Assembly: GCF_000275865.1 (NCBI RefSeq)
Contig: NZ_CM001555.1
Coordinates: forward strand, 1,199,706 to 1,263,705
DNA length: 64,000 nt
Direction of reading: 5' to 3'
Origin: Methanofollis liminatans DSM 4140
GTDB lineage: Archaea; Halobacteriota; Methanomicrobia; Methanomicrobiales; Methanofollaceae
Part shown: one piece after another, positions 1 through 64,000 of the stretch
How positions within the stretch are numbered: position 1 is the first letter of the stretch
How the letters are laid out: every line of letters starts with the position of its first letter
The notes under the pieces: model-generated
What the model was told of the DNA's origin: nothing
Database searches by the model: none
The model's input: only the letters and a program-made list of their open reading frames with translations
Position numbers and translations under genes: made by a program

Positions 1-1
1 C

Positions 2-238
2 TTCGATGAGATGGCGGTCTTCACCCTGGCCGGCGGTTCGGCGCCGGTATATCATGCATACGAAGACGGCGGCGGGAGCGGGACCTGGTCGTGGCTCTCC
101 ATCGAGCCCGACACCGTCCACCCCCACGCCCTCGACCCCGGCGAGGTGATGAACCTCTCGGTCAGGTACGACGGCGGGGCGCCCGAATGGGCGCAGGTGA
201 CCACGCCGAACGGGGTGTACGACTCCGCATATCTCTGA
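2..238 (+). CDS. Archaellar stator-like protein (FlaF/FlaG family), 3' fragment
   Basis: The reading frame is open from base 2 to the TGA at 236-238, so only the last 78 or so residues of a gene that starts before the window are visible. The fragment is rich in short beta-strand-like stretches and Gly/Pro turns and ends just before flaH. In euryarchaeal archaellum operons this place is held by FlaF or FlaG, small proteins with an N-terminal membrane helix and an outer beta-sandwich that act as the motor stator. The assignment rests mainly on position. I cannot tell FlaF from FlaG because the N-terminus is missing. Confidence 0.6.
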   Translation, partial: FDEMAVFTLAGGSAPVYHAYEDGGGSGTWSWLSIEPDTVHPHALDPGEVMNLSVRYDGGAPEWAQVTTPNGVYDSAYL

Positions 239-245
239 GGTGAAC

Positions 246-989
246 ATGAACGAACGAGAGGACAAACCAGGCGGCGTTACCGGGGACGAGGGCAAGAAGA
301 TCCTCTCCACCGGCAATTCAGAGCTCGACAAAAAGATTGCCGACGGCCTCCCTCTCGAATCGCTCACCCTCATCGAGGGGGAGAACGACACCGGCAAGAG
401 CGTCTTGACCCAGCAGATCATCTGGGGCGCCATGCGCCAGGGGCTCAACGCCGACCTCTTCACCACCGAGAACACCAGCAAGAGTTTCCTCACCCAGATG
501 GAATCGATGAGCCTGGATATTTCCGACTACTTCGCCTGGGGCTACCTGCGGATCTTCCCCCTCCACAGCGTCGGTTTCGAGTGGAAGAAGGAGGATATGC
601 AGGGCGTCCTGCAGGCGCTCATCCTTCACATGCAGAAGAGCGTCGCCGAAGTGATCGTCATCGACTCGCTCACCCTCTTCACCGAGTACGCCTCCACCGA
701 CATGATCCTGGCCTTCTTCACCAACTGCAAAAACCTCGTCGACCACGGCAAGACGATCCTCGTCACCCTCCACACCTACGCCTTCGAGGCCGAGACCCTG
801 GTGCGGATCCGCTCCATCTGCGACGCCCACCTCTTCATGAAAAAGGCCCTGGTGGGCAGCAAATACGTGATGATGCTCGAGGTCGGCAAGGTGCGCGGCG
901 CCCAGAAGACGACAGGCAACATCATCAGCTTCGAGGTGCACCCCGGTTATGGCATGAAGATCATCCCGATGACCTTTGCGCGGGTATAA
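246..989 (+). CDS. flaH: Archaellum regulatory ATPase FlaH (ArlH)
   Basis: A RecA/KaiC-superfamily ATPase of about 247 residues that binds ATP and docks under the FlaI motor ATPase at the base of the archaellum. The N-terminal third has the Walker A segment GENDTGKS, and a hydrophobic strand ending in VIDSLTLF gives the Walker B Asp. Length fits the family. The ATG at 246 is chosen because GAGG at 237-240 lies 5 bases upstream; a GTG at 240 in the same frame is the alternative. It sits between the stator fragment and flaI, with 2 bases to the latter, as in most euryarchaeal archaellum operons. Confidence 0.93.
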   Translation: MNEREDKPGGVTGDEGKKILSTGNSELDKKIADGLPLESLTLIEGENDTGKSVLTQQIIWGAMRQGLNADLFTTENTSKSFLTQMESMSLDISDYFAWGYLRIFPLHSVGFEWKKEDMQGVLQALILHMQKSVAEVIVIDSLTLFTEYASTDMILAFFTNCKNLVDHGKTILVTLHTYAFEAETLVRIRSICDAHLFMKKALVGSKYVMMLEVGKVRGAQKTTGNIISFEVHPGYGMKIIPMTFARV

Positions 990-991
990 TT

Positions 992-2854
992 ATGGCCTCC
1001 ACACTGTCCATCCCGATCATGCTCCCCTTCAAGCCCGAGCCCAACGAGGACCTGAGCGGATGCCTGGCCGATCTCGAATCTTCATCCCTCTTTCGGATGC
1101 TCCCGAACAACGCCCGGGAGTACGTCCGCAACAGCCCTCACCTCCTCGAATACCTCAACATCCTGCCGGTGAACACCTACGGCATCCCCCTCTTCTTCCC
1201 TGAACTGACCCGGGATGCCAGGAAAATGGAGAACCTGAACCTGATCTACCCGGCCGGCTCCGACACCTTCATCCACATCCTCCAGGACCCAAACGACGTC
1301 CGGAACTATTACATCCCGATCGAGCCCTCCTTTCTCCACAGCGTCACCTCCCTGATGCCGGCCGTCGAGCACCGCCTCATCGATCTCCTGGACGCCCTCG
1401 ATGAGAACCCCGGGACCGAGGAGGAGCGCGCCGCCGTCCTCAAACGACTGGTCGGGGAGATCGTCTACGTCAAAGGCGAGGGGGAAGATCTCGGGAGCCT
1501 GCTCGGCGGCGCAAACGGCCGGTCCCTGAAGGAGCGTGTCGTCACCTTCTTAAACACCGATTTCACCGCAAAGAAAAAACAGAGCAGCGGGGACGACGAC
1601 GCCGGGATCACCAGGCTTTCAGACGGGCGGATCGTCGTCAGCCAGCAGGAGTACAGCGCCCTCGAGTACCTGCTGCTGCGTGACAAGATCGGGATGGGCG
1701 TTCTCAAGCCTTTCCTCTCAGACCCCTATATCGAAGATATCACCTGCGACGGCGTCGGCCCGATCTTCGTCGAGCACAAGATCTTCAGCGGGCTCAAGTC
1801 CGTTATCGGTTTTACCAACACCCCCGACCTCGACATCTTCGTCATCAAGATGGCCGAGCGGATCAAACGGCCGATCACCTACCGCAACCCGGTCGTGGAC
1901 GCCACCCTCCCGGACGGCTCCCGTATCAACATCGTCTACGGCACCGATATCAGCCGCCACGGCAGCAACTTCACGATCCGTAAGGTAAACGAGGAGCCCC
2001 TCTCCGTCCTCCACCTCATCGAGTCGAATACCTGCGACTACACCGTCGCCGCCTACCTCTGGATCTGCCTGGAGTTCGGGATGTCCCTCTTCGTGAGCGG
2101 GGAGACGGCCAGCGGAAAGACGACGAGCCTCAACGCCATCACCACCTTCCTCCCGCCGGAGAACAAGATCGTCACCATCGAGGACACCCCCGAGCTGACC
2201 GTCCCCCATAAAAACTGGACGCGGGAGGTCGCAAAGGCGAAAGGAAAGAGCGAGGGCGACGGTTCAGAAGTGACCATGTTCGACCTCTTAAAGGCGGCCC
2301 TCAGACAGCGCCCCAACCAGATCCTGGTCGGTGAGATCCGTGGTGTCGAAGGGAGCGTCGCCTTCTCGGCCATGCAGACCGGCCACCCGGTCATGAGCAC
2401 CTTCCACGCCGCCTCGGTCGAGAAACTGATCCAGCGTCTCTGCGGCGACCCGATCAACATCCCGAAAACGCACGTGGACAACCTCAACATCGTCATCATC
2501 CAGAGCGCCGTGCGTCGCCCCGGCGGCGGGACCGTCAGGCGAATGCTCAGCATCAACGAACTCGTCGGCTACGACCCGCAGACGCAGGGCTTCTCCTTCG
2601 TCGAGATGTTCCACTGGGACCCGGTCACCGACCAGCACATCTTCACCGGGAACGGGAGCAGTTTCCTCCTGGAAAACAAGATCGCAACCATGCTCGGCAT
2701 CCCGGAGAGCAAGAGGAACGAGATCTACTATGAAGTCGAGAAGAGGGCGAACATCCTCAAACGACTGCATAACGCCGGATACATCAGGTTCTGGGACCTC
2801 TTCCACATGATCGCCAAGATCAAGAAGCAGGGTCTTCTCACTATCGAGGTCTGA
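992..2854 (+). CDS. flaI: Archaellum motor/assembly ATPase FlaI (ArlI)
   Basis: A type II/IV secretion-system ATPase of 620 residues that powers both assembly and rotation of the archaellum. The C-terminal half carries the Walker A motif GETASGKTTS, an Asp/His-box-like stretch and the Walker B region with ILVGEIRG; the N-terminal part matches the FlaI oligomerisation domain. The open frame extends far upstream through flaH, but the first ATG after the flaH stop, at 992, gives the N-terminus MASTLSIPIM and the usual tight packing. A linker of about 30 residues in the middle (QSSGDDDAG) is polar and probably disordered. It is cotranscribed with flaH and flaJ. Confidence 0.95.
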   Translation: MASTLSIPIMLPFKPEPNEDLSGCLADLESSSLFRMLPNNAREYVRNSPHLLEYLNILPVNTYGIPLFFPELTRDARKMENLNLIYPAGSDTFIHILQDPNDVRNYYIPIEPSFLHSVTSLMPAVEHRLIDLLDALDENPGTEEERAAVLKRLVGEIVYVKGEGEDLGSLLGGANGRSLKERVVTFLNTDFTAKKKQSSGDDDAGITRLSDGRIVVSQQEYSALEYLLLRDKIGMGVLKPFLSDPYIEDITCDGVGPIFVEHKIFSGLKSVIGFTNTPDLDIFVIKMAERIKRPITYRNPVVDATLPDGSRINIVYGTDISRHGSNFTIRKVNEEPLSVLHLIESNTCDYTVAAYLWICLEFGMSLFVSGETASGKTTSLNAITTFLPPENKIVTIEDTPELTVPHKNWTREVAKAKGKSEGDGSEVTMFDLLKAALRQRPNQILVGEIRGVEGSVAFSAMQTGHPVMSTFHAASVEKLIQRLCGDPINIPKTHVDNLNIVIIQSAVRRPGGGTVRRMLSINELVGYDPQTQGFSFVEMFHWDPVTDQHIFTGNGSSFLLENKIATMLGIPESKRNEIYYEVEKRANILKRLHNAGYIRFWDLFHMIAKIKKQGLLTIEV

Positions 2855-2855
2855 G

Positions 2856-4457
2856 ATGTTCGAGTCGTTGAAGGACAGGGTGGTCGGGGCGAACGGGGGT
2901 GAAATACCCTTTGAGGACCAGATCGACGGGATCAGAAAAAAAATCGAGACGCTCTCGGATAACAAAAAAATGGAGGGCGACCTCGTCTTCATGACCACCT
3001 ACATGGCCTCGGCGATGACCGCCAACGTCTCGCGGCCAGAGCTCTTCGAATACACCGCCCGCAGGCACGAGTACATCTCGACCAAATATATCCGCCGGGT
3101 CGTCGATTTCGTCAACCAGTGGCACTACAGTTACTCTGAAGGGCTCACTATGGTGGGCGAGCGCGTTGAAAACCCGATGCTCAGGAATATGTTCAACCGT
3201 TTCGCCAATGCGATCGACTCCGGCGTCCCTGACAGCGAGTTCCTGGCAATGGAGTTGAACACCGCCAGGAGCATGTACCGCAACACCTTCGAGCAGGGCT
3301 TTGAGATGCTGAAGAAGTGGGGCGACGCCTATATCGCCCTGCTCTTCTCCTCCATGCTGGTGGCGATCATCATCATGATCTCGGTCGCCATCTATGCGCC
3401 CAGCGGGATCGACTCCGCACTGAACACCTCGTATGCGCTTGTCCTCCTGACGGCCGGTTTCGGCGTCGGCCTGATGTATAAGGCCGTCCCGGTCGACGAG
3501 AAGACCCTCGACAGCTCGATGAACAGCTGGTGTTCGCGGGAGCAGGCGATGATCCGCCGCCTCCAGACACCGGTGCTTGCGATCACCGCCGTGGCCGCTC
3601 TTCTCCTCCTCCTCATGGGCGTGAACACCGGCATGGTCTTTCTCCTGATCGGCCTCCTCTTCGCTCCCATCGGGATCATCGCCTACGTGGACAACCACAA
3701 TGTCGTCATGCGAGACGAGGACTTTCCCGCCTTTATCCGGGGCGTCGGCTCGATCATGGAGGGGAAGGGCACGACGGTGGTCGAGGCGATCCGGGAGATC
3801 GACCGCAAATCGCTTGTCACCCTTGAACCCGTGATCAACTCGGTCTATACGAAGTTGAACCTCGGCCTCGATGAAGCGCTGGTCTGGGAAAAGTTCATCG
3901 GAGACTGCGGGACAAACCTGATCGCGAAGTACATGAACATCTTTCGGGACTCGGTCGCCCTTGGCGGGGCTCCCGGCGTCATCGGAAAGATCGTCGGGTC
4001 CTCCATGCTCTCGCAGGTGCTCCTGCGCAGAAAGAGGGACATGGTGGCGATGGGCTTTATCGTCCTCCTGATCCCGATGCACATCGCGATGGTCGGCATC
4101 TTCCTGACGCTCTATGAGGTGCTGCACACGATGTCCGAGGCGATCGAGAGCGTGATGTCGACCCTCGGGGAGAGCGGGGCGGCGCTGAGCGGGTCCGGGT
4201 CGGTTGCGGGATCGATGACCGGGTCGATGAACCTCTTCGTCAACTTTCCTGAAGAGCAGATGGTCCCCTATGTGATGACCATCTGCCTGATGATCACGGT
4301 GGCGAACATCTTCGCCGGCAAGATCGTGATGGGCGGCGACCGCTACATGTACTTCTTCCTCTCGGCCGTCCTATTTACCCTCACGGGGCTGCTGGTGTTG
4401 ATCGTCCCGCCGCTCATCAGCAGCTTCTTCCAGATCCCCCAGTTCGGAGCGGTGTAA
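2856..4457 (+). CDS. flaJ: Archaellum membrane platform protein FlaJ (ArlJ)
   Basis: A polytopic membrane protein of 533 residues, homologous to the TadC/PilC platform, that anchors FlaI in the membrane. After a hydrophilic N-terminal region of about 150 residues there are hydrophobic helices near residues 160-220 and 240-285, a long cytoplasmic domain, and a final cluster of helices near 385-420 and 465-525. That two-domain arrangement matches FlaJ. The ATG at 2856 lies one base after the flaI stop. A Gly/Ser/Met-rich loop (near residue 445) separates two of the last helices and is probably extracellular. Confidence 0.94.
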   Translation: MFESLKDRVVGANGGEIPFEDQIDGIRKKIETLSDNKKMEGDLVFMTTYMASAMTANVSRPELFEYTARRHEYISTKYIRRVVDFVNQWHYSYSEGLTMVGERVENPMLRNMFNRFANAIDSGVPDSEFLAMELNTARSMYRNTFEQGFEMLKKWGDAYIALLFSSMLVAIIIMISVAIYAPSGIDSALNTSYALVLLTAGFGVGLMYKAVPVDEKTLDSSMNSWCSREQAMIRRLQTPVLAITAVAALLLLLMGVNTGMVFLLIGLLFAPIGIIAYVDNHNVVMRDEDFPAFIRGVGSIMEGKGTTVVEAIREIDRKSLVTLEPVINSVYTKLNLGLDEALVWEKFIGDCGTNLIAKYMNIFRDSVALGGAPGVIGKIVGSSMLSQVLLRRKRDMVAMGFIVLLIPMHIAMVGIFLTLYEVLHTMSEAIESVMSTLGESGAALSGSGSVAGSMTGSMNLFVNFPEEQMVPYVMTICLMITVANIFAGKIVMGGDRYMYFFLSAVLFTLTGLLVLIVPPLISSFFQIPQFGAV

Positions 4458-4459
4458 GC

Positions 4460-5605
4460 ATGAGAAAACCAGAACTTCCATCGATAAGTCCGAAAACCCG
4501 GCGAACGCTGATCTTTCTGGTGACAGTCGCCGCCGGCACCCTCCTCATCCTCTACGACCTCCCCGCAGAGTACCTGCTGGGAGGGACGATCGCCGCGGGG
4601 TGCATCGTCCTCATCGCCTTCGGTGCGATCAAACTTTCTGACCTGAGGCCAAAGAACATCAGGGAAGGGCTGAAGGCGTGGGTTGCTGAGAGAAAACAGC
4701 GTCCTCTCAAGAAAGAAGCCCCGAAAGAAAAGATCGGCAGCAGAACGGCAGCAGCCTCTGAGGAAAAAGGCGGGAGAGTGCGTGCCGCACTGGCCTCCCT
4801 TTCAGGCGTCGTCCACGGGGGTGCAGGGCGGTTAAAGGCCTCGTTGTTCCACAAAGACGAGACTTTCAAGAAGATCGATATGATCCTTGACGCAGAGATC
4901 GCCGGCGGTGCCGCATCAAACGGGCCCGATACTTCTGCGGCAGTTCAGGGTGGAGCGAACGCTCCGGCCCCGCTCTCGGGTGCGGCCGATCCCTTCTTCG
5001 ACATCAGCGAGGAAGACCTTGAAAACCTCACGCTGGACGGCGAGGAAAGCGACCAGACCGGATCTCCCGTGGATATAACGCTGGACGATGAGATCCCGTC
5101 GCTCGCCTCGAACGATTCGATCGTCTCCGAGATCTTCCGGGCGAATGCCGCCGAACTTGAAGAATTTTCAGAGCTGGGGGACATCAGCGAACTCGACGAA
5201 ACGCTCGGGGAGATCGGCGGTGTCGATCTCGGCGAGGTCGATCTCGACGCCCTCGATCTTTCCGAGGAAGATCTCTCGGAGATCACGCCTGATACCGGAT
5301 CCGAAGACGACATCGCGGAGGCTGCCCTGGCCGACAACGCCTCGATCCTTCCGGAAATCCCCGAAGAGCCAGAAGAGGAGGAGGCCCCTGAAGAGGAGAA
5401 CCTGGTGGCGTTTGCATCGGGCGGCGGTTCCGACTCCCTCATGGACATCCTCAAGAGCGATGTCAAACAGAGGAAAAAAGGAGATTATAACAGCCTTCTG
5501 CGGGGCATGAAAGGGATGAAGATCAACGCGGACGATCTGGTCGACGAACTTGAAGAGACATTGAAAGCGCTTGACGGCGGATCGACGGTGAAGAAACATG
5601 GCTAG
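4460..5605 (+). CDS. Acidic membrane-anchored protein of the archaellum/chemotaxis operon, unknown function
   Basis: 381 residues that I do not recognise as a named family. Two adjacent hydrophobic segments near residues 14-33 and 38-55 form a membrane hairpin. A basic stretch (residues about 65-100) follows, then a very long acidic, Ala/Ser/Leu-rich and probably disordered region (about 170-320). The end is a short amphipathic C-terminal part with LVDELEETLKAL. The gene starts 2 bases after flaJ and its end overlaps the cheF start by 8 bases. It therefore sits between the motor and the archaeal chemotaxis adaptor, where FlaC/D/E switch proteins might be expected. A role linking CheF to the motor is an inference from position only. 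Confidence 0.85.
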   Translation: MRKPELPSISPKTRRTLIFLVTVAAGTLLILYDLPAEYLLGGTIAAGCIVLIAFGAIKLSDLRPKNIREGLKAWVAERKQRPLKKEAPKEKIGSRTAAASEEKGGRVRAALASLSGVVHGGAGRLKASLFHKDETFKKIDMILDAEIAGGAASNGPDTSAAVQGGANAPAPLSGAADPFFDISEEDLENLTLDGEESDQTGSPVDITLDDEIPSLASNDSIVSEIFRANAAELEEFSELGDISELDETLGEIGGVDLGEVDLDALDLSEEDLSEITPDTGSEDDIAEAALADNASILPEIPEEPEEEEAPEEENLVAFASGGGSDSLMDILKSDVKQRKKGDYNSLLRGMKGMKINADDLVDELEETLKALDGGSTVKKHG

Positions 5606-6398
5606 CGTTCCGGTGAAAATTGAAGACGGGGATCGGTGGGCCGTAGCAAAGGTCTCGATCGAGAAAGACGGGCTGAAGGCATCTGGCGACGTGACGCTGG
5701 ACATCCCGTACAGGTCCATCATCGATCTGGAAGCAAAAGGGAATATCCTCATCATCACCACAAAAGAGCGGGAGGACCAGCCCTACAGGCTTGCATCGGT
5801 GGAAAAAGTGCTGAACGTGCTCAAACGGCAGATCCTCCTCTCCTGCAGCGCTTACCGTCTCAGCACCTTCTTTATGTCCCCGGCGATCAAGGGCGGCGTG
5901 CTCGTCCAGAACGCCGTATGGGAAAAAGGAGGGATCGCCGTACTAAAATCCGGGATCTGGTTCTTCTCGCAGGATCACCAGATCTGTGTCCCTCTTTCCG
6001 ACGTCGCCGCGATCGAACTGACAACGCGCGAGGTCCAGGGCAAAGACCTCGATGTCGTGAAGATCGACCATATTGAGGATACCGACGTCGTCACCAGTTT
6101 CGTGCTCTGCCCGCTCACGACACTCCAGGTGCTCTACAATTTCCTCAAGGAATCCACGAAAAGCATGGACATGGACGGTGCCGAACTCGACCCGAAATCT
6201 GCGCAGGTCGCCATGCTCGTCTACAGCGGGATGGACACCGCGGCGATCGAGAACATGCTCGCCATCTCGCATAAAGAGGTCGACCGCGTCTACGATGCCC
6301 TGATCGGTCTCGGGCTCGCAGAGGTCGTGGTAATACGCAGAGAGATTAAACTGACCACAAAAGGTGTCAGATATATCACAGATGCGACAAAAGTATAA
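5598..6398 (+). CDS. cheF: Archaeal chemotaxis adaptor protein CheF
   Basis: 266 residues resembling CheF, the archaea-specific protein that binds phospho-CheY and passes the signal to the archaellum switch. The N-terminal 190 residues are a beta-rich domain with a PH-like pattern. The last 70 residues (from about DPKSAQVAMLVYSGMD) form a helix-turn-helix-like unit ending in a small wing, as in other CheF proteins. The ATG overlaps the end of the upstream acidic-protein gene by 8 bases, so the two are probably translationally coupled. It is the last gene of the archaellum unit; an A+T-rich promoter region follows. Confidence 0.88.
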   Translation: MASVPVKIEDGDRWAVAKVSIEKDGLKASGDVTLDIPYRSIIDLEAKGNILIITTKEREDQPYRLASVEKVLNVLKRQILLSCSAYRLSTFFMSPAIKGGVLVQNAVWEKGGIAVLKSGIWFFSQDHQICVPLSDVAAIELTTREVQGKDLDVVKIDHIEDTDVVTSFVLCPLTTLQVLYNFLKESTKSMDMDGAELDPKSAQVAMLVYSGMDTAAIENMLAISHKEVDRVYDALIGLGLAEVVVIRREIKLTTKGVRYITDATKV

Positions 6399-6430
6399 AA
6401 TTTATAAAATCTCGATGATGTGAAAATAAT

Positions 6431-6463
6431 AATCTATTTATTCTAAACAGATCAAATATTTTT
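6431..6463 (+). promoter_or_regulatory. Promoter region of the che operon
   Basis: The 75 bases between cheF and cheY are very A+T-rich in a GC-rich neighbourhood. TCTATTTATT at 6433-6442 and AAATATTTTT at 6454-6463 both resemble archaeal TATA boxes. The first lies about 35 bases before the cheY ATG, so a short-leader transcript would start there. This suggests cheY and the genes after it can be transcribed separately from the archaellum genes. Confidence 0.6.
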
Positions 6464-6473
6464 AGAGCGCATT

Positions 6474-6836
6474 ATGGGTAGAATTCTTGTCGTCGACGAC
6501 ACACTGTTCATGCGGACCCTCCTGAAAAATATCCTCTTCTCGGGGGGCCATACGATCGTGGGAGAGGCTGAGAACGGCGATGACGCCATCGCAAAATATC
6601 AGGAATTGAATCCCGACCTTGTCACTATGGACATAGTGATGCCGAAGAAGAACGGCATCGACGCCTTAAAGGGCATCAAAACGATCGACCCGAACGCAAA
6701 GGTGATCATGTGCACCGCGGTCGGCCAGGAACAGATGGTAAAACTCGCCGTCAAAACCGGCGCCAGAGGTTATATCGTCAAACCGTTCCAGGCTCCAAAG
6801 GTGCTCGAGGAGGTGAAAAACGTCCTTGGGGCTTGA
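6474..6836 (+). CDS. cheY: Chemotaxis response regulator CheY
   Basis: A 120-residue single-domain receiver. It has the acidic pair D8-D9, the phospho-acceptor Asp53 in the stretch TMDIVMPKKNG, a Thr after VIMC (residue near 83) and the conserved Lys in IVKPF near residue 103. CheA phosphorylates it and in archaea it acts through CheF on the archaellum switch. It is the first gene of the che unit, with cheB starting 2 bases after its stop. Confidence 0.95.
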   Translation: MGRILVVDDTLFMRTLLKNILFSGGHTIVGEAENGDDAIAKYQELNPDLVTMDIVMPKKNGIDALKGIKTIDPNAKVIMCTAVGQEQMVKLAVKTGARGYIVKPFQAPKVLEEVKNVLGA

Positions 6837-6838
6837 TC

Positions 6839-7864
6839 ATGATCAGGGTACTCATCGTCGATGATTCAATATTTATTCGCACAATACTGAAAGATTTCCT
6901 CAGCAAATCTCCGGACATCGAGGTCGTGGGGACGGCGTCCGACGGTGTCGAGGCACTCTCCCTGATAGACGACCTCAAACCCGACGTGATGACGCTCGAC
7001 ATCGAGATGCCCAGGATGACCGGGATCGATCTGCTCAGGAAGATGCCTGACCTGAGCCACCGCCCGAAAGTGCTGATGCTCAGTTCGCTCACCTCGAAAG
7101 ACGCCAGCCATACGAGAACGGCCCTGGCCCTCGGGGCAGACGACTTCATGCTCAAACCGCAGGAGATCTTCCGGGTGCGCGGGATCCAGGAAGAACTCGT
7201 CGCAAAGATCCGGCATCTCATCCATATCGGCCCGGCGGTCAAACAGGACGTTTCCTCGCGCGGTCTTGCCCGCAAGCTGCTGATCTTCGGCTCCTCGGCC
7301 GGGGGGCTCCAGCAGCTCGACCTCATCCTCTCGACGATCTCCCCTGACCTGGACGCCGCCGTCGTCATCACCCAGCATATGCCCGAGGGTTTCACCGCGG
7401 CCCTCGCCGATCGGTTCAACCGGATCTGTCCGCTCCCGGTAAAGGAGTCTGAGAGCGGGTGCATCCTGAATGCCGGTGAGGTCGTGATCTCCAGATCCGG
7501 CGTCCACTCGATCGTCTCGACATTCCTCACGCGGGACGGTCTCTCCGGAGGAAAAATCGTCCATTCCACCGCTCCTCCGGTCCACGCCGTCAGACCGGCG
7601 ATCGACGTGACCTTCTCCACCGCGGCAAAGATCTTCGGCGGGCGGACACTTGCGGTCATCCTGAGCGGCATGGGCAACGACTGCGGCGACGGGGCTGCAG
7701 CCGTCAAAGCGGCAGGAGGCCAGGTGTTTGCATGCAGCGAGGAGGACTGCCTGGTCTACGGGATGGCGCGCTCCGCAATGAAAAAAAATAGTGTCGACAG
7801 GGTCGTTCCTCTCCGGAGGATTCCCGACGAAGTGCAACGGGCGATCACTGCAATGGAGGGGTAA
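6839..7864 (+). CDS. cheB: Protein-glutamate methylesterase/deamidase CheB
   Basis: 341 residues: an N-terminal receiver domain (residues 1-120, phospho-acceptor Asp54 in TLDIEMPRMTG) and a C-terminal methylesterase domain (about 150-341). The esterase domain shows the serine segment GSSAGG, the histidine in TQHMPEGF and the Asp region in SGMGNDCGDG. It removes methyl groups from, or deamidates, chemoreceptor glutamates, opposing CheR. The frame is open upstream through cheY; the ATG at 6839 just after the cheY stop gives the standard MIRVLIVDD N-terminus. Confidence 0.95.
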   Translation: MIRVLIVDDSIFIRTILKDFLSKSPDIEVVGTASDGVEALSLIDDLKPDVMTLDIEMPRMTGIDLLRKMPDLSHRPKVLMLSSLTSKDASHTRTALALGADDFMLKPQEIFRVRGIQEELVAKIRHLIHIGPAVKQDVSSRGLARKLLIFGSSAGGLQQLDLILSTISPDLDAAVVITQHMPEGFTAALADRFNRICPLPVKESESGCILNAGEVVISRSGVHSIVSTFLTRDGLSGGKIVHSTAPPVHAVRPAIDVTFSTAAKIFGGRTLAVILSGMGNDCGDGAAAVKAAGGQVFACSEEDCLVYGMARSAMKKNSVDRVVPLRRIPDEVQRAITAMEG

Positions 7865-7868
7865 AATC

Positions 7869-9779
7869 GTGTCAGATATGGAGGAATACAGGGGTCTGTT
7901 TGCCGTCGAGTCGCGGGAGAACAACGAGGCGATTGCCCGGGCTCTTCTCACCCTCGAAGGGGGTGAAGACCGTGAAATTGTTGACGAGATCTTCAGGGCC
8001 GCTCATACGATAAAAGGCGCCTCGGCCTCGATGGGGTTCATGAGGCTCGAGCAGCTCTGTCATTCGATGGAAGACGTCTTCGACCTGATCAGGAACGGCG
8101 AACTGCGGGCGAACGCCTCTCTCACTGATCTGCTGCTGGCCTGCACCGACCAGATCGATGCGATCCTCGATGCCATTGAGGCGGGCAGAAGCGACGACGG
8201 GGGGACCATCGAGGAACTCGTCTCGGCACTGGAAGTCTGGGTCAACGAGACGCCGTCTGAGGCGGCTGAAGAGGTGCCGGTCTCGAACGACCTGCCCTCA
8301 TCTGAGGACGATGTTCAGGCTCCTGCCGGGGGCCCCTGCTACCAGGTCCTTGTCACGCTCGTCCCCGACTCATCGATGAAAGACGTCAGGGCGATGATCT
8401 CACTCTCGAACCTCGAAGAGATCGGCCGCATCGTCTCGACGAACCCGGACAAAGACGGGATCGAGAACGGGAAATTCGACCGCACCTTCGAGGTGGTCCT
8501 CGAAAGCGCCGCCGGGGCCGATGCGGTCCGGATGGCGGCATCGGGCACCGACATCCAGGAGGTCGCCGTCCGGCCCTGGACAGGCGCGGCAGAGAACCGG
8601 AAGGCCGATGGCGTGGTGCCGAAGGTCGAACACCATGAAAAGAACCGGGAGATCAAAAACATCAGGGTCGACATTCACCTCCTCGACCAGATGATGAACC
8701 TGGTAGAGGATCTCGTCATCAACCGCGGCCGCCTGAAGCAGATCGCACAGAAAAATCAGATCAAAGAACTCGACGAAGCCCTCAATATGGTCGGGAGATC
8801 GGTCTCGGATCTCCAGAACCTGATGATGCATATCAGGATGATCCCCCTGAACCACATCTTCAACAGGTTCCCCCGCGTCGTCAGGGACGTCTCCCAGCAC
8901 GACAACAAAGAGGTGGAGTTCATCATCGAGGGCGGCGAGACCGAACTCGACCGGAGCGTCATGGACGGTCTCAACGACCCGCTCCTCCACCTGATAAGAA
9001 ACGCCGTCGATCATGGGATCGAGCTCCCTGCCGAGCGGAAAGCAGCGGGAAAAACTGAGAAGGGGGTGCTCCGTCTCTCGGCACGGCGCGACCGGGACAA
9101 CGTCCTCATCAGGATCGAGGACGACGGCGCCGGGATCGATTATGGTAAGGTCAGGAAAAAAGCCGTTTCTCGGGGTCTGTACACCGCGGAGGACGCCGAC
9201 GCCCTCAGCGAGGACGACTTGATCGAGGTGCTCTTCAACCCGGGCTTCTCGACCGCCGACGCCATCACCGACATCAGCGGCCGCGGCGTCGGGCTGGACG
9301 TCGTCAGGTCGGCGATCGAATCCCTGAAAGGCTCGATCAAGGTCTCGTCGACGCCGGGAAAGGGCACCTGTTTTGAACTCGTCCTGCCCCCCACCATGGC
9401 GATCGTCGACGTGATGATGGTCAGGATCAACGGCAAACGGTGTGCGATCCCGATCAACAACGTGGTCGAGGTCGCCATGATCAGAAGGGACGCCATCCAC
9501 CGGGTTGGGGCCACCCGGGTGATCCTCCTGAGAGACGAGGTGCTGCCCCTCTTTACGCTGGACGATATGTTCGGCGGTTCGAACGGTGGCGACGTCCTTG
9601 TCGTGCTCCAGAACGGGCATAAGAAGTGCGGGATAGTCTCTGATGTGGTCGAGGGCCAGCAGGAGGTTGTGGTCAAACCGCTCAGTTCTCTCATCGGGAT
9701 CTGTCCGGGTGTGAGCGGCGTCACCATTCCCGGTGACGGCGAAGTGGTCCCGGTTCTTGATGTAAACACGATGATCTAA
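7869..9779 (+). CDS. cheA: Chemotaxis histidine kinase CheA
   Basis: 636 residues with the full CheA order. An HPt domain has the phospho-histidine His46 in RAAHTIKGASASMG. A linker/P2-like region covers about 130-240. Dimerisation and HATPase_c domains follow, with the N box HLIRNAVDHG, the G1 box EDDGAGID and the G2 box GRGVGLDVV. A C-terminal CheW-like regulatory domain covers about 500-636. GTG at 7869 is preferred because GGAGGGG (7855-7861) lies 7 bases upstream; an in-frame ATG at 7878 is the alternative. No separate cheW gene is seen in this window. Confidence 0.95.
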   Translation: MSDMEEYRGLFAVESRENNEAIARALLTLEGGEDREIVDEIFRAAHTIKGASASMGFMRLEQLCHSMEDVFDLIRNGELRANASLTDLLLACTDQIDAILDAIEAGRSDDGGTIEELVSALEVWVNETPSEAAEEVPVSNDLPSSEDDVQAPAGGPCYQVLVTLVPDSSMKDVRAMISLSNLEEIGRIVSTNPDKDGIENGKFDRTFEVVLESAAGADAVRMAASGTDIQEVAVRPWTGAAENRKADGVVPKVEHHEKNREIKNIRVDIHLLDQMMNLVEDLVINRGRLKQIAQKNQIKELDEALNMVGRSVSDLQNLMMHIRMIPLNHIFNRFPRVVRDVSQHDNKEVEFIIEGGETELDRSVMDGLNDPLLHLIRNAVDHGIELPAERKAAGKTEKGVLRLSARRDRDNVLIRIEDDGAGIDYGKVRKKAVSRGLYTAEDADALSEDDLIEVLFNPGFSTADAITDISGRGVGLDVVRSAIESLKGSIKVSSTPGKGTCFELVLPPTMAIVDVMMVRINGKRCAIPINNVVEVAMIRRDAIHRVGATRVILLRDEVLPLFTLDDMFGGSNGGDVLVVLQNGHKKCGIVSDVVEGQQEVVVKPLSSLIGICPGVSGVTIPGDGEVVPVLDVNTMI

Positions 9780-9788
9780 GGAGTTCTC

Positions 9789-10406
9789 ATGAAATTAACA
9801 GATATCCAGTCGGACGCACTTGGCGAACTCGGCAATATAGGTGCAGCGCACGCAGCAACGACACTTTCGCAGATGTTGATGACCCAGATCGATATGGACG
9901 TCCCGAAAATTTCCATCATCGATATCGCCGAATGCTACCGCTGTATCGGGGAAGAGCGGGCGGCGCTTGTCGCTTTCGGCATCAAGGGTGAAGTAAAGGG
10001 CGAGGGTTTTATCGTCCTGTATATGCCGCAGACCTCGGCAATACGCCTCACCAACACCATGCTCGGCATGACCGACATGAACCGCGAGATGAACGAGATG
10101 GACCAGAGCGCCATCATCGAGATCGGAAACATCATGGTCTCCGCCTTCCTCGACGCCACCGCGGAACTGCTCGGCATCGTGATGCTCCCCTCCCCGCCAT
10201 CCCTCTGCATGGACATGGCCCATGCAGGGATCGAGGCCGTCATCGCCGAAGTGGCGGTCAAGACCAACGATGTCGTCATCTTTAAAACGAACCTGACCAG
10301 CGACCAGTACTCGATCGACGGGGCGCTCCTGATGTTCCCTGACCCCGACCTGATCTCTGAAATCCTCGGCCTCCTTGACGCACTCACGGCACAGACCCCG
10401 GTTTGA
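9789..10406 (+). CDS. cheC: CheY-P phosphatase CheC
   Basis: 205 residues of the CheC/FliY/CheX fold. The two conserved helix motifs D/S-x3-E-x2-N are visible: one near the start (ALGELGNIGAAHAATTLSQM) and one near residue 113 (IIEIGNIMVSAFLDA). CheC dephosphorylates CheY-P and is stimulated by CheD, whose gene follows 18 bases later. AAGGAG lies 5 bases before the ATG at 9789. The spacing and order cheA-cheC-cheD are typical of archaeal chemotaxis operons. Confidence 0.94.
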   Translation: MKLTDIQSDALGELGNIGAAHAATTLSQMLMTQIDMDVPKISIIDIAECYRCIGEERAALVAFGIKGEVKGEGFIVLYMPQTSAIRLTNTMLGMTDMNREMNEMDQSAIIEIGNIMVSAFLDATAELLGIVMLPSPPSLCMDMAHAGIEAVIAEVAVKTNDVVIFKTNLTSDQYSIDGALLMFPDPDLISEILGLLDALTAQTPV

Positions 10407-10424
10407 TAAGAGGGAGAAGGAATA

Positions 10425-10916
10425 ATGGTGGAGTTTCGACCGCTTGGCATGAATGCACGCTTTATCGGGATCGGCGACTACTACGTGGGCCGCGACCCGA
10501 TGACGACGATCGGGCTTGGATCGTGTGTGGCGCTGGTCCTCCACAACGAGCGCTTCGCCGTCGGAGCGATGGCCCATATCATGCTCCCTGAGAGCAAGGG
10601 TCAGGTCGAACGCCCGGGAAAATTCGCCGATACCGCCGTGACCGCGCTTCTTGAAGAGATAGGAAGATACGGATCGCGCAACGGCAGTCTCTGTGCGGTA
10701 CTGATCGGCGGTGCGAATATGTTCGGGTTCAACGACAACAACTTAAACATCGGCGACCGGAACATCGATGCGGTCCGCCGGAGATTGAGAGAAGAGCGGG
10801 TCTCGATACGGATGGAGGATGTCGGCGGAAGGATCGGGCGCTCGGTCGTGTACGACCCGCAGAACCACGGCAAGATTACGATACGGCGGGCTGACGGCTC
10901 ATGCACCGATCTCTGA
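10425..10916 (+). CDS. cheD: Chemoreceptor glutamine deamidase CheD
   Basis: 163 residues of the CheD family, which deamidates receptor glutamines and binds CheC. The catalytic cysteine is in TIGLGSCVAL, and the histidine in GAMAHIMLPES completes the papain-like pair. The segment RNIDAVRRRL and the end with DPQNHGKITIRR fit the family. GGAGAAGG stands just upstream of the ATG. The last 16 bases overlap the start of the following secreted-protein gene. Confidence 0.94.
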   Translation: MVEFRPLGMNARFIGIGDYYVGRDPMTTIGLGSCVALVLHNERFAVGAMAHIMLPESKGQVERPGKFADTAVTALLEEIGRYGSRNGSLCAVLIGGANMFGFNDNNLNIGDRNIDAVRRRLREERVSIRMEDVGGRIGRSVVYDPQNHGKITIRRADGSCTDL

Positions 10917-11908
10917 TCGCCATCGTTCTCCTTCTGGCGGCGTTCTCACCGGTATCTGCATCGATCGTCCTGTTTCAACCGGGAACAGGCGGGATCGCCA
11001 CCACATCTTTTAACGACTGCGCGAGCGGTCCTGAAGGCGAGGTATTTTTCGCCACCTCTGCCGGGCTGATGCTCTATAACGGGACCTGGACAGTCTACCA
11101 GGCCCCTCTCAAAGACATTCCCGGAACCCTCCTCTCGAACACCGTCCTTTCCGTGGAGTTCGGGCCAGACGGCGTGCTCCTGGTGGGCACCTCGATGGGC
11201 CTCCAGCGTTTTACCGGGTCGGGGTTTGAGACGGTCGGGACGCAGGCTGAATTGAAGAACCCCTCGGTGATCGCACTGCAGCGCTGGGACGATGCAATCT
11301 GGGCCGCAACGCCGAACGGGAATGTGCACCGGATCGAAGGAGACGCCTGGCAGTGGTACAGGCCGTTTTGCGATGGACCCGGGTGCTATGCCGTCGACGA
11401 TATGGTGCTGGACCCCGAATCCTCGGTCCTCTACTGCGTTTCATATACGGACGGCCTATGGGCGATCGGTGCAAACCAGACCGCCGGGTTCTGCATGGTC
11501 CCCGGGAACGATCTGCCGCTGAAGGGATATAGTGACTCAGAAACCGATCCGCTCGGCGGGATCTACCTCTTTAACCGGGAGTCGGTGATGCACTACCGCG
11601 AGCCCGATGGTCCTGAACACGTCCTATCTGCCGGGGATCTCGGCCTCCATGTCGGATGGATCAATGACGTCAGCGCCGCCCCAGACGGTTCCCTCTGGAT
11701 CGCCACCGATTACGGACTCTTCTGCTGGGCCGACGGGGCGGTGAAGGATCACATCTACCGTGCGCACGGCATCTGGTCGAACGTGATCAAAAGCGTATAT
11801 CTGGACGCCACAGGGCGCTGCTGGTTTTCAACCCAGTCTGCGATCGGGTATTACCGTCCTGAGAACCAGACGATGGTGCGGATCCCCATCGCCGCCCCGG
11901 TCGCCTGA
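10901..11908 (+). CDS. Secreted beta-propeller protein (two-component-regulator propeller type)
   Basis: 335 residues. The first 20 or so form a signal peptide (HRSLIAIVLLLAAFSPVSA). The rest is built from blades of about 45 residues with recurring patterns such as GTSMGLQRF, IWAATPNGNVHRI and LWIATDYGLFCW, the signature of the Reg_prop sensory propeller. No transmembrane or kinase domain follows, so it should be an exported soluble propeller. Its start lies inside the cheD gene (16-base overlap), implying coupled expression with chemotaxis. A role in ligand presentation to receptors would be inference; the ligand is unknown. Confidence 0.85.
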   Translation: MHRSLIAIVLLLAAFSPVSASIVLFQPGTGGIATTSFNDCASGPEGEVFFATSAGLMLYNGTWTVYQAPLKDIPGTLLSNTVLSVEFGPDGVLLVGTSMGLQRFTGSGFETVGTQAELKNPSVIALQRWDDAIWAATPNGNVHRIEGDAWQWYRPFCDGPGCYAVDDMVLDPESSVLYCVSYTDGLWAIGANQTAGFCMVPGNDLPLKGYSDSETDPLGGIYLFNRESVMHYREPDGPEHVLSAGDLGLHVGWINDVSAAPDGSLWIATDYGLFCWADGAVKDHIYRAHGIWSNVIKSVYLDATGRCWFSTQSAIGYYRPENQTMVRIPIAAPVA

Positions 11909-11925
11909 TCCTGAAACGTTATGCC

Positions 11926-13101
11926 CTACTCGCATTTCAGGATCTGCCTGACGTATTCGTCGACAGAATCGAGCAGGGCTTTTTTTGCTTTGTTTACCCG
12001 GGTTTTCTCCCCTGAATAGATGTCGTGGGCGAGATACCTGAGAAGGTCCAGGTAATATGCACTTGAGGGATATTTTCGTTTCATGTCCTCAAGCCTCGCG
12101 AACGATTCGCTTTCAAGCCCCGAGAAGAGGGAGAACGAGAGATCGAGGAGACCAAGAACATAGGGCGGCATCCCGTTCTCCGCCGCCTGCTTTCTGAAGG
12201 TGTGATAGCCAGATTTTGTCACCGTTCTGAAGGAGAGGAGCATCCCATAGTAGAAGGGTTCGACGCTCTGGGGGTACTGCTGGATCATCAGTTTGACAAC
12301 CCCGGCCGCGTCGGTTCCGTTCCCTTCTTCAAGGGCGAAAAGAAACGCCTCCCTGAGAAAGACCATCTCATTGTAGAAGCGGTTCTGGGCCACGTCCAGG
12401 ATCTGCCGTCTCATCTCGCGGTTTTTGTCGGCCTTCGCCTTCATCAACCCGATGCGTATGAATGCAGCCTGGCTTGGAAACCACTCGATGGCACACGAGA
12501 CCATCAGCCAGAATGTCCGGTCCAGCCAGGGTTCTGCCTTGAAGGGGAGGTTCTGCGCAACGCCGGCGTGGATGCGGGCGAGTTCGATCATCTGCTCGCG
12601 CGCCCGCAGCTCCATATCGCTTGGCGCCTTCATGTCCCTGAACTTTGCAACCTCATTGAGCGAGAGGGCATAATAGCAATAGGCAAGGCCTGTATGGAGC
12701 AGGATATCCTCAGAGCGATATTTTCTCAGATAGGGGATCGCATGGACGAAGTCGCCCGACTTCATCATTTTCAGTCCCACGCTGATCTCAAGGCCCCTCT
12801 GCGGATTCTTCCCTTTTTTCAGTCGCAACGCGCTCTCGATTACTTTTTCCGTGTATCCTGACTCTCTGGTTCTCGTCGCGGCGTCGAGGAGTTTGAAGGT
12901 GATGGCGTCGATAAAGGCATCATAGGACTCCACATCGAGATCAGGAAACGAAGAATCGAGCGCTGAGATGACATGGCCGTAAAAAACAGGTAATTTATCC
13001 TCGATTTTGGAGATATTGCTCTCGATGTACCCGGAGAAATCCAGCCTCATTTGATCGAGCTTCTCATACTGGATCGCATCGGTCAGCATTTCGCCGCGCA
13101 T
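11926..13101 (-). CDS. Helical-repeat (TPR-like) protein, unknown function
   Basis: 391 residues, almost entirely helix-forming, with TPR-like paired helices in the middle (for example IPYLRKYRSEDILLHTGLAYCYYAL). There is no signal peptide or membrane segment, so it is probably cytoplasmic. It converges on the che operon, ending 17 bases from the propeller gene. The start at 13101 is supported by ATTATTAAAATAG read on the minus strand near 13125-13137, a TATA-like element about 25 bases upstream of a near-leaderless start. No known family is recognised; protein-protein scaffolding is a reasonable guess from the fold. Confidence 0.8.
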   Translation of the reverse strand: MRGEMLTDAIQYEKLDQMRLDFSGYIESNISKIEDKLPVFYGHVISALDSSFPDLDVESYDAFIDAITFKLLDAATRTRESGYTEKVIESALRLKKGKNPQRGLEISVGLKMMKSGDFVHAIPYLRKYRSEDILLHTGLAYCYYALSLNEVAKFRDMKAPSDMELRAREQMIELARIHAGVAQNLPFKAEPWLDRTFWLMVSCAIEWFPSQAAFIRIGLMKAKADKNREMRRQILDVAQNRFYNEMVFLREAFLFALEEGNGTDAAGVVKLMIQQYPQSVEPFYYGMLLSFRTVTKSGYHTFRKQAAENGMPPYVLGLLDLSFSLFSGLESESFARLEDMKRKYPSSAYYLDLLRYLAHDIYSGEKTRVNKAKKALLDSVDEYVRQILKCE

Positions 13102-13174
13102 TATATCAAGATGGTGATGCGGATGCTATTTTAATAATGCGTTTTCTCTCTGATCTCCAGGTTCTCTCTCAGAT

Positions 13175-13804
13175 CTACGCCTTTTTCACGACCACGCCGG
13201 GATAGGGGTCCAGATACTCCTCTCTGGTTTCGAGGTCGACCCTGAACGCCGCGTAACTGCTCTGAATGACCAGGTAAAATTCTTTTCCCGAGATTTCCTG
13301 ATTTTTAATGACCTTTCCCGGCCCTTTCAGTTCGGCACCGTCGATGATGATGCCGGTCTCTTTTTCGATGAGCATCATTTTAAATCGTGCATTCTCGGGT
13401 TGCTCTCCCTTGCTGACGGTACAGTTGAGCCTCCAGACCGGATAGGAGACCGAGAAGGGATCGGTCACACCGCCGTATGATCCTTCGAGATAGGCAAAAG
13501 AGGAAATGTTCGCTCCTCTCCACGGCGGATCCGACATCCCGAATGAGGTGAGGTTGTCCGGGATGATATAGGTCTGATATTTTATGACCGGCTGGTGTGC
13601 ATATTCGATCCTGACGGGTACGAACGTTTTGATCGGTGCTGGCGTTGCAGGCGCGGTCACGGGCAGCGTCGTCATCGGTGTCAGCACTGCCTCGTCCGCG
13701 GCAGGGGCGGCATCGGGAGCGGCCCATGGCGGGTGCACGATGCAGACCATGATCAGGACGATCCCGATCGCCGCCGCAAAGCTCAGGATATCGCCTGAGT
13801 TCAT
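13175..13804 (-). CDS. Membrane-anchored extracytoplasmic protein, unknown function
   Basis: 209 residues. One N-terminal hydrophobic segment (about residues 8-25, AAAIGIVLIMVCIV) serves as signal anchor. A Pro/Ala/Thr-rich linker (about 28-60) follows, then a beta-rich outer domain of about 140 residues. The layout resembles archaeal surface or pilin-associated proteins, but no family is recognised. A TATA-like GAGTATATCTAC (minus strand, near 13825-13836) lies upstream of the start, so it probably has its own promoter. Confidence 0.75.
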   Translation of the reverse strand: MNSGDILSFAAAIGIVLIMVCIVHPPWAAPDAAPAADEAVLTPMTTLPVTAPATPAPIKTFVPVRIEYAHQPVIKYQTYIIPDNLTSFGMSDPPWRGANISSFAYLEGSYGGVTDPFSVSYPVWRLNCTVSKGEQPENARFKMMLIEKETGIIIDGAELKGPGKVIKNQEISGKEFYLVIQSSYAAFRVDLETREEYLDPYPGVVVKKA

Positions 13805-14045
13805 GATTAATCTATGGCGATGTTGGTAGATATACTCTCAGTTATTGTCCTGTTCTGAAAGATACATCACGCACTTTTCTGGGTGTCGTTCTGTCAGAAC
13901 CTCACTCTCCTGGTCCCCGGAGGGAGGGCTGCCTGTCAGGAAGGGTGCCGCCGCACTCTGAAATGTCATATTGGGGCTAATATGCCGCATATTCTTGCCA
14001 AAATATCATTTATCCTGAAAAGATTAGTATTTAAATTTTGAATAT

Positions 14046-14330
14046 ATGAAAATCTATTTATCTAATGATGTAACTTTAATGAATATGGATCTCCCCGAAT
14101 TCAGGGCCTGGGTATTTTTCTACCTGATCTCATCAGTCGCTCTCCTCTGGGCAGCATTTCTCTCTGCGCAGGGTTTGATGCTCTGGGTGAGTGTTCTTCT
14201 GGTCCTTCTGGTGATCGGGACGAACTGTGTCTGTGTTCTTGCAGAGATCCATAAATATGCCAAAAAACGGGAGATCATGAAGCGCCTTTCAGAGATCGAA
14301 CCTCCGGCATCCGCGATCGGTCAGAAGTGA
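14046..14330 (+). CDS. Small two-helix membrane protein, unknown function
   Basis: Up to 94 residues with two hydrophobic helices (about 22-42 and 45-66) and a charged, basic C-terminal tail ending in an amphipathic helix. No family is recognised. ATTTAAATTTT at 14028-14038 is a TATA-like element only a few bases before the first ATG. The true start may therefore be the ATG at 14079 or 14085, giving about 80 residues with the same two helices. Codon use resembles its neighbours. Confidence 0.6.
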   Translation: MKIYLSNDVTLMNMDLPEFRAWVFFYLISSVALLWAAFLSAQGLMLWVSVLLVLLVIGTNCVCVLAEIHKYAKKREIMKRLSEIEPPASAIGQK

Positions 14331-14709
14331 CGCCTGGCATGCAAACGCCCGAAGCGCGGTTTCTCACATCATTTTCCAGGGGGAAAATAGGGGCCTTCCT
14401 CCTTTCATGGGGGTTCGCCCCCTCCTGATCCCATTCCTCTGGTCATCTCCCGGCGTCCCTTTTTGAAGTGCATCCCCGCGTGCCGGTCTCTCGCCTTTCT
14501 CACACTGCCCGCCGGCCCCGGCGCACCGCTCATTCGCGCGAAGAAAACGAAGCCCTGACCCGATTCCTGTACCTTCGCAGCCTATGGGGTGAGACCATAT
14601 CCTTCATCCCGATCCGCCTGGGGGGAGGTCAGACGACGTTGTCAAGAGACACCCGCAAAGAAGAGCGAAGAGACAAAAATATTTTGTGTGGGGTGCGCCG
14701 GCACCGGGA
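14331..14709 (+). other. Gene-free stretch carrying one copy of a dispersed repeat
   Basis: No convincing gene is seen here; the one open frame (14468-14734) has low-complexity Arg/Ser composition and runs into cheR from the other side. The centre (about 14511-14672) is similar to another intergenic stretch at 24068-24225 (see the repeat entries). Confidence 0.6.
14511..14672 (+). repeat. Intergenic dispersed repeat, copy 1
   Basis: About 160 bases that align by eye with 24068-24225 in the same orientation. Shared landmarks in the same order are CCGGCGCAC, CGCGAAGA, CCCTGA, CCTTCGCA followed by CCTAT and GTGAGA, GTCAGAC, GTCA, ACCCGCA and GAAGAG. Between them there are substitutions and small indels, so identity is moderate. 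Both copies are outside genes. No terminal inverted repeats or open frame explain it; it could be a decayed mobile element or a structured RNA. Confidence 0.6.
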
Positions 14710-15507
14710 TTATTGCACCGGGCTTTTCCCGTAGATCTTCTGCATCGAATCTACCGGGGTGAACAACCCCTCGCTCTCCCGCAGGAGGTACTCCGTCTTT
14801 CCCATCACATAATAGCCCCCCTGCGAAAGGGCCTCATAAAACAGAGTTGCCAGATCTTTCTTCTGTTTTTCATTGAAATATATGGTCACGTTCCGGCACG
14901 AGACCAGATCGAGAAAACGTGCTGCAGGAACGCCTGACATCAGGTCATGGTGAGAAAAGCGGACGATCTCCTTCAGGGTCGGCTTCACCTCGTACTTCCC
15001 GTCCTCCCTGAGCGTAAAGTATCTGCGGATCTGCTGCTCGGTGAGATTTTTAAGGGCTTTTATATCGTAGACCCCCTCCCGTGCCCTGTCCAGGACGACC
15101 CTGTCGATATCGGTGGCATAGATCGTGGCGTCGACCGGGCTCATGCGCATATATTCCCTGACCAGGATTGCATAGGAATAGGCCTCCTCGCCGGTGGCGC
15201 ACCCAGCACACCAGATCCGTATTTTTTTGCGCGTCCCCAGGACGTCCGGGAGGACCTTCTGGCCGACGGCCCTGAAGACATCGGGATCCCGGAAAAACTC
15301 CGTCACGTTGATGGTGAGTGCGTTTTTGAGACTCTCTTTCTCCCCATTATCCAGAATGAGGAAGCGGTGGTAGTCCTCAAACGTCTCCTTGCCCGAGATA
15401 CGCATGCGGGAGAGGACCCGGCGCTTGATATAGTCCTCCTTATACTGGGACGTCCTGATCCCGACGATCCGTTCGATCGTCCTGTTCAACGAGGTGAAAT
15501 CGTCCAT
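14710..15507 (-). CDS. cheR: Chemoreceptor methyltransferase CheR
   Basis: 265 residues that methylate receptor glutamates using S-adenosylmethionine. An N-terminal all-helical domain (about 1-75) is followed by the Rossmann-type methyltransferase domain with IRIWCAGCATGEEAYSYAI (the SAM-binding motif), a DIDRVVLDRAR segment and DLVSCRNVTIYF. It is the last gene of a minus-strand operon, starting one base after the chemoreceptor stop, and complements CheB of the che operon about 7 kb away. Confidence 0.95.
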   Translation of the reverse strand: MDDFTSLNRTIERIVGIRTSQYKEDYIKRRVLSRMRISGKETFEDYHRFLILDNGEKESLKNALTINVTEFFRDPDVFRAVGQKVLPDVLGTRKKIRIWCAGCATGEEAYSYAILVREYMRMSPVDATIYATDIDRVVLDRAREGVYDIKALKNLTEQQIRRYFTLREDGKYEVKPTLKEIVRFSHHDLMSGVPAARFLDLVSCRNVTIYFNEKQKKDLATLFYEALSQGGYYVMGKTEYLLRESEGLFTPVDSMQKIYGKSPVQ

Positions 15508-15508
15508 A

Positions 15509-18001
15509 TCAGCCTATTTTGAACATGTCCATCTTGCGCTTCAGATCGGCGGAAAGGCTGGCGAGTTCGTGTGCGGCACTCCCGACCTCCTGCGTCGAGG
15601 CGCTGACCTCCTCGGCGAGCGCGGCCATGTCCTCGACCCGCGCGAGGTTCTCCTTCGTCCTGGAGGCCGCCTGTTCCATCATCTCCATCACATTATTGGT
15701 CGCATGTGCCTGGTCCTCGGTGGCCCGCGTGATTTCGGTGATCGCGTTTGCGGCGTCGTTGATATCGGCACTGATCTTGGTGAGGGCATTGATCGCCTGT
15801 TTGACGCTGTCGATCCCCTCCTGGATCTCCTTGTGGGAGGAGCGCATCGAATCGGCGGTTTTCTCGCTCTCTTTCTGGATCGCTGCGATCAGTTCTTCGA
15901 TATGCTGGCTTGCCTTTCGTGAATCTCCTGCAAGGTTCCTGATCTCGCCGGCGACGACGGCGAAGCCCCGCCCGTGCTCTCCGGCGCGTGCCGCCTCGAT
16001 CGCCGCGTTCAGGGCGAGCAGATTGGTCTGGTTTGAGATCTCGTTGATGAGTTTGACGATCTTGGTGATCTCGTGCATCTGGGCGTTCAGGTGCACAATA
16101 TCCGCCACCGTCTGCTCTGAGATGGTGCCGACCGACTCCATCTTATTATAGGCAACCTTCCCGATCTCAGCACCTGCAGCACCTTCCTGCGATGAATTGA
16201 CCGCTTTCTTCATCACTTCCTGTGTCGTGCTGGCGATCTCTTCGATCGACGCTGAAAGGTCGGATATCCCCCGTGTCACCGATTCGATATTGCCAAGAAG
16301 GTTCCGTGTCGCCTCGGAGGACTGCTGGGTTGCAAGAGCGACCTGCTCAGTTGCTTTTCCGATATCGGCGGCTCCTCTGCTGGTCTCCCGCGCATTTTTC
16401 TCGACGATGGAGGCCACGCTGTTTACCTCCTCGATCGTCTCCTTAAACCTCTGGATAGAACTGTTATAATCCCTCTTCACCGTTGCAAGCAGGTCGTCTT
16501 TTCCGATCCTGGCCTCCTGCGAAAGATCGCCCTGCGCCACAATCTCCATCACGGCTCCCAGTTCGGCGGCGTTTTCTTCGAGTTTTTTCCCTCTCGCCTC
16601 CACTTCCGCCAGGATACGCTTGATCTCGTCCTCTTTTTCCCGCCGCTTTGTGATATCGTTATAGACGACAAGGAGGCTCTCCAGGTTTCCGTCTTCGGAG
16701 ATGAACGGGATGCCGTACTGTTCGAGGATATGCACCCCCGAAGGGAGCTCGACGGTCACCTCTCCATAGCAGCGCTTCTTTAACTGGACCGCCTGTTTGA
16801 GCCCCTCACCTTTCTGCTCCACGATGGTGAAGGAGCGTGCGTTCATGCCACTGAGTCGTTCGAGCCTGATCCCTGACATCGAGGCATAGGCCTCGTTTGC
16901 AGAGGTGACCGTGAAAGAGGGATCGAGGAGGAGGATCGGCATCGGGTTCTGGTCCACGACGACCTGGGAGCGGCGCTGCAACTGCTGGATTGTGTCCATC
17001 TCCTCTTTGAGTTCCTCCTCTTTCTTCCGCTCCTCGGTGATGTCGTTATAGACGACAAGGATGCTCTCCAGGTTTCCGTCCTGGGAGAGGAAGGGGATGC
17101 CGTACTGTTCGAGGATGTGGACGCCCGAGGGGAGATCGACGGTCACCTCGCCGTAGCAGCGCTTCTTTAACTGGACCGCCTGCTTGAGCCCCTCACCCCG
17201 CTGTTCGAGGATCTTGAAGGTCCTGGCGCTCATGCCCACCAGGCGTTCGAGCCTGATCCCTGACATCGCGGCATAGGCCTCGTTTGAAGAGGTGACGGTG
17301 AAGTCGGCGTCCAGGAGGAGGATAGGCATCGGGTTCTGGTCCACGATGGTCTGGGCGCGCCCCTGCAGTTCGGCGATCATGGCGAGTTCCTCTTTCAACT
17401 CCCGCTCTTTCTCCCGCACCGCCGTGATGTCGTTGAAGACGAAGAGCGCCTGCACGACCTCCCCGCTCTCGTCGGGCATCGGAATGCCGTACTGTTCGAG
17501 GACCTTCTTTTCGCCGCCGACGGTGAATTCGAGGACGCTCAGGGTTTTCCTGCCTTTCGAGAAGACGATCTCGGTTTTATCGCCGGAGAGCAGTTTTATG
17601 GCCACCTTTTTCCCGGTGCCGGCGAGGATGCGCTCGCGGCTCTCCCCGATCAGGTCGCAGTACGCCTGGTTGACATCGAGGGTCTCCAGGCCGCGGTCCA
17701 CCGTCACCATCGGCATCGGGCTCTCGCCAAAGACGATCTGCTGCCCGGTCTGCACTGTCCGGTGCTCGTGGATCGCCGTCGCCGCATGGCTGACGACCTC
17801 GGCCAGGCCCCTCAGGTTGGCCGGAAAACTCCCGGGATCGATCCCGGCCGGACTGCCGCCCGCAATGACGCTCTGCAAGAACGCTGCGATCTCCTCGATC
17901 TCCGCTCCTGCCACCTGGTCCTCTGCAGCCTTCTCGAAGCCGTTCCCGTTCAGTGCCGCAGGGGCGGCGAACAATGCCTTTCTGCCCAGTTTCTCTGTCA
18001 T
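15509..18001 (-). CDS. Cytoplasmic methyl-accepting chemoreceptor with three PAS domains
   Basis: 830 residues with no transmembrane helix or signal peptide, so a soluble receptor. After about 90 helical residues come three PAS domains (about 100-215, 225-340, 345-460). A short HAMP-like segment ([20 protein letters not shown]) follows, then the signalling coiled coil with the conserved hairpin around [41 protein letters not shown]2 and PAS3 are near-duplicates. Of three consecutive ATGs, the one at 18001 has GAGGGG 6 bases upstream. The ParA-like gene ends 10 bases before it and cheR starts directly after it. Confidence 0.93.
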
Positions 18002-18011
18002 CATCATCCCC

Positions 18012-18839
18012 TCATTTCTTCCAGTGCCCGACGGTCGATGCAATCTTCCTGTAGGCCTGACCGGCCGGACAGTCGGGTGCATAATGAGATATCGGGAGAC
18101 CCTTCCGCTGTGCTGCCGGAACCTCCGGAGAGAAGGGCACCGTTTCAACCATCATAAATGACGCCGAGACGCGCTCATCGATCGCTTCCGGCTCTATCCT
18201 CTTTTCCCGCTGAGAGAGGAGTCCGAGAATTGCGTCGAGAAGCCCCGCTCTCTGCCCCTGCACAGGGCTTTCCTGGCTCATGATTGCAATCTCTGCCCTG
18301 ACATCCCCGCCGATGTTCTCGCGGATGTCCTGAAATATCGCGTTCATGGTCTCGATCCCCTCGAGGGCGAAGATGCCGGGGTCGAGATTTACGATCGTGT
18401 GATCCGCTGCCACGAGACCGTTGATCACAAACTGACCCATGCTCGGGGGCGTATCTATCAGGACCATATCGTAATTGGGCGAGATCTCATCGAGCGCATC
18501 TCTCAGAACAGTTGCCCTGCCTTCAGACTGGTAGAGATATGGTTCGGCACCGACAAGGTCCAGGGTGGAGGGCACAAGGTCGATCCCGGATGCCGTCCTG
18601 ACGATCAGGTCCCTGATGGATACTTCTGGAAACCCCTCGAACCTGCTCATAAAGAGATCATAGATGCTGGTCTCCAGGCCGGTCGGGCTGATGCCAAGAC
18701 CTGAAGTTGCATTTGCCTGGGGATCGCAGTCCACGACCAGGACGCGTTCTCCGGACTTTTGAAGATAGCCTGCAATATTAAGACAGGACGATGTCTTTCC
18801 CGTTCCTCCCTTGTGATGGGCAAATGCAATACGCGTTAT
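18012..18839 (-). CDS. ParA/Soj-type ATPase, start codon non-canonical (ATA or ATT)
   Basis: About 275 residues of the ParA/MinD family. It has the deviant Walker [12 protein letters not shown], the second motif [11 protein letters not shown], and [11 protein letters not shown] (Walker B/switch). There is no ATG, GTG or TTG between the upstream in-frame stop (near 18891) and a GTG at 18734 that lies beyond the P-loop. The most natural start is ATA at 18837-18839, which would read (M)[11 protein letters not shown], with GGGTGAG 3 bases upstream. ATT at 18830 is the alternative. It leads an operon with the cytoplasmic chemoreceptor and cheR, suggesting a role in receptor-cluster positioning, as known for PpfA/ParC-type ParA proteins in bacteria. 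Confidence 0.85.
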
Positions 18840-18881
18840 GGTCTCACCCTGATATGTGAATTTTGCATGAAAGATTATAAA

Positions 18882-18893
18882 GATTTATATTTT
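18882..18893 (-). promoter_or_regulatory. TATA-like element upstream of the ParA-like gene
   Basis: On the minus strand this reads AAATATAAATCT, a good archaeal TATA box in an A+T-rich stretch. Transcription would start about 20 bases before the proposed ATA start, leaving room for the GGGTGAG ribosome-binding site. This supports initiation close to 18839. Confidence 0.6.
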
Positions 18894-18993
18894 TGTTGTT
18901 TCCAGAATATCTTTATTTTATTATTGTGGCTACATATTAATTGGTTTACAGATATTGCGGGGTGATACGTATCTCATGAAGATTTCAATCGGC

Positions 18994-21900
18994 CTACGCC
19001 GTCCTGAGTACTGTCACGCGGCCTGCCTTATCGAGGGTGAAGGTCCGTTCCTCCCCCTCCCTCCTGCAGAAGGCGATCAGGTCGAGCATGTGCCTGAGCC
19101 CCTCTCCTGCCTTCTCGTTCTGGAGCAGGTCGAAGGAGGGTTCGAGGAGGGGGCGGGGGAGAAATACGATGCACTTTGCACGGGCCCGCGTCACCGAGAC
19201 GTTGAGACGGTTCCTGCTGTAGATGAACTCCGCCTCCCGCAGCGCCGTCTCATGATCGCTCACGCCGTACGAGACGATCACCGCCTCGCACTGCTGCCCC
19301 TGCATCTTCTCGACCGTTTCCACGAAGGGGTCGGCCTCCCAGGCCCGGCCCCCTGCCAGCTCCTCTCTGATCGCCCGGATCTGGGCGTGGTGGGGGCTGA
19401 CGATGAAGAGACCCCGCCGCCAGAACGCCTCGTCTCCGGCCCGTCCCCCCGGGTAAGGGCCGTCTCCGCCGGGTTCGAACATCCGCTCGCGCAGGGCCGA
19501 TGCGATCTCTGCGACAAGGGCCGCCTCGGCGCTGTTTTTCACGCTCGCCCTCACCTCTTCGAGCACCACGACGGTGAGGGGATGGTCCGGGTCGAGCACC
19601 GCCTCGATGAACGGGTCAGGGGACGATGGGGGGGCGAGCCTGATCCGCTGTTCAGCCACAGAACGGTTCGCCGGCCGGTAGCCCTGGCCGTACAGTGTCC
19701 CGGCCGAGAACGCAGAGAGCGTGGCGTTCATCCGCCAGTTCTCCAGGAGCTGGCAGGTGTAGGGCGCCGGCCCCTGGTCGCGCCGCCTCAGCCACCCGAA
19801 GACCGAGTCCTGGATCTCTTCGGCACCTTCGGCGCCCTCACCCGCGCCCGCCCCCCATATGGGCGGGAGCTGGAGGTCGTCCCCGGCGAAGACGAGTTTC
19901 CCGCCGGGTTTCAGGAGGGGCAGGAGAAGGGCGAGTTCTCCGAAGGTGACCTGCGAGGCCTCGTCGAGGACCAGGACGTCGAAGGAGGGGAGGTATGTCC
20001 GGTGTTTATGGAACGCCTTTGCCGTCCCGCCCAGGACGAAGCGGTCGGGGAGGCGGGTCGCCGCCGCCAGGACGTCGCGGGAAAGCACGTGCAGGTTCCG
20101 CCCTCTCGGCGTCGTCGTCCGGTCCAGTTTGCCGACGGTGAGGCGGAGGGCCATCGAGGACCCGGCGGCGTCCTGGAGTTCGAAAAGGAGGTTCTCGATC
20201 GCCGCATGGGTGAGGGCGCTGACGGCGATCCTGACCGGCCCGTCGGCCGACGAGACCAGCCCGAGCATCGCATGGGCGAGGAAATGGGTCTTGCCCGTTC
20301 CCGGCGGGCCCCATACGAGGGTCAGCCTGTTCGCCAGGATGTGGCGGTACGCCTCCTCCTGGCTCGGAGTGAACCCTGCATGAGCGCCGCCGTCCGGCAC
20401 CGCCGCCGCTCCCCGCCCGGCGAAGCCCTGCGGCTCCCTCATCAGGGCCAGGAGGTCGCCGTCTGGCCGCCGGTCCCATTCGAGGACCTGCTCGACGATC
20501 GTCGCCGTCGTGAAGTCAGTGGCCCGCGGGAAGAGAAGGGCCCGATCCCCGGGCGAGAAGGCGTCCTGGTCGCCGGTCGCGCGCGTGGCAAGACGGAGGC
20601 GGGAGACCTTTCCGCGGGACTCCGTGGTCCCGGCGATCCCGGCGAACCTGATCTCCCCGCCTGGCGGTGCGGTCTTCGAAGCGTAGAGCCCATCGTCGAA
20701 GGCCTGTGCTGCGGCGACCCCCTCAGGGGTTTCCGGGACGAGGAGGAAGTTTAGCAGGCCGTTAGGCTGGCCGAGCGCTGCAGGGTCAGGGCGGGAGAGG
20801 ACGCTCCACTCGTCCCCGCCCACGCACCGGATGCAGATCCTGCCGCCGAGGTCCTCGGCCTCCTTTGTCGGGAGGCACCTGAGGCGCTGCGCCTCTGCCG
20901 CCGCCGCCGCCGCCGACCGCCGCAGGGCGGCGATGAGGGCGGCATACTCCGGGTGCTCGATCGTTTCGGGCGGGGTGAGGCGGAAGCGGTCAGGCCAGCG
21001 CCGCGGGGTCATCCTCTCGCGCAGAGCGGCGAGGAGGTCGCCGCCCATGCGCAGACGCCTGCGGATCTCGTCCTGGACCCACCGCACCGCATCGGCATGG
21101 CCGCTGTACCAGGCGCGGTAGACGGCGTCGGCCTTCATCCCGTTGCCCAGGGCGGGCCAGAAGAGATCAGAAGGGGGGTGGCCTGACCCTTTGAGGGCGG
21201 CGAGGGCGTCGGGTATCCTGCAGAAGACCGGGTCGGGGAAGGCGGCACACTCCTCTGCGACCCCGGAGAGGACGACGACCGGGACCTTCGTCCGCGCCCC
21301 TTCCCTGCCCTCGCCGGCATAGTGCCTGAGCAGCGCCGCCGCCTCCCCGCTCTCCCCGGCGCACTCCTCCAGGATCTCGAGGAAGAGGCGGTGCTCCCGC
21401 CGGTCGGCGACATAGGTCTGGAGCGACCGCTGTTCGGCAAACGCCTTCCCTTCGTTGTAGGCAGAGAGGACGGCGAGTTCGTCGTACAGCGCCCGCACGA
21501 ACCCTCCGGCGACCGCCCCGCACTCCTCCTCCCCCGAGGCGACCCCGATCCATTCCCTGGACGGGGAGTCGTAGACGTCCTTCCCCTTGAACCGCCTGAA
21601 CCCGGCGGCGTAGATCCTGCCCCCGACCGGTTCGCGCTGGAGGGTGATCACCACCCCGACCGACTCATTGACCGGGAGCGAGGGCGAGGCGCCATCGAGC
21701 GGGACGACCGTCCCCTCGCGGACGGCGCGGATCTGCCTGCGGAGGATCTCGCCCTTCCCCCTCAGGGACCCGCACGCCTCCAGGGCCTCGTCGGCGCCCG
21801 GCGAGGAGAGAAAGCGGTCGAGGTCAGGGAGGGTGTCCACGCCCGCGCCGTCGCTGAGGAACTGCCTCGCCCCTGCGGTGAGGCCCGGGATGAGGGAGAT

Positions 21901-22674
21901 CGACCCGGTCTCCTCAGCCTCCCTCATGCAGGACACAAAAAATGGGCACTGTTCGCATTTCGGCTGGAGGTGCCAGGGCAGCGACGCCGGGGGCGCCGCC
22001 ATGATCGCCCCGAGGTCGTCGGCGAGAAAGTGTTCGAGCACCTGCAGGTCGGTGCCTATCGTGATGATCTCCGGCGTCTCGGCGTCCTGGAGCCAGATCC
22101 CGGCGGCGGACCGGTCGGCAACGGCCGGGATCCCCCCGTCGGCGATGGCGGCGTCCAGGATCAGGGCGTAGAGCCCCACCTGAATCCGGTGGGACGTCTT
22201 TAAACTGTCGGTCGCCTTCAGGTCGATGACCCTGAGGAGGCGCCCCTCCCCGTCAGGGAGGCACCAGATCAGGTCGGGCCTGCACTCGTGGAAGGAGCAG
22301 ACCTCAGGGTCCAGGCCGTAGCGCCGGTAAAACGACGGCGGGACGATCAGGGTGGCCTGGTACGCCCCCGACCCCGCCGCCATCGACGAGAGAATCCGGA
22401 CACTCTCTTCTGCAGAAAACCGTCGGTCATGATAGGCACCGCCGCCCGGCGCCATATGGACGAGGCCGGGTATCTTTCTCCCGACCACCTCGTCCTCCCA
22501 TGCAAGCCCCTTTGCGGTGAGGAGTTCTGAGACCTGCGTGTGCTCCTCGACGGCGTCCGGGATGCCGAGCGCCCGCCGGTCCGCCAGGGGGACCGCCGAA
22601 TACCGGAGAAAACGCTGGCATTCATGGTGGAAGAAACGGGCGATGAGGGAGGGGCTCAGGTTGTGCCGGGGCAT
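18994..22674 (-). CDS. RecB-like nuclease / superfamily 1 helicase fusion (Dna2-like)
   Basis: 1226 residues. The N-terminal third resembles the RecB/Cas4-like nuclease of the TM0106 type: Cys near residue 19 (FFHHECQRFL) and the cluster CEQCPFFVSC near 240, which together could hold an iron-sulfur cluster, plus a QVGLYALIL nuclease motif. The C-terminal part is an SF1 (Dna2/Upf1-like) helicase with Walker A GPPGTGKTHF near 790, VLVLDEASQV near 900 and the final motif VSVTRARAKCIVF. It probably processes DNA ends or flaps. The frame is open upstream, but ATG at 22674 gives MPRHNLSPSLIARFF, the usual N-terminus of this nuclease family. Confidence 0.85.
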   Translation of the reverse strand: MPRHNLSPSLIARFFHHECQRFLRYSAVPLADRRALGIPDAVEEHTQVSELLTAKGLAWEDEVVGRKIPGLVHMAPGGGAYHDRRFSAEESVRILSSMAAGSGAYQATLIVPPSFYRRYGLDPEVCSFHECRPDLIWCLPDGEGRLLRVIDLKATDSLKTSHRIQVGLYALILDAAIADGGIPAVADRSAAGIWLQDAETPEIITIGTDLQVLEHFLADDLGAIMAAPPASLPWHLQPKCEQCPFFVSCMREAEETGSISLIPGLTAGARQFLSDGAGVDTLPDLDRFLSSPGADEALEACGSLRGKGEILRRQIRAVREGTVVPLDGASPSLPVNESVGVVITLQREPVGGRIYAAGFRRFKGKDVYDSPSREWIGVASGEEECGAVAGGFVRALYDELAVLSAYNEGKAFAEQRSLQTYVADRREHRLFLEILEECAGESGEAAALLRHYAGEGREGARTKVPVVVLSGVAEECAAFPDPVFCRIPDALAALKGSGHPPSDLFWPALGNGMKADAVYRAWYSGHADAVRWVQDEIRRRLRMGGDLLAALRERMTPRRWPDRFRLTPPETIEHPEYAALIAALRRSAAAAAAEAQRLRCLPTKEAEDLGGRICIRCVGGDEWSVLSRPDPAALGQPNGLLNFLLVPETPEGVAAAQAFDDGLYASKTAPPGGEIRFAGIAGTTESRGKVSRLRLATRATGDQDAFSPGDRALLFPRATDFTTATIVEQVLEWDRRPDGDLLALMREPQGFAGRGAAAVPDGGAHAGFTPSQEEAYRHILANRLTLVWGPPGTGKTHFLAHAMLGLVSSADGPVRIAVSALTHAAIENLLFELQDAAGSSMALRLTVGKLDRTTTPRGRNLHVLSRDVLAAATRLPDRFVLGGTAKAFHKHRTYLPSFDVLVLDEASQVTFGELALLLPLLKPGGKLVFAGDDLQLPPIWGAGAGEGAEGAEEIQDSVFGWLRRRDQGPAPYTCQLLENWRMNATLSAFSAGTLYGQGYRPANRSVAEQRIRLAPPSSPDPFIEAVLDPDHPLTVVVLEEVRASVKNSAEAALVAEIASALRERMFEPGGDGPYPGGRAGDEAFWRRGLFIVSPHHAQIRAIREELAGGRAWEADPFVETVEKMQGQQCEAVIVSYGVSDHETALREAEFIYSRNRLNVSVTRARAKCIVFLPRPLLEPSFDLLQNEKAGEGLRHMLDLIAFCRREGEERTFTLDKAGRVTVLRTA

Positions 22675-22754
22675 TCGTGGTATGATCTCTGTCCGGGATC
22701 GTAAATAGATGGATGGGCGGGGGCAAACGTGATGGTCGCCCCTTTCGGTCGCAT

Positions 22755-23324
22755 TCAGGATGCCGGACCGGCGTGCTCTTCCAGGAACCGGGTGACGACC
22801 CACTCGTTCCTCACCTCGGGGTGGAAGAGCACGCCGTAGATCGGCCTGGATACGTGGCGGACCGCCTGCACGCACCCTTCCGAGACGGCGAGGACCTCAA
22901 AGCACGCCGGCGGGGCGACGGCGAAGGCGTGGAGTTCGTAGGCCGGGAACAGATCCTTCCCCGCGAAGATCCCGTCAGGCCTGAGGACGCTGACGTCTGT
23001 CATCCCGATCCTGAGGTCGGGCTCGATCCGCCCGCCAAAGGCCCCGGCGACCGCCTGCATCCCGGCACAGATCCCGAGCACCGGGAGGGGGCAGGTGCGG
23101 AGCCACGCAAACCGCTCGAGATCTTCTGCGAAGCGGTTGTCCTGCAGGGCGGTCCCGCAGAGGAGGACGGCCGAGACCCCGTCGAGATCGCTCTCCTCGA
23201 TCCCGGCAAAGTGCCGCGTGACCGAGGGGAACCCCGCCCGCCTGACGATCCCCTCGATCGGCGAGACGAACTCGTACCGGCTCAGGGAGTTTTCTTTCCA
23301 GCAGAGATCGACGATCAGGATCAT
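22755..23324 (-). CDS. Class I glutamine amidotransferase-like protein (GuaA N-domain type)
   Basis: 189 residues with the class I GATase triad: nucleophile Cys in LGICAGMQAVAG (about residue 94) and His-x-Glu in LFHPEVRNEW near the end. It resembles the glutaminase subunit of archaeal GMP synthase but is not next to a synthetase subunit. Its start overlaps the stop of the upstream diphthine-ammonia ligase gene by 4 bases, so the two are coupled. An attractive idea is that it supplies ammonia to that ligase, which uses free ammonium elsewhere; this is inference. Confidence 0.8.
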   Translation of the reverse strand: MILIVDLCWKENSLSRYEFVSPIEGIVRRAGFPSVTRHFAGIEESDLDGVSAVLLCGTALQDNRFAEDLERFAWLRTCPLPVLGICAGMQAVAGAFGGRIEPDLRIGMTDVSVLRPDGIFAGKDLFPAYELHAFAVAPPACFEVLAVSEGCVQAVRHVSRPIYGVLFHPEVRNEWVVTRFLEEHAGPAS

Positions 23325-24001
23325 TTCGGCACCAGCACGGCTTTCTCTATTCTATAGGTGCCATTGTAATTTTTGTATTCGGCCGAAGCCTCCCTGATCT
23401 CGATCCGCCGTGTGAAAAACGGCGCATCGGTGACGAAGGTCTCGATCTCCCCGCCTTCGCCGGTGAGGGTGATCCGGTACTTCTCTGCCATCGCCCTCAA
23501 CTCCGCGACGGCGGCGGCGTCGATCCGGCGCCCGAGCCACCGCTCGTCGAAGGGTGCGGAGTAGACCCCGGCGACGATCACCGCAAAACCCTCGTCGATC
23601 AGGCCCTGCATGTACGCCTCCTGGTCGGCGTGCCAGAGCGGGTTGAAGCACCAGAGCCCGAGGTCATGGCAGATCCGCTGCACCCGCGTCGCCTGGTACA
23701 CCGAGAGGATTGCCCCGGTGACGACCCCCTCGATCCCGTGGCGTTCCCGCGCGATCAGGACCGCCCGCCTCAGGTCGTCGAGCTCCTTCTCCTCCTCGCC
23801 GGCCGACTCCACCTCGACGAGAGGGAGGTCCGCCGCCTCGGCCTGCAGGGCGGCGAGGCGGACATTTGGCGTGTGGAACATATAACTCTCCGGGTTCGCC
23901 GGGACGATGGTGATCAGGCAGACCACCTCTTCCTTCTGCATCGCCCGCCAGCATGCAAAGAGCGAGTCTTTCCCGCCTGAACAGAGTACGCCGAGTCTCA
24001 T
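23321..24001 (-). CDS. Diphthine-ammonia ligase (Dph6 family)
   Basis: 226 residues of the ATP-pyrophosphatase family that performs the last step of diphthamide synthesis on elongation factor 2. The N-terminal PP-loop LCSGGKDSLFACW is at residues 5-17. Later come the segments ERHGIEGVVTGAI and NPLWHADQEAYM, which are typical of the family. The frame is open upstream, but ATG at 24001 (MRLGVLCSGGKDS) is the standard start. The gene runs into the amidotransferase with a 4-base overlap. Confidence 0.88.
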   Translation of the reverse strand: MRLGVLCSGGKDSLFACWRAMQKEEVVCLITIVPANPESYMFHTPNVRLAALQAEAADLPLVEVESAGEEEKELDDLRRAVLIARERHGIEGVVTGAILSVYQATRVQRICHDLGLWCFNPLWHADQEAYMQGLIDEGFAVIVAGVYSAPFDERWLGRRIDAAAVAELRAMAEKYRITLTGEGGEIETFVTDAPFFTRRIEIREASAEYKNYNGTYRIEKAVLVPK

Positions 24002-24067
24002 TGAATATTCCAGATTTTTGTGGGCGGTGAGGGAAATACATTCTCCTGGATCGGGAGCAGCGGCCCC

Positions 24068-24225
24068 CCGGCACCGGCGCACGGTCCGTTCACGCGAAGA
24101 CACAAAACCCTGAAACGCGCTCTACCCCTTCGCACCCTATCGTGTGAGATCGTTCTCATCATCCCTATTACCATGAGTGGCGTCAGACTGAAGTGTCAGG
24201 GATACCCGCACACACGAGTGAAGAG
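24068..24225 (+). repeat. Intergenic dispersed repeat, copy 2
   Basis: Second copy of the repeat at 14511-14672, same orientation, with the same ordered landmarks from CCGGCGCAC to GAAGAG. It lies in the 320-base gap (24002-24321) between the ligase start and the end of the large secreted-protein gene; nothing else is seen in that gap. Confidence 0.6.
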
Positions 24226-24321
24226 CCGTCAAGAAATTCGGAGAGGATCCGAATGCATGAAAAGAGTGGTATCAGGTCAGGGGGGATCGGGATCAAACCG
24301 ATCCTCCACCCTCACGAATCC

Positions 24322-27300
24322 TTACTCGTCTTTACCTCTCCTCCGGTAAATCAGAACGCATGCCAGAGCGGCAAGGACAAGGATCGCAACACCGGCTGCG
24401 ACCATCGGGAATTCGGAAGCGGGTTCAGCCGGAAGAACAGAGGGCGTTGTCTGCACCGGAGACGGCTGGACTGCAGCGGATGCGGCCTCAGGTGCAGTGG
24501 TGGGCACCGGCGTTTCAGGCGTCGCCTCCTTCTCTATCCCTATCGCATACCAGGAGAACCCCGGAGACTCGGCGGTGAATATGTAGTAATCCCCGTCCTC
24601 GGCCACATACGTGGTCGGCAACTGCTCCCAGGCCGTACCGTTGTACCGCCACAGCACGACGTCACCGGTATCGTAGCCATGCTCTTCAAGCCATATTTTA
24701 GAAACCTTAAACGTGTAGGTTACCTTCTCGATGTTCGAGTCATTCACGCCGTAAGGGGTGACCTCCTGGAACTCATACACGACCGATCCCGGAAGCGGAA
24801 TGGATGAGGGCAGTGAGCCCGACGGCGTGACGATGACCTGAAGATTCTGGACGTCGCTGCCGACCGTGACAGTCAGGGAGTTTATCGACCCTCCGCGGAT
24901 GGGGATGACAGCGCTCTGGCCTGCTTTGAGAGAGGATGCCGATCCTGCGCTGCTCACGGAACCTGACCCGTCGCTCCCTGAGTCTGACCCGGGCGATGGC
25001 CTGGTTAATATAGCCTCATCGTCATCCGCCGGTTTCTGGACGGCGTACTTCAGGGTTTCGTTCCCCGCATCGTAGTAACTGATATGTGCATATCCGTCTG
25101 TATCGATCGCAAGCGACGAATACTCGCCGACGTTTCCGGTATCCACCGTCACCGAGTACCATGTGTCGCCGTCCTTCCAGGCGTACTTCAGGCTCCGGTT
25201 CGTGGCGTCATAGTAACTGATGCCAGGCGCATGATCGGACCCGACCATCGTGTTGAAGGCAAGAGAGCAGTATTCGCCGACATCGCCTGCCGCATCGACG
25301 ACCTCGGTTGTCCAGGACGAATCGTTGACCGCATACATGAGGCGTTTGTTGTCCGCATCGTAGAAGGCGATCGCCGCGTGCCCGCCGGCGTCGAATGCGA
25401 TCGATGTCCACCCGACGGTCGCAGACGTCACCTCTTCGGTCGCCCATTTCTCCGGAGCGCCCCAACCGGGCATCTCGGCATGCCTGAGGGTTGTTGTGTT
25501 ATGGTGGTAATACGCGATGTGCACCTGCTGTTCTGGGTTTATGGCGAGCGAGACATAATCCCCACCGATTTTTGCATTGATATCTTCGGGCTGTACGGTA
25601 GGCCAGTCTGCTCCACTCTGGCCGGGAGGGTACCAGCTGAACCGCGGTATCTTGAGCGGCACGCTCTGGTAGGCGACACAGGGGCCATGGTTCTCGCTGA
25701 TCGCCAGTGAGGGGTATGCCGATGCGACCGGAGTAATTACCATATCGCTCCAGCCATCTCCCTGTTTTGTCGCATAGTTGAGCGACGTGCCCGCGGCGTT
25801 GCCGTAGGCGATATGGGGGGTATTGTTGCCGTCAAGCGCAAGCGAGAACCACCCGTTCGAGCCGTATACCGATTCGTTGTGCCACGCACCGTCGTTCCAT
25901 GCGTACTTTACCGTTTCGTTGGTCCTGTCGTAATAACTGATATGCGCAGAGCAGTTCGAGTCCAGGGCAAGGGAGGAGTACGTCCCGACGCCTGTAGCCT
26001 GATCCGCCGTCGATACCGTGAAGTTTGCAGTCAGCGTTCCCTGCTGCTTTATATAGATCGACGCCGAGAACGAACTGGAAGCCCCTGATTTATTCTCGAC
26101 CGTCAGGGTCACGTTGTAGATGCCGGGAGTGGCGAAGGTGTAGTGTGCGTTCTGGTCGGTGGAGAAGGGCGCTGCCCCATCTATCGACCATGCCCAGCCG
26201 GTGAGGGCTCCTCCCGACGTATCGGTGAACCCCACCGCAAGCGGTGCATTGCCCATCGTTACGTTCGCCCTAAAGTGTGCCGCAAGCGGCCCCGGCATGC
26301 CGGTGGGGCAGGTCCTCATCGAATGCGACGGAACGTCTTCCAGCACCGTCCCGTCGTTGAAAGCGATGTCCAGGGGAGCGTCCGTCGGGTTATAGGCCAC
26401 GTAAGTCCGCTCGTCGCCTTTCTCAAATGTCATGAAGTATGGGGTGTTCGTGGCGTAGACCTCGAGGGGATCGGGGGTTCCGTGGACCTGGAGGTAACGG
26501 ATGAACTGGTAGGTCGTTGCTCCCGAGTTCCCGCCGTGTGTCAACTTTATACAGGGGATGATGTGATACTCGTTCTCCTTCCACTCCGGCGTCACGTCGA
26601 AGTAGGTCGTCAGCGCCGCATCGGGATTGGCCATCGCATACCAGCAGGCAAGCTCGCTGTAATACGCCAACCGACCGTACCACTGGTTTTCGGTCGTTCC
26701 GTCTCCGAATCTCTTTGTTCCTTCGGGATTGAGCGGGTCGAGATCGTACTTCTTCAGGTATTCCTCGTAATCCTGCAGGTACGTGACAATGGACTGTTTA
26801 TCCATGGCATGGTAGAACGATGCAGGCGTGACCGGGGCGACCGTGATGTAACTGATATCAGTGGGATGCGGACCGAAGAATGTGGACTGTTTGATCTGGG
26901 CGTCGTAGACCTGGGCGGTATACTGCATGCTCACCCAGCGGGGGTCGAACCCCGGCCCCTCCACGGCATCGAAGAGGCGCTGGTAGGTGCCGAAATAATC
27001 CCGCCAGTACGCCCAGTTCGCATAGACCGCAATGCTATACCGTTCGATGCCGATCTGTGTCATCTTCGGCTGGTCCGATGCGGTGCCCCAGAGGATGACT
27101 CCTGCCCAGAAGTTGATCTCTTCGGAGATCGATTCGTCGTTGTTTCCGGTCAGGAAGTCGGGGGACGTCAGCCCGCCGGCGGCGCAGTGCCCGTCATAGG
27201 CGTCCCAGTAGCGCATTTCAGGGAAGGCGTTGTCGCTCGGTATCTCTTTTGAATACGCCACATCAAAGACGATCTGGTTGATCACGTCCTTATACTCGTT

Positions 27301-29172
27301 CATCCAGGTCTCGTTGTCCATGGCGAGCAGGGCCGCTGCGTTGACGATATAGCCGTAGGTGTAGTGGTGATCGTTCAACCTGGTTACGGTGCCGTAGCCG
27401 TCGTATGGTTTATCGGTGGTATCCGACGGGAAGTACGTCTTTACCGGACTTGCAGGGTAGAGCAGGACGGTGCCGATCGACGCATTGTACAGGGCATAGT
27501 ACGGGGCCACGCCGGTGCTCGTATTAACTTGAGTATTTGTCGGATTCTCCCTGAAGAAGAGTTCTATCCCGCCGGATTTCGTGGTGGATGCGACGGCGGC
27601 GGCCAGCGTGGTGTTCCCTACACTTTCGGCAGCAAGCGCGAACCTCGCATTTCGCCCGAGTGTCTTTACTCCGGTATAGGTGTCGGTACCCTTGCCGTCG
27701 TTGAAGGCTGTATACGCGGGGTCCTGGGGTCCGTTCTGCATCTCGAAGACGTCGAGCCACCGGGTCAGGTTGTCGATCCCTTCCGTATCATGGGTGTCCA
27801 GCGACGGCATGGAGGGGAGGATACCCGGGTAATGATAGGTGCAGGAATACGAGGACTGGCGGAGGTATTTCATCGTCCCCTTGATGGTCTCGAAGGCCAT
27901 ATCGGTGCCCGTGCTGTTCTGGACCCACACCGGCGTACCCCCGAGCACCGATCCCAGGTCGAAGAAGTCGCCATAGTGGATGGGCAGGAGCCCCTGTACC
28001 GGTCGAGGGTCGCCGAGGCCGAGCACGTCTGCGGATGTCATCGAATAGGTGGCGGTGACGGACGAGGTGGAGGCGCCATAGGTATAGGAGACGGTGGTCT
28101 CCGTGGGGTAGCAGAATGCCGCTTCGGCAAGGACGGCGAGCGTCGCTTCGTCCGTGAACGAGGCATCGGGAACGGTGGCAAGCACGAAATAGTTCTCCTG
28201 AACCGGTGCGACGAAGGTCAGTTCGATCTCCGTACGAGTCTCAGTGCCGTTCTCTGCCTGGTGGTACGCCGACTGCCCTTCAGGGAAGAAGAGAATGTAT
28301 GTCTGGTTTGTGCTCGTCACGTCGGACTTTCCAAGCGGCGGGGTGATGGGCATCGCCCCGGTGAAGATCTCGTAACTGACGTTCTGTCCTTTCACCTGGA
28401 GCACGCCGGCGGTATGGTTCAGCTCCGACGCGCTCCAGATGGTGAAGTTTGTCTGCGGTATCCCGGACGCGGCGAAGTGAATGAACAGGGAGCCCCGGAC
28501 GGTAACGATCCGCAGGGAGGCGTTCGCCGGAATTGCGGCCGGGCAAGCGGCGTCGTCCGATGCCAGAAGGAGGAGTTCCGCGTCGTAGTCTCCCATCCTG
28601 TTCACCCGGATGTGCGATGCATTGAATCCCGGGTCGACTTTTATCCCCTCTTTTGAGTGGATGCAGTCAAGGGCGGACATGAAGAGGGTGCTGGTGTCGG
28701 GCTTTCCGTCCGGGCTGTAGAGCCGTGCGTCCTGGTGAACCGTGATTGCTGCCTGCCTGACAAAAAAGCCGGTCGTGCCGGTGGGCGTGGAGAGCGGGGC
28801 ATCGATGTTATCCCAGTTCGTATAGGGGTCCAGGTTATACCAGAGGCTCCAGGGGAGCGGGTAGACCGGCCGCTGGTAGACGATCGAAGGGGTGCCGGTG
28901 TCAAGGCCGCCTCCCAGATAGATCCTGGCCTGGTTGTCAGCCCAGAGGATCGGGGAGAGCCATGAGTTGCTCTTATACGGCGCCTCAAGGGTGGATGTCG
29001 CAGTCGCACTGAGCGCTCCTGAGCCTGCGGGCTCGGGGCTTGAGCCGGGCAGGGTCGTGTTGGTGTAGACCGGATGTTCCTGAATTGTTGCTGCTGCTGC
29101 TGCCTGTGTGAGTATGAGCAGCACAAGCACTATCAGTAAAGCGGTATTTGTACGGGATATCGTATAAATCAC
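24322..29172 (-). CDS. Giant secreted GH81 endo-1,3-beta-glucanase-like protein with PKD, propeller and PGF-pre-PGF domains
   Basis: 1616 residues. A signal peptide (residues about 8-32) precedes a region matching glycoside hydrolase family 81 (to about 950), with the catalytic-area segments RYWDAYDGHCAAGG near 660 and NNDESISEEINFW near 680. Then come a PKD domain (about 967-1045), about seven repeats of the kind HISYYD...LKYA forming a propeller (1050-1390), and a PGF-pre-PGF domain (about 1424-1545). A Pro/Thr linker and a C-terminal transmembrane helix followed by RRRGKDE complete it. GTG at 29172 is preferred: GGGGAG lies 8 bases upstream. Predicted role: cell-surface hydrolysis of beta-1,3-glucan. 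That activity is not usual for a methanogen. Confidence 0.8.
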   Translation of the reverse strand: MIYTISRTNTALLIVLVLLILTQAAAAATIQEHPVYTNTTLPGSSPEPAGSGALSATATSTLEAPYKSNSWLSPILWADNQARIYLGGGLDTGTPSIVYQRPVYPLPWSLWYNLDPYTNWDNIDAPLSTPTGTTGFFVRQAAITVHQDARLYSPDGKPDTSTLFMSALDCIHSKEGIKVDPGFNASHIRVNRMGDYDAELLLLASDDAACPAAIPANASLRIVTVRGSLFIHFAASGIPQTNFTIWSASELNHTAGVLQVKGQNVSYEIFTGAMPITPPLGKSDVTSTNQTYILFFPEGQSAYHQAENGTETRTEIELTFVAPVQENYFVLATVPDASFTDEATLAVLAEAAFCYPTETTVSYTYGASTSSVTATYSMTSADVLGLGDPRPVQGLLPIHYGDFFDLGSVLGGTPVWVQNSTGTDMAFETIKGTMKYLRQSSYSCTYHYPGILPSMPSLDTHDTEGIDNLTRWLDVFEMQNGPQDPAYTAFNDGKGTDTYTGVKTLGRNARFALAAESVGNTTLAAAVASTTKSGGIELFFRENPTNTQVNTSTGVAPYYALYNASIGTVLLYPASPVKTYFPSDTTDKPYDGYGTVTRLNDHHYTYGYIVNAAALLAMDNETWMNEYKDVINQIVFDVAYSKEIPSDNAFPEMRYWDAYDGHCAAGGLTSPDFLTGNNDESISEEINFWAGVILWGTASDQPKMTQIGIERYSIAVYANWAYWRDYFGTYQRLFDAVEGPGFDPRWVSMQYTAQVYDAQIKQSTFFGPHPTDISYITVAPVTPASFYHAMDKQSIVTYLQDYEEYLKKYDLDPLNPEGTKRFGDGTTENQWYGRLAYYSELACWYAMANPDAALTTYFDVTPEWKENEYHIIPCIKLTHGGNSGATTYQFIRYLQVHGTPDPLEVYATNTPYFMTFEKGDERTYVAYNPTDAPLDIAFNDGTVLEDVPSHSMRTCPTGMPGPLAAHFRANVTMGNAPLAVGFTDTSGGALTGWAWSIDGAAPFSTDQNAHYTFATPGIYNVTLTVENKSGASSSFSASIYIKQQGTLTANFTVSTADQATGVGTYSSLALDSNCSAHISYYDRTNETVKYAWNDGAWHNESVYGSNGWFSLALDGNNTPHIAYGNAAGTSLNYATKQGDGWSDMVITPVASAYPSLAISENHGPCVAYQSVPLKIPRFSWYPPGQSGADWPTVQPEDINAKIGGDYVSLAINPEQQVHIAYYHHNTTTLRHAEMPGWGAPEKWATEEVTSATVGWTSIAFDAGGHAAIAFYDADNKRLMYAVNDSSWTTEVVDAAGDVGEYCSLAFNTMVGSDHAPGISYYDATNRSLKYAWKDGDTWYSVTVDTGNVGEYSSLAIDTDGYAHISYYDAGNETLKYAVQKPADDDEAILTRPSPGSDSGSDGSGSVSSAGSASSLKAGQSAVIPIRGGSINSLTVTVGSDVQNLQVIVTPSGSLPSSIPLPGSVVYEFQEVTPYGVNDSNIEKVTYTFKVSKIWLEEHGYDTGDVVLWRYNGTAWEQLPTTYVAEDGDYYIFTAESPGFSWYAIGIEKEATPETPVPTTAPEAASAAVQPSPVQTTPSVLPAEPASEFPMVAAGVAILVLAALACVLIYRRRGKDE

Positions 29173-29641
29173 CTGAAAAACTCCCCTTCCATGTAACGGA
29201 GAGATAACAAGAAAGGATACTATGAAATCATTAATCCATATAATTAATTTTTCTGTGTTATACTTGCAATTTTTTTTATTTATGTGGATATTTGCCGACG
29301 AAAATCGGATTTTCTGCCATAGAGTCAATATGGTCCCGATGCTGCCCCGGAGAGTATGCGCGGGGATATCGGGCGATGCCGTTGACGTGGGAAAGTGGCG
29401 TTACGGACGTACCTTAGCGGGGAGAAAATCGTGTACCCGGCCCGTCCGGATACTCTCTTCATCTTCCCCGTGGACGATTGCCCGGAAGAGCACACGATCA
29501 TCAGGGATGCAGGGTGTTGTGATCAGGGCGTGCATCGTATCGGCGGCGAACCGGGGCGGGCGGCATAGGTTCTCCGGAACCGCCATGAGCACCATAACGA
29601 CGATGGCATAGGTTTATCACGCCGCCCCCTCATTATTCCTT
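29173..29641 (+). other. Intergenic region with promoter-like A+T-rich block
   Basis: 29221-29290 is strongly A+T-rich and contains TATA-like elements for the minus-strand glucanase gene (for example AATTATATGG near 29236-29245). The remainder holds no gene I can support. A 64-codon frame on the minus strand (29401-29595) is possible but has no homology I recognise and no clear ribosome-binding site. Confidence 0.5.
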
Positions 29642-30178
29642 ATGGGGATCATTGCGCCTCTCTCGACACTCCTCTTCCCATTTTCTGCATTAATTATCGC
29701 TTTTATCCATATTCACTGGAAGAAGATCGCCGGCTGGCAGGCTATCGGCGCGGTGCTGATGTGGCAACTGGCCGTCGGGCTGGGACTGGCCTTCATATGG
29801 GGAGGGATCGGTCATCTCCTGATGCCGGATCTGGTTGCGGCGTCGATCGGCTGGGCGGCAGGAAGCCCGTTCCAGCGGGAGGTCGGGATGTGGGACCTCG
29901 CTCTCGGCATCGTCGGCGTTCTCTGCCTGAAGTTCAGGGACGAAGGCTTTTTTGCTGCAACCATCATTGGAACCGGGCTGTTTTCCGTCGGTGCCGGCAT
30001 CGGCCATCTCTACGAACTCGTCGTCAACGGGAATACGGCGGTCAATAACGCCGGAATCGTGATGTACGTTGATCTCTTCTACCCGCTCTTCCTTGCAGCC
30101 CTGCTCGTCGTGTACCATGTCAGGAAGAAGGAGGCAGGGGCGGCGGACACTGTTGTTCTGTCGAACGCCCTCGACTGA
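29642..30178 (+). CDS. Polytopic membrane protein (DUF6790-like), unknown function
   Basis: 178 residues with about five hydrophobic helices (near 5-24, 33-53, 80-95, 98-120 and 137-158) and a short polar tail. The glycine-rich helices and the segment HLYELVVNGNTAVNNAG between the last two suggest a compact membrane bundle. It resembles the uncharacterised DUF6790 group, though I hold that loosely. It stands alone: the preceding gene is divergent and the following chemoreceptor is on the other strand, ending 100 bases away. Confidence 0.75.
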   Translation: MGIIAPLSTLLFPFSALIIAFIHIHWKKIAGWQAIGAVLMWQLAVGLGLAFIWGGIGHLLMPDLVAASIGWAAGSPFQREVGMWDLALGIVGVLCLKFRDEGFFAATIIGTGLFSVGAGIGHLYELVVNGNTAVNNAGIVMYVDLFYPLFLAALLVVYHVRKKEAGAADTVVLSNALD

Positions 30179-30277
30179 ACGTGCGGGCATCGTTCCAGGG
30201 GCGTATCTTCACATTCGACGGTGAGGGTCCATGGTGCATACGCCTGGACCTCTTCTTTCCCCGAAACGGTCCCTCTC

Positions 30278-32977
30278 TCAGGCGACGGTGAATCTGCTCA
30301 TTTTCTCGCGGAGTGCTCCCGTGAGTGCGGCCATCTCCTGGGCGCCTGCCGCGACGGCCCCTGCGGCGCTGCTCACGTCTCTGACGAGCTCGGCGTTCTG
30401 GCGGACATGCTCCTGTGTCCTCCTGGTCATGGCGGTTGCCGTGTCCATGGACCGGGCGACGCGGTCCGTGATCCCGGCCTGATCGTCCGTCTCCCGTGCA
30501 ATGGTGGCGACGCCGTGGGCGGTTTCCCCGGCCCGCTCGACGATGGTCCCGAGGAGTTCGATGATCTCCTGGACGCGCTCGATCCCGTCGTGCACCTTGG
30601 AATGGGCGGCCTGCAGATTCTCCGCCGTCTTCTGGCTGTTGGATTGGATCCGCTCGATCACCTCGTCGATCCTGGTCGTCGCCGACCTGGCCTGTTCGGC
30701 GAGGCTCTTGACCTCGGCGGCAACGACGGCGAAGCCGCGGCCGTGCTCCCCTGCCCGTGCCGCCTCAATGGCGGCGTTTAAGGCGAGGAGTTTTGTCTGG
30801 GCGGCGATGTCGTTGATGAGGCGGGTGATCGCCCCGATATCTCTCATCTCCTCGTTCAGCCGGTTGAAGTCCTCCATGTTCTGCTTTGACCCGAGTTCGA
30901 CCGCCTTCATCTGGGCGGTCGTCTGGTTGCCGAGGGAGGCGGCCCGGTCTCCAAGCCGCGTTGTTTCCTCTGCGATCTCCCTGACATTCTGGGTGGTGGC
31001 GGCGATCTGCTCGATCGACGAGAGCATCGTCGAGATTTCCCGGTGGACCTCCTCGATCGTCTGCATCTGGCTGGCCGCCGCTTCCGCCGAACTGCCGCTG
31101 TTCTCCGCCACCGTCGAGAGGGCGGCGCTTACCTCCTGGATGTTCCCGGCCGATGCCGATACGTGCTCGTCCAGGTCGGCGATCGCCTTCTCTGCATCCC
31201 TGATCACGGTCCTGATGGCGTCCACGGAGAAGTTGTAGTCCTCTTTCACCCGGAGCAGCGGATCGTTCTCCCCGATTGCGGCGTGGTTCGTGAGATCGCC
31301 CGCGGCAAGACGCCTGATCGAGGTGCCCAGGTCCCCGGTGCTGATATTGAGGGCGCGCGCTGTTTTCTCCGCCTCGGCCATCATCTTCCGAATTTCCTGC
31401 TCCTGCCGGCGCTGTTCAGTGATGTCGCGGTAGACGACGAGGACGCTCGTGAGGGATCCCTCGTCGCCGTACAGCGGGATGCAGAAATACTCCAGGTCTT
31501 TTGTTCCGGCCGGGAACTCCAGGGCGATCTCGCCCGAAACCCTCCGGAGTTCTGTAACGGCCGTCCTGATCGACTCGCCGTCCTTTTTGAGCATCTTGAA
31601 ACTTCTGAAACTGAGGCCGTCGAGGTCGCCTGCCCGGTAGCCGGAGAGGTCGATGAAGGCGTTGTTCCAGTCGGCGATCTGCAGGGACGGGGAGAGCAGG
31701 ATCATCGGGATCGGGTGCTCCTTCAGGATCGTCTCGGTCGTCTTCTGGAGGCGCTCGATCTCGGCGATCTTCCTCCGGTTTTCGGTGACGTCCCTGAAGA
31801 CGTAGAGGGCGATCTCCAGGCCCCCTTTCTGGTCGAGGATCGGGATAGCGTCGAGGATCACAATCTTCTTCTCGCCGTTTTTGAAGCGAACGAGGTATTC
31901 GCCTTTCGATTTCTCGCCGGTGCGCAGGACCCTGCTGAGGTCGTTGCCGTCACGGTGTTCGAGGGGCATATCCGCGATGGAGGATGAGACGATGGTGTCC
32001 TCCGATTGGGGGAAGAGGCGTTCGAAGGCGGGATTGGTTTCAATGATCGTGCCGGACGGGTCGAGCACCGCCATCGCAAGGGGATTTTCCCGCATGAAGG
32101 TTGTGTTCAGGAGTTCGGCCTTTTTCTGGAGGGCAGCGATGCTCCGCATCTTTTCTTCGCGCTCCATGACGTCGGCGGTCATATCCCGGTTGCTCGAACG
32201 GTAACCGAGAAACGTCCCGTCAGGGAGATGTGCCCCAAAGCTGATGTGCCCGATCCACCGGACCGCCCCGTCCCTGGTGCGGACCCGAAACTCGATCGTG
32301 TCTGCGCACTTCGAGGTGTCGCGATTTTCCCTGACGTTCCTGAAATATGCCTGCACGTGGGGGAGGTCTTCGGGCTCGACGATCCGCTCCAGGAGACCGG
32401 GATCGGCGATGAACTCGTCCGGGCGGTAGCCGGTGATCCGCTCGCAGGAAGGGGATACGTAGATGAACCCCTCGTCCTCCCCCTGCAGGTACTCCCAGTC
32501 GTAGGTGAGGTCGATGATCGTGTGGAAGAGGCGTTCGCGGTCGAGGTTATGCTCCCGCTCCCTGACGTCCTCGGTGATGTCCCGGTTGCTGCTCCGGTAC
32601 GCCGTCCCGATCCCCTCGATATGGGCCGTCCTGGTGAGGTGACCGATCCACCGGATCGCTCCGTCTTTTCTCCGTATCCGGAGTTCGACGGTTGAAATGT
32701 CGTCCCCCTTCCTGATCGCCGTCTCGTAGTCCAGAAAGGCGGCACGGTCCTCCGGCTCGATGATCCGCTCCAGGAGTCCGGGATCGGCGACGAACTCGTC
32801 GGGCCGGTACCCGGTGATACGCTCGCAGGAGGGGGAGACATAGGCGAACGTCCCGTCCTCCCCCTGCAGGTACTCCCAGTCGTAGGTGAGGTCGATGAGG
32901 TGGTGGAAGATCGTGTCGCTGCCGTTTTCCGGCAGGGTGCTATTATCTATGGGGGTGGAATTTCCGGACAGATGCAT
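30278..32977 (-). CDS. Cytoplasmic methyl-accepting chemoreceptor with four PAS domains
   Basis: 899 residues, no transmembrane segment. PAS1 (about 22-135) and PAS2 (about 148-275) are near-copies sharing [13 protein letters not shown] and [20 protein letters not shown]3 (about 285-405) and PAS4 (about 410-525) differ. A HAMP-like segment ([16 protein letters not shown]) and the signalling coiled coil follow, with the tip around [38 protein letters not shown]. The repeated WxY-type PAS composition is like sensors of redox or small aromatic ligands, but the ligand is unknown. ATG at 32977 is used because GGTGA lies 5 bases upstream; a GTG at 32986 is possible. Confidence 0.92.
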
Positions 32978-33366
32978 GATGTTCACCGGGCCTGAATCGG
33001 CCGTTCTGGCGGGGGCATTCGGTGGCCCCCGTATAGTGATGGAATATAGTTTCCTTCCATCATAATTTATATGTTTCTTTTTTTATCGATCTATTTTTCT
33101 CTGGAAACAGGGCATTTCGTCGAGAATTTATCTCGGGCTGGTGACTCTGGCCGGGGATCAGCCTTTTACCGGGCGTCTCCATGATCGCATCCGCTCATCA
33201 CAAGCAGATCGGCGGCACCGTGATCCTGCTGGGGTTCAGGGCGAAACGCTCCTTATCCCCGCTGGCGCATCAAGACGATCAAATGCACGCAGTCCTGATG
33301 ATCTGCAAAAGAACGGCAACCAGATGAACAAAAGTGAAAGGGAACAGAATCATTCCCTCGTAATTA
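32978..33366 (+). other. Intergenic region, no gene seen
   Basis: AATTTATATG at 33064-33073, read on the minus strand as CATATAAATT, is a plausible TATA box for the chemoreceptor. The rest to the tRNA has no open frame with coding character; the frame 33141-33503 runs antisense through the tRNA and is rejected. Confidence 0.5.
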
Positions 33367-33438
33367 CGCCCCGGCCGGGATTCGAACCCGGGTCGAAAGC
33401 TCCGGAGGCTTTCAGGATATCCACTACCCTACCGGGAC
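33367..33438 (-). tRNA. tRNA-Arg (anticodon CCG)
   Basis: Read on the minus strand, the acceptor strands GTCCCGG and CCGGGGC pair over seven positions with discriminator G. The anticodon stem AAAGC/GCTTT closes the loop CTCCGGA, anticodon CCG. The T arm CCCGGGTTCGAATCCCGG is standard. No intron and no encoded CCA. A TATA-like CCTTTTTAACC on the minus strand (33461-33473) lies about 26 bases upstream of the 5' end. Confidence 0.93.
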
Positions 33439-33460
33439 CTGCCTATATCCATTATCCTGA

Positions 33461-33473
33461 GAGGTTAAAAAGG
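33461..33473 (-). promoter_or_regulatory. TATA-like element for tRNA-Arg
   Basis: Minus-strand CCTTTTTAACCTC centred about 26-29 bases upstream of the tRNA 5' end, the normal archaeal spacing. It lies between hypD and the tRNA, so the tRNA need not depend on hypD transcription. Confidence 0.55.
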
Positions 33474-33484
33474 ATTGTGCCGCT

Positions 33485-34513
33485 TCAGGGGCGGCGGAGG
33501 TGATAGAGGTTCCAGATCTTGCATGCCCCCTCGTGGCTGACCATGCACGGGCCGACCGGCGTCCTGGGCGTGCATATCTTCCCGAAAAGGCGGCAATCGG
33601 TCGGCTGCGCGATCCCCCGCAGCACCCGGTCGCAGATGCACCCGGTCGTCTTCTCCACGTGTTTGATCTCGATCCCGAACTTCTCCTTCGCATCATAGCG
33701 CGCGAACTCCGGCTTCAGCCGCAGCCCCGACGCCGGGATCACCGGAAAGCCGCGCCACTCCACATCGGCCGGTTCGAAGACCTCGTACATCAGTTTCTTC
33801 GCTTTCTGGTTTCCCGTTCTGTTCACGGCGCGCGGGTAGGCGTTCTCCACCTCGTGGCGCCCCTCGTTCACCTGCCGCACCAGCATCAGCAGGCCGAGCA
33901 GGATATCCTCGGCTTCAAATCCGGCGACCACCTGCGGGACCGGGAACTGCTCGTAGTCCTCATACCCGGCGACCACGCAGACGTGCCCCGGCAGCATGAA
34001 GCCGTCGAGCGAGGCCTCGCCCTGCTCCAGCAGCCATTTCATCGCCGGCGGGACCAGGCGGTGGCAGGAAAGGATGGAAAAGTTCTCAGGCGGTTCGGTC
34101 AGCAGGGTGGCGGCCACCGTCGGCACCGTCGTCTCGAAGCCGACCGAGATGAATACCACCTCTTTGTCGGTCTTCTCCGCGATCTCCACCGCCTTGTGGA
34201 CCCCCTGCACCACGCGCACATCGCCGCCGCTCGACTCGAGCGAGCCCTTCGTGCCAGGCACCCTGAGCAGGTCGCCGTAGGTGGCGACGATGCAGCCTTT
34301 ATCCACGAACTCGATCGCCGCGTCGATCTCGCCCTGCGGGGTGATGCAGACCGGACACCCCGGCCCCATCACGATCTTCAGCCCTTCGGGCAGCACGCTC
34401 CTCAGGCCGGTCCGCGCAATCGCCGCCTCGTGCGTCCCGCAGATATGCATGAAAGTGTAATCGCGGTCCACAGAGTCGCGGAGCGCCTCCTTCAGTTCGT
34501 CTCCTGTCGCCAT
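33485..34513 (-). CDS. hypD: Hydrogenase maturation protein HypD
   Basis: 342 residues of HypD, the iron-sulfur protein that, with HypC, holds the Fe(CN)2CO group during assembly of the NiFe-hydrogenase active site. Conserved motifs are present: FMHICGTHE near residue 20, MGPGCPVCITP near 50, and the C-terminal cysteines in TTGCICDRVLRG, DCRLFGKICTP and GPCMVSHEGAC. It stands alone rather than in a hyp operon. A TATA-like ACTTATATTAAC on the minus strand just upstream indicates its own promoter. Confidence 0.95.
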   Translation of the reverse strand: MATGDELKEALRDSVDRDYTFMHICGTHEAAIARTGLRSVLPEGLKIVMGPGCPVCITPQGEIDAAIEFVDKGCIVATYGDLLRVPGTKGSLESSGGDVRVVQGVHKAVEIAEKTDKEVVFISVGFETTVPTVAATLLTEPPENFSILSCHRLVPPAMKWLLEQGEASLDGFMLPGHVCVVAGYEDYEQFPVPQVVAGFEAEDILLGLLMLVRQVNEGRHEVENAYPRAVNRTGNQKAKKLMYEVFEPADVEWRGFPVIPASGLRLKPEFARYDAKEKFGIEIKHVEKTTGCICDRVLRGIAQPTDCRLFGKICTPRTPVGPCMVSHEGACKIWNLYHLRRP

Positions 34514-34558
34514 GCAATCCTTATAGTTAATATAAGTTCCATGGCATAAGTATACCCT

Positions 34559-35592
34559 ATGGGAAACGTCCCCTACTCCCTTCTCCTCCTGTTTGCCGGA
34601 GTTTTCGGATCAGTCGCTCTCTACTGGCTCTATCACTGGCTGCTGAAGCGGGCGGCATCTACCGAATCGAAGATCGACGACATCCTCATCGCGGCGACCG
34701 GAAAGCCCCTCATCATCGCCGTGCTCGTTGTGACGGTCTATTTCTCCATCGTCTATTCCGGGCTCATCCCTGACCGTTATGCATACGTTCTCGATTCAAA
34801 ATACCTCACGGCGTTCTACATCCTCCTCGGCACATGGATCGTATCGAGCTTCACGTACAATTTCATCCATCTCTACGGCCGCTGGATGGCGGCGCGGACC
34901 GAGAGCGAGGTGGACGACCGGATCATCGACGTCCTCGAGATCGCCGTGAAATACGTCGTCTGGTTTGTCGCCTTCCTCCTCATCCTCAGCACCCTTGAGA
35001 TCGACATCACGCCGCTCCTTGCCGGGGCCGGGATCGCCGGCGTCGCCGCGTCGCCCTCGCCGCCCAGGACCTCCTCTCCAATTTCTTCGGCGGGGCGCTC
35101 ATCGTGATGGACAAACCCTTCAAGGTGAACGACCGGATCAAAATCGACGACTATCTCGGGGACGTTGTCAGCGTGGGGCCGAGATCCACCCGGCTCCAGA
35201 CCCTCGACTACCAGCTCGTGACCATCCCGAACTCCAAGATCGCAAGCTCGGTGATCATCAACTACGCCCTCCCTGAGGTGCGCCTGAAGATCAAGATCCC
35301 GGTCTCGGTCGCCTATGGCTCAGACGTGAAACGGGTCAAGGAGATCCTCCTCGAAATTGCCCGTGAGGCGGTGGACCGGTCGGTCTATGTGCTCAACGAC
35401 CCGGCCCCGAGTGTCTACTTCCTCGAATTTGCCGATTCGAGCCTGAACTTCACCCTCGTGGTATGGGCCAGGGCGTTCAATATGGCCTGGGAGGTTCAGG
35501 ATTTCATCAATACCCGGATAGACGAGCGTTTCAAGGAAGAGGGGATCGAGATCCCGTTCAACCAGATGGACGTCCACATCAGAAAAGATTAG
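34559..35592 (+). pseudogene. MscS-type mechanosensitive channel, frameshifted
   Basis: The first frame (34559 to about 35050) gives four hydrophobic helices ending in the pore-lining helix AGAGIAGVAA, then turns to nonsense. From about 35047 the +2 frame continues with the expected VALAAQDLLSNFFGGALIVMDKPFKVNDRI and the MscS beta domain to 35592. Restoring the frame needs either loss of two bases or gain of one in the CG-rich run around 35043-35052. Joined, the protein would have about 343 residues, a normal MscS length. The break may be a true inactivation or a sequencing error. The 3' end overlaps the convergent radical SAM gene by 4 bases. Confidence 0.85.
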
Positions 35593-36530
35593 TCATTTTT
35601 CGGGAGGAAAAATACCCCCCGTTCCCCGGTTTTCCTGGTGATCTCTCCCGACTCCAGCAGAAACTGGATGTACTTGTTCACCTCGTTTTTGTGCAGCCCG
35701 GTAGAGCGGGAGATATCGTCCGCCGTGGCCGGCCGGCGCCTGACCATCGTCATGATAAAATCGGCGACCTCCTCGTGGAAACTTGCCACCGTGTCGCGGG
35801 ACGGGAGCGCCGCCACGATCTCCACCGGGGCGCCGGTGATCAGGGCGGCGATCCGTTTGAGGGTGGCCTCGTCGGCCGGTTCCACCCACGCAACCGCACC
35901 CGGGCGGTCGAGGGTGTTCAACTGGACCTTGTCCGGCCGGATCGCTGTGATCGCCGCATCGATCAGCCTTACCTCCTCGTCGCTGTCATTGATGCCGGGC
36001 ACGATGAAGACCTCCAGCCATATGGCGCCCTGGAACTCTCTGGCAAATGCCGTGATCCCCTCGATGACCGCCTTCTGGGTGATCTCCCGGTGAGGCCGGT
36101 TGATCTTCCTGAACGCAGGTTCTGAAACGGCGTTCAGGGTCGGGATCACAAGATCGGCCTCCATCAGGTCTGCTCTTACCTCTGGATCCGGGAGAAGGCT
36201 CCCGTTGGTGAGCACGGCAATCCGGTATGCCGGAAACTCTGCCTTGAGAAACCTGATGATCTCCCCCATCCCGGAGTGGAGGGTCGGCTCCCCCGAACCG
36301 GCCAGGGTGATGTAGTCGAGTTCGGGCGAGGTGCCGAGGTACTCCCGCAACTCTTCGATGACCTCGGCCGTCTTCACGTATTCCCGCCTTTCGGTGGTGA
36401 GGTCAGTCGTCTTTCCACACTCGCAATAGATGCAGTTATACGAGCAGGTCTTGTGGGGCACCAGGTCGATGCCGAGCGAGATGCCGAGCCTGCGCGAGGG
36501 AACCGGTCCGAAGAGATGATGGTATGCCAT
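35589..36530 (-). CDS. Radical SAM protein with C-terminal winged helix
   Basis: 313 residues. The iron-sulfur motif is CSYNCIYC near residues 29-36 (CX3CX2C), followed by AGSGEPTLHSG and LTNGSLL, typical of the small radical SAM family with a PSRRLGxSLGIDL N-terminus. The last 75 residues form a winged-helix domain (DDISRSTGLHKNEVNKYIQFLLESG). Members of this group are annotated only generally, and the substrate is unknown. The open frame extends upstream, but ATG at 36530 gives the conserved start MAYHHLFGPVPSRRLG. Confidence 0.85.
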   Translation of the reverse strand: MAYHHLFGPVPSRRLGISLGIDLVPHKTCSYNCIYCECGKTTDLTTERREYVKTAEVIEELREYLGTSPELDYITLAGSGEPTLHSGMGEIIRFLKAEFPAYRIAVLTNGSLLPDPEVRADLMEADLVIPTLNAVSEPAFRKINRPHREITQKAVIEGITAFAREFQGAIWLEVFIVPGINDSDEEVRLIDAAITAIRPDKVQLNTLDRPGAVAWVEPADEATLKRIAALITGAPVEIVAALPSRDTVASFHEEVADFIMTMVRRRPATADDISRSTGLHKNEVNKYIQFLLESGEITRKTGERGVFFLPKND

Positions 36531-36656
36531 AGATCCTATCCTGCATATTTTTTTATTTCCGGTGGTTCGCCGTGGCGAACCAGCAGCCGTGATCAATCTT
36601 ATCTGTCACGGCCAAAAGAATAATCTGCGCATATGAGTAATAACCCTGTGGATATC

Positions 36657-36992
36657 ATGAAAATCTGTGTTACTGCAAAAGGAAGCGGCATTGATGCCCA
36701 GGTCGAAGAGCGGTTCGGCCGCGCCCCATATTTCGTGTTCATCGACGAGGAGAGCGGGGACGCCCAGACAGTCCAGAACGCCGGCGCCGGTGGTGCGGGC
36801 GGTGTCGGGATCAAGTCTGCCCAGACGATGGTCGATAACGACGCGAAGGTGGTGATCACCGGGCAGGTCGGGGGCAATGCGAACTCCGCCCTCTCTGCTG
36901 CCGGGATCGCGGTCTATGAATACCGCGCCGGCGGGTCGGTGAAGGACGCCGTTGCGGCATACCGGGCCGGAACACTCGCGCGCATTCTCTAA
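36657..36992 (+). CDS. NifX/NifB-type iron-molybdenum cofactor-binding domain protein
   Basis: 111 residues of the dinitrogenase iron-molybdenum cofactor family: MKICVTAKGSGIDAQVEERFGRAPYF at the start and the Gly/Ala-rich GGAGGVGIKSAQ and ITGQVGGNANSAL segments. Such stand-alone proteins bind metal-sulfur clusters. It precedes two MinD-ferredoxin genes and DUF134, a cluster seen in many anaerobes and not itself evidence of nitrogen fixation. In-frame ATG at 36633 would add eight residues; ATG at 36657 matches the family N-terminus. Confidence 0.85.
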   Translation: MKICVTAKGSGIDAQVEERFGRAPYFVFIDEESGDAQTVQNAGAGGAGGVGIKSAQTMVDNDAKVVITGQVGGNANSALSAAGIAVYEYRAGGSVKDAVAAYRAGTLARIL

Positions 36993-37005
36993 AGGGACGC
37001 ATCCC

Positions 37006-37857
37006 ATGCAGATCGTGATTGCAAGCGGAAAAGGGGGGACCGGGAAGAGCACGGTTGCAGCCAATCTTGCCTGGAGCCGCGCTCGGGCGGCGCCGGTCAC
37101 GCTGGTGGACTGCGACGTGGAAGAGCCCAACCTCCACCTCTTCTTCCCGGGCGGCCACACCGACACCCCGGTGACCAGGCTGGTGCCTGCGTTCGACAGC
37201 GAACGCTGCACCCGGTGCGGCGACTGCGGGCGGTTCTGCCAGTTTGGCGCCATCGCCGTCCTCAAAGACCGCGTGCTCTTCTTCCCTGAGATCTGCCATT
37301 CGTGCGGCGGCTGTGCGCTCGTCTGCCCGAATGCGGCGATCACCGAGCGGCCGATCTCTCTCGGGCGGATCGAGGAGCGCCACCCCCTGCCCGACCTCAG
37401 GCTGATCTCGGGCGTGATGAACGAGGGTGAGGCGGTCGGCATCCCGGTGATCCAGGCCGCAAAAGAGGCGGCCGCCGGTGACGCCACGGTCATCCTGGAC
37501 TCCTCGCCCGGCACCGCCTGCCCGGTGATCGAGACGGTGAAGGGATCAGATGTCTGCGTCCTGGTCACCGAGGCGACCCCCTTCGGGCTGCACGACCTGA
37601 AGCTGGCGGCCGAGGTCGTCTCCTCTCTCGGGGTGCCGGCCTGCGTCGTCATCAACCGGAGCTGCGGAGACGAGGATGAGACCGAGGCTTTCTGCAGGGA
37701 GCAGGGGCTCCCGGTCTTTCTGCGCATCCCGTTTTCGAGGGAGATCGCCGCCGTCCAGAACCGGGGCGGGCTGATCAGCCGGGACCTCCCGGGCTGGCAG
37801 ACGGCCTTTGCCGGGCTGTACGAACAGGTGGTATCACGTGTGGAGGTGCAGCGATGA
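37006..37857 (+). CDS. MinD/Mrp-type ATPase with inserted 2x[4Fe-4S] ferredoxin domain (first of a pair)
   Basis: 283 residues. The deviant Walker A SGKGGTGKST is at residues 5-14 and DCDVEEPNLH follows. A bacterial-type ferredoxin insert holds CTRCGDCGRFC near 66-76 and CHSCGGCALVC near 98-108. The remaining ATPase motifs follow, including ILDSSPGTACP. These proteins are thought to carry or insert iron-sulfur or metal clusters; the exact client is unknown. The open frame extends upstream, but ATG at 37006 with AAAGGGA just before it is the natural start. The stop overlaps the next gene by 4 bases. Confidence 0.9.
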   Translation: MQIVIASGKGGTGKSTVAANLAWSRARAAPVTLVDCDVEEPNLHLFFPGGHTDTPVTRLVPAFDSERCTRCGDCGRFCQFGAIAVLKDRVLFFPEICHSCGGCALVCPNAAITERPISLGRIEERHPLPDLRLISGVMNEGEAVGIPVIQAAKEAAAGDATVILDSSPGTACPVIETVKGSDVCVLVTEATPFGLHDLKLAAEVVSSLGVPACVVINRSCGDEDETEAFCREQGLPVFLRIPFSREIAAVQNRGGLISRDLPGWQTAFAGLYEQVVSRVEVQR

Positions 37858-38729
37858 AGCGGCTTGCGGTGGTGAGCGGAAAGGGCGGCACCGGAAAGAC
37901 GACGGTGACGGCGGCGATCGCCGACCTCGCCCACCGGGACCTCGACCTGGTGATGGCCGACTGCGACGTGGACGCCGCCAACTTAGAACTCCTGTTCAGC
38001 CCGAATGTGCAGGAGACCATCCCGTACTACGGCATGAAGTGCGCACAGATCGATCCCGACATCTGCATCTCGTGCGGCGCCTGCGCCGAGCACTGCCGGT
38101 TCGGTGCAATCCTGGAGGAAAAAGCGATTTATCGCGTTGAACAGGCCGACTGCGAGGGCTGCGGCGTCTGCGAGCATGTCTGCCCGGCCGGGGCGGTGAC
38201 GTTCGTCGAACGAAAACACGGGGAGATATACCGTTCGACGACCGAACTCGGCCCCCTCTTCCATGCCCGCCTGATCCCGGGCTCGGGCACGAGCGGCCTC
38301 CTGGTCACCGAGGTGAAGGAGCGTGCGCTGGAGGCGGCGGCCGACCGCGACCTCCTCCTCATCGACGGCCCGCCCGGCATCGGCTGCCCGCTCATCGCCA
38401 CGGTGACCGGGTGCGATGCCGTCCTGATCGTCACCGAACCGAGCATGTCCGGGCGGTCTGATCTCGAACGGCTGGTGCGGGTCTGCGAGGGGTTCCGCGT
38501 CCGCATGTTCCTGGCGGTGAACCGTTCAGACCTCGAAGAGAGGATCACTGCCGAGATCCTGGCCTTCTGCGCCGAGAAGGGGATCACCGTCGCCGGGCTC
38601 ATACCCTTCGACGATGCGGTCCAGCGTGCGGTCTGCTCGCACCGTCCGCTCACCCGGACGCCCTCACCGGCGTCTGATGCGGTCGCCGCGATCTGGGCCG
38701 TGATCAGAGACGATATGGGCCTGCCATGA
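37854..38729 (+). CDS. MinD/Mrp-type ATPase with inserted 2x[4Fe-4S] ferredoxin domain (second of a pair)
   Basis: 291 residues, a paralogue of the preceding protein: Walker A SGKGGTGKTT at 8-17, DCDVDAANLELLF, ferredoxin cysteines in CISCGACAEHC and CEGCGVCEHVC, and LIDGPPGIGCP. The two probably form a heterodimer that handles iron-sulfur clusters with the NifX-like protein upstream; this is inferred from the paired arrangement. Both ends overlap neighbours by 4 bases (ATGA), indicating tight translational coupling. Confidence 0.9.
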   Translation: MKRLAVVSGKGGTGKTTVTAAIADLAHRDLDLVMADCDVDAANLELLFSPNVQETIPYYGMKCAQIDPDICISCGACAEHCRFGAILEEKAIYRVEQADCEGCGVCEHVCPAGAVTFVERKHGEIYRSTTELGPLFHARLIPGSGTSGLLVTEVKERALEAAADRDLLLIDGPPGIGCPLIATVTGCDAVLIVTEPSMSGRSDLERLVRVCEGFRVRMFLAVNRSDLEERITAEILAFCAEKGITVAGLIPFDDAVQRAVCSHRPLTRTPSPASDAVAAIWAVIRDDMGLP

Positions 38730-39094
38730 CTGGAGACGGGGCCTGCAGGCGGGGGCGGAGACGTGCGGAGCGGATCATCAGTGGTCCGCCGGGATGCTCC
38801 TGCTTTTTCCCCCAGTGTGCCCCCGATGCTGCGGAGCCGGTGATCCTGAGGCCCGAGGAGATAGAGGTGCTCAGGCTCGTCGACCTGCTCGGCATGCAGC
38901 AGGAGGAGGCGGCGGAGGCGATGGGGGTCTCAAGGAAAACCCTCTGGCGTGATCTCCACGAGGCGCGCCAGAAGGTGGCCGGGGCGATTGTCCATGGCAG
39001 GGCCATCATCATCGAGGGATGCGGCAGGAAGGGCGGCGGAGGGTGCCGTTTCGGGGCAGGCGGCCCGCCCGACCGGGGTGTCGGGCCGGAGTGA
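38726..39094 (+). CDS. DUF134 family HTH protein
   Basis: 122 residues. After a basic start and a Pro/Cys-rich stretch (GPPGCSCFFPQC) comes a sigma-70 region-4-like helix-turn-helix (ILRPEEIEVLRLVDLLGMQQ, then EAAEAMGVSRKTLWRDL). A Gly-rich tail with Cys residues follows. DUF134 proteins occur beside NifX-like and MinD-ferredoxin genes and may be DNA-binding regulators responding to metal clusters; the function is unproven. It starts in a 4-base overlap with the preceding ATPase gene. Confidence 0.87.
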   Translation: MTGDGACRRGRRRAERIISGPPGCSCFFPQCAPDAAEPVILRPEEIEVLRLVDLLGMQQEEAAEAMGVSRKTLWRDLHEARQKVAGAIVHGRAIIIEGCGRKGGGGCRFGAGGPPDRGVGPE

Positions 39095-39138
39095 GCAGGG
39101 CCACACCTTTTTTTGATCTCCTGCACTACTCCTCTCCT

Positions 39139-39849
39139 ATGTACGGCATCTCCACCTATGCGCTCAACACCCACCCTCTCAACGAGGCCCTCGAGATGAT
39201 CTCCGGGCTGACCGGATATGCGGAGATCATGGACGAAGGCTGCCATTTTCTCCAGAGTCCCGAACCCCTCCAGTCGTACAGCCTGCGCTATTCCATCCAT
39301 GCCCCTTCGCGCAGCGTCAATATCGCAAGCACGCTCGAACCGATCAGGAAGGCGAGCGTCGAAGTGATCGACGACTGTTTTGCCATCGCCGCAGAGGTCG
39401 GCGCCGATGTGGTCATTCATCCGGGGTATTTTGCATGGGAGACCGACATAGAGCGGGCGCGGCGCCAGTTTCACCGCTCCATCGAGGAACTCTCCGGCAT
39501 GGCGCAGGAGCGCTCGATCCGGTACTATGTCGAGAATATGGCATGGGAATATTTCCTGCTCAGGACGCCCGACGAACTCCCCCTGCCCGAGGGTCCCGGG
39601 TTCGCCCTCGATGTCGGCCATGCGCATATCATGGGTTGCCTCCCCCAATTCCTGAAGGAGCGGATCGATCATTTCCACCTCCATGACAACGATGGCCGGT
39701 CTGATACCCATCAGGCAGTGGGGGCGGGCACGATCGATTTCGCCGCGGTGATGGAGGCGGTCGGCATGAGCGGCATCGACCCGGTGATCGAGGTGGGGAG
39801 CATCGAAGGGGCGATTGAGAGCTTTATCGTTCTTGACCAGATTTGCTGA
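39139..39849 (+). CDS. Sugar phosphate isomerase/epimerase-like TIM-barrel protein
   Basis: 236 residues of the AP-endonuclease-2/xylose-isomerase-like barrel family. Metal-site motifs are visible: SIHAPSR, DVVIHPGYF, YVENMAW, FALDVGHAH, FHLHDNDG and VIEVGS. Such proteins isomerise sugars or related compounds, and the substrate here cannot be told. The open frame reaches back to 39019, but ATG at 39139 gives MYGISTYALNTHPLNEAL, which fits the first barrel strand. Confidence 0.85.
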   Translation: MYGISTYALNTHPLNEALEMISGLTGYAEIMDEGCHFLQSPEPLQSYSLRYSIHAPSRSVNIASTLEPIRKASVEVIDDCFAIAAEVGADVVIHPGYFAWETDIERARRQFHRSIEELSGMAQERSIRYYVENMAWEYFLLRTPDELPLPEGPGFALDVGHAHIMGCLPQFLKERIDHFHLHDNDGRSDTHQAVGAGTIDFAAVMEAVGMSGIDPVIEVGSIEGAIESFIVLDQIC

Positions 39850-40019
39850 GAGATATTCGACAAATATACTTTTGAGATTATTTCTGGCCGTTCCGGCACG
39901 AACAACATCTTTTTTATAGAGGATTCACTCACTATTGTAATGCATCTGTGGTTCCGTCAGCAGAACCCGGCCTTGAAATGGGCAGGGAGTTGTCCAGACG
40001 CGGCCCGGTGTGCATGATC

Positions 40020-40091
40020 GCCTCGGTGGCATAGCGGTATCGCGCTTCCTTGGTAAGGAAGAGGTCGCGGGTTCGATTCCCGCCCGAGGCT
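40020..40091 (+). tRNA. tRNA-Thr (anticodon GGT)
   Basis: Acceptor strands GCCTCGG and CCGAGGC pair fully, discriminator T. The anticodon stem CTTCC/GGAAG closes the loop TTGGTAA with anticodon GGT. The T arm GCGGGTTCGATTCCCGC is standard. No intron; CCA not encoded. T-rich runs follow at 40111-40135 and may end transcription. Confidence 0.94.
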
Positions 40092-40404
40092 CTAAGAACT
40101 AATGTTCCTATTCCCTTTTTGAAAAGAATTTTTTCAGGCTGATGTTGCTCAGATGAAATCTTGCAATTTCTCACATGCCGGGTTCAGGCTCCCTGGCGAG
40201 TGACGCCGCTTCGTCGAAAATGTGCTCTCCCATCGCCTCTGGCAGATGCTGCATCTGCAGCACAGCGGACGGTTTTACTGACCTCGTACGTCAGGCCGCC
40301 TGCCCATCTGCCCTGGCGCACAGGTTAAGGTCGCTCAGATTTGTTTACGAAAGAAACAGGCAGAAGGCGAAAAATTATATTGCGTCCGGTATAATCCTCT
40401 GCCA
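40092..40404 (+). other. Intergenic region between tRNA-Thr and the pilin-like gene
   Basis: Contains T-rich tracts after the tRNA, a 7-bp perfect inverted repeat GCAGATG-CTG-CATCTGC at 40242-40258 of unknown meaning, and AAAATTATAT at 40371-40380. The last is a TATA-like element about 25-30 bases before the next ATG, which would give an almost leaderless transcript. No gene is seen. Confidence 0.5.
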
Positions 40405-40995
40405 ATGGATTGGTCTGACCATTCGGACGAGGCGGTTTCCTCATTGCAGGCAAACCTGCTTCTCGTCGCCCTTGCGATGATCCTTGCGGTCCTTGTTCTC
40501 CTCATGTTCCATCTCCCGTCCCTCGATCTCGACATGGCAGGAGCGCCCTGCATCTTCGAGATCGTCGCGATCAATCATATCGATGAGGACACGCATACGC
40601 TCAACTACGACAGCCGCGTCACGCTCAGGTACAACAGCACGCCGACCTCCATGGACCTCAGCGACCCTATCGATCTGATGCGGTGGTACCTCGGAACCCC
40701 CGAGGACAACGCCGACCGGACGACCGAGTATGCCAAGAACGACCTCTCGGCGAAGTTCTACAGGAACGACGAGCCGATATCCGCCAGAATCCCGACGATG
40801 TATGCGCATGAGTTTATCCAGACGCACCATTACGGCGTCCAGACCATGAACGGCGAGGGCAGCCGCTGGTATCCGGGCCGACCTATCACCATCGACTTCA
40901 CCGACGGCACCTTCAGGCCCGGCGACGTCGTGTGCGTCGAAATCTATTCGAACACCGACGGCCGGCTCATCTCGGCCGACACGTATACCGCATGA
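40405..40995 (+). CDS. Archaeal pilin-like protein (type IV pilin N-terminal domain)
   Basis: 196 residues. The short charged N-terminus (MDWSDHSDEAVSS) followed by one long hydrophobic helix (about residues 15-36, ANLLLVALAMILAVLVLLMF) is the class III signal layout of archaeal type IV pilins and related surface proteins. The rest is a beta-rich exported domain of unknown function. Cleavage would fall around the Asp/Glu-Ala positions before the helix. The 3' end overlaps the convergent DUF99 gene by 29 bases. Confidence 0.75.
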   Translation: MDWSDHSDEAVSSLQANLLLVALAMILAVLVLLMFHLPSLDLDMAGAPCIFEIVAINHIDEDTHTLNYDSRVTLRYNSTPTSMDLSDPIDLMRWYLGTPEDNADRTTEYAKNDLSAKFYRNDEPISARIPTMYAHEFIQTHHYGVQTMNGEGSRWYPGRPITIDFTDGTFRPGDVVCVEIYSNTDGRLISADTYTA

Positions 40996-41536
40996 CGGCG
41001 CGGGCGGCCAGACGCGCCACCCGCAGGGGTTCGGGAACCCTTCCCTCCAGGGTGAACGCATCGACGAGTTTTCCCGCCGTATCGTCGTCGATCCCGGCCG
41101 GTCTGATATACGCGGTATACCCGTTTGAAAGGTGAAGAGGCAGCCTCCCCCCGAGGCGGCGGTATGCCGCCGCTCTCTCTTCGTCGCCGGGAAAATGGGC
41201 GGCGATCTCCTCCTCAAGCCCCTCCGAATCCTCGTAAGTCACCACGACCACCGGCACTCCCGTGGCTGCATGCACCGCTGCCGGGTCGATGATATTGTAC
41301 CAGGCGATGATGCAGCCCGAGAGCATGATCAGGTTGACGTCCTCCCGCTCGAAGTCGAAAAAAAGGGCGATCACCGCCGCCGTCGCATCCATGCCGCCGA
41401 CCGTCACCTCTCCGATCTCGACGCCATCGATCACGCGATCCCTGCGCATCACCACGCCGGCCAGCACCGACCGGTCCCGTCCCCTGAAACTCTCCGCGAT
41501 CCCGAGCACGCGCAGCCCTTTCTTTGCGACATGCAT
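40967..41536 (-). CDS. DUF99 family protein (endonuclease V-like fold)
   Basis: 189 residues matching the archaeal DUF99/UPF0215 family: VLGIAESFRG, LAGVVMRRDRVIDGV, IALFFDFEREDVNLIMLSGC, IIDPAAVHAATGVPVVVVTYED and a C-terminal LHLSNGYTAYIRPAGI. The fold is related to endonuclease V, but the activity is unproven. It is divergent from aglJ (40 bases between starts) and convergent with the pilin-like gene. Confidence 0.85.
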   Translation of the reverse strand: MHVAKKGLRVLGIAESFRGRDRSVLAGVVMRRDRVIDGVEIGEVTVGGMDATAAVIALFFDFEREDVNLIMLSGCIIAWYNIIDPAAVHAATGVPVVVVTYEDSEGLEEEIAAHFPGDEERAAAYRRLGGRLPLHLSNGYTAYIRPAGIDDDTAGKLVDAFTLEGRVPEPLRVARLAARAVMRYTCRPR

Positions 41537-41575
41537 GGAAGCACTTATGATTATGGATTTTTTAATAATACCTCA

Positions 41576-42499
41576 ATGGAGATCGAAAAAGATCAGGTGT
41601 GCATCCTCATCCCCACCCTCAACGAGGCCCCGACGATCAGGGACCTTGTCCGGGCCTTTCGCGACCGGGGCTACCGCCGCATCCTGGTGATGGACGGCAA
41701 CAGCACCGACGGCACGGCCGCGCGTGCAGAAGAAGCCGGGGCCGAAGTCCGGCTCCAGAGCGGGAAGGGAAAGGGCAACGCCGTCATCGAAGCCGCCGGG
41801 ATCATCGATCTCCCCTATGTGCTGATGCTCGACGGCGACGGAACCTATCTTCCCGAAGACGCCGAAAAGATGCTCCTGCCTCTCTTCTCAGGCTTTGACC
41901 ATGTCATCGGCAACCGTCTGGCCTTCCCGGATTCGCGCGCCTTCACCCGCCTGAACCTGACCGGAAACCACCTCATCAACCACTTCTTCAGGCTCGCCCA
42001 CGGGCGCGACCTCAGCGACATCCTCTCGGGCTACCGGGCCTTCACCCTCCGCTCCCTCAGGGAGATGAACCTGCGGGAAGCCGGATTCGAGATCGAGACA
42101 GAAATGGCCGTGCAGGCGGTGAACCTCAACCAGCAGATCGCCGTCGTCCCGGTAAGATATCTGGAGCGCCCGGGCACGCCGACCAAACTCCATCCCCTCC
42201 AGGACGGCATGCGGATCCTCTCGGCGATCTACCGGTTCGCAAAGACGAACAACCCGCTCTTTTATTTCGGTCTCATCGGCGCCTGCCTCACCCTTGCCGG
42301 CGGGGTGCTGGCGATCTACGTGCTCGTCGAGTGGCTCAACCACATCGAGCACATCCCCCTCACCATCCTCACTGTCCTCTTAATCATGGTCGGGATCGAG
42401 ATCTTCATGTTCGGGGTGATCGGCGACATGCTCCTCGCCTTCCACCGCGAGGTGGTCCGGGAGATTCAGCGGATGCAGCCGCCGAAAAAACCTGAATAG
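41576..42499 (+). CDS. aglJ: Dolichyl-phosphate glycosyltransferase, AglJ type
   Basis: 307 residues: a GT-A family 2 glycosyltransferase domain (residues 1-230) with CILIPTLNEAPTIR, the D-x-D-like LDGDGTYLPED and GNRLAFPDS. Two C-terminal transmembrane helices follow (about 233-255 and 265-290). AglJ adds the first sugar to the dolichol carrier in archaeal S-layer N-glycosylation. The open frame extends upstream antisense to DUF99, but ATG at 41576 is the only sensible start. The 3' end overlaps the convergent aldolase gene by 34 bases. Confidence 0.85.
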   Translation: MEIEKDQVCILIPTLNEAPTIRDLVRAFRDRGYRRILVMDGNSTDGTAARAEEAGAEVRLQSGKGKGNAVIEAAGIIDLPYVLMLDGDGTYLPEDAEKMLLPLFSGFDHVIGNRLAFPDSRAFTRLNLTGNHLINHFFRLAHGRDLSDILSGYRAFTLRSLREMNLREAGFEIETEMAVQAVNLNQQIAVVPVRYLERPGTPTKLHPLQDGMRILSAIYRFAKTNNPLFYFGLIGACLTLAGGVLAIYVLVEWLNHIEHIPLTILTVLLIMVGIEIFMFGVIGDMLLAFHREVVREIQRMQPPKKPE

Positions 42500-43014
42500 G
42501 CGATCACGCGGCAGGCGTGCTCGGCAAGGGAGGTATAGAGATATGCCTCCTCCACACTCTTTCCTGTAGCAAACGTGCCGTGACCGCGCGCGATCACGAG
42601 ACGGCCGTCCCTGCCGAGCGCCGCCGCCACGTTGTCGGCCAGCTCCTGCGTGCCGGGCGCACCGCCGACCACCGGAATCACCGGACAGAGCATCTGCCCC
42701 TCGGAGTCACGCGGGACCACCCGGTCAAGGGCAAGGGAAGCCGCCACTGCATAGGGGGGGTGGGCATGCACGATCGCCCGGTGCTGTGAACAACGGTAGA
42801 TCGCCTGATGCACGCGGTACTCGCTCGATGCTCCGGCCGGTGCCGGCCCCTCAAGGGGTGCAAGAACCAGGTCGCCCGGGTCGTCGAGGTAGGTCCCGGT
42901 GCCGGTGATCATAAACCCCTCATCTTCTCTCCTGCTCATATTCCCGAAATTTCCACCGACAAGCCCTTCGGTAAAGAGCCTCACGCCAATTCTTACAAAA
43001 TCTTTATCCTGCAT
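42466..43014 (-). CDS. Class II aldolase/adducin family protein
   Basis: 182 residues of the fuculose-phosphate aldolase type. The zinc ligands appear in IVHAHPPYA (two His) and RGHGTFATG, and the N-terminal GGNFGNMSRR binds the phosphate. Archaeal relatives make lactaldehyde or act on fuculose 1-phosphate; the substrate here is not known. ATG at 43014 is preferred because GAGGTG lies 6 bases upstream, inside the end of the DNA-glycosylase gene, which it overlaps by 22 bases. Confidence 0.85.
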   Translation of the reverse strand: MQDKDFVRIGVRLFTEGLVGGNFGNMSRREDEGFMITGTGTYLDDPGDLVLAPLEGPAPAGASSEYRVHQAIYRCSQHRAIVHAHPPYAVAASLALDRVVPRDSEGQMLCPVIPVVGGAPGTQELADNVAAALGRDGRLVIARGHGTFATGKSVEEAYLYTSLAEHACRVIAYSGFFGGCIR

Positions 43015-43613
43015 TCTTCGCACCTCTTTTTTCCGCAGAACTCTTTTGCATACTCGACGATCCAGCCGTGCGCCTGTGCGTGGGCAGTCGCCTCTGCCGG
43101 CAGCACCCGCTCGAACAGATCTTTAAGATCCCGGTACGATCCTGAAATCCCCATGCACCCGCAGATGCGTCTGGTATATGCATCGATCACAAACGACGCC
43201 CGTTGAAATCCATAGCAGAGGATGCTGTCCGCCGTCTCTTCGCCGACGCCGTGCACCGCAAGAAGCGCTTCCCGCAGGTCTGCCGTCGGCATCTCTCCAA
43301 GCGCCCGGATACCGCCCGATTCCTGCACCATCAAAGAGACTGCCTTCAGACGCCGCGTTTTCACCCGATAAAACCCTGCCGGGCGGATCTGCTCCTCGAT
43401 CGTGGCGGCATCGGCAGCTGCAATCCCCTCTGTCGAGCAGATGCCCGCCTTACTGAGGTTCTCAAGCGCCTGCTCCACATTCTCCCAGCGGGTCTGCTGG
43501 GTGAGCACCGCACCGATGATCACCTCTTCAGGAGAGGCGTCCCACCAGACGATCCTGCCGTAGCGCCGTTCAAGAAGATCCAGAAGCACCGATACGCGCT
43601 CTTCCGGGCTCAT
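42993..43613 (-). CDS. Endonuclease III-like DNA glycosylase lacking the catalytic lysine
   Basis: 206 residues with the HhH-GPD fold. The hairpin VHGVGEETADSIL and the catalytic Asp in FVIDAYTRRI are present. The lysine found in bifunctional endonuclease III (VGRKTAN) is replaced by Glu-Glu, so a monofunctional glycosylase, perhaps of the MagIII alkyl-adenine type, is likely. The C-terminal CGKKRCEEC plus an upstream Cys may bind an iron-sulfur cluster. It leads a pair with the overlapping aldolase gene. Confidence 0.87.
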   Translation of the reverse strand: MSPEERVSVLLDLLERRYGRIVWWDASPEEVIIGAVLTQQTRWENVEQALENLSKAGICSTEGIAAADAATIEEQIRPAGFYRVKTRRLKAVSLMVQESGGIRALGEMPTADLREALLAVHGVGEETADSILCYGFQRASFVIDAYTRRICGCMGISGSYRDLKDLFERVLPAEATAHAQAHGWIVEYAKEFCGKKRCEECRIKIL

Positions 43614-43655
43614 AAAAAAAATAAACAGGTTTTTCCGGCCGTCGCAGTCCGGTTC

Positions 43656-43931
43656 TTACTCTTCGATCAGGGGTTTGAGGATCTGCTCGAGGGTGTCGGC
43701 GCGGGTAACCCCTTCGAGTTTATGCATGACGATGCCGTCTTTCTCGATGATCAGCGTCGGGACCACCCTGATACCGTACTTCGTCGCCGCCTCCATGTTC
43801 TGGTCCACGTCCACCTTCCTGATCTCGACGCTGTCACCGAGTTTCTGTCCGAGTTCCTCGAGGATCGGCGTCTGCATCTTGCACGGCCCACACCAGGTCG
43901 CAAAAAAGTCCGTCAGTACTGGTTTGCTCAT
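43656..43931 (-). CDS. Small thioredoxin (CGPC)
   Basis: 91 residues with the thioredoxin fold. The redox motif WCGPC has cysteines at 14 and 17, VDVDQNMEAATKYGI follows, and the cis-proline is in VVPTLIIEKDG. It starts in the short gap after the second thioredoxin and is about 50 percent similar to it, suggesting a tandem duplication. It probably reduces protein disulfides in the cytoplasm. Confidence 0.92.
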   Translation of the reverse strand: MSKPVLTDFFATWCGPCKMQTPILEELGQKLGDSVEIRKVDVDQNMEAATKYGIRVVPTLIIEKDGIVMHKLEGVTRADTLEQILKPLIEE

Positions 43932-43944
43932 TATTCTCCCTCGG

Positions 43945-44226
43945 TTATGCATGATCATCGATCAGAGAAGTTAAAATTGTTTCGAGGGTCCCGGCGTCGG
44001 TGAGGCGTTCAAAGCGTTTCACGACCAGTCCGTCTTTTTCGATCACGATCGTCGGGACGGTCACCAGCTGGTATTTCGCAATCAGGTCCCGCCTCTCGCC
44101 GACGTCGATCTTCCTGAATTCAACAGCATCCCCGATGCGAGCCGCCAGTTCGTCGACGATCGCCGTCTGCCTTGTGCAGGGCTCGCACCACGCCGAGAAG
44201 AAATCGATGAGCACCGGCCTTCCCAT
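43945..44226 (-). CDS. Thioredoxin-like protein with variant CEPC active site
   Basis: 93 residues with cysteines 14 and 17 in WCEPC and the cis-proline in TVPTIVIEKDG. Glu replaces the usual Gly between the cysteines, which would change the redox potential or partner choice. It lies directly upstream of the CGPC thioredoxin on the same strand, so the two are likely cotranscribed. Confidence 0.9.
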   Translation of the reverse strand: MGRPVLIDFFSAWCEPCTRQTAIVDELAARIGDAVEFRKIDVGERRDLIAKYQLVTVPTIVIEKDGLVVKRFERLTDAGTLETILTSLIDDHA

Positions 44227-44268
44227 GATCTGCCGGGTGGGAAAAAAGAGAAGATAAAGGTATCAGAT

Positions 44269-45723
44269 CTATTTCGAGAGGATCGCCATGATGATCTTTC
44301 CGTACGCCGGCCGCGTCACCAGCACGCCGATGAGCACGCCGAGGATCGTGATGATCGCAAAGCCCCGCAGGGTCGAGAGGTCCATCAGGGCAAGCGGAAG
44401 CATGGCGATGAAGGTGGTCGATGCGGCCACGACGATGATCCCGAGGGCCCGCGCCAGTCTCTTCAGATAGACGCTCGGCGAGGGCACCCGTCCCTCGTAG
44501 AGCACCTCATCGGTGATGACGACCAGCTGGTCGATGCCCGTACCCATCACGGCGATGATACCGGCGATCGAGGCGAGGTCGAGCTGCTGGATATAGCGGG
44601 CAATCCCGAGCAGGATGATGATCTCGGCGAGGTTGATCGCGATCATCGGGAGGACGATGCTCGGCTCGCGGTACCTGAAGTAGACCACAACGCCGACGAC
44701 GATGAGGGCCAGGGCCGCTGCGGCAAAGGCGACGATCTTGAAGTAGTCCCCGAGCGTGGCCGAGACCGAACCAGAGCCCGCCACGGTCACGTCCACCGGC
44801 AGGGCGCCGGCACGCAGGTGGATCTCGAGGTTCAGGGCGTCCTGCATGCCCGCATCCCCGGTGCCGGTGGAGGCGCGGAGTTCGCGGATCGGTTCCACTT
44901 TCAGTTTTGCGGCAAGGTCCGGGGAGAGCGGTGCCGAGTAGACCGTGGTGTTGTCCAGGAGCATGATCAGCTCGTGGTTGTCAGGGTCATTGACGGCATT
45001 GGAGGAGATCGCCGCCTCCCTGAACGATACTGCTCCTGCTTCGCTGAGGGTGAACGCGACGCCCCACATGTCCGATCCCGGCGGGTAGACGGTCGGGACC
45101 GACACACTGGTGACGGCGTCGCCGAAGAGCACATGCTGGCTCTCGCTGCCCGCGGTCTGGACCCTGATCTCGAACTTGCCCTGCTGACCGACGACCTCGT
45201 TCGCCGTCGCCATGTCGACGCCTGCAAGTTCGACGCGCACATAGCGCGTGACGCCGTTGAGGCTGGTCAGGATGTTCACCCGGGCGTCCTTGGTGCCGAG
45301 GCTGTTGACCTTGTTTTCAAGGATGCGTTTTACATCCTCAGCAGTCTCCTTTGAGACGCCGGGGTTGTAGGTGACGATCGTCGCACCTTCTGCCAGGAGG
45401 ATTGGCTGGAGTTCTTCCTGAGATAATTTCTTTCTGATCTCGATCTGATCGTCTGCGGCGACGATCACCTCGGTGTCCAGGGTCCGGCTGAGGTTCTCTG
45501 CCAGACGGTCGATGGACCGGTCGGTCTGGACGGTGAGCACCTCTGCCTGGAACTCCATCTGGAGCCAGGAGCCTTCCTGGAGGTCGAGGCCGTACTGGAG
45601 GTTGGTCGTGAATTTCCCGTCCTCAAAGTGAGGTCCGATGGCGACAATGGAAGCGGCGACCAGGACGACAAGGAGGACGACACGCCAGTCGCTCATCAGT
45701 TTTCTGAGGGTATCGTTGCTCAT
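44269..45723 (-). CDS. secD: Protein-export membrane protein SecD
   Basis: 484 residues. One N-terminal transmembrane helix (about 14-31) is followed by a large extracytoplasmic domain. Five C-terminal helices carry the RND-family signature with GIIAVMGTGIDQLVVITDE near 405. SecD with SecF aids Sec-dependent export and membrane insertion; the archaeal pair works without SecA. Its start overlaps the secF stop by 4 bases, the usual archaeal secF-secD order. Confidence 0.94.
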   Translation of the reverse strand: MSNDTLRKLMSDWRVVLLVVLVAASIVAIGPHFEDGKFTTNLQYGLDLQEGSWLQMEFQAEVLTVQTDRSIDRLAENLSRTLDTEVIVAADDQIEIRKKLSQEELQPILLAEGATIVTYNPGVSKETAEDVKRILENKVNSLGTKDARVNILTSLNGVTRYVRVELAGVDMATANEVVGQQGKFEIRVQTAGSESQHVLFGDAVTSVSVPTVYPPGSDMWGVAFTLSEAGAVSFREAAISSNAVNDPDNHELIMLLDNTTVYSAPLSPDLAAKLKVEPIRELRASTGTGDAGMQDALNLEIHLRAGALPVDVTVAGSGSVSATLGDYFKIVAFAAAALALIVVGVVVYFRYREPSIVLPMIAINLAEIIILLGIARYIQQLDLASIAGIIAVMGTGIDQLVVITDEVLYEGRVPSPSVYLKRLARALGIIVVAASTTFIAMLPLALMDLSTLRGFAIITILGVLIGVLVTRPAYGKIIMAILSK

Positions 45724-46577
45724 GTGCGTCTCCCCTGTTTCATCGCGTAATCTTTGAGGATGCCGGCGTTGAGCACCCAGGTGTTCATCAGGTCAACAAA
45801 GAGTCCGATCAGCAGGACCGCCGCGATCTGGAAGATCACCTCGACCTGCCCGATGGCGGTGACGACCAGCATCGCAATGACGGCGGCGATGGTCGTGGTC
45901 GTCATGATGATCCCGGTCCTGTAGGCGCCTGAAAGTTTCTCTTCGATCTTTCCCTGTCGCTTTAACAGGCGTGTTGTGAGGAGGACGTCGCTGTCGACAG
46001 AATACCCGACGAGCATCAGGAGCGCAGCGGTCGTTGAGAGGGTCAGCGGGATGCCGATGACGTTCATGATCGCTGCCGTGATGACGATATCGGAAAAGGC
46101 CGAGAGCACAATGGCGACCGATGGGACGAAACTCCTGAAGGCGATGAAGACGACCAGCGCCATCCCGATGAACGAGAAGACGAGCGCAATGAGCGCCTGC
46201 TGCTGGAGCGCGGCGCCGAAAGCCTCGCCGATCTGGTCGATCTTCGCCTCGGGGTAGCGGTCGTTCACCTTTTCGCTGAGAACTCTGTACTGGTCATCGG
46301 ACATCGGGCCGAATTTGAGGTATTTGCCGCCGCCCAGTCCTTCACCGACACTTTCCAGAGGGAACCCGGAAAAATAGCTCTCGATCTCTGCGACGCTCTC
46401 GTCCGTTATGATCGTCACAGCTGTGCCACCGGCGAAATCTATGCCCGGCGTAACCGGCATCCCGGTGCTCACCCAGTTTACGGCGAGCAGGACGAGGGCC
46501 AGCAGAAGCACGATAAGAGGCACCGCCACCATCTGCTTCGGGGGATATTTATTGACATCATAGGTAGCAAAACCCAT
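45720..46577 (-). CDS. secF: Protein-export membrane protein SecF
   Basis: 285 residues with six transmembrane helices. The first is near residues 15-35, with the D4-type motif GIDFAGGTAVTI just after it, and the C-terminal five include VGYSVDSDVLLTTRL. It partners SecD. The frame extends to an earlier codon at 46631, but ATG at 46577 gives MGFATYDVNKYPPKQ and lies about 28 bases from a TATA-like AAATATTTAATCC (minus strand), implying a near-leaderless start. Confidence 0.92.
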   Translation of the reverse strand: MGFATYDVNKYPPKQMVAVPLIVLLLALVLLAVNWVSTGMPVTPGIDFAGGTAVTIITDESVAEIESYFSGFPLESVGEGLGGGKYLKFGPMSDDQYRVLSEKVNDRYPEAKIDQIGEAFGAALQQQALIALVFSFIGMALVVFIAFRSFVPSVAIVLSAFSDIVITAAIMNVIGIPLTLSTTAALLMLVGYSVDSDVLLTTRLLKRQGKIEEKLSGAYRTGIIMTTTTIAAVIAMLVVTAIGQVEVIFQIAAVLLIGLFVDLMNTWVLNAGILKDYAMKQGRRT

Positions 46578-46600
46578 ATCTACGTACTCTGCCGTATAGG

Positions 46601-46613
46601 GGATTAAATATTT
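46601..46613 (-). promoter_or_regulatory. TATA-like element for secF-secD
   Basis: Minus-strand AAATATTTAATCC, about 28 bases from the proposed secF start. It is clearly A+T-rich against its surroundings. Confidence 0.55.
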
Positions 46614-46729
46614 GGATATCCCCTGTTGCACCGTTATTATCAGGAATACCAGAAGATCGGATCGGCATTATTCAGGTTTTGGGTTGTTTTACGTTCCGGG
46701 GCCCGGAAGGAATGAGACGAAATCGGAAC

Positions 46730-46740
46730 TTATTTATAAT
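46730..46740 (+). promoter_or_regulatory. TATA-like element for the DUF2551 gene
   Basis: TTATTTATAAT lies about 25 bases before the ATG at 46761, so transcription would begin at or just before the start codon (leaderless). Confidence 0.6.
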
Positions 46741-46760
46741 GTACAATTCTACACTCCGTC

Positions 46761-47075
46761 ATGCGGTCCCCGGCCGATTTCAAGAAGGAGATTGAGGCCC
46801 GCCTGAAGAAATATCTCTCCCGGGACAGCACGGGTATTCGCCACGAGGTGCTTGCTTTCTTTGTCAGGATAAAGTCAGCGACGATACCTGAACTCTATAC
46901 CCGGCTTTCCGAGACCTTTGCGATCAGTTACCACTCTGTGGCCTCGATGGTTGGTATCATCGCTTCGCGGATGGGCATCCTGCACGTGAAGAGAGATATG
47001 GACGGAGCAAACGCGGTCTATCAGATCAAGGAAGATTATGTGTGCATGGTCGCCCGTCTGCTCAAATGCGGCTGA
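46761..47075 (+). CDS. DUF2551 family protein
   Basis: 104 residues of a small methanogen-associated family, helical, with a winged-helix-like arrangement (IPELYTRLSETFAISYHSV, then MVGIIASRMGILHVKRDMDG). A DNA-binding role is plausible but unproven. It is preceded by a strong TATA-like element at leaderless distance and is divergent from secF. Confidence 0.8.
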   Translation: MRSPADFKKEIEARLKKYLSRDSTGIRHEVLAFFVRIKSATIPELYTRLSETFAISYHSVASMVGIIASRMGILHVKRDMDGANAVYQIKEDYVCMVARLLKCG

Positions 47076-47123
47076 CCCGACGATCAGAACTATTTTACCT
47101 TTTCCTGCGTCCAGATATAAAGG

Positions 47124-47387
47124 ATGATAAGGCCCCGGAGAGATTTCTCTTCTGAGAAGATCACGGTTTCAGACGATGTAATTACGTATATCGAAAAAAA
47201 GCACTCGGATTTCCGGGTATCCACATCCTGCGGCGGTCCGATCCTCATGCCCGTCTCGATGAAACCACCGAAAAATACCGACGTGCAGATCAGGGCCGGC
47301 AGCCACCGCATCTATGTATCGATGTACCAGGCGCCATATATCGATACGATCGACATGACGCTTATTCCATTCTATGAGCATGACTGA
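47124..47387 (+). CDS. Small conserved-looking protein, unknown function
   Basis: 87 residues with alternating beta-strand patterns and the segment STSCGGPILMPVSMKPPKNT in the middle; HesB/IscA-like similarity is possible but weak. CTATTTTACC at 47091-47100 sits about 25 bases before the start. It ends 2 bases before the archease gene and probably shares its transcript. Confidence 0.65.
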   Translation: MIRPRRDFSSEKITVSDDVITYIEKKHSDFRVSTSCGGPILMPVSMKPPKNTDVQIRAGSHRIYVSMYQAPYIDTIDMTLIPFYEHD

Positions 47388-47389
47388 CC

Positions 47390-47797
47390 ATGCCGTTTGA
47401 AGAACTGCCCCATCAGGCCGATGTCCGCGTGCGCGTCACGGCAGATTCCTGCGACGCTCTCTTTGCAGAGGCGGCCAGGGCGATGTTTTCTATCATGTAC
47501 GTCGCTTGCGGGGAGGGTGGGATCGAGCGGCGGGTCTCGGTGAGCGCCCCCGACATGCCCCAGCTGATGGTCGACTTCCTCTCAGAGCTGATCTTTATCG
47601 CGGAGGTCGACCGGGTGGTCTTCTCGTCGTTCGAGGTCACGGTGAAGGGCACGGCGCTTGAAGCCGTGGCCCGCGGCGAAGCCTTCGACCCCGACCGGCA
47701 CCGGGGCGGGATGGAGATCAAGGGCATATCCTATTCCGGGCTCAGGTTCTTCCGTGACGGGGAAGAGTTTTGTAGTGAGATACTCTTTGATGTGTGA
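47390..47797 (+). CDS. Archease
   Basis: 135 residues of the archease family, which activates RtcB by promoting guanylylation. The conserved start is FEELPHQADVRVRV, followed by LFAEAARAMFSIM and the C-terminal EIKGISYSGLRF with acidic metal-binding residues (Asp near 10, ending EEFCSEILFDV). It lies 9 bases upstream of rtcB, the standard pairing. Confidence 0.93.
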   Translation: MPFEELPHQADVRVRVTADSCDALFAEAARAMFSIMYVACGEGGIERRVSVSAPDMPQLMVDFLSELIFIAEVDRVVFSSFEVTVKGTALEAVARGEAFDPDRHRGGMEIKGISYSGLRFFRDGEEFCSEILFDV

Positions 47798-47806
47798 GGT
47801 GTTCTG

Positions 47807-49240
47807 ATGCTTGCGGGGATCGAGAGGATCGATGAGGTGGAGTGGGAAGTACCGATCGGGTACGTTCCCGGCATGCGGGTTCCGGGCCGCTTTTTTCTCT
47901 CGGAAGATCTTTCTGAGACGCTTGAGGTCGGGGCCGTCCAGCAGCTGGCAAACGTGGCCGTCCTTCCCGGGATCGTGCGCTATTCCCTTGCCATGCCGGA
48001 CATCCATTCGGGATACGGCTTTCCCATCGGAGGGGTCGCGGCATTCGAGCAGGAGACCGGGGTGATCTCCCCGGGCGGCGTCGGCTACGATATCAACTGC
48101 GGGGTGCGCCTGATCGCCACCCCGCTGACGCCTGACGACATTAAAAATCCCCGCGCCCTGATCGAAGCGCTGTTTACCACCGTGCCGACAGGGGTGGGTG
48201 CGGAGAGTGAGATGCGCATCTCCCCGCATGACCTCGAGGAGATCATGGTTGAGGGCGTCAACTGGGCTGTTGCCGCAGGCTACGGCACCGAAAATGATGC
48301 TGCCCACTGCGAGGAGGGGGGAAAGATGCCGAACGCAAACGCTGCGCCGGTATCGAAAAAAGCCTGCCAGAGGGGGATGCCCCAGGCCGGGACCCTCGGA
48401 TCGGGCAACCATTTTCTTGAGATCCAGGCGGTGGACGCCGTCTTTGACAACGAAGCGGCGCAGACCTTCGGCCTGAGCGCAGGGCAGATCTGCTTCATGG
48501 TCCACTGCGGTTCACGCGGCCTTGGCCACCAGATCTGCACCGATCACCTCCGGACGCTTGAGTCGGCAACGCGGCGATACGGGATCGAGATTCCTGACCG
48601 GCAACTCGCCTGCGCCCCGGTGCATTCGCCCGAAGGTGAGGCCTACTTCGGGGCGATGGCGGCGGCCGCAAACTATGCGTGGGTAAACCGGCAGGTGATC
48701 ACTCACCAGGTCAGGACGGTGCTGAACCGGATGTACGGGATCGACTACGAGGAGATGCCGCTGGTGTACGATGTCGCCCATAACGTGGCCAAGATGGAAA
48801 GGCACAACACCGATAAGGGGCGCCAGACACTCTGCGTCCACCGGAAAGGGGCGACACGCGCCTTTGGACCGGGCTGCCCTGAAGTCCCGCAGGACTACCG
48901 CGCCGTCGGCCAGCCGGTGATCATACCGGGGAGCATGGGAAGTGCGTCCTACGTCCTTCATGGGACGAATACCGCCATGGAAAAGACCTTCGGAAGCACC
49001 TGCCACGGGGCCGGCAGGGTGATGAGCCGGACGAAAGCGAAGAAGGCGACGCCGGGCAGCGAGGTCAGGAAGGATCTGCTGAAACAGGGGATCATCGTCA
49101 GGGCGACGAGCGACGCCTCGATCGCCGAGGAGGCCCCTGATGCCTACAAGGAGAGTTACAAGGTGGTGGATGTGGTGCGGCGCGCCGGCCTCTCGCTGCC
49201 GGTGGTGCGCCTCCGCCCGATCGGGGTGATCAAGGGATGA
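47807..49240 (+). CDS. rtcB: RNA-splicing ligase RtcB
   Basis: 477 residues of RtcB, which joins tRNA exon halves after intron removal using GTP and Mn2+. Key motifs are present: MPDIHSGYGFPIGG, PGGVGYDINCGVR (with the metal-binding Asp and Cys), GSGNHFLEIQ, VHCGSRGLGHQ, YDVAHN and the guanylylation-site region GTNTAMEKTFGSTCHGAGR. No intein interrupts it, unlike in several other archaea. GAGGT lies 5 bases before the ATG. The window also has an intron-containing tRNA-Met, a natural substrate of this pathway. Confidence 0.96.
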   Translation: MLAGIERIDEVEWEVPIGYVPGMRVPGRFFLSEDLSETLEVGAVQQLANVAVLPGIVRYSLAMPDIHSGYGFPIGGVAAFEQETGVISPGGVGYDINCGVRLIATPLTPDDIKNPRALIEALFTTVPTGVGAESEMRISPHDLEEIMVEGVNWAVAAGYGTENDAAHCEEGGKMPNANAAPVSKKACQRGMPQAGTLGSGNHFLEIQAVDAVFDNEAAQTFGLSAGQICFMVHCGSRGLGHQICTDHLRTLESATRRYGIEIPDRQLACAPVHSPEGEAYFGAMAAAANYAWVNRQVITHQVRTVLNRMYGIDYEEMPLVYDVAHNVAKMERHNTDKGRQTLCVHRKGATRAFGPGCPEVPQDYRAVGQPVIIPGSMGSASYVLHGTNTAMEKTFGSTCHGAGRVMSRTKAKKATPGSEVRKDLLKQGIIVRATSDASIAEEAPDAYKESYKVVDVVRRAGLSLPVVRLRPIGVIKG

Positions 49241-49818
49241 TTGCAAAAGCGGCGATCCTCTGGGACGAGCCCGGGACGTTCAACCGGTTTGTGAACGAGT
49301 GCTGCGGGATCTGCTGCGACCACGTCAACCAGCACCTGATCGCCTCCCCCTTCTATCGGGGGCGGTATGTGGCTCTGGTCGTCCCGACGGGGTTTGGAAA
49401 CCCGCGCTACTCTCGCCTGCTCCCGGGCCTGCGGGCGGCGGCCCCGCGGATCAGAAGATTTGTCGAGAACGGCGGGCGTCTCCTGGTCTTCGGAGCCGCA
49501 GACGAGCGGCCCGGCGCCTACGACTGGTTGCCCTTCCCGGTGGAGTACAGGCACGAGTACAGAGAGAGAGCACTCAGTTTCCCGGGCAGCACGCCATATG
49601 GCTCTCTCATCGACGGCTACGATGCCGGGGCCGTCGAGACCGACGGTGTCTTTCCCGTCCATGGCGGCGAGACGGTCGCCGAGACGCCTGAGGGCGAGGC
49701 GGTCATCATCGCAAAAGAGATCGGCGAGGGTGCGGTTGTTGTCGCCACAACCCACGAATACCCGTCGGCAAAATTTATGGGCGCTTTCTGCACTGCGGAA
49801 AGAGAAACCTTATTTTAG
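49237..49818 (+). CDS. GATase-like fold protein, unknown function
   Basis: 193 residues. The pattern of strands and segments such as YVALVVPTGFGNPRYSR, RFVENGGRLLVFGA and EIGEGAVVVATTHEYPS suggests a flavodoxin/GATase-like Rossmann fold, but no catalytic Cys-His-Glu triad is obvious. A Cys-rich segment CCGICCDH is near residue 22. It overlaps the rtcB end by 4 bases, so it may work with RNA ligation or only share the transcript. Confidence 0.75.
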   Translation: MIAKAAILWDEPGTFNRFVNECCGICCDHVNQHLIASPFYRGRYVALVVPTGFGNPRYSRLLPGLRAAAPRIRRFVENGGRLLVFGAADERPGAYDWLPFPVEYRHEYRERALSFPGSTPYGSLIDGYDAGAVETDGVFPVHGGETVAETPEGEAVIIAKEIGEGAVVVATTHEYPSAKFMGAFCTAERETLF

Positions 49819-49848
49819 AGAAGAGAGATGGAGTGTACAGGTGTAATC

Positions 49849-50271
49849 ATGGATCAGTATATCATCGCTGCCTCTTCCACCCCCGCGGATCTCGTGCCGG
49901 TCGTTATGGCGGTTCACCACCTTCTCAACCGCCTGCCGGTGACGGCTCGTTCCCGGGATCAGCCCGGCATCCGTATCGAGGAGGGAAGGGTGGTCGATGA
50001 TCGCTACACCGGTCCGGTGCTCGAAGCGGCGATCGCCGAGAACGCCGTTAAAAAAGAGGTCCCGGTCTCCGGGCCGTACCGCGGCGTGCCTGTGGTCGTT
50101 GCCCCGGTCAGGGACGGGTCGGGTGCGGCGATCGGCGCCATCGGTGTCGTGGATATCACCGGCATCTTCGACCTTGCCACACTCATGGAGCACCATTCAG
50201 CGATCCTCCAGCAGGTCTGCGGGAAGGACCCCTGTCCTCTCCCGTCGGAGTCTGTCTCTGCCAGAAGGTAA
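49849..50271 (+). CDS. DUF2111 family protein
   Basis: 140 residues matching DUF2111 of methanogens: LVPVVMAVHHLLNRLPVTAR, then GIRIEEGRVVDDRYTGPVLE and a GAF-like core with VVVAPVRDGSGAAIGAIGVVDIT. The function is unknown. The frame also allows an ATG at 49828. ATG at 49849 is favoured by a TATA-like CTTATTTTAG at 49809-49818 about 30 bases upstream. It starts the run into the biotin genes. Confidence 0.82.
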   Translation: MDQYIIAASSTPADLVPVVMAVHHLLNRLPVTARSRDQPGIRIEEGRVVDDRYTGPVLEAAIAENAVKKEVPVSGPYRGVPVVVAPVRDGSGAAIGAIGVVDITGIFDLATLMEHHSAILQQVCGKDPCPLPSESVSARR

Positions 50272-50275
50272 TAGC

Positions 50276-51256
50276 ATGAACGACACGATACAGCAGGTCT
50301 TCAGAATTCTTGAGTCTGCCGATGGCCCGATCACGGCCGATGAGATCAGCAGGGAGCTCGGGATCCCCAGGTCGGCGGTCTCCCATCATATCAAGGAACT
50401 CAGGGAGAGCGGCCATGATATCGAGTCCTCTCTCGATGCGGGATACCTTCTTGTCAGGAGTGCCGGCCCCATCACGCCTGAGGGGATCAAAAAAGTGCTC
50501 AGGACCTCCTTTGTCGGCGTCGACACGCGCTACTACGAGAGCGTGGGGTCCACGAACTGGGCGGCGAAGAAACTCTGCATGGAGACCGATCCCGCCCTCC
50601 TTAACGGGACCGTGGTGGTCGCCGAGGAGCAGACCGGGGGGTTCGGAAGGCTCGGGCGGGCGTGGGCCTCACCGAAAGGCGGCATCTGGGCAAGCATCAT
50701 CTTAACGCCGAAGATGCCGGTGGACTCGCTCTTCATGATCATGATGGCGGCCTCGATCTCGGTGGCCCGGGCGATCAGGCGGAAATACGATCTCGGCGCC
50801 CTGATCAAGTGGCCAAACGACGTATATATCGGGGATAAAAAGGTGGCCGGGCTGCTGCTCGAACTCTCGGCCGACGGCGACGAGATCCATTACTGCCTCC
50901 TCGGCATGGGCATCGACGCAAACGTGGACGTCGGGGAACTCTCTCCGGAACTTCAAAAGAGCGTCACCTCGATCAAGGCCGAACTCGGCCACGATATCGA
51001 CCGCGCCTCCCTGCTTGCCATGATCCTGCGGGAGTTTGAGAGCCGGTATATGATCGTCCAGAGCGGGGAGTACGAGCCGATCATCAGGGAGTGGAAGAGC
51101 CTCTCCCTGACGCTGGACAACCGCGTCTCGATCCGGACGGCTCGCAAGTCCTTCGAGGGCGTGGCGATCGATATCGACCAGCACGGCGCCCTGATCATCC
51201 GCAGGGACAACGGGCGCATCGAAAAAGTGATCGCAGGGGACTGTGTGCATCTGTAA
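50276..51256 (+). CDS. birA: Bifunctional biotin-protein ligase/repressor BirA
   Basis: 326 residues: an N-terminal winged helix (residues 1-65, DEISRELGIPRSAVSHHIKEL) and the ligase domain with the biotinyl-5'-AMP loop EEQTGGFGRLGRAW, KWPNDVYIGDKKVAG and a C-terminal SH3-like part. It attaches biotin to the carboxylase B subunit encoded 3.5 kb downstream and may also repress the biotin genes. The open frame extends upstream, but ATG at 50276, just after the DUF2111 stop, is the natural start. Confidence 0.93.
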   Translation: MNDTIQQVFRILESADGPITADEISRELGIPRSAVSHHIKELRESGHDIESSLDAGYLLVRSAGPITPEGIKKVLRTSFVGVDTRYYESVGSTNWAAKKLCMETDPALLNGTVVVAEEQTGGFGRLGRAWASPKGGIWASIILTPKMPVDSLFMIMMAASISVARAIRRKYDLGALIKWPNDVYIGDKKVAGLLLELSADGDEIHYCLLGMGIDANVDVGELSPELQKSVTSIKAELGHDIDRASLLAMILREFESRYMIVQSGEYEPIIREWKSLSLTLDNRVSIRTARKSFEGVAIDIDQHGALIIRRDNGRIEKVIAGDCVHL

Positions 51257-51265
51257 GGGTTGCTG

Positions 51266-51775
51266 ATGTACGGAGACGAGCGGCGTTCCCGGATTATCGC
51301 AGAGTCGGCAGGCTTTATCGCCCTGATTGCCGCGGGCTCGTGGGTCTCAATCCCGTTTTTCCCGGTCCCGCTCACCCTTCAGACCTTCTTTGTCCTCCTC
51401 GCCGGTGCGGTGATGAAGCGGCGGGCGGTCGTGCCGGTCGGGCTCTACGTGCTGCTCGGGGCCCTGGGCCTCCCGCTCTTCCACAACGGGACGGCGGGAA
51501 TCGGTGTTCTTTTCGGGCCGACCGGGGGTTTCATTCTTGGTTTTATCGCTGCCGGCCTCGTGGCAGGAATTGCCTATGAACATCAGTCAGACCGGATCAG
51601 GATCGCGGGGCTTGCCGCCGCATCGCTTCTGATCTATCTCTTCGGGGTCTTGTGGCTCGCCCTTTCGACAGGGATGGGCATCGCGGCGGCGATCGTGATC
51701 GGCATGGTTCCCTTTCTGCCGGGCGACGCCGTCAAGGCGGCAGCGGTGTTTTATGTCGCCAGACGGTTGCAATGA
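51266..51775 (+). CDS. bioY: Biotin ECF transporter substrate-binding protein BioY
   Basis: 169 residues, six hydrophobic helices, matching BioY. The family segments are PFFPVPLTLQTFFVLLAGAV, GALGLPLFHNGTAGIGVLFGPTGGFILGF and the C-terminal LPGDAVKAAAVF. It binds biotin outside and works with the ATPases and T protein that follow. ATG at 51266 has GGGT 5 bases upstream. Its stop overlaps the next ATG. Confidence 0.93.
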   Translation: MYGDERRSRIIAESAGFIALIAAGSWVSIPFFPVPLTLQTFFVLLAGAVMKRRAVVPVGLYVLLGALGLPLFHNGTAGIGVLFGPTGGFILGFIAAGLVAGIAYEHQSDRIRIAGLAAASLLIYLFGVLWLALSTGMGIAAAIVIGMVPFLPGDAVKAAAVFYVARRLQ

Positions 51776-52455
51776 TCGCACTTACGGACGTTCGCCACCA
51801 GATCCTCGCCATCCCCTCCCTCATCCTTCCTGAGGGAACGACCGCGCTCATCGGCCCGAACGGCAGCGGGAAGTCCACACTGCTCTCCCTGCTTGCCGGG
51901 CTGCATCTCCCGCAGGAAGGGAGCGTCCGCTTCGACGGCCGACTGCCCAGGGAGGTCGAGATCGGATGGGTCGACGAGTTTCCTGATCAGAGCATCCTCT
52001 TCACCTGTGTTTTCGACGAGATCGCCGGACCCTCCCGGTTTGCCTGCCTTCCCTGCGGGGAGACTGAGCGGCGTGTCGGCGAGGCCGCCACCCTGGTCGG
52101 GATCGAGGGGCTGCTTACGCGGACGGTCAGGGATCTCTCCGGCGGCGAGCGGGCCCTTGTGGCCCTCGCAACCGCCTTGTCCTCCCGCCCTGAGGTGCTG
52201 GTCCTCGATGAGTTCGACTCGCACCTTGACGAAGAGACGGCAGGGGAGGTGGAACGGGCGATCGGCGCCTGCCGGTGCCCGTATGTCGTCAGGTGCACCC
52301 AGGACATGGAGGCGGCGTCCCGCGCCGATATGGTTGTCTTCCTCAAGGAAGGGTCGGTCGTCCATGCCGGTCCGCCCGCAGAGGTGTTTCTGGCACTTGA
52401 AAAGACCTGTTTCTACCCTGACCTCTGGAGGTGCGGTCGTGCAGGTGGCGCTTGA
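51772..52455 (+). CDS. ECF transporter ATPase 1 (BioM-like)
   Basis: 227 residues of an ABC ATPase. Walker A GPNGSGKST is near 28-36, the signature is LSGGERALVAL, and Walker B is VLVLDEFDSHLD; Phe replaces the usual Pro after DE. With BioY and the next ATPase and T protein it energises biotin uptake. ATG at 51772 overlaps the bioY stop by 4 bases; the earlier open frame is discarded. The 3' end overlaps the next ATPase by 17 bases. Confidence 0.9.
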   Translation: MIALTDVRHQILAIPSLILPEGTTALIGPNGSGKSTLLSLLAGLHLPQEGSVRFDGRLPREVEIGWVDEFPDQSILFTCVFDEIAGPSRFACLPCGETERRVGEAATLVGIEGLLTRTVRDLSGGERALVALATALSSRPEVLVLDEFDSHLDEETAGEVERAIGACRCPYVVRCTQDMEAASRADMVVFLKEGSVVHAGPPAEVFLALEKTCFYPDLWRCGRAGGA

Positions 52456-53122
52456 AGAGATCGCCTTCTCCCGCAGAGCGTTCACCCTCGCCTGTTCTGG
52501 TGTCTTTGAAGAGGGGATCCATCTTGTCACCGGCAGGGTGGGGAGCGGGAAGACGACGCTTGCTCTCCTCCTCGCTGGCCTTTTGCAGCCAGACGCCGGG
52601 AGCGTGCGGCGCGAGGGCGTCGGAACGATGACCCTCTCCTTCCAGAACCCCGAGTACCATGTCACCGAAGCGGCGGTCAGGGCGGAGATCGCCTCCTATG
52701 GTGCGGACCCGGACGCCGTTGCCGGACAGTGCGGTCTTGCCGGCCGTATCGACGACGACCCGTTCCACCTCTCCCGCGGCGAACTCAAGCGGCTTCATCT
52801 TGCCTGTGTCTTTGCCCGCGCATGGGATCTGCTGATCCTCGACGAGCCCTTCAGTTCGCTCGACTGCGTGCAGAAACGGCATCTCTGCCGTTGGCTGGAG
52901 GAACGCGATGCCGGCATCACCGTGATCTTCACCCATGAACGCCAGGTGCTCCCGCGGGTCGACTATATCTGGGAGGTCGCAGACGGCAGGGCGGCGTGTC
53001 TCGGCCCGGTCCCCGGGGCGATCGGCCGCTGGCGGTATGCACCGCCGTACCTGAGGCGTGCACTCGAAGATGGACGCATGCCTGCCAACATCAGGTTCGA
53101 GGACGTGAGGGAGGCGAGATGA
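52439..53122 (+). CDS. ECF transporter ATPase 2 (BioM-like)
   Basis: 227 residues. Walker A GRVGSGKTTLA is near 33-43, the variant signature is LSRGELKRLHLA, and Walker B is LLILDEPFSSLD. It probably pairs with the preceding ATPase as an asymmetric heterodimer. GTG at 52439 is chosen because GGAGGTG lies about 5 bases upstream. The long open frame before it overlaps the first ATPase and is not coding there. Confidence 0.89.
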   Translation: MQVALEEIAFSRRAFTLACSGVFEEGIHLVTGRVGSGKTTLALLLAGLLQPDAGSVRREGVGTMTLSFQNPEYHVTEAAVRAEIASYGADPDAVAGQCGLAGRIDDDPFHLSRGELKRLHLACVFARAWDLLILDEPFSSLDCVQKRHLCRWLEERDAGITVIFTHERQVLPRVDYIWEVADGRAACLGPVPGAIGRWRYAPPYLRRALEDGRMPANIRFEDVREAR

Positions 53123-53763
53123 AAGATGCACGACTGAGGGTGTTCTGCACCCTCGCCCTCTCGCTTGCCGCCTTTACCTCGGTGGCCGGGGCGGCCCTCG
53201 TATGCCTCTGGTGGACCATCTTCAGCCGGCGCCGGGAGTCCCTGCCCGCACCGAAAACCATCGCCCTCGTCGCTGTCCCCCTCGTCGTTGCCGCCGTCGC
53301 CACCGAGATCGCCTCGGGCGGCGGGTTCTCCTATCTTTTCCGGCTCTCGGCCGTATTTCTCGTGGCGTTCTGGGCATATGGCGAACGGGTGCCGGGCGAG
53401 CTGCTCGGCGCAGGGGCGTCTCTCGCCGGCAACCGCATCGGGTTCGATCTCGGTCTTGCCGGCGAGATGGGCATGGAGGCCCTCGCCTCGCTCGAAGAGG
53501 ATATCGCCCGGATACGCATGGCCCTCGAGCTCAAAGGTAAAAAATGGGGTCCGGGCATGATCGTCCCCTTCGGGCGTGCGATCCTGCACGCACAGATGCG
53601 GCGGTCGGCTGAGCGCGCCGTTCTTCTGGCCGTTCGGGGATACCGGGGCGGGGGTTCGATCTGCCCCTCTTTCACCCGCACGCGAGCCGATTACGCTGCG
53701 ACTGTTCTCGCAGGAATCGTTGTATTTCTCTCTTTTGTACCTCTTAGTGATGTATTTATATGA
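53119..53763 (+). CDS. ECF transporter transmembrane (T) protein BioN/CbiQ type
   Basis: 214 residues with hydrophobic helices near 8-34, 47-62 and 70-86, then a coupling region with helix LEEDIARIRMALELKGKKWG and a last helix near 195-210. The motif around ARIRMALELKG matches the Ala-Arg-Gly type coupling helix of T proteins. The start overlaps the previous stop by 4 bases. It completes an ECF biotin importer with BioY and the two ATPases. Confidence 0.85.
   Translation: MKDARLRVFCTLALSLAAFTSVAGAALVCLWWTIFSRRRESLPAPKTIALVAVPLVVAAVATEIASGGGFSYLFRLSAVFLVAFWAYGERVPGELLGAGASLAGNRIGFDLGLAGEMGMEALASLEEDIARIRMALELKGKKWGPGMIVPFGRAILHAQMRRSAERAVLLAVRGYRGGGSICPSFTRTRADYAATVLAGIVVFLSFVPLSDVFI
53749..53761 (+). 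promoter_or_regulatory. TATA-like element upstream of pyruvate carboxylase subunit B
   Basis: GATGTATTTATAT lies about 60 bases before the pycB ATG and overlaps the end of the ECF T gene. It could give the carboxylase genes a transcript independent of the transporter. GAGGT 5 bases before the ATG is a good ribosome-binding site. Confidence 0.5.
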
Positions 53764-53817
53764 TCAGAATGAAAAATTGAGAGGCTTGTGGATATTTGAG
53801 AGCCCCGAGGTATTCAG

Positions 53818-55563
53818 ATGAGTGCTGCCAGTCCTAAACGAGTTCATATTACCGATACGACGCTCAGGGATGCCCATCAGTCGCTCATCGCCACCCGAAT
53901 GAGAACAGAGGACATGCTTCCTCTGGCTCGTAAGATGGATGATGTGGGCTTCTTCTCCCTTGAGGCATGGGGCGGGGCGACCTTTGACAGTTGTATCCGC
54001 TTTCTGAACGACGACCCCTGGGATCGCCTTCGCGATCTGAAGGCCGAACTCGACAAGACGCCGATCCAGATGCTCCTGCGGGGTCAGAACCTTGTCGGCT
54101 ACCGCCACTATCCGGACGATGTCGTGGAGCGGTTCGTGGACGCCGCATATAAAAACGGCGTGGATATTTTCAGGGTCTTTGACGCCCTCAACGACGTCCG
54201 GAACATGGAGAAGGCGTTTTCCAGCGTGAAAGCGGCCGGCGCCCATCTCCAGGGTACGATCTGCTATACGACGAGCCCGGTGCACACGACGGCGAAGTTC
54301 ATCGAGATGGCCGAGGACCTCTCAGCCCGCGGCTGCGACTCGGTCTGCATCAAGGATATGGCCGGGCTGATCATGCCTGGAGCGGCCCGCGACCTCATCG
54401 CCGGGATCAAGGAGCGCATCGATATTCCGGTCTGTCTCCATTCCCACTCGACGAGCGGCGTGGCGCCGATGAGTTATCAGGCGGCAATAGATGCCGGCGT
54501 CGATATCCTTGACACGGCGATGTCGCCCTTCGCCCTGGGCACCTCGCAGCCGCCGACCGAGAGCGTGGTCGCATCGCTGATGGGGACCGACCGCGAGACC
54601 GGGATCGACCTGCACGCCCTTCATAAGGTCAGGGACCTCTGCGTGCGGCTGCGGGAGAAATATCAGGGGCTCCTCGACCCGATCTCAGAGCGCGTCGATT
54701 CCGACGTGCTCATCTACCAGCTGCCCGGCGGGATGATCTCGAACCTGGTCTCGCAGCTGAAAGAGCAGGACGCCCTTAACCGCCTCGAAGAGGTGTTTGT
54801 GGAGATCCCGCGGGTGCGACAGGACCTCGGTTACCCCCCGCTGGTGACCCCGACCTCCCAGATCGTCGGGACGCAGGCGGTGCTCAACGTCCTGATGGGC
54901 GGGAAGCGCTACGGCAACGTCACAAAGGAGGTCAAGGACTATGTGCGGGGGCTGTACGGACGGTCGCCGGCAGCGATCTCCGATGAGATCAGGGGGATCA
55001 TCATCGGGAACGAGGACGTGATCACGGTCCGCCCGGCCGATCTCCTTGAGCCGGCCTATGAAAAGATGCGCGAGCAGGCCGAGAAGGACGGTCTTGTCCG
55101 CAAGGAGGAGGACGTCCTCACCTACATCCTCTATCCGGCGATCGCCCCGTCGTTCCTGAAAGGTGAGCGCAAGCCCGAGGGGATCCCGGAGAGAAGGGCG
55201 GCCGCCGCCACCTCCTCTGCCGATATCCCGAGCTTCATGGAGGTCGAGGTCGACGGCGAGATCTTCTCGGTCAGGATCGTCTCGGTGGAGGGGAGTGCGG
55301 TCGACTCGGGCTCCAGGGCCGCCGGGACCGAACTGCCCAGAGGGGAGATCGCAGGCGGGATCAAGTCCAACATGCAGGGGATGGTCCTCGAAGTGCGGGT
55401 GAGCCCGGGCGTGCAGGTAAAGAAGGGCGACGTCCTTCTGGTGCTTGAGGCGATGAAGATGGAGAACCCGATCTATGCCCCTGCTGACGGCAAGGTCAAG
55501 GAGATCTTCGTGGACTCCGGGGATGTCGTCCAGAACGGGGATGTCCTGATGGTGGTCGAATGA
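53818..55563 (+). CDS. pycB: Pyruvate carboxylase subunit B (carboxyltransferase, biotin carrier)
   Basis: 581 residues. The N-terminal carboxyltransferase TIM barrel starts with [17 protein letters not shown]; it has the metal-binding CLHSHSTSG and [15 protein letters not shown] conserved PYC/OADA domain (about 300-460) follows, then a Pro/Ala linker and a C-terminal biotinyl domain with Lys547 in [10 protein letters not shown]. It transfers carboxyl groups from biotin to pyruvate, giving oxaloacetate for the partial citric acid pathway used by methanogens. Confidence 0.95.
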
Positions 55564-55585
55564 TGCTCTCTCTTTCTGTGGTCCT

Positions 55586-57061
55586 ATGAGATATTTTGAG
55601 AAGGTACTCATCGCGAATCGCGGCGAGATCGCGATCAGAGTGATGCGGGGCTGCCGCGAGCTCGGCATCGAGACGGTCGCCATCTACTCGACGCCGGACA
55701 AAAACGCCCTTCATGTGAAGTATGCGGACGAGGGGTTCTTTGTGGGCGAAGCCCCGCCGCAGAAGAGCTATCTCAACATGGAGCGGATCGTCGAGATCGC
55801 CAGAAAGTCGGGCGCCGAGGCGGTGCATCCTGGCTACGGCTTCCTTGCCGAGAACGCGAAGTTTGCGAAGATGGTCGAGGAGGAGGGGCTCACTTTCATC
55901 GGGCCGTCGTGGCGGACCATCGAGATGATGGGCTCGAAGATCGAGAGCAAGCAGAAGATGCGGGAGGCCGGTGTGCCGGTGCTGCCGGGGACGCCCGGCG
56001 GGATCGCGAGCATCGAGGAGGCGGCGCGGGTCGCAGAGGAGATCGGCTACCCGGTGATCGTGAAGGCGAGCGCCGGCGGCGGCGGGATCGGGATGCACAT
56101 CGTCAACAGCCCGGAAGAACTCGAGGAGGCGATCAAAGGGAGCATGAAGATCGCCGAGTCGGCCTTCGGGGATGCGACGGTGTTCATCGAGAAGTACCTG
56201 GTGAAGCCCCGCCATATCGAGTTCCAGGTGCTCGCCGACAACTACGGCTCCACCCTGCACCTCTACGACCGCGAGTGCTCGATCCAGCGCCGCCACCAGA
56301 AACTGGTGGAGGAGGCACCGTCACCGATCATGACCGACGAACTGCGTGAGCGGATGTCGGCCTCGGCGGTGACGGTCGCAAAGGCGTCGGGCTACCGGAA
56401 CGCGGGCACGGTGGAGTTTCTCTACTCGGGTGGGGAGTATTATTTCATGGAGATGAACACCCGCCTGCAGGTGGAGCACACGATCACCGAGATGATCACG
56501 GGCATCGACCTGGTGAAGCAGCAGCTCGCTATCGCCTCGGGGCAGGACCTCTCCTTCGGGCAGGAGGACGTCTCGATCCGCGGGCACGCGATTGAGTGCC
56601 GGATCAACGCCGAGGACCCGATGAACAATTTCCAGGCCGATCCTGGCAAGATCGTCCGGTACCGCTCGCCCGGAGGGCCCGGCATCCGGGTGGACTCCGG
56701 GATCCATATGGGGTATACGATCCCGCCGAACTACGATTCGATGATCTCGAAGCTCTGTGCCTGGGGTCAGACGCGGATGGAGGCGATCGAACGGATGCGC
56801 AGGGCGATCTACGAGTATGTCGTCCTGGGGGTGAAGACGACCCTGCCCCTCCACCATGCCCTGATGCACAACCGCGAGTTCGTGCAGGGCCGGACGCACA
56901 CCCATTTCCTCCAGGAGGAGCATATCGCCCAGAGCCTTCGCCGCTCCCTGCGCGAGGAGGAGACCAGAATGGCCACGCTCGCCGACTCCCTGCGGCAGGG
57001 GAAGGAGATGGCGGCGATCTCCGCCGCGGTGAACGTGTACATCAACAGCCGGAAGCGCTGA
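55586..57061 (+). CDS. pycA: Pyruvate carboxylase subunit A (biotin carboxylase)
   Basis: 491 residues of the biotin carboxylase/ATP-grasp family: start [17 protein letters not shown], the glycine-rich [13 protein letters not shown], the active-site [18 protein letters not shown] and [15 protein letters not shown]. It carboxylates the biotin on subunit B using ATP and bicarbonate. It follows pycB by 22 bases. The usual archaeal order is A before B or B before A; here B comes first. Confidence 0.95.
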
Positions 57062-57100
57062 AGCCCTCCGGCCACAATAACCTTTATTAGTGAATCCATC

Positions 57101-57110
57101 ATTGTTATAC
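57101..57110 (+). promoter_or_regulatory. TATA-like element for tRNA-Met
   Basis: ATTGTTATAC centred about 27 bases before the tRNA 5' end, within an A+T-rich 70-base spacer after pycA. Confidence 0.5.
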
Positions 57111-57133
57111 TGCACTTAGGTGCAAACAACCGC

Positions 57134-57245
57134 GCTGCGGTGGCCTAGCTGGTTAGGGCGCCAGACTCATAGGGTTTTGAGCAAAAAACGAAGCGCCCGG
57201 ATCTGAGACATCTGGAGGTCGGGGGTTCGGATCCCCCTCGCAGCA
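57134..57245 (+). tRNA. tRNA-Met (anticodon CAT) with intron
   Basis: Acceptor strands GCTGCGG and TCGCAGC pair with one G-T. The anticodon stem CCAGA/TCTGG closes a loop that becomes CTCATAA after removal of 38 bases at 57172-57209. The T arm GGGGGTTCGGATCCCCC is standard. The intron is at the canonical 37/38 site. An elongator tRNA-Met is most likely; the Ile tRNA with lysidine-like modified CAU cannot be ruled out by sequence alone. Confidence 0.92.
57172..57209 (+). other. tRNA intron with bulge-helix-bulge
   Basis: CTCA at 57166-57169 pairs with TGAG at 57204-57207, forming the 4-bp central helix. The three-base bulges TAG and ACA hold the two cut sites, giving removal of 38 bases by the archaeal splicing endonuclease. 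The exons would be joined by RtcB, encoded at 47807-49240. Confidence 0.85.
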
Positions 57246-57926
57246 CTTTTACGGCATGTTTGAGTTCCAATTTTGAATTGCGACTTTTAAAAGGCTCCAT
57301 TTGATATCTTGATCTTCGGTCGAGCTATATAACTCTGTCGATGGTGGGGGTGGGGTTTGATCGGTGGCGCGCAGGGTGGTATGCCTTGAATTGATCTTAA
57401 AAAGGAAGTAGGCAGTAGCACCTTCTCACCATTCAACCGGCCAAAATCAAGGGAGATAGTTATCGGCTGAAGGAGCGGAAGAAACAAGGCCTATTCTCTC
57501 ACACGATCACGCTGTGATAGGCGATAGATTTATCATAGGAGGTTGGAAAATTAATTTTGTTACTTTTGGAGGAAAGATATCCCGTTGTTGACAGGCGAGA
57601 ACGTCGGGCTCGATAGGGAACATCCGCTCTCAAAACAGCATAGCGAGAACAGGATCCGTCCTCGCTTTGAGTCTCTGGTCAAGCCCTACCTCGGCGATGG
57701 CTTCCTCCCGCAGGTGACAGTCCACCCCTCGACGGGGATGGGAAGAGGTACTGGGCGTGGAAGTCAGACTCGCCAACGATCCCGTATATGTGATGAACAA
57801 CAGCGAGGAGGAGTTCTAGGGCCACGGGACAACGTCGTCGCGGAAACTCTCTGTGCGGGAGACCGCGGATTACATCGCAAACCGCAGACACAACAGGACC
57901 AAACCACAGCAAGGATATGGTGAGGA
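57246..57926 (+). other. Decayed region after tRNA-Met, possible gene remnant
   Basis: No intact gene is seen in 680 bases. GGAGGAAAG at 57569-57577 followed by an open stretch (57585 to about 57735, residues such as PRFESLVKPYLGDGFLPQV) looks coding. The likely continuation switches frame near 57730 (DGKRYWAWKSDSPTIPYM, then stop), and again later (LSVRETADYIANRRH near 57847-57891). I do not recognise the family. The pattern of short coding-like pieces in shifting frames beside a tRNA gene is typical of a degraded inserted element. Confidence 0.45.
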
Positions 57927-59246
57927 ATGATGCATGATGATGCCGGGACAGACACTGCCTACCGTCCCTCGGACAGCATTCTTGTCATTGGAATCTGTTC
58001 ACGTACAAAAGACACCACACCCGGAAACCCGGTTTATCCCACGGACAGCGGGATTGCACGGTTCATATCCGAAGGAAAAAAGGAATTCCTCCATCTGAAA
58101 CGAAACGAGCTGAAACACAACCTCAACGATATCCTCTGGGGCAAGACAAAATTCGTCTCAGAACTCGCCATGAACAGAAACCTTGTCGAAGGGCCCGATT
58201 TTGCCGGGGAAGAGATTGGAAAATATCTCCCGGCACTCCGGCGCTACCAGGGGAAATTTTACTACCAAGGCCTCGGGGGAACAGAGGTTGCGTTCGAGAC
58301 AGTGTACGGATCAGGCCATCACTTTCTCATCCTTTCCGGTCTGTATGGTCTGGTCACCCCTGATGAACCCATCCAACTCTATACCTGCCCCGTTGAGATA
58401 GAATCCGTGGAAGTCCAGACGTTCTGGAGAAAAATTGATACCCTCACTCGTATCCTGCTAGACTACATTCAACAGAACAATATCAAACGAATCTTCGACC
58501 TCAGCGGGAGACAGATCTACCGTGACCTGATCAACTGGGACTATGTACAGAAGAAATGTGGAGTCACGGTTCTCCACTGTCACTGCGAGGATGCTGCCGG
58601 TGACCCGGCCCTGGGAGACCTCGGCAGAGTCGCCAGGGAATACCTGTTTAAACAATCTGAAAAAAATCTCCTCGCTCTTTCCCCCGAAACACCCGTCAGA
58701 TTCGACTGGGGGGAATGCACCTTCTCAGAAAGTGCAGATCCCCCACGGTACTATGCACATGAATCACCCCCTGGTATGCCGTTCGGTGACAGTTCAGAAG
58801 AGGACATCCAGAAGATCAGGGATTATATTAACTATCGACTCGACGAGTTCGAAAAACATCTTGTCAAATACCTCAAGGAAAAACAGGAACAACACAGAGA
58901 TCTGATATATTCACTCGACATCGACAGGAGAAAAGCGGCAGAGATCCGGAAAAAAGCATACCTCAAGGAATTTCCCATGGAAGACAGTCTCGATCTCACC
59001 CTGATCGATTACCTTGAATATGGGGACTACCGTCAGATCATAAATGCCCGCTGGACCGTCTTCAGGCAGGATTTCGGGAAGCAGGATCGGTTTAATGAAC
59101 GTTTTGAACAGATACGAAAACTCAGAAACAACATAAAGCACAACAATCCGGTCCCTCTCTCTGACCTCAAAGAGGGGGAGGCGCACCTCCTCTTCTTTGC
59201 CTCAGCATTTGACCGATACTGGAAAGTGAACCGACACCCTCGCTGA
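57927..59246 (+). CDS. YaaA-like protein with C-terminal HEPN-type motif
   Basis: 439 residues. The N-terminal part (about 1-260) resembles the YaaA/DUF328-type fold: ILVIGICSRTK at the start, HHFLILSGLYGLVTPDEPIQLY and IFDLSGRQIYRDLI. A helical linker (about 285-350) leads to a C-terminal helical domain with RKLRNNIKHNNPV, which contains the R-x4-H motif of HEPN ribonucleases or of Swt1-type domains. Base composition is lower in GC than neighbouring core genes. The second ATG at 57930 is 4 bases from GGTGAGG and may be the true start. It converges on the TPR-HEPN gene, 42 bases apart. A defence role is inference. Confidence 0.8.
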   Translation: MMHDDAGTDTAYRPSDSILVIGICSRTKDTTPGNPVYPTDSGIARFISEGKKEFLHLKRNELKHNLNDILWGKTKFVSELAMNRNLVEGPDFAGEEIGKYLPALRRYQGKFYYQGLGGTEVAFETVYGSGHHFLILSGLYGLVTPDEPIQLYTCPVEIESVEVQTFWRKIDTLTRILLDYIQQNNIKRIFDLSGRQIYRDLINWDYVQKKCGVTVLHCHCEDAAGDPALGDLGRVAREYLFKQSEKNLLALSPETPVRFDWGECTFSESADPPRYYAHESPPGMPFGDSSEEDIQKIRDYINYRLDEFEKHLVKYLKEKQEQHRDLIYSLDIDRRKAAEIRKKAYLKEFPMEDSLDLTLIDYLEYGDYRQIINARWTVFRQDFGKQDRFNERFEQIRKLRNNIKHNNPVPLSDLKEGEAHLLFFASAFDRYWKVNRHPR

Positions 59247-59288
59247 GATGGAAATCCGGAAAATGTATATGTACACAAAGGGGTGAAA

Positions 59289-62225
59289 TCATCCGCCCCT
59301 TCCATAAACAATCCCGATCACCTCATTGATCACCCCCACCATCTCCCCCCTCTTCTCCATCACCTCGTCCCTGCTGTAGAACGAGATATGGGCGGCCCCG
59401 TTCCGCTCCAGCGAGAGCGTCCTGCAAAGATCGCCGATCCGCCCGATCACCTCCTCTGAATATCCCCTCTCCTCCATCAGGTCCCTGAACGCCCGGGTCA
59501 CCGGGTTGTGAACTCTATTTCTGATATCTGAGACCTGGTTTGCCCACTGCCCCAGAGAAAGCGATTTCTCTGCATTGCCGAGCACCGCCTTCAGCGTGAA
59601 CGGCAGCGCAGGAACCTTCTTTGATCCATCCCAGAAACGCCCCTCAACCCCTGACCCCGGCGCCGGGCAGAACCGTTCATCCTGCCTGATCCGCTCCCGC
59701 ACCGGGCGGAGGACCTCCTCGTACAGCATCTTCTCCACCCCCTTCCCGTACTGGACCACCACCGGCCCGATATCATAGGACGCCCGTTCAGGCCCGGTAA
59801 ACACGCTGTACAGAAGCCAGTCGCCGGTCCTGAAGACCGACCGCACCTCCTCGGAATTGATCCGCGGCAGGGCGATCACATGGGCGGCAAGTCCGGCGAT
59901 CTCCTCCTCCATCTTCCGATAATCTGTATTTTCAGGATCGAGATCTCGCGCCCTTTTGAGGGCGGTGAGCGCCCTTTCGTACTCCATCAGGGCGGCATGA
60001 CACTGTGCCATCCCTGCATAAGCCACCGACAACACCGGGTCATCTTCCACCGCGCGGGCATACCACTCGCACGCCTCCCGGGGATCCCCTTCCACAACAT
60101 ATGACCCTGCAATCAGGGTGAAGACCGCCGCCCGTTCCGGTCCGGCACCCTCACGCCCCGCGGCCTCCTGGAGCCAGACTCTCGCCTCCTCGCTCAGGCT
60201 GTCCTGGAGATATGCCTCCCCGATGAACCGGGCCGGGTCTCCCGGCAGGCCCAGCGCAGAAAACTCTCCGGCAAATTCCTCCAAGAACCGCGCCGAAAGA
60301 CCCGGGTCTCCCCATCCCACTGTCTCGTAGATGATCGGCTTGATAACCTCGATATAATCATATCCCGGGAGTTTCCGCCCGCGTATCCCCGCAGATCTGA
60401 GGGCCAGGCGGATCGCCCCGGAGACCTCGCCGTCAACATCCCCAGACGTATGAGCCTTCAGCAGGGCGAGGGAGATCCAGGAGAACACCTTTGTATACGA
60501 ATCCTCATGGGACAACTCCGCGGCCTTCTGCAGGAGATCGATCGCCTCCACACTCCTGCCGAAATGCCTGCAGAGGGTAGATTTTTCTGTATATCTTTCC
60601 GGCGTCGGACGAACTGCAAGGAGGCGGTCGATCCAGTGCATGGCATCCCCATACTGGAACGAAAGCATGGCAGTCTTCAGCCTCTGTCTGTATTTCTCCT
60701 CCCGCTCTCTCAGCTCGATCCCGCGGATCGTCCGGAAGTCCGGTTCATCCAGAGTCAGGGCAAATATTTCAAGCCTCTCTAGGGCGACGCGGAGGTGCGG
60801 ATCATCAGGATCAGCCAGAGGCATATACTCAGTCAGGTGCTCATATTCGAGGGCATACTCGCCGGTCCGCCGACATGCCTCTGCAAGATTGTACTCCACC
60901 GAACCCCGGATCTCTGCCGGGAAGTGTCCGGCATCGGCGGCGATCCTGGCAACCTCCCGCCTGAACTGCTCGCAGTTACCGAGATGATGCCGCATCTCCG
61001 CGCAGTTCTTCCGCTCGACAAACTCCTTGTGCTGGCGCATCCCGGGCTCCAGTTTTTTTGTCAGTTTCAGCGCAATCTCGTACCATTTCAGGGCAGAACG
61101 GTAGTCCTCGTATTCCCGGTACGCCGTCGCAATGTCGTCTGCGAGAACATACTTCTCCTTCCCCTTCTTCTCACGCGAGAAGAGGTATTCCCCGACCTTT
61201 GCTGCGTGCTCGTAGAACCCGGCATAAAACAACCGGGTCATCTGCACGAGGTGAAGATGCGCCTCAGGGGAGCATTGCGCAAGGTCAGAGAGGTACTGCT
61301 CACCGATAGAAAACGGGTAATTGCCGTTGAGGACCCTGACCTTCTCATCGTGTGAAAGGGACAGAAACCATTCATATGCCGTGATCGTGGCGCTGTCCGT
61401 CTCAAACTTCCAGAGTTCGCGGGCCGCCTCAACGTCCGGATGAGGATCAGCGACGCTCCTCCCGAATAGCGCCCTCTCAAGGATCGCCTGGAACGGCAGG
61501 TTCAGACCGACGCACTCCATCAGGGACTGATCAGGCAACTGGGGGTCGCCGGATGCAGAAAACCTCCCCCTGAACCTGAGGTTCTGCACCACGAACCTGT
61601 TTGCTGCATGGAAAATATCGGCCGTAGATCCCGCCGCCGGAAAGAGCGTATCGTCCACGCCCATACCTGGACCATAGTAAAGTCCGCTCCCCTGATCGCT
61701 CATCTGCCTGCGGATCGCAAGGATCTCAAGATCGTTCTCGACCTCCCCCTCCGCCGCCTCAAGCCGCGCCTGCAGGTATCTGAGCTTGCTCTCCCTCTCC
61801 CGCCTGATACGATCGCTGGTATAACTGGAGACCAGGGAAGGGTTCTGAGAAAACTGCATGACCTCTTCGAGGGGATTTCCCCCGTTTTCAACGGCCCTCT
61901 CCATCACCTCAAAAAGACCCTTGGGCCCGGGCAGATCTGGATCAGAATACGCTATTTTTGCCGTCTCACCAAAGATCAGGAGAATCGTCTGCCTGACACG
62001 CTCCAGGACAGCAGGACTCTCCCGCACTCTCTCGAGCACGTACTTCGCGAACCCTGGATCGCGCTTCAGTCTCACCAGCATCAGGTTATCCAGGGCATGA
62101 TCGATGAACCGGTCGCGCTTCTCCTCATGCGAGAGATCCTGCACCGAACAGAGAAACTCCCTGTCCGCCCGGACAGCATACGACTCCCAGAGAAAATCAC
62201 GGACCGGAGATATATTGATCGTCAT
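59289..62225 (-). CDS. Large TPR protein with C-terminal HEPN-type motif
   Basis: 978 residues. The N-terminal 300 or so are helical and unrecognised (start MTINISPVRDFLWESYAV). From about 310 to 780 there are many TPR-like helix pairs, the clearest being AYAGMAQCHAALMEYERALTALKRARDLDPEN. The C-terminal 170 residues form a separate domain with VQYGKGVEKMLYEEVL, DIRNRVHNP and LSLERNGAAHISF; the last fits R-x4-H of HEPN nucleases. TPR sensors joined to HEPN domains are known in defence systems, but this architecture is not one I can name. Start is uncertain: an ATG at 62252 is also in frame. It lies downstream of viperin on the same strand. Confidence 0.8.
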   Translation of the reverse strand: MTINISPVRDFLWESYAVRADREFLCSVQDLSHEEKRDRFIDHALDNLMLVRLKRDPGFAKYVLERVRESPAVLERVRQTILLIFGETAKIAYSDPDLPGPKGLFEVMERAVENGGNPLEEVMQFSQNPSLVSSYTSDRIRRERESKLRYLQARLEAAEGEVENDLEILAIRRQMSDQGSGLYYGPGMGVDDTLFPAAGSTADIFHAANRFVVQNLRFRGRFSASGDPQLPDQSLMECVGLNLPFQAILERALFGRSVADPHPDVEAARELWKFETDSATITAYEWFLSLSHDEKVRVLNGNYPFSIGEQYLSDLAQCSPEAHLHLVQMTRLFYAGFYEHAAKVGEYLFSREKKGKEKYVLADDIATAYREYEDYRSALKWYEIALKLTKKLEPGMRQHKEFVERKNCAEMRHHLGNCEQFRREVARIAADAGHFPAEIRGSVEYNLAEACRRTGEYALEYEHLTEYMPLADPDDPHLRVALERLEIFALTLDEPDFRTIRGIELREREEKYRQRLKTAMLSFQYGDAMHWIDRLLAVRPTPERYTEKSTLCRHFGRSVEAIDLLQKAAELSHEDSYTKVFSWISLALLKAHTSGDVDGEVSGAIRLALRSAGIRGRKLPGYDYIEVIKPIIYETVGWGDPGLSARFLEEFAGEFSALGLPGDPARFIGEAYLQDSLSEEARVWLQEAAGREGAGPERAAVFTLIAGSYVVEGDPREACEWYARAVEDDPVLSVAYAGMAQCHAALMEYERALTALKRARDLDPENTDYRKMEEEIAGLAAHVIALPRINSEEVRSVFRTGDWLLYSVFTGPERASYDIGPVVVQYGKGVEKMLYEEVLRPVRERIRQDERFCPAPGSGVEGRFWDGSKKVPALPFTLKAVLGNAEKSLSLGQWANQVSDIRNRVHNPVTRAFRDLMEERGYSEEVIGRIGDLCRTLSLERNGAAHISFYSRDEVMEKRGEMVGVINEVIGIVYGRGG

Positions 62226-62280
62226 ATCTCCATCAACAACGTCTGTTCTCATAAAGCAATCGAATAAACTTCCTGATACG

Positions 62281-62300
62281 AAAAAAAGGATCTCATATCC
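62281..62300 (-). terminator. Hairpin plus T-tract between viperin and the TPR-HEPN gene
   Basis: Read on the minus strand: GGAT-ATGAG-ATCC (62288-62300) followed by seven T residues. It lies 30 bases after the viperin stop. It may end or lower transcription, and a TATA-like AGTTTATTCG follows near 62261-62270, so the TPR-HEPN gene may be partly independent of viperin. Confidence 0.5.
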
Positions 62301-62330
62301 TTTAAAATCCCGGATCACTCAAAAAACGTA

Positions 62331-63164
62331 TCACCATGCATATACCCCTCCCCTCCTGAGGTACTGCCCCTCATCAACATATGCAAAAACCCCGGACCCC
62401 AGCACCTCATCCAGGGAATATTTCCTGATCACCCGCCCTGTGTCGGTCTTCACGCGTCCCCCCGGCGTGACCATGAAATACGACCCCTCGATCATCGCCG
62501 AGGACTCAAACACCGGCAGGACACCGCCGCGCAGGATGACACCCGCGTGACGGTCAGCAAAAGCCCGGAACTCCGCGTCGGTCACCGAGAGATCGGCCAC
62601 CGCCCCATCATTCTCCCCCCTGATATGGAGCATCTGCAGCACCTTCCAGCGGTCGGGATCGGTCCTCCTGACGAACCCGGTCATATCCTCATCCCGGGAA
62701 AGGGCGGTGACCGTCGTATTGATCTTCAATCTGATCCCGGTTTCCCTGATTGCATCGGAGAGACGGATACAGTGACCGACGTGCTGACCGTCTCCGCGGC
62801 CCAGGCGCGCCTCAGTCTCCTCGGAGGCCGAATCCACCGAGAGGGCGATCCAGTCGATATACCCCCTGTGCGTCCTGACCAGTTCAGGTGTCAGCCGCGA
62901 CCCGTTTGTCGTGATTGAGACAGTCATCCCCAGATCATGAGCAACCCGGCAGTATTCGAAGAGCTGCGGGTGGAGCAGGGGTTCCCCGCCGGCAAAATTG
63001 ATCTTCTCCATCCCTGCACCGACAAGACGGGTGAGGATCCTGCATCCTTCAGAGAAAGAAACTGGAGTTTCCCCGAGGTTCCGTGCAAAACAGAACCTGC
63101 ACGAGTAGTTGCAGGCAGAGATCAGATGCCAGTTCACAGACCGGATCGTAGACGGTGTGGGCAT
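62331..63164 (-). CDS. Prokaryotic viperin (antiviral radical SAM ddhNTP synthase)
   Basis: 277 residues with the viperin pattern throughout. VNWHLISACNYSCRFCFA holds the CX3CX2C cluster (Cys18, 22, 25). AGMEKINFAGGEPLL follows, then SITTNGS, LGRGDGQH, LKINTTVTALSRDEDMT, DRWKVLQMLHIRGEN, the FADRH segment and the C-terminal LRRGGVYAW. Viperins turn CTP, UTP or GTP into 3'-deoxy-3',4'-didehydro nucleotides that stop viral RNA polymerases. ATG at 63164 follows AGGAT by 8 bases; ATG at 63191 would add nine residues. No nucleotide kinase is adjacent, as is common in other viperin loci. It is divergent from the CARF gene. Confidence 0.92.
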   Translation of the reverse strand: MPTPSTIRSVNWHLISACNYSCRFCFARNLGETPVSFSEGCRILTRLVGAGMEKINFAGGEPLLHPQLFEYCRVAHDLGMTVSITTNGSRLTPELVRTHRGYIDWIALSVDSASEETEARLGRGDGQHVGHCIRLSDAIRETGIRLKINTTVTALSRDEDMTGFVRRTDPDRWKVLQMLHIRGENDGAVADLSVTDAEFRAFADRHAGVILRGGVLPVFESSAMIEGSYFMVTPGGRVKTDTGRVIRKYSLDEVLGSGVFAYVDEGQYLRRGGVYAW

Positions 63165-63203
63165 ATACAGTGATCCTATCGGGAAAACCATCAGATTAAT
63201 CCG

Positions 63204-63231
63204 AAATTGTTTCAAAAATCGGAAACAATTT
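63204..63231. promoter_or_regulatory. Perfect 10-bp inverted repeat, candidate operator for viperin and the CARF regulator
   Basis: AAATTGTTTC at 63204-63213 and GAAACAATTT at 63222-63231 are exact reverse complements separated by 8 bases, so arm centres lie 18 bases apart, about two helical turns. The right arm touches the TATA-like element used by the CARF gene and, on the other strand, one usable by viperin. Such a site suits a dimeric winged-helix protein, most simply the CARF-wHTH protein encoded alongside. Confidence 0.65.
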
Positions 63232-63237
63232 ATCTCT
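63226..63237. promoter_or_regulatory. Shared TATA-like element of the divergent viperin/CARF promoters
   Basis: CAATTTATCTCT on the plus strand is about 26 bases before the CARF ATG (leaderless spacing). Read on the minus strand it gives GATAAATTG, about 40 bases before the nearer viperin ATG and about 65 before the one with a ribosome-binding site. The overlap with the inverted repeat suggests repressor control. Confidence 0.5.
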
Positions 63238-63257
63238 GCCCGTGCCTTGTTCAGGAT

Positions 63258-64000
63258 ATGCCCGAACCGCACCTCCTCTTCATCAGCGCAGGGGAGCACG
63301 TCCACGAGACCCTCCCTGCCTGCATCAAAAACCTCAAAGAGATCACCCACGCCATCGTCGTTGTGGAGGAAAGCGTCTATCATGACCTCCCCGTGGACGC
63401 AGTGCAGATGAAGACGGTAAAACCCCTTATCAGGGAGGCGATCCAGGGCGTAAAGGCGATCTGCGACTCGATGAACATCGCCTTCAGCGAGATCAGGACA
63501 GAAGACACCCGGATCAACGCGATCCGTGACGCCGTCCTCGCCGTCACCCGCCAGCACCCCGCGGCGCGCATCTCCTTCAACCTGAGCGGCGGGACAAAGA
63601 TGCTCTCCCTCTCCCTCTTCATCATGGCGCTCTGGCTCGATGCAGAGGTCTACCTGACACCGAAGAACGACCAGATCGAACAGATCCTCATTCCCCAGAT
63701 GCATCTCGACGATATCAGGAGAAACCCCAACTATCCAAAGGCCCTTGAAATCATCTCCACCGCTTCAGGGAGGTGGGTGACCCGCCAGGATTTTGCCATA
63801 GAGATGGAAAAAAACTACAAACCTTCCCGCTTCCCCGGCGATGAAAAAACAAAAAGGATACCGAACCGCGGGACCATCACAAGGATCCTCCAGCAACTGA
63901 TCGACTGGGATCTTGTCGAGGAGTCGTTCTGTGACAGGAGCAAAAAGGCGAAACAGTACTGCCTGACGCCCCACGGCGAATTTGCACAGAAGATACTCAG
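63258..64000 (+). CDS. CARF-like domain/winged-helix regulator, 3' end beyond window
   Basis: The frame is open from ATG 63258 to the window end (247 codons). Residues 1-165 form a Rossmann-type domain. It begins HLLFISAGEHVHETL, and the motif FNLSGGTKMLSLSLFIMALWL (about 107-127) is the hallmark of CARF domains (Csm6/Csa3-like, DUF6293 group) that bind cyclic oligonucleotides or other nucleotides. Residues about 175-247 form a winged helix (RWVTRQDFAIEM, then GTITRILQQLIDWDLVEE and YCLTPHGEFAQKI), as in MarR-like regulators. No CRISPR array or cas gene is visible. Its likely job is regulation of the divergent viperin gene; this is inferred from position and the inverted repeat between them. 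Confidence 0.85.
   Translation, partial: MPEPHLLFISAGEHVHETLPACIKNLKEITHAIVVVEESVYHDLPVDAVQMKTVKPLIREAIQGVKAICDSMNIAFSEIRTEDTRINAIRDAVLAVTRQHPAARISFNLSGGTKMLSLSLFIMALWLDAEVYLTPKNDQIEQILIPQMHLDDIRRNPNYPKALEIISTASGRWVTRQDFAIEMEKNYKPSRFPGDEKTKRIPNRGTITRILQQLIDWDLVEESFCDRSKKAKQYCLTPHGEFAQKIL

Follow-up and report, generated by a model that had tools for sequence, protein, structure and literature searches.

Sequence comparison indicates that the parA-like gene of Methanofollis liminatans DSM 4140 starts at a conserved AUH codon (AUA, AUU or AUC) preceded by a strong Shine-Dalgarno (SD) sequence, and that this start is neither a lesion nor an error. It is very likely that an AUH start is used in M. 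liminatans and in those relatives in which no alternative start is available. Together, the observations are best explained, in our opinion with good probability, by a functional ParA-type ATPase that would be translated from AUA in this species and from AUU, AUC or AUA across its order, and that would be scarce relative to its cargo.

The reading frame and start region of the M. liminatans gene

The DNA analysed, called here the window, is a stretch of 64,000 nt (GCF_000275865.1, NZ_CM001555.1, 1,199,706-1,263,705), and positions are given in window coordinates. The parA-like gene lies on the minus strand (18012-18839) and encodes an AAA_31/ParA P-loop ATPase of 275 aa. The open frame extends from 18884 to 18012 and lies downstream of an in-frame TAA stop (18885-18887, minus strand) located 16 codons 5' of the ATA codon (18837-18839, minus strand). 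A previous examination of the letters alone, the sequence-only reading, had claimed that the stretch from the upstream stop to the P-loop (KGGTGKTSS) contains no ATG, GTG or TTG. The window sequence and the ORF lists bear this out: canonical codons are absent in frame from the TAA down to a GTG at 18732-18734 (minus strand), and none of the 15 open codons preceding ATA, the 16th being the stop, is a canonical start. A downstream start was rejected, since this GTG, the first NTG of the gene, falls beyond the P-loop and is unusable as a start.

The gene product matches Pfam AAA_31 (2.5e-46). The match begins at residue 18 of the stop-to-stop frame, aligned to model position 3, which places model position 1 at the ATA codon, where the family's Met had been expected. 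In the AlphaFold2 model (pLDDT 84.6) the first strand is formed by residues 2-8 counted from ATA, and thus the protein would be complete if ATA is the start. The deviant Walker A motif KGG.GKT and the ParA fold place the protein in the ParA/MinD P-loop ATPase family. It resembles the Soj/ParA proteins in its P-loop fold, in this motif and by profile comparison with their structures (best match 6iub, 3.6e-40); it differs from them in that no parB is seen alongside the gene in the window locus, where the neighbouring partner is a chemoreceptor (MCP).

Of 46 window ORFs, greedily chosen, eight have a late first NTG codon; the parA-like gene is the only scanned ORF whose domain begins before its first NTG codon. 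A missing NTG start in one genome alone is weak evidence, and chance is ruled out because the non-NTG start recurs order-wide.

The signals noted ahead of ATA, GGGTGAG and a TATA box, were both located on the minus strand. The SD (AGGGTGAG, 18843-18850) pairs with the 3' end of the organism's own 16S rRNA (GGATCACCTCCT) and is separated from ATA by a gap of 3 nt; the GGTGA that pairs with the 16S 3' end lies 4 nt upstream of ATA. The TATA-like box (TTTATAAT, 18874-18881) is found about 42 nt 5' of the start codon. Among the orthologs, the SD region is conserved, and a TATA-like motif is present within -75 to -22 in 66 of 112 sequences, against 21 in a control interval of equal length, with a peak at -45 to -41. 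Given the position of the TATA box and the SD, the leader is predicted to be short and to contain just the SD.

Conservation and evolution of the start codon

We searched 232 genomes of the order that holds Methanofollis, Methanoculleus and Methanoregula (a class-level search gave the same 232 genomes) and found a parA ortholog in 113 of them, distributed over 24 genera and including complete single-contig genomes; families f3 and f6 of the order gave no match to parA among the matches listed. The start codon was read nine positions before the P-loop Lys. It is ATT in 61 orthologs, ATC in 23, ATA in 18, ATG in 10 and ACG in one. The sequence-only reading had named ATG at this position in relatives as evidence against initiation at ATA; the position is non-ATG in 103 of the 113 orthologs, with ATA, ATT or ATC in 102, and it is also ATA in the two nearest relatives, both in Methanofollis (L031, 87% identical, and L067, 63%). 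The same non-AUG state across nearly the whole order argues for a maintained feature rather than a mutation or a sequencing error. In 51 of the 103 non-ATG genes, the window gene included, no ATG, GTG or TTG occurs in frame after the upstream stop and ahead of the P-loop, and 19 of these 51 carry an in-frame stop at most five codons upstream. In L026 and L146 the upstream TGA directly abuts the ATT. A check for downstream starts found TTG immediately after ATT in four orthologs.

Some individual loci were also observed. At L171 (G022) the start position reads ACG and the SD, GGGGTGA, is strong; the relatives of this ortholog have ATA. One genome (G123) contains two ParA copies, L163 and L164, one with ATG and no clear SD and the other with ATT followed by TTG. 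In two draft genomes the ParA copies (L193 in G170, L192 in G121) appear broken or partial, with a frame change or an internal stop.

Several properties distinguish the start codon from an internal Ile codon. Of the 16 alignment columns with an Ile majority, only that of the start codon lacks Val and Leu (0/112 as compared with 5-41% in the other columns; pooled Fisher P about 3e-10, phylogeny ignored), and the first base of the codon is A in 112 of 112 sequences. The lack of Val and Leu and the invariant A fit a constraint on the codon, AUN read by the CAU initiator anticodon, and not a buried Ile residue. ATT dominates at the start position, while internal Ile codons favour ATC. Downstream of the start codon, variation is greater at third codon positions than at the other two, a periodicity that is absent upstream.

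At least 25 changes of the start codon occurred on the tree within the order, of which about five involve ATG. A model with ATG at 80%, chosen to represent ordinary genes, fits much less well (lnL -114.2 vs -92.1), so the usual preference for ATG is missing at the parA start. ATG in the 10 orthologs corresponds to about five independent switches, which indicates that the non-AUG codon is dispensable. The mean dG of the SD duplex is -9.1 in non-ATG orthologs vs -6.9 in ATG orthologs, the SD thus being stronger in the former (Mann-Whitney P 0.0002, phylogeny not corrected). In one clade of ATG-starting orthologs (L154, L162, L166, L163, L173, L174) the SDs are weak or displaced, as if start codon and SD strength compensated each other.

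The nearest ParA proteins outside the order have an ATG start in all 10 sampled genes, which come from one family, and the MinD/ParA paralogs sampled in the same genomes start with ATG or TTG. The AUH start is thus a property of this gene in this clade, and not of initiation in these organisms generally.

Alternative readings of the start

The sequence-only reading had left two possibilities: either ATA initiates translation, or an ATG mutated recently and the gene was disabled. The former is supported by the orthologs. The latter, taken together with a sequencing error, has almost no chance of being correct: only the codon itself speaks for it, and against it stand the non-ATG codons of 103 orthologs, many of them in complete genomes, which make the state old and order-wide, the intact frame, and a dN/dS of about 0.1-0.2 between near relatives. 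The gene is intact and under purifying selection, and a pseudogene was rejected since neither relaxed selection nor a broken frame is seen.

Another reading places the true start at a canonical in-frame codon upstream, such as the GTG of the Methanoculleus sequence GGGGTGCTGGAT-ATT, the Ile being then internal. An in-frame GTG indeed lies three codons upstream in about 37 orthologs, mainly Methanoculleus; 32 of the non-ATG orthologs offer no other canonical candidate, a few further cases being mixed, and it is conserved in the 33 sequences of the Methanoculleus group that we compared. However, no in-frame upstream start exists in the window gene and 50 other non-ATG orthologs, and the sister genus of Methanoculleus (L123, L131) has the same GGGGTG out of frame. 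This GTG sits inside the SD, the region upstream of the AUH codon has no codon periodicity and, with a TATA box near -44, an SD serving the GTG itself would be expected roughly where the transcript is predicted to begin, or ahead of that point. We consider this reading improbable. Still less credible is translation from an out-of-frame start, either the ATG of a mini-ORF upstream or the GTG contained in GGTGA, followed by a programmed frameshift or by stop and restart into the ParA frame. Most orthologs do have some out-of-frame NTG whose frame stays open as far as the start, and in many cases this is the GTG within the SD; in the window an ATG at -29 opens a mini-ORF that ends at ATA. But the frame, position and length of such ORFs are not conserved, and no slippery site shared among the orthologs was seen; in the window, the frame of the GTG stops after three codons and the ATG at -29 precedes the point at which, judging by the TATA box, the transcript should begin.

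A last reading accepts the AUH start as real and takes it as purposeless, the strong SD allowing the third base to drift neutrally and the resulting output being tolerated. We give it an appreciable, if minor, probability. A model that disfavours G at the third base brought no significant gain over the neutral third-base model (P = 0.13); the sequence therefore does not prove a purpose, and we do not claim that ATG is actively avoided. On the other hand, the third base shows a surplus of T (lnL -87.6 for the all-free model vs -93.2), the MinD paralogs and the outgroup retain canonical starts, and SDs tend to be weaker in the orthologs with ATG, as if overall output were kept down.

Chemosensory neighbours and a possible role of weak initiation

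The gene downstream of parA (15509-18007, minus strand) encodes a PAS-PAS-PAS-MCP chemoreceptor (Pfam PAS/MCPsignal), in which no hydrophobic 19-mer exceeds KD 1.15, that is, a soluble receptor with no transmembrane segment. It is followed by cheR (14710-15507, minus strand; Pfam CheR, 1.9e-53). The start of the MCP gene falls within 8-14 nt of where parA ends, and the order parA-MCP-cheR is common to many relatives. A cluster with T2SSE/T2SSF (archaellum-type), cheF, cheB and cheA lies nearby on the plus strand (239-9776). Near the N-terminus of the protein encoded just downstream of parA, a GRKALF motif was found at 84 of 113 loci with a strict pattern (in the window at 17970-18007), and variants GRRGLF or GRKVL occur at other loci; the adjacent gene of a large Methanoregula-type clade is without the GRKALF motif. 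We take this N-terminal motif to resemble the ParA-activating peptides at the N-terminus of ParB.

In Rhodobacter sphaeroides PpfA, a ParA homolog encoded beside a soluble receptor, positions the cytoplasmic cluster via the receptor N-terminus (PMC3964821). The window gene, beside chemoreceptor and che genes, is placed like an orphan ParA of the PpfA/ParC type. The likeness to PpfA-TlpT is that, within a che locus, an orphan ParA is encoded beside a soluble chemoreceptor, and the N-terminus of TlpT is believed to work in the manner of ParB; PpfA differs in being bacterial, the interaction of the archaeal pair being putative, and the text consulted on ppfA reports no non-canonical start (PMC3964821, PMC9178275). 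By analogy, the parA product probably helps to position the chemosensory machinery, and the ParB-like N-terminus of the MCP may serve as the ParA cargo adaptor, as TlpT does for PpfA. The locus points to an archaeal ParA-chemoreceptor positioning module.

As for initiation itself, SD-anti-SD pairing would dock the 30S subunit at the AUH codon, where the initiator Met-tRNA (CAU) would pair with the first two codon bases only. Such a near-cognate start should be slow and subject to proofreading by aIF1, a factor that destabilises non-AUG complexes in vitro (PMC6237735), and would hold ParA at a low, roughly fixed level compared with the chemoreceptor whose gene comes next in the operon. That the weak start serves to keep ParA scarce relative to its cargo is a suggestion that we make tentatively, giving it somewhat less than even chances. 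We regard as unlikely, though conceivable, an archaeal form of IF3/infC-type control, in which a gene-specific AUH start, retained throughout the order, couples ParA synthesis to initiation fidelity through the level or activity of aIF1; if true, array positioning would follow the state of the translation machinery.

Conserved non-AUG starts are already known in bacteria, in infC and sigR. Bacterial infC has a conserved AUU start with an SD, a likeness to parA; it encodes the discriminating factor itself and is autoregulated, whereas the parA product is an ATPase unrelated to initiation. The non-canonical start of infC is mentioned as documented in the study of sigR (PMC5472188). The window gene shares with the infC/sigR type a non-NTG codon class that recurs at the homologous start in many species, the lack of a usable canonical start and a strong SD, the second feature being ambiguous for Methanoculleus-type genes with an in-frame GTG. 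In Streptomyces, sigR has a GTC start with a strong SD, is repressed by IF3, and the GTC start keeps the first operon gene below the second (PMC5472188). It is the closest tested precedent for a low ParA output: both cases would combine a conserved non-canonical start, an extensive SD just upstream (AGGAGGTG in sigR), a first position in the operon with the second product needed in excess, and a start misannotated by gene finders. They differ in that sigR is bacterial, with GTC, in one genus and with IF3 repression known by experiment, whereas parA is archaeal, with AUA, AUU or AUC, order-wide and known from sequence comparison.

The start codons given for archaea are AUG, GUG and UUG (PMC7531240), and our search of open papers found no report of an archaeal AUU, AUA or AUC start. 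The parA start, found by comparison, is an order-wide and gene-specific exception to this set, and it therefore provides a natural experiment on the stringency with which start codons are discriminated in archaeal initiation, aIF1 included. Gene finders that accept only NTG will truncate or mis-start such genes.
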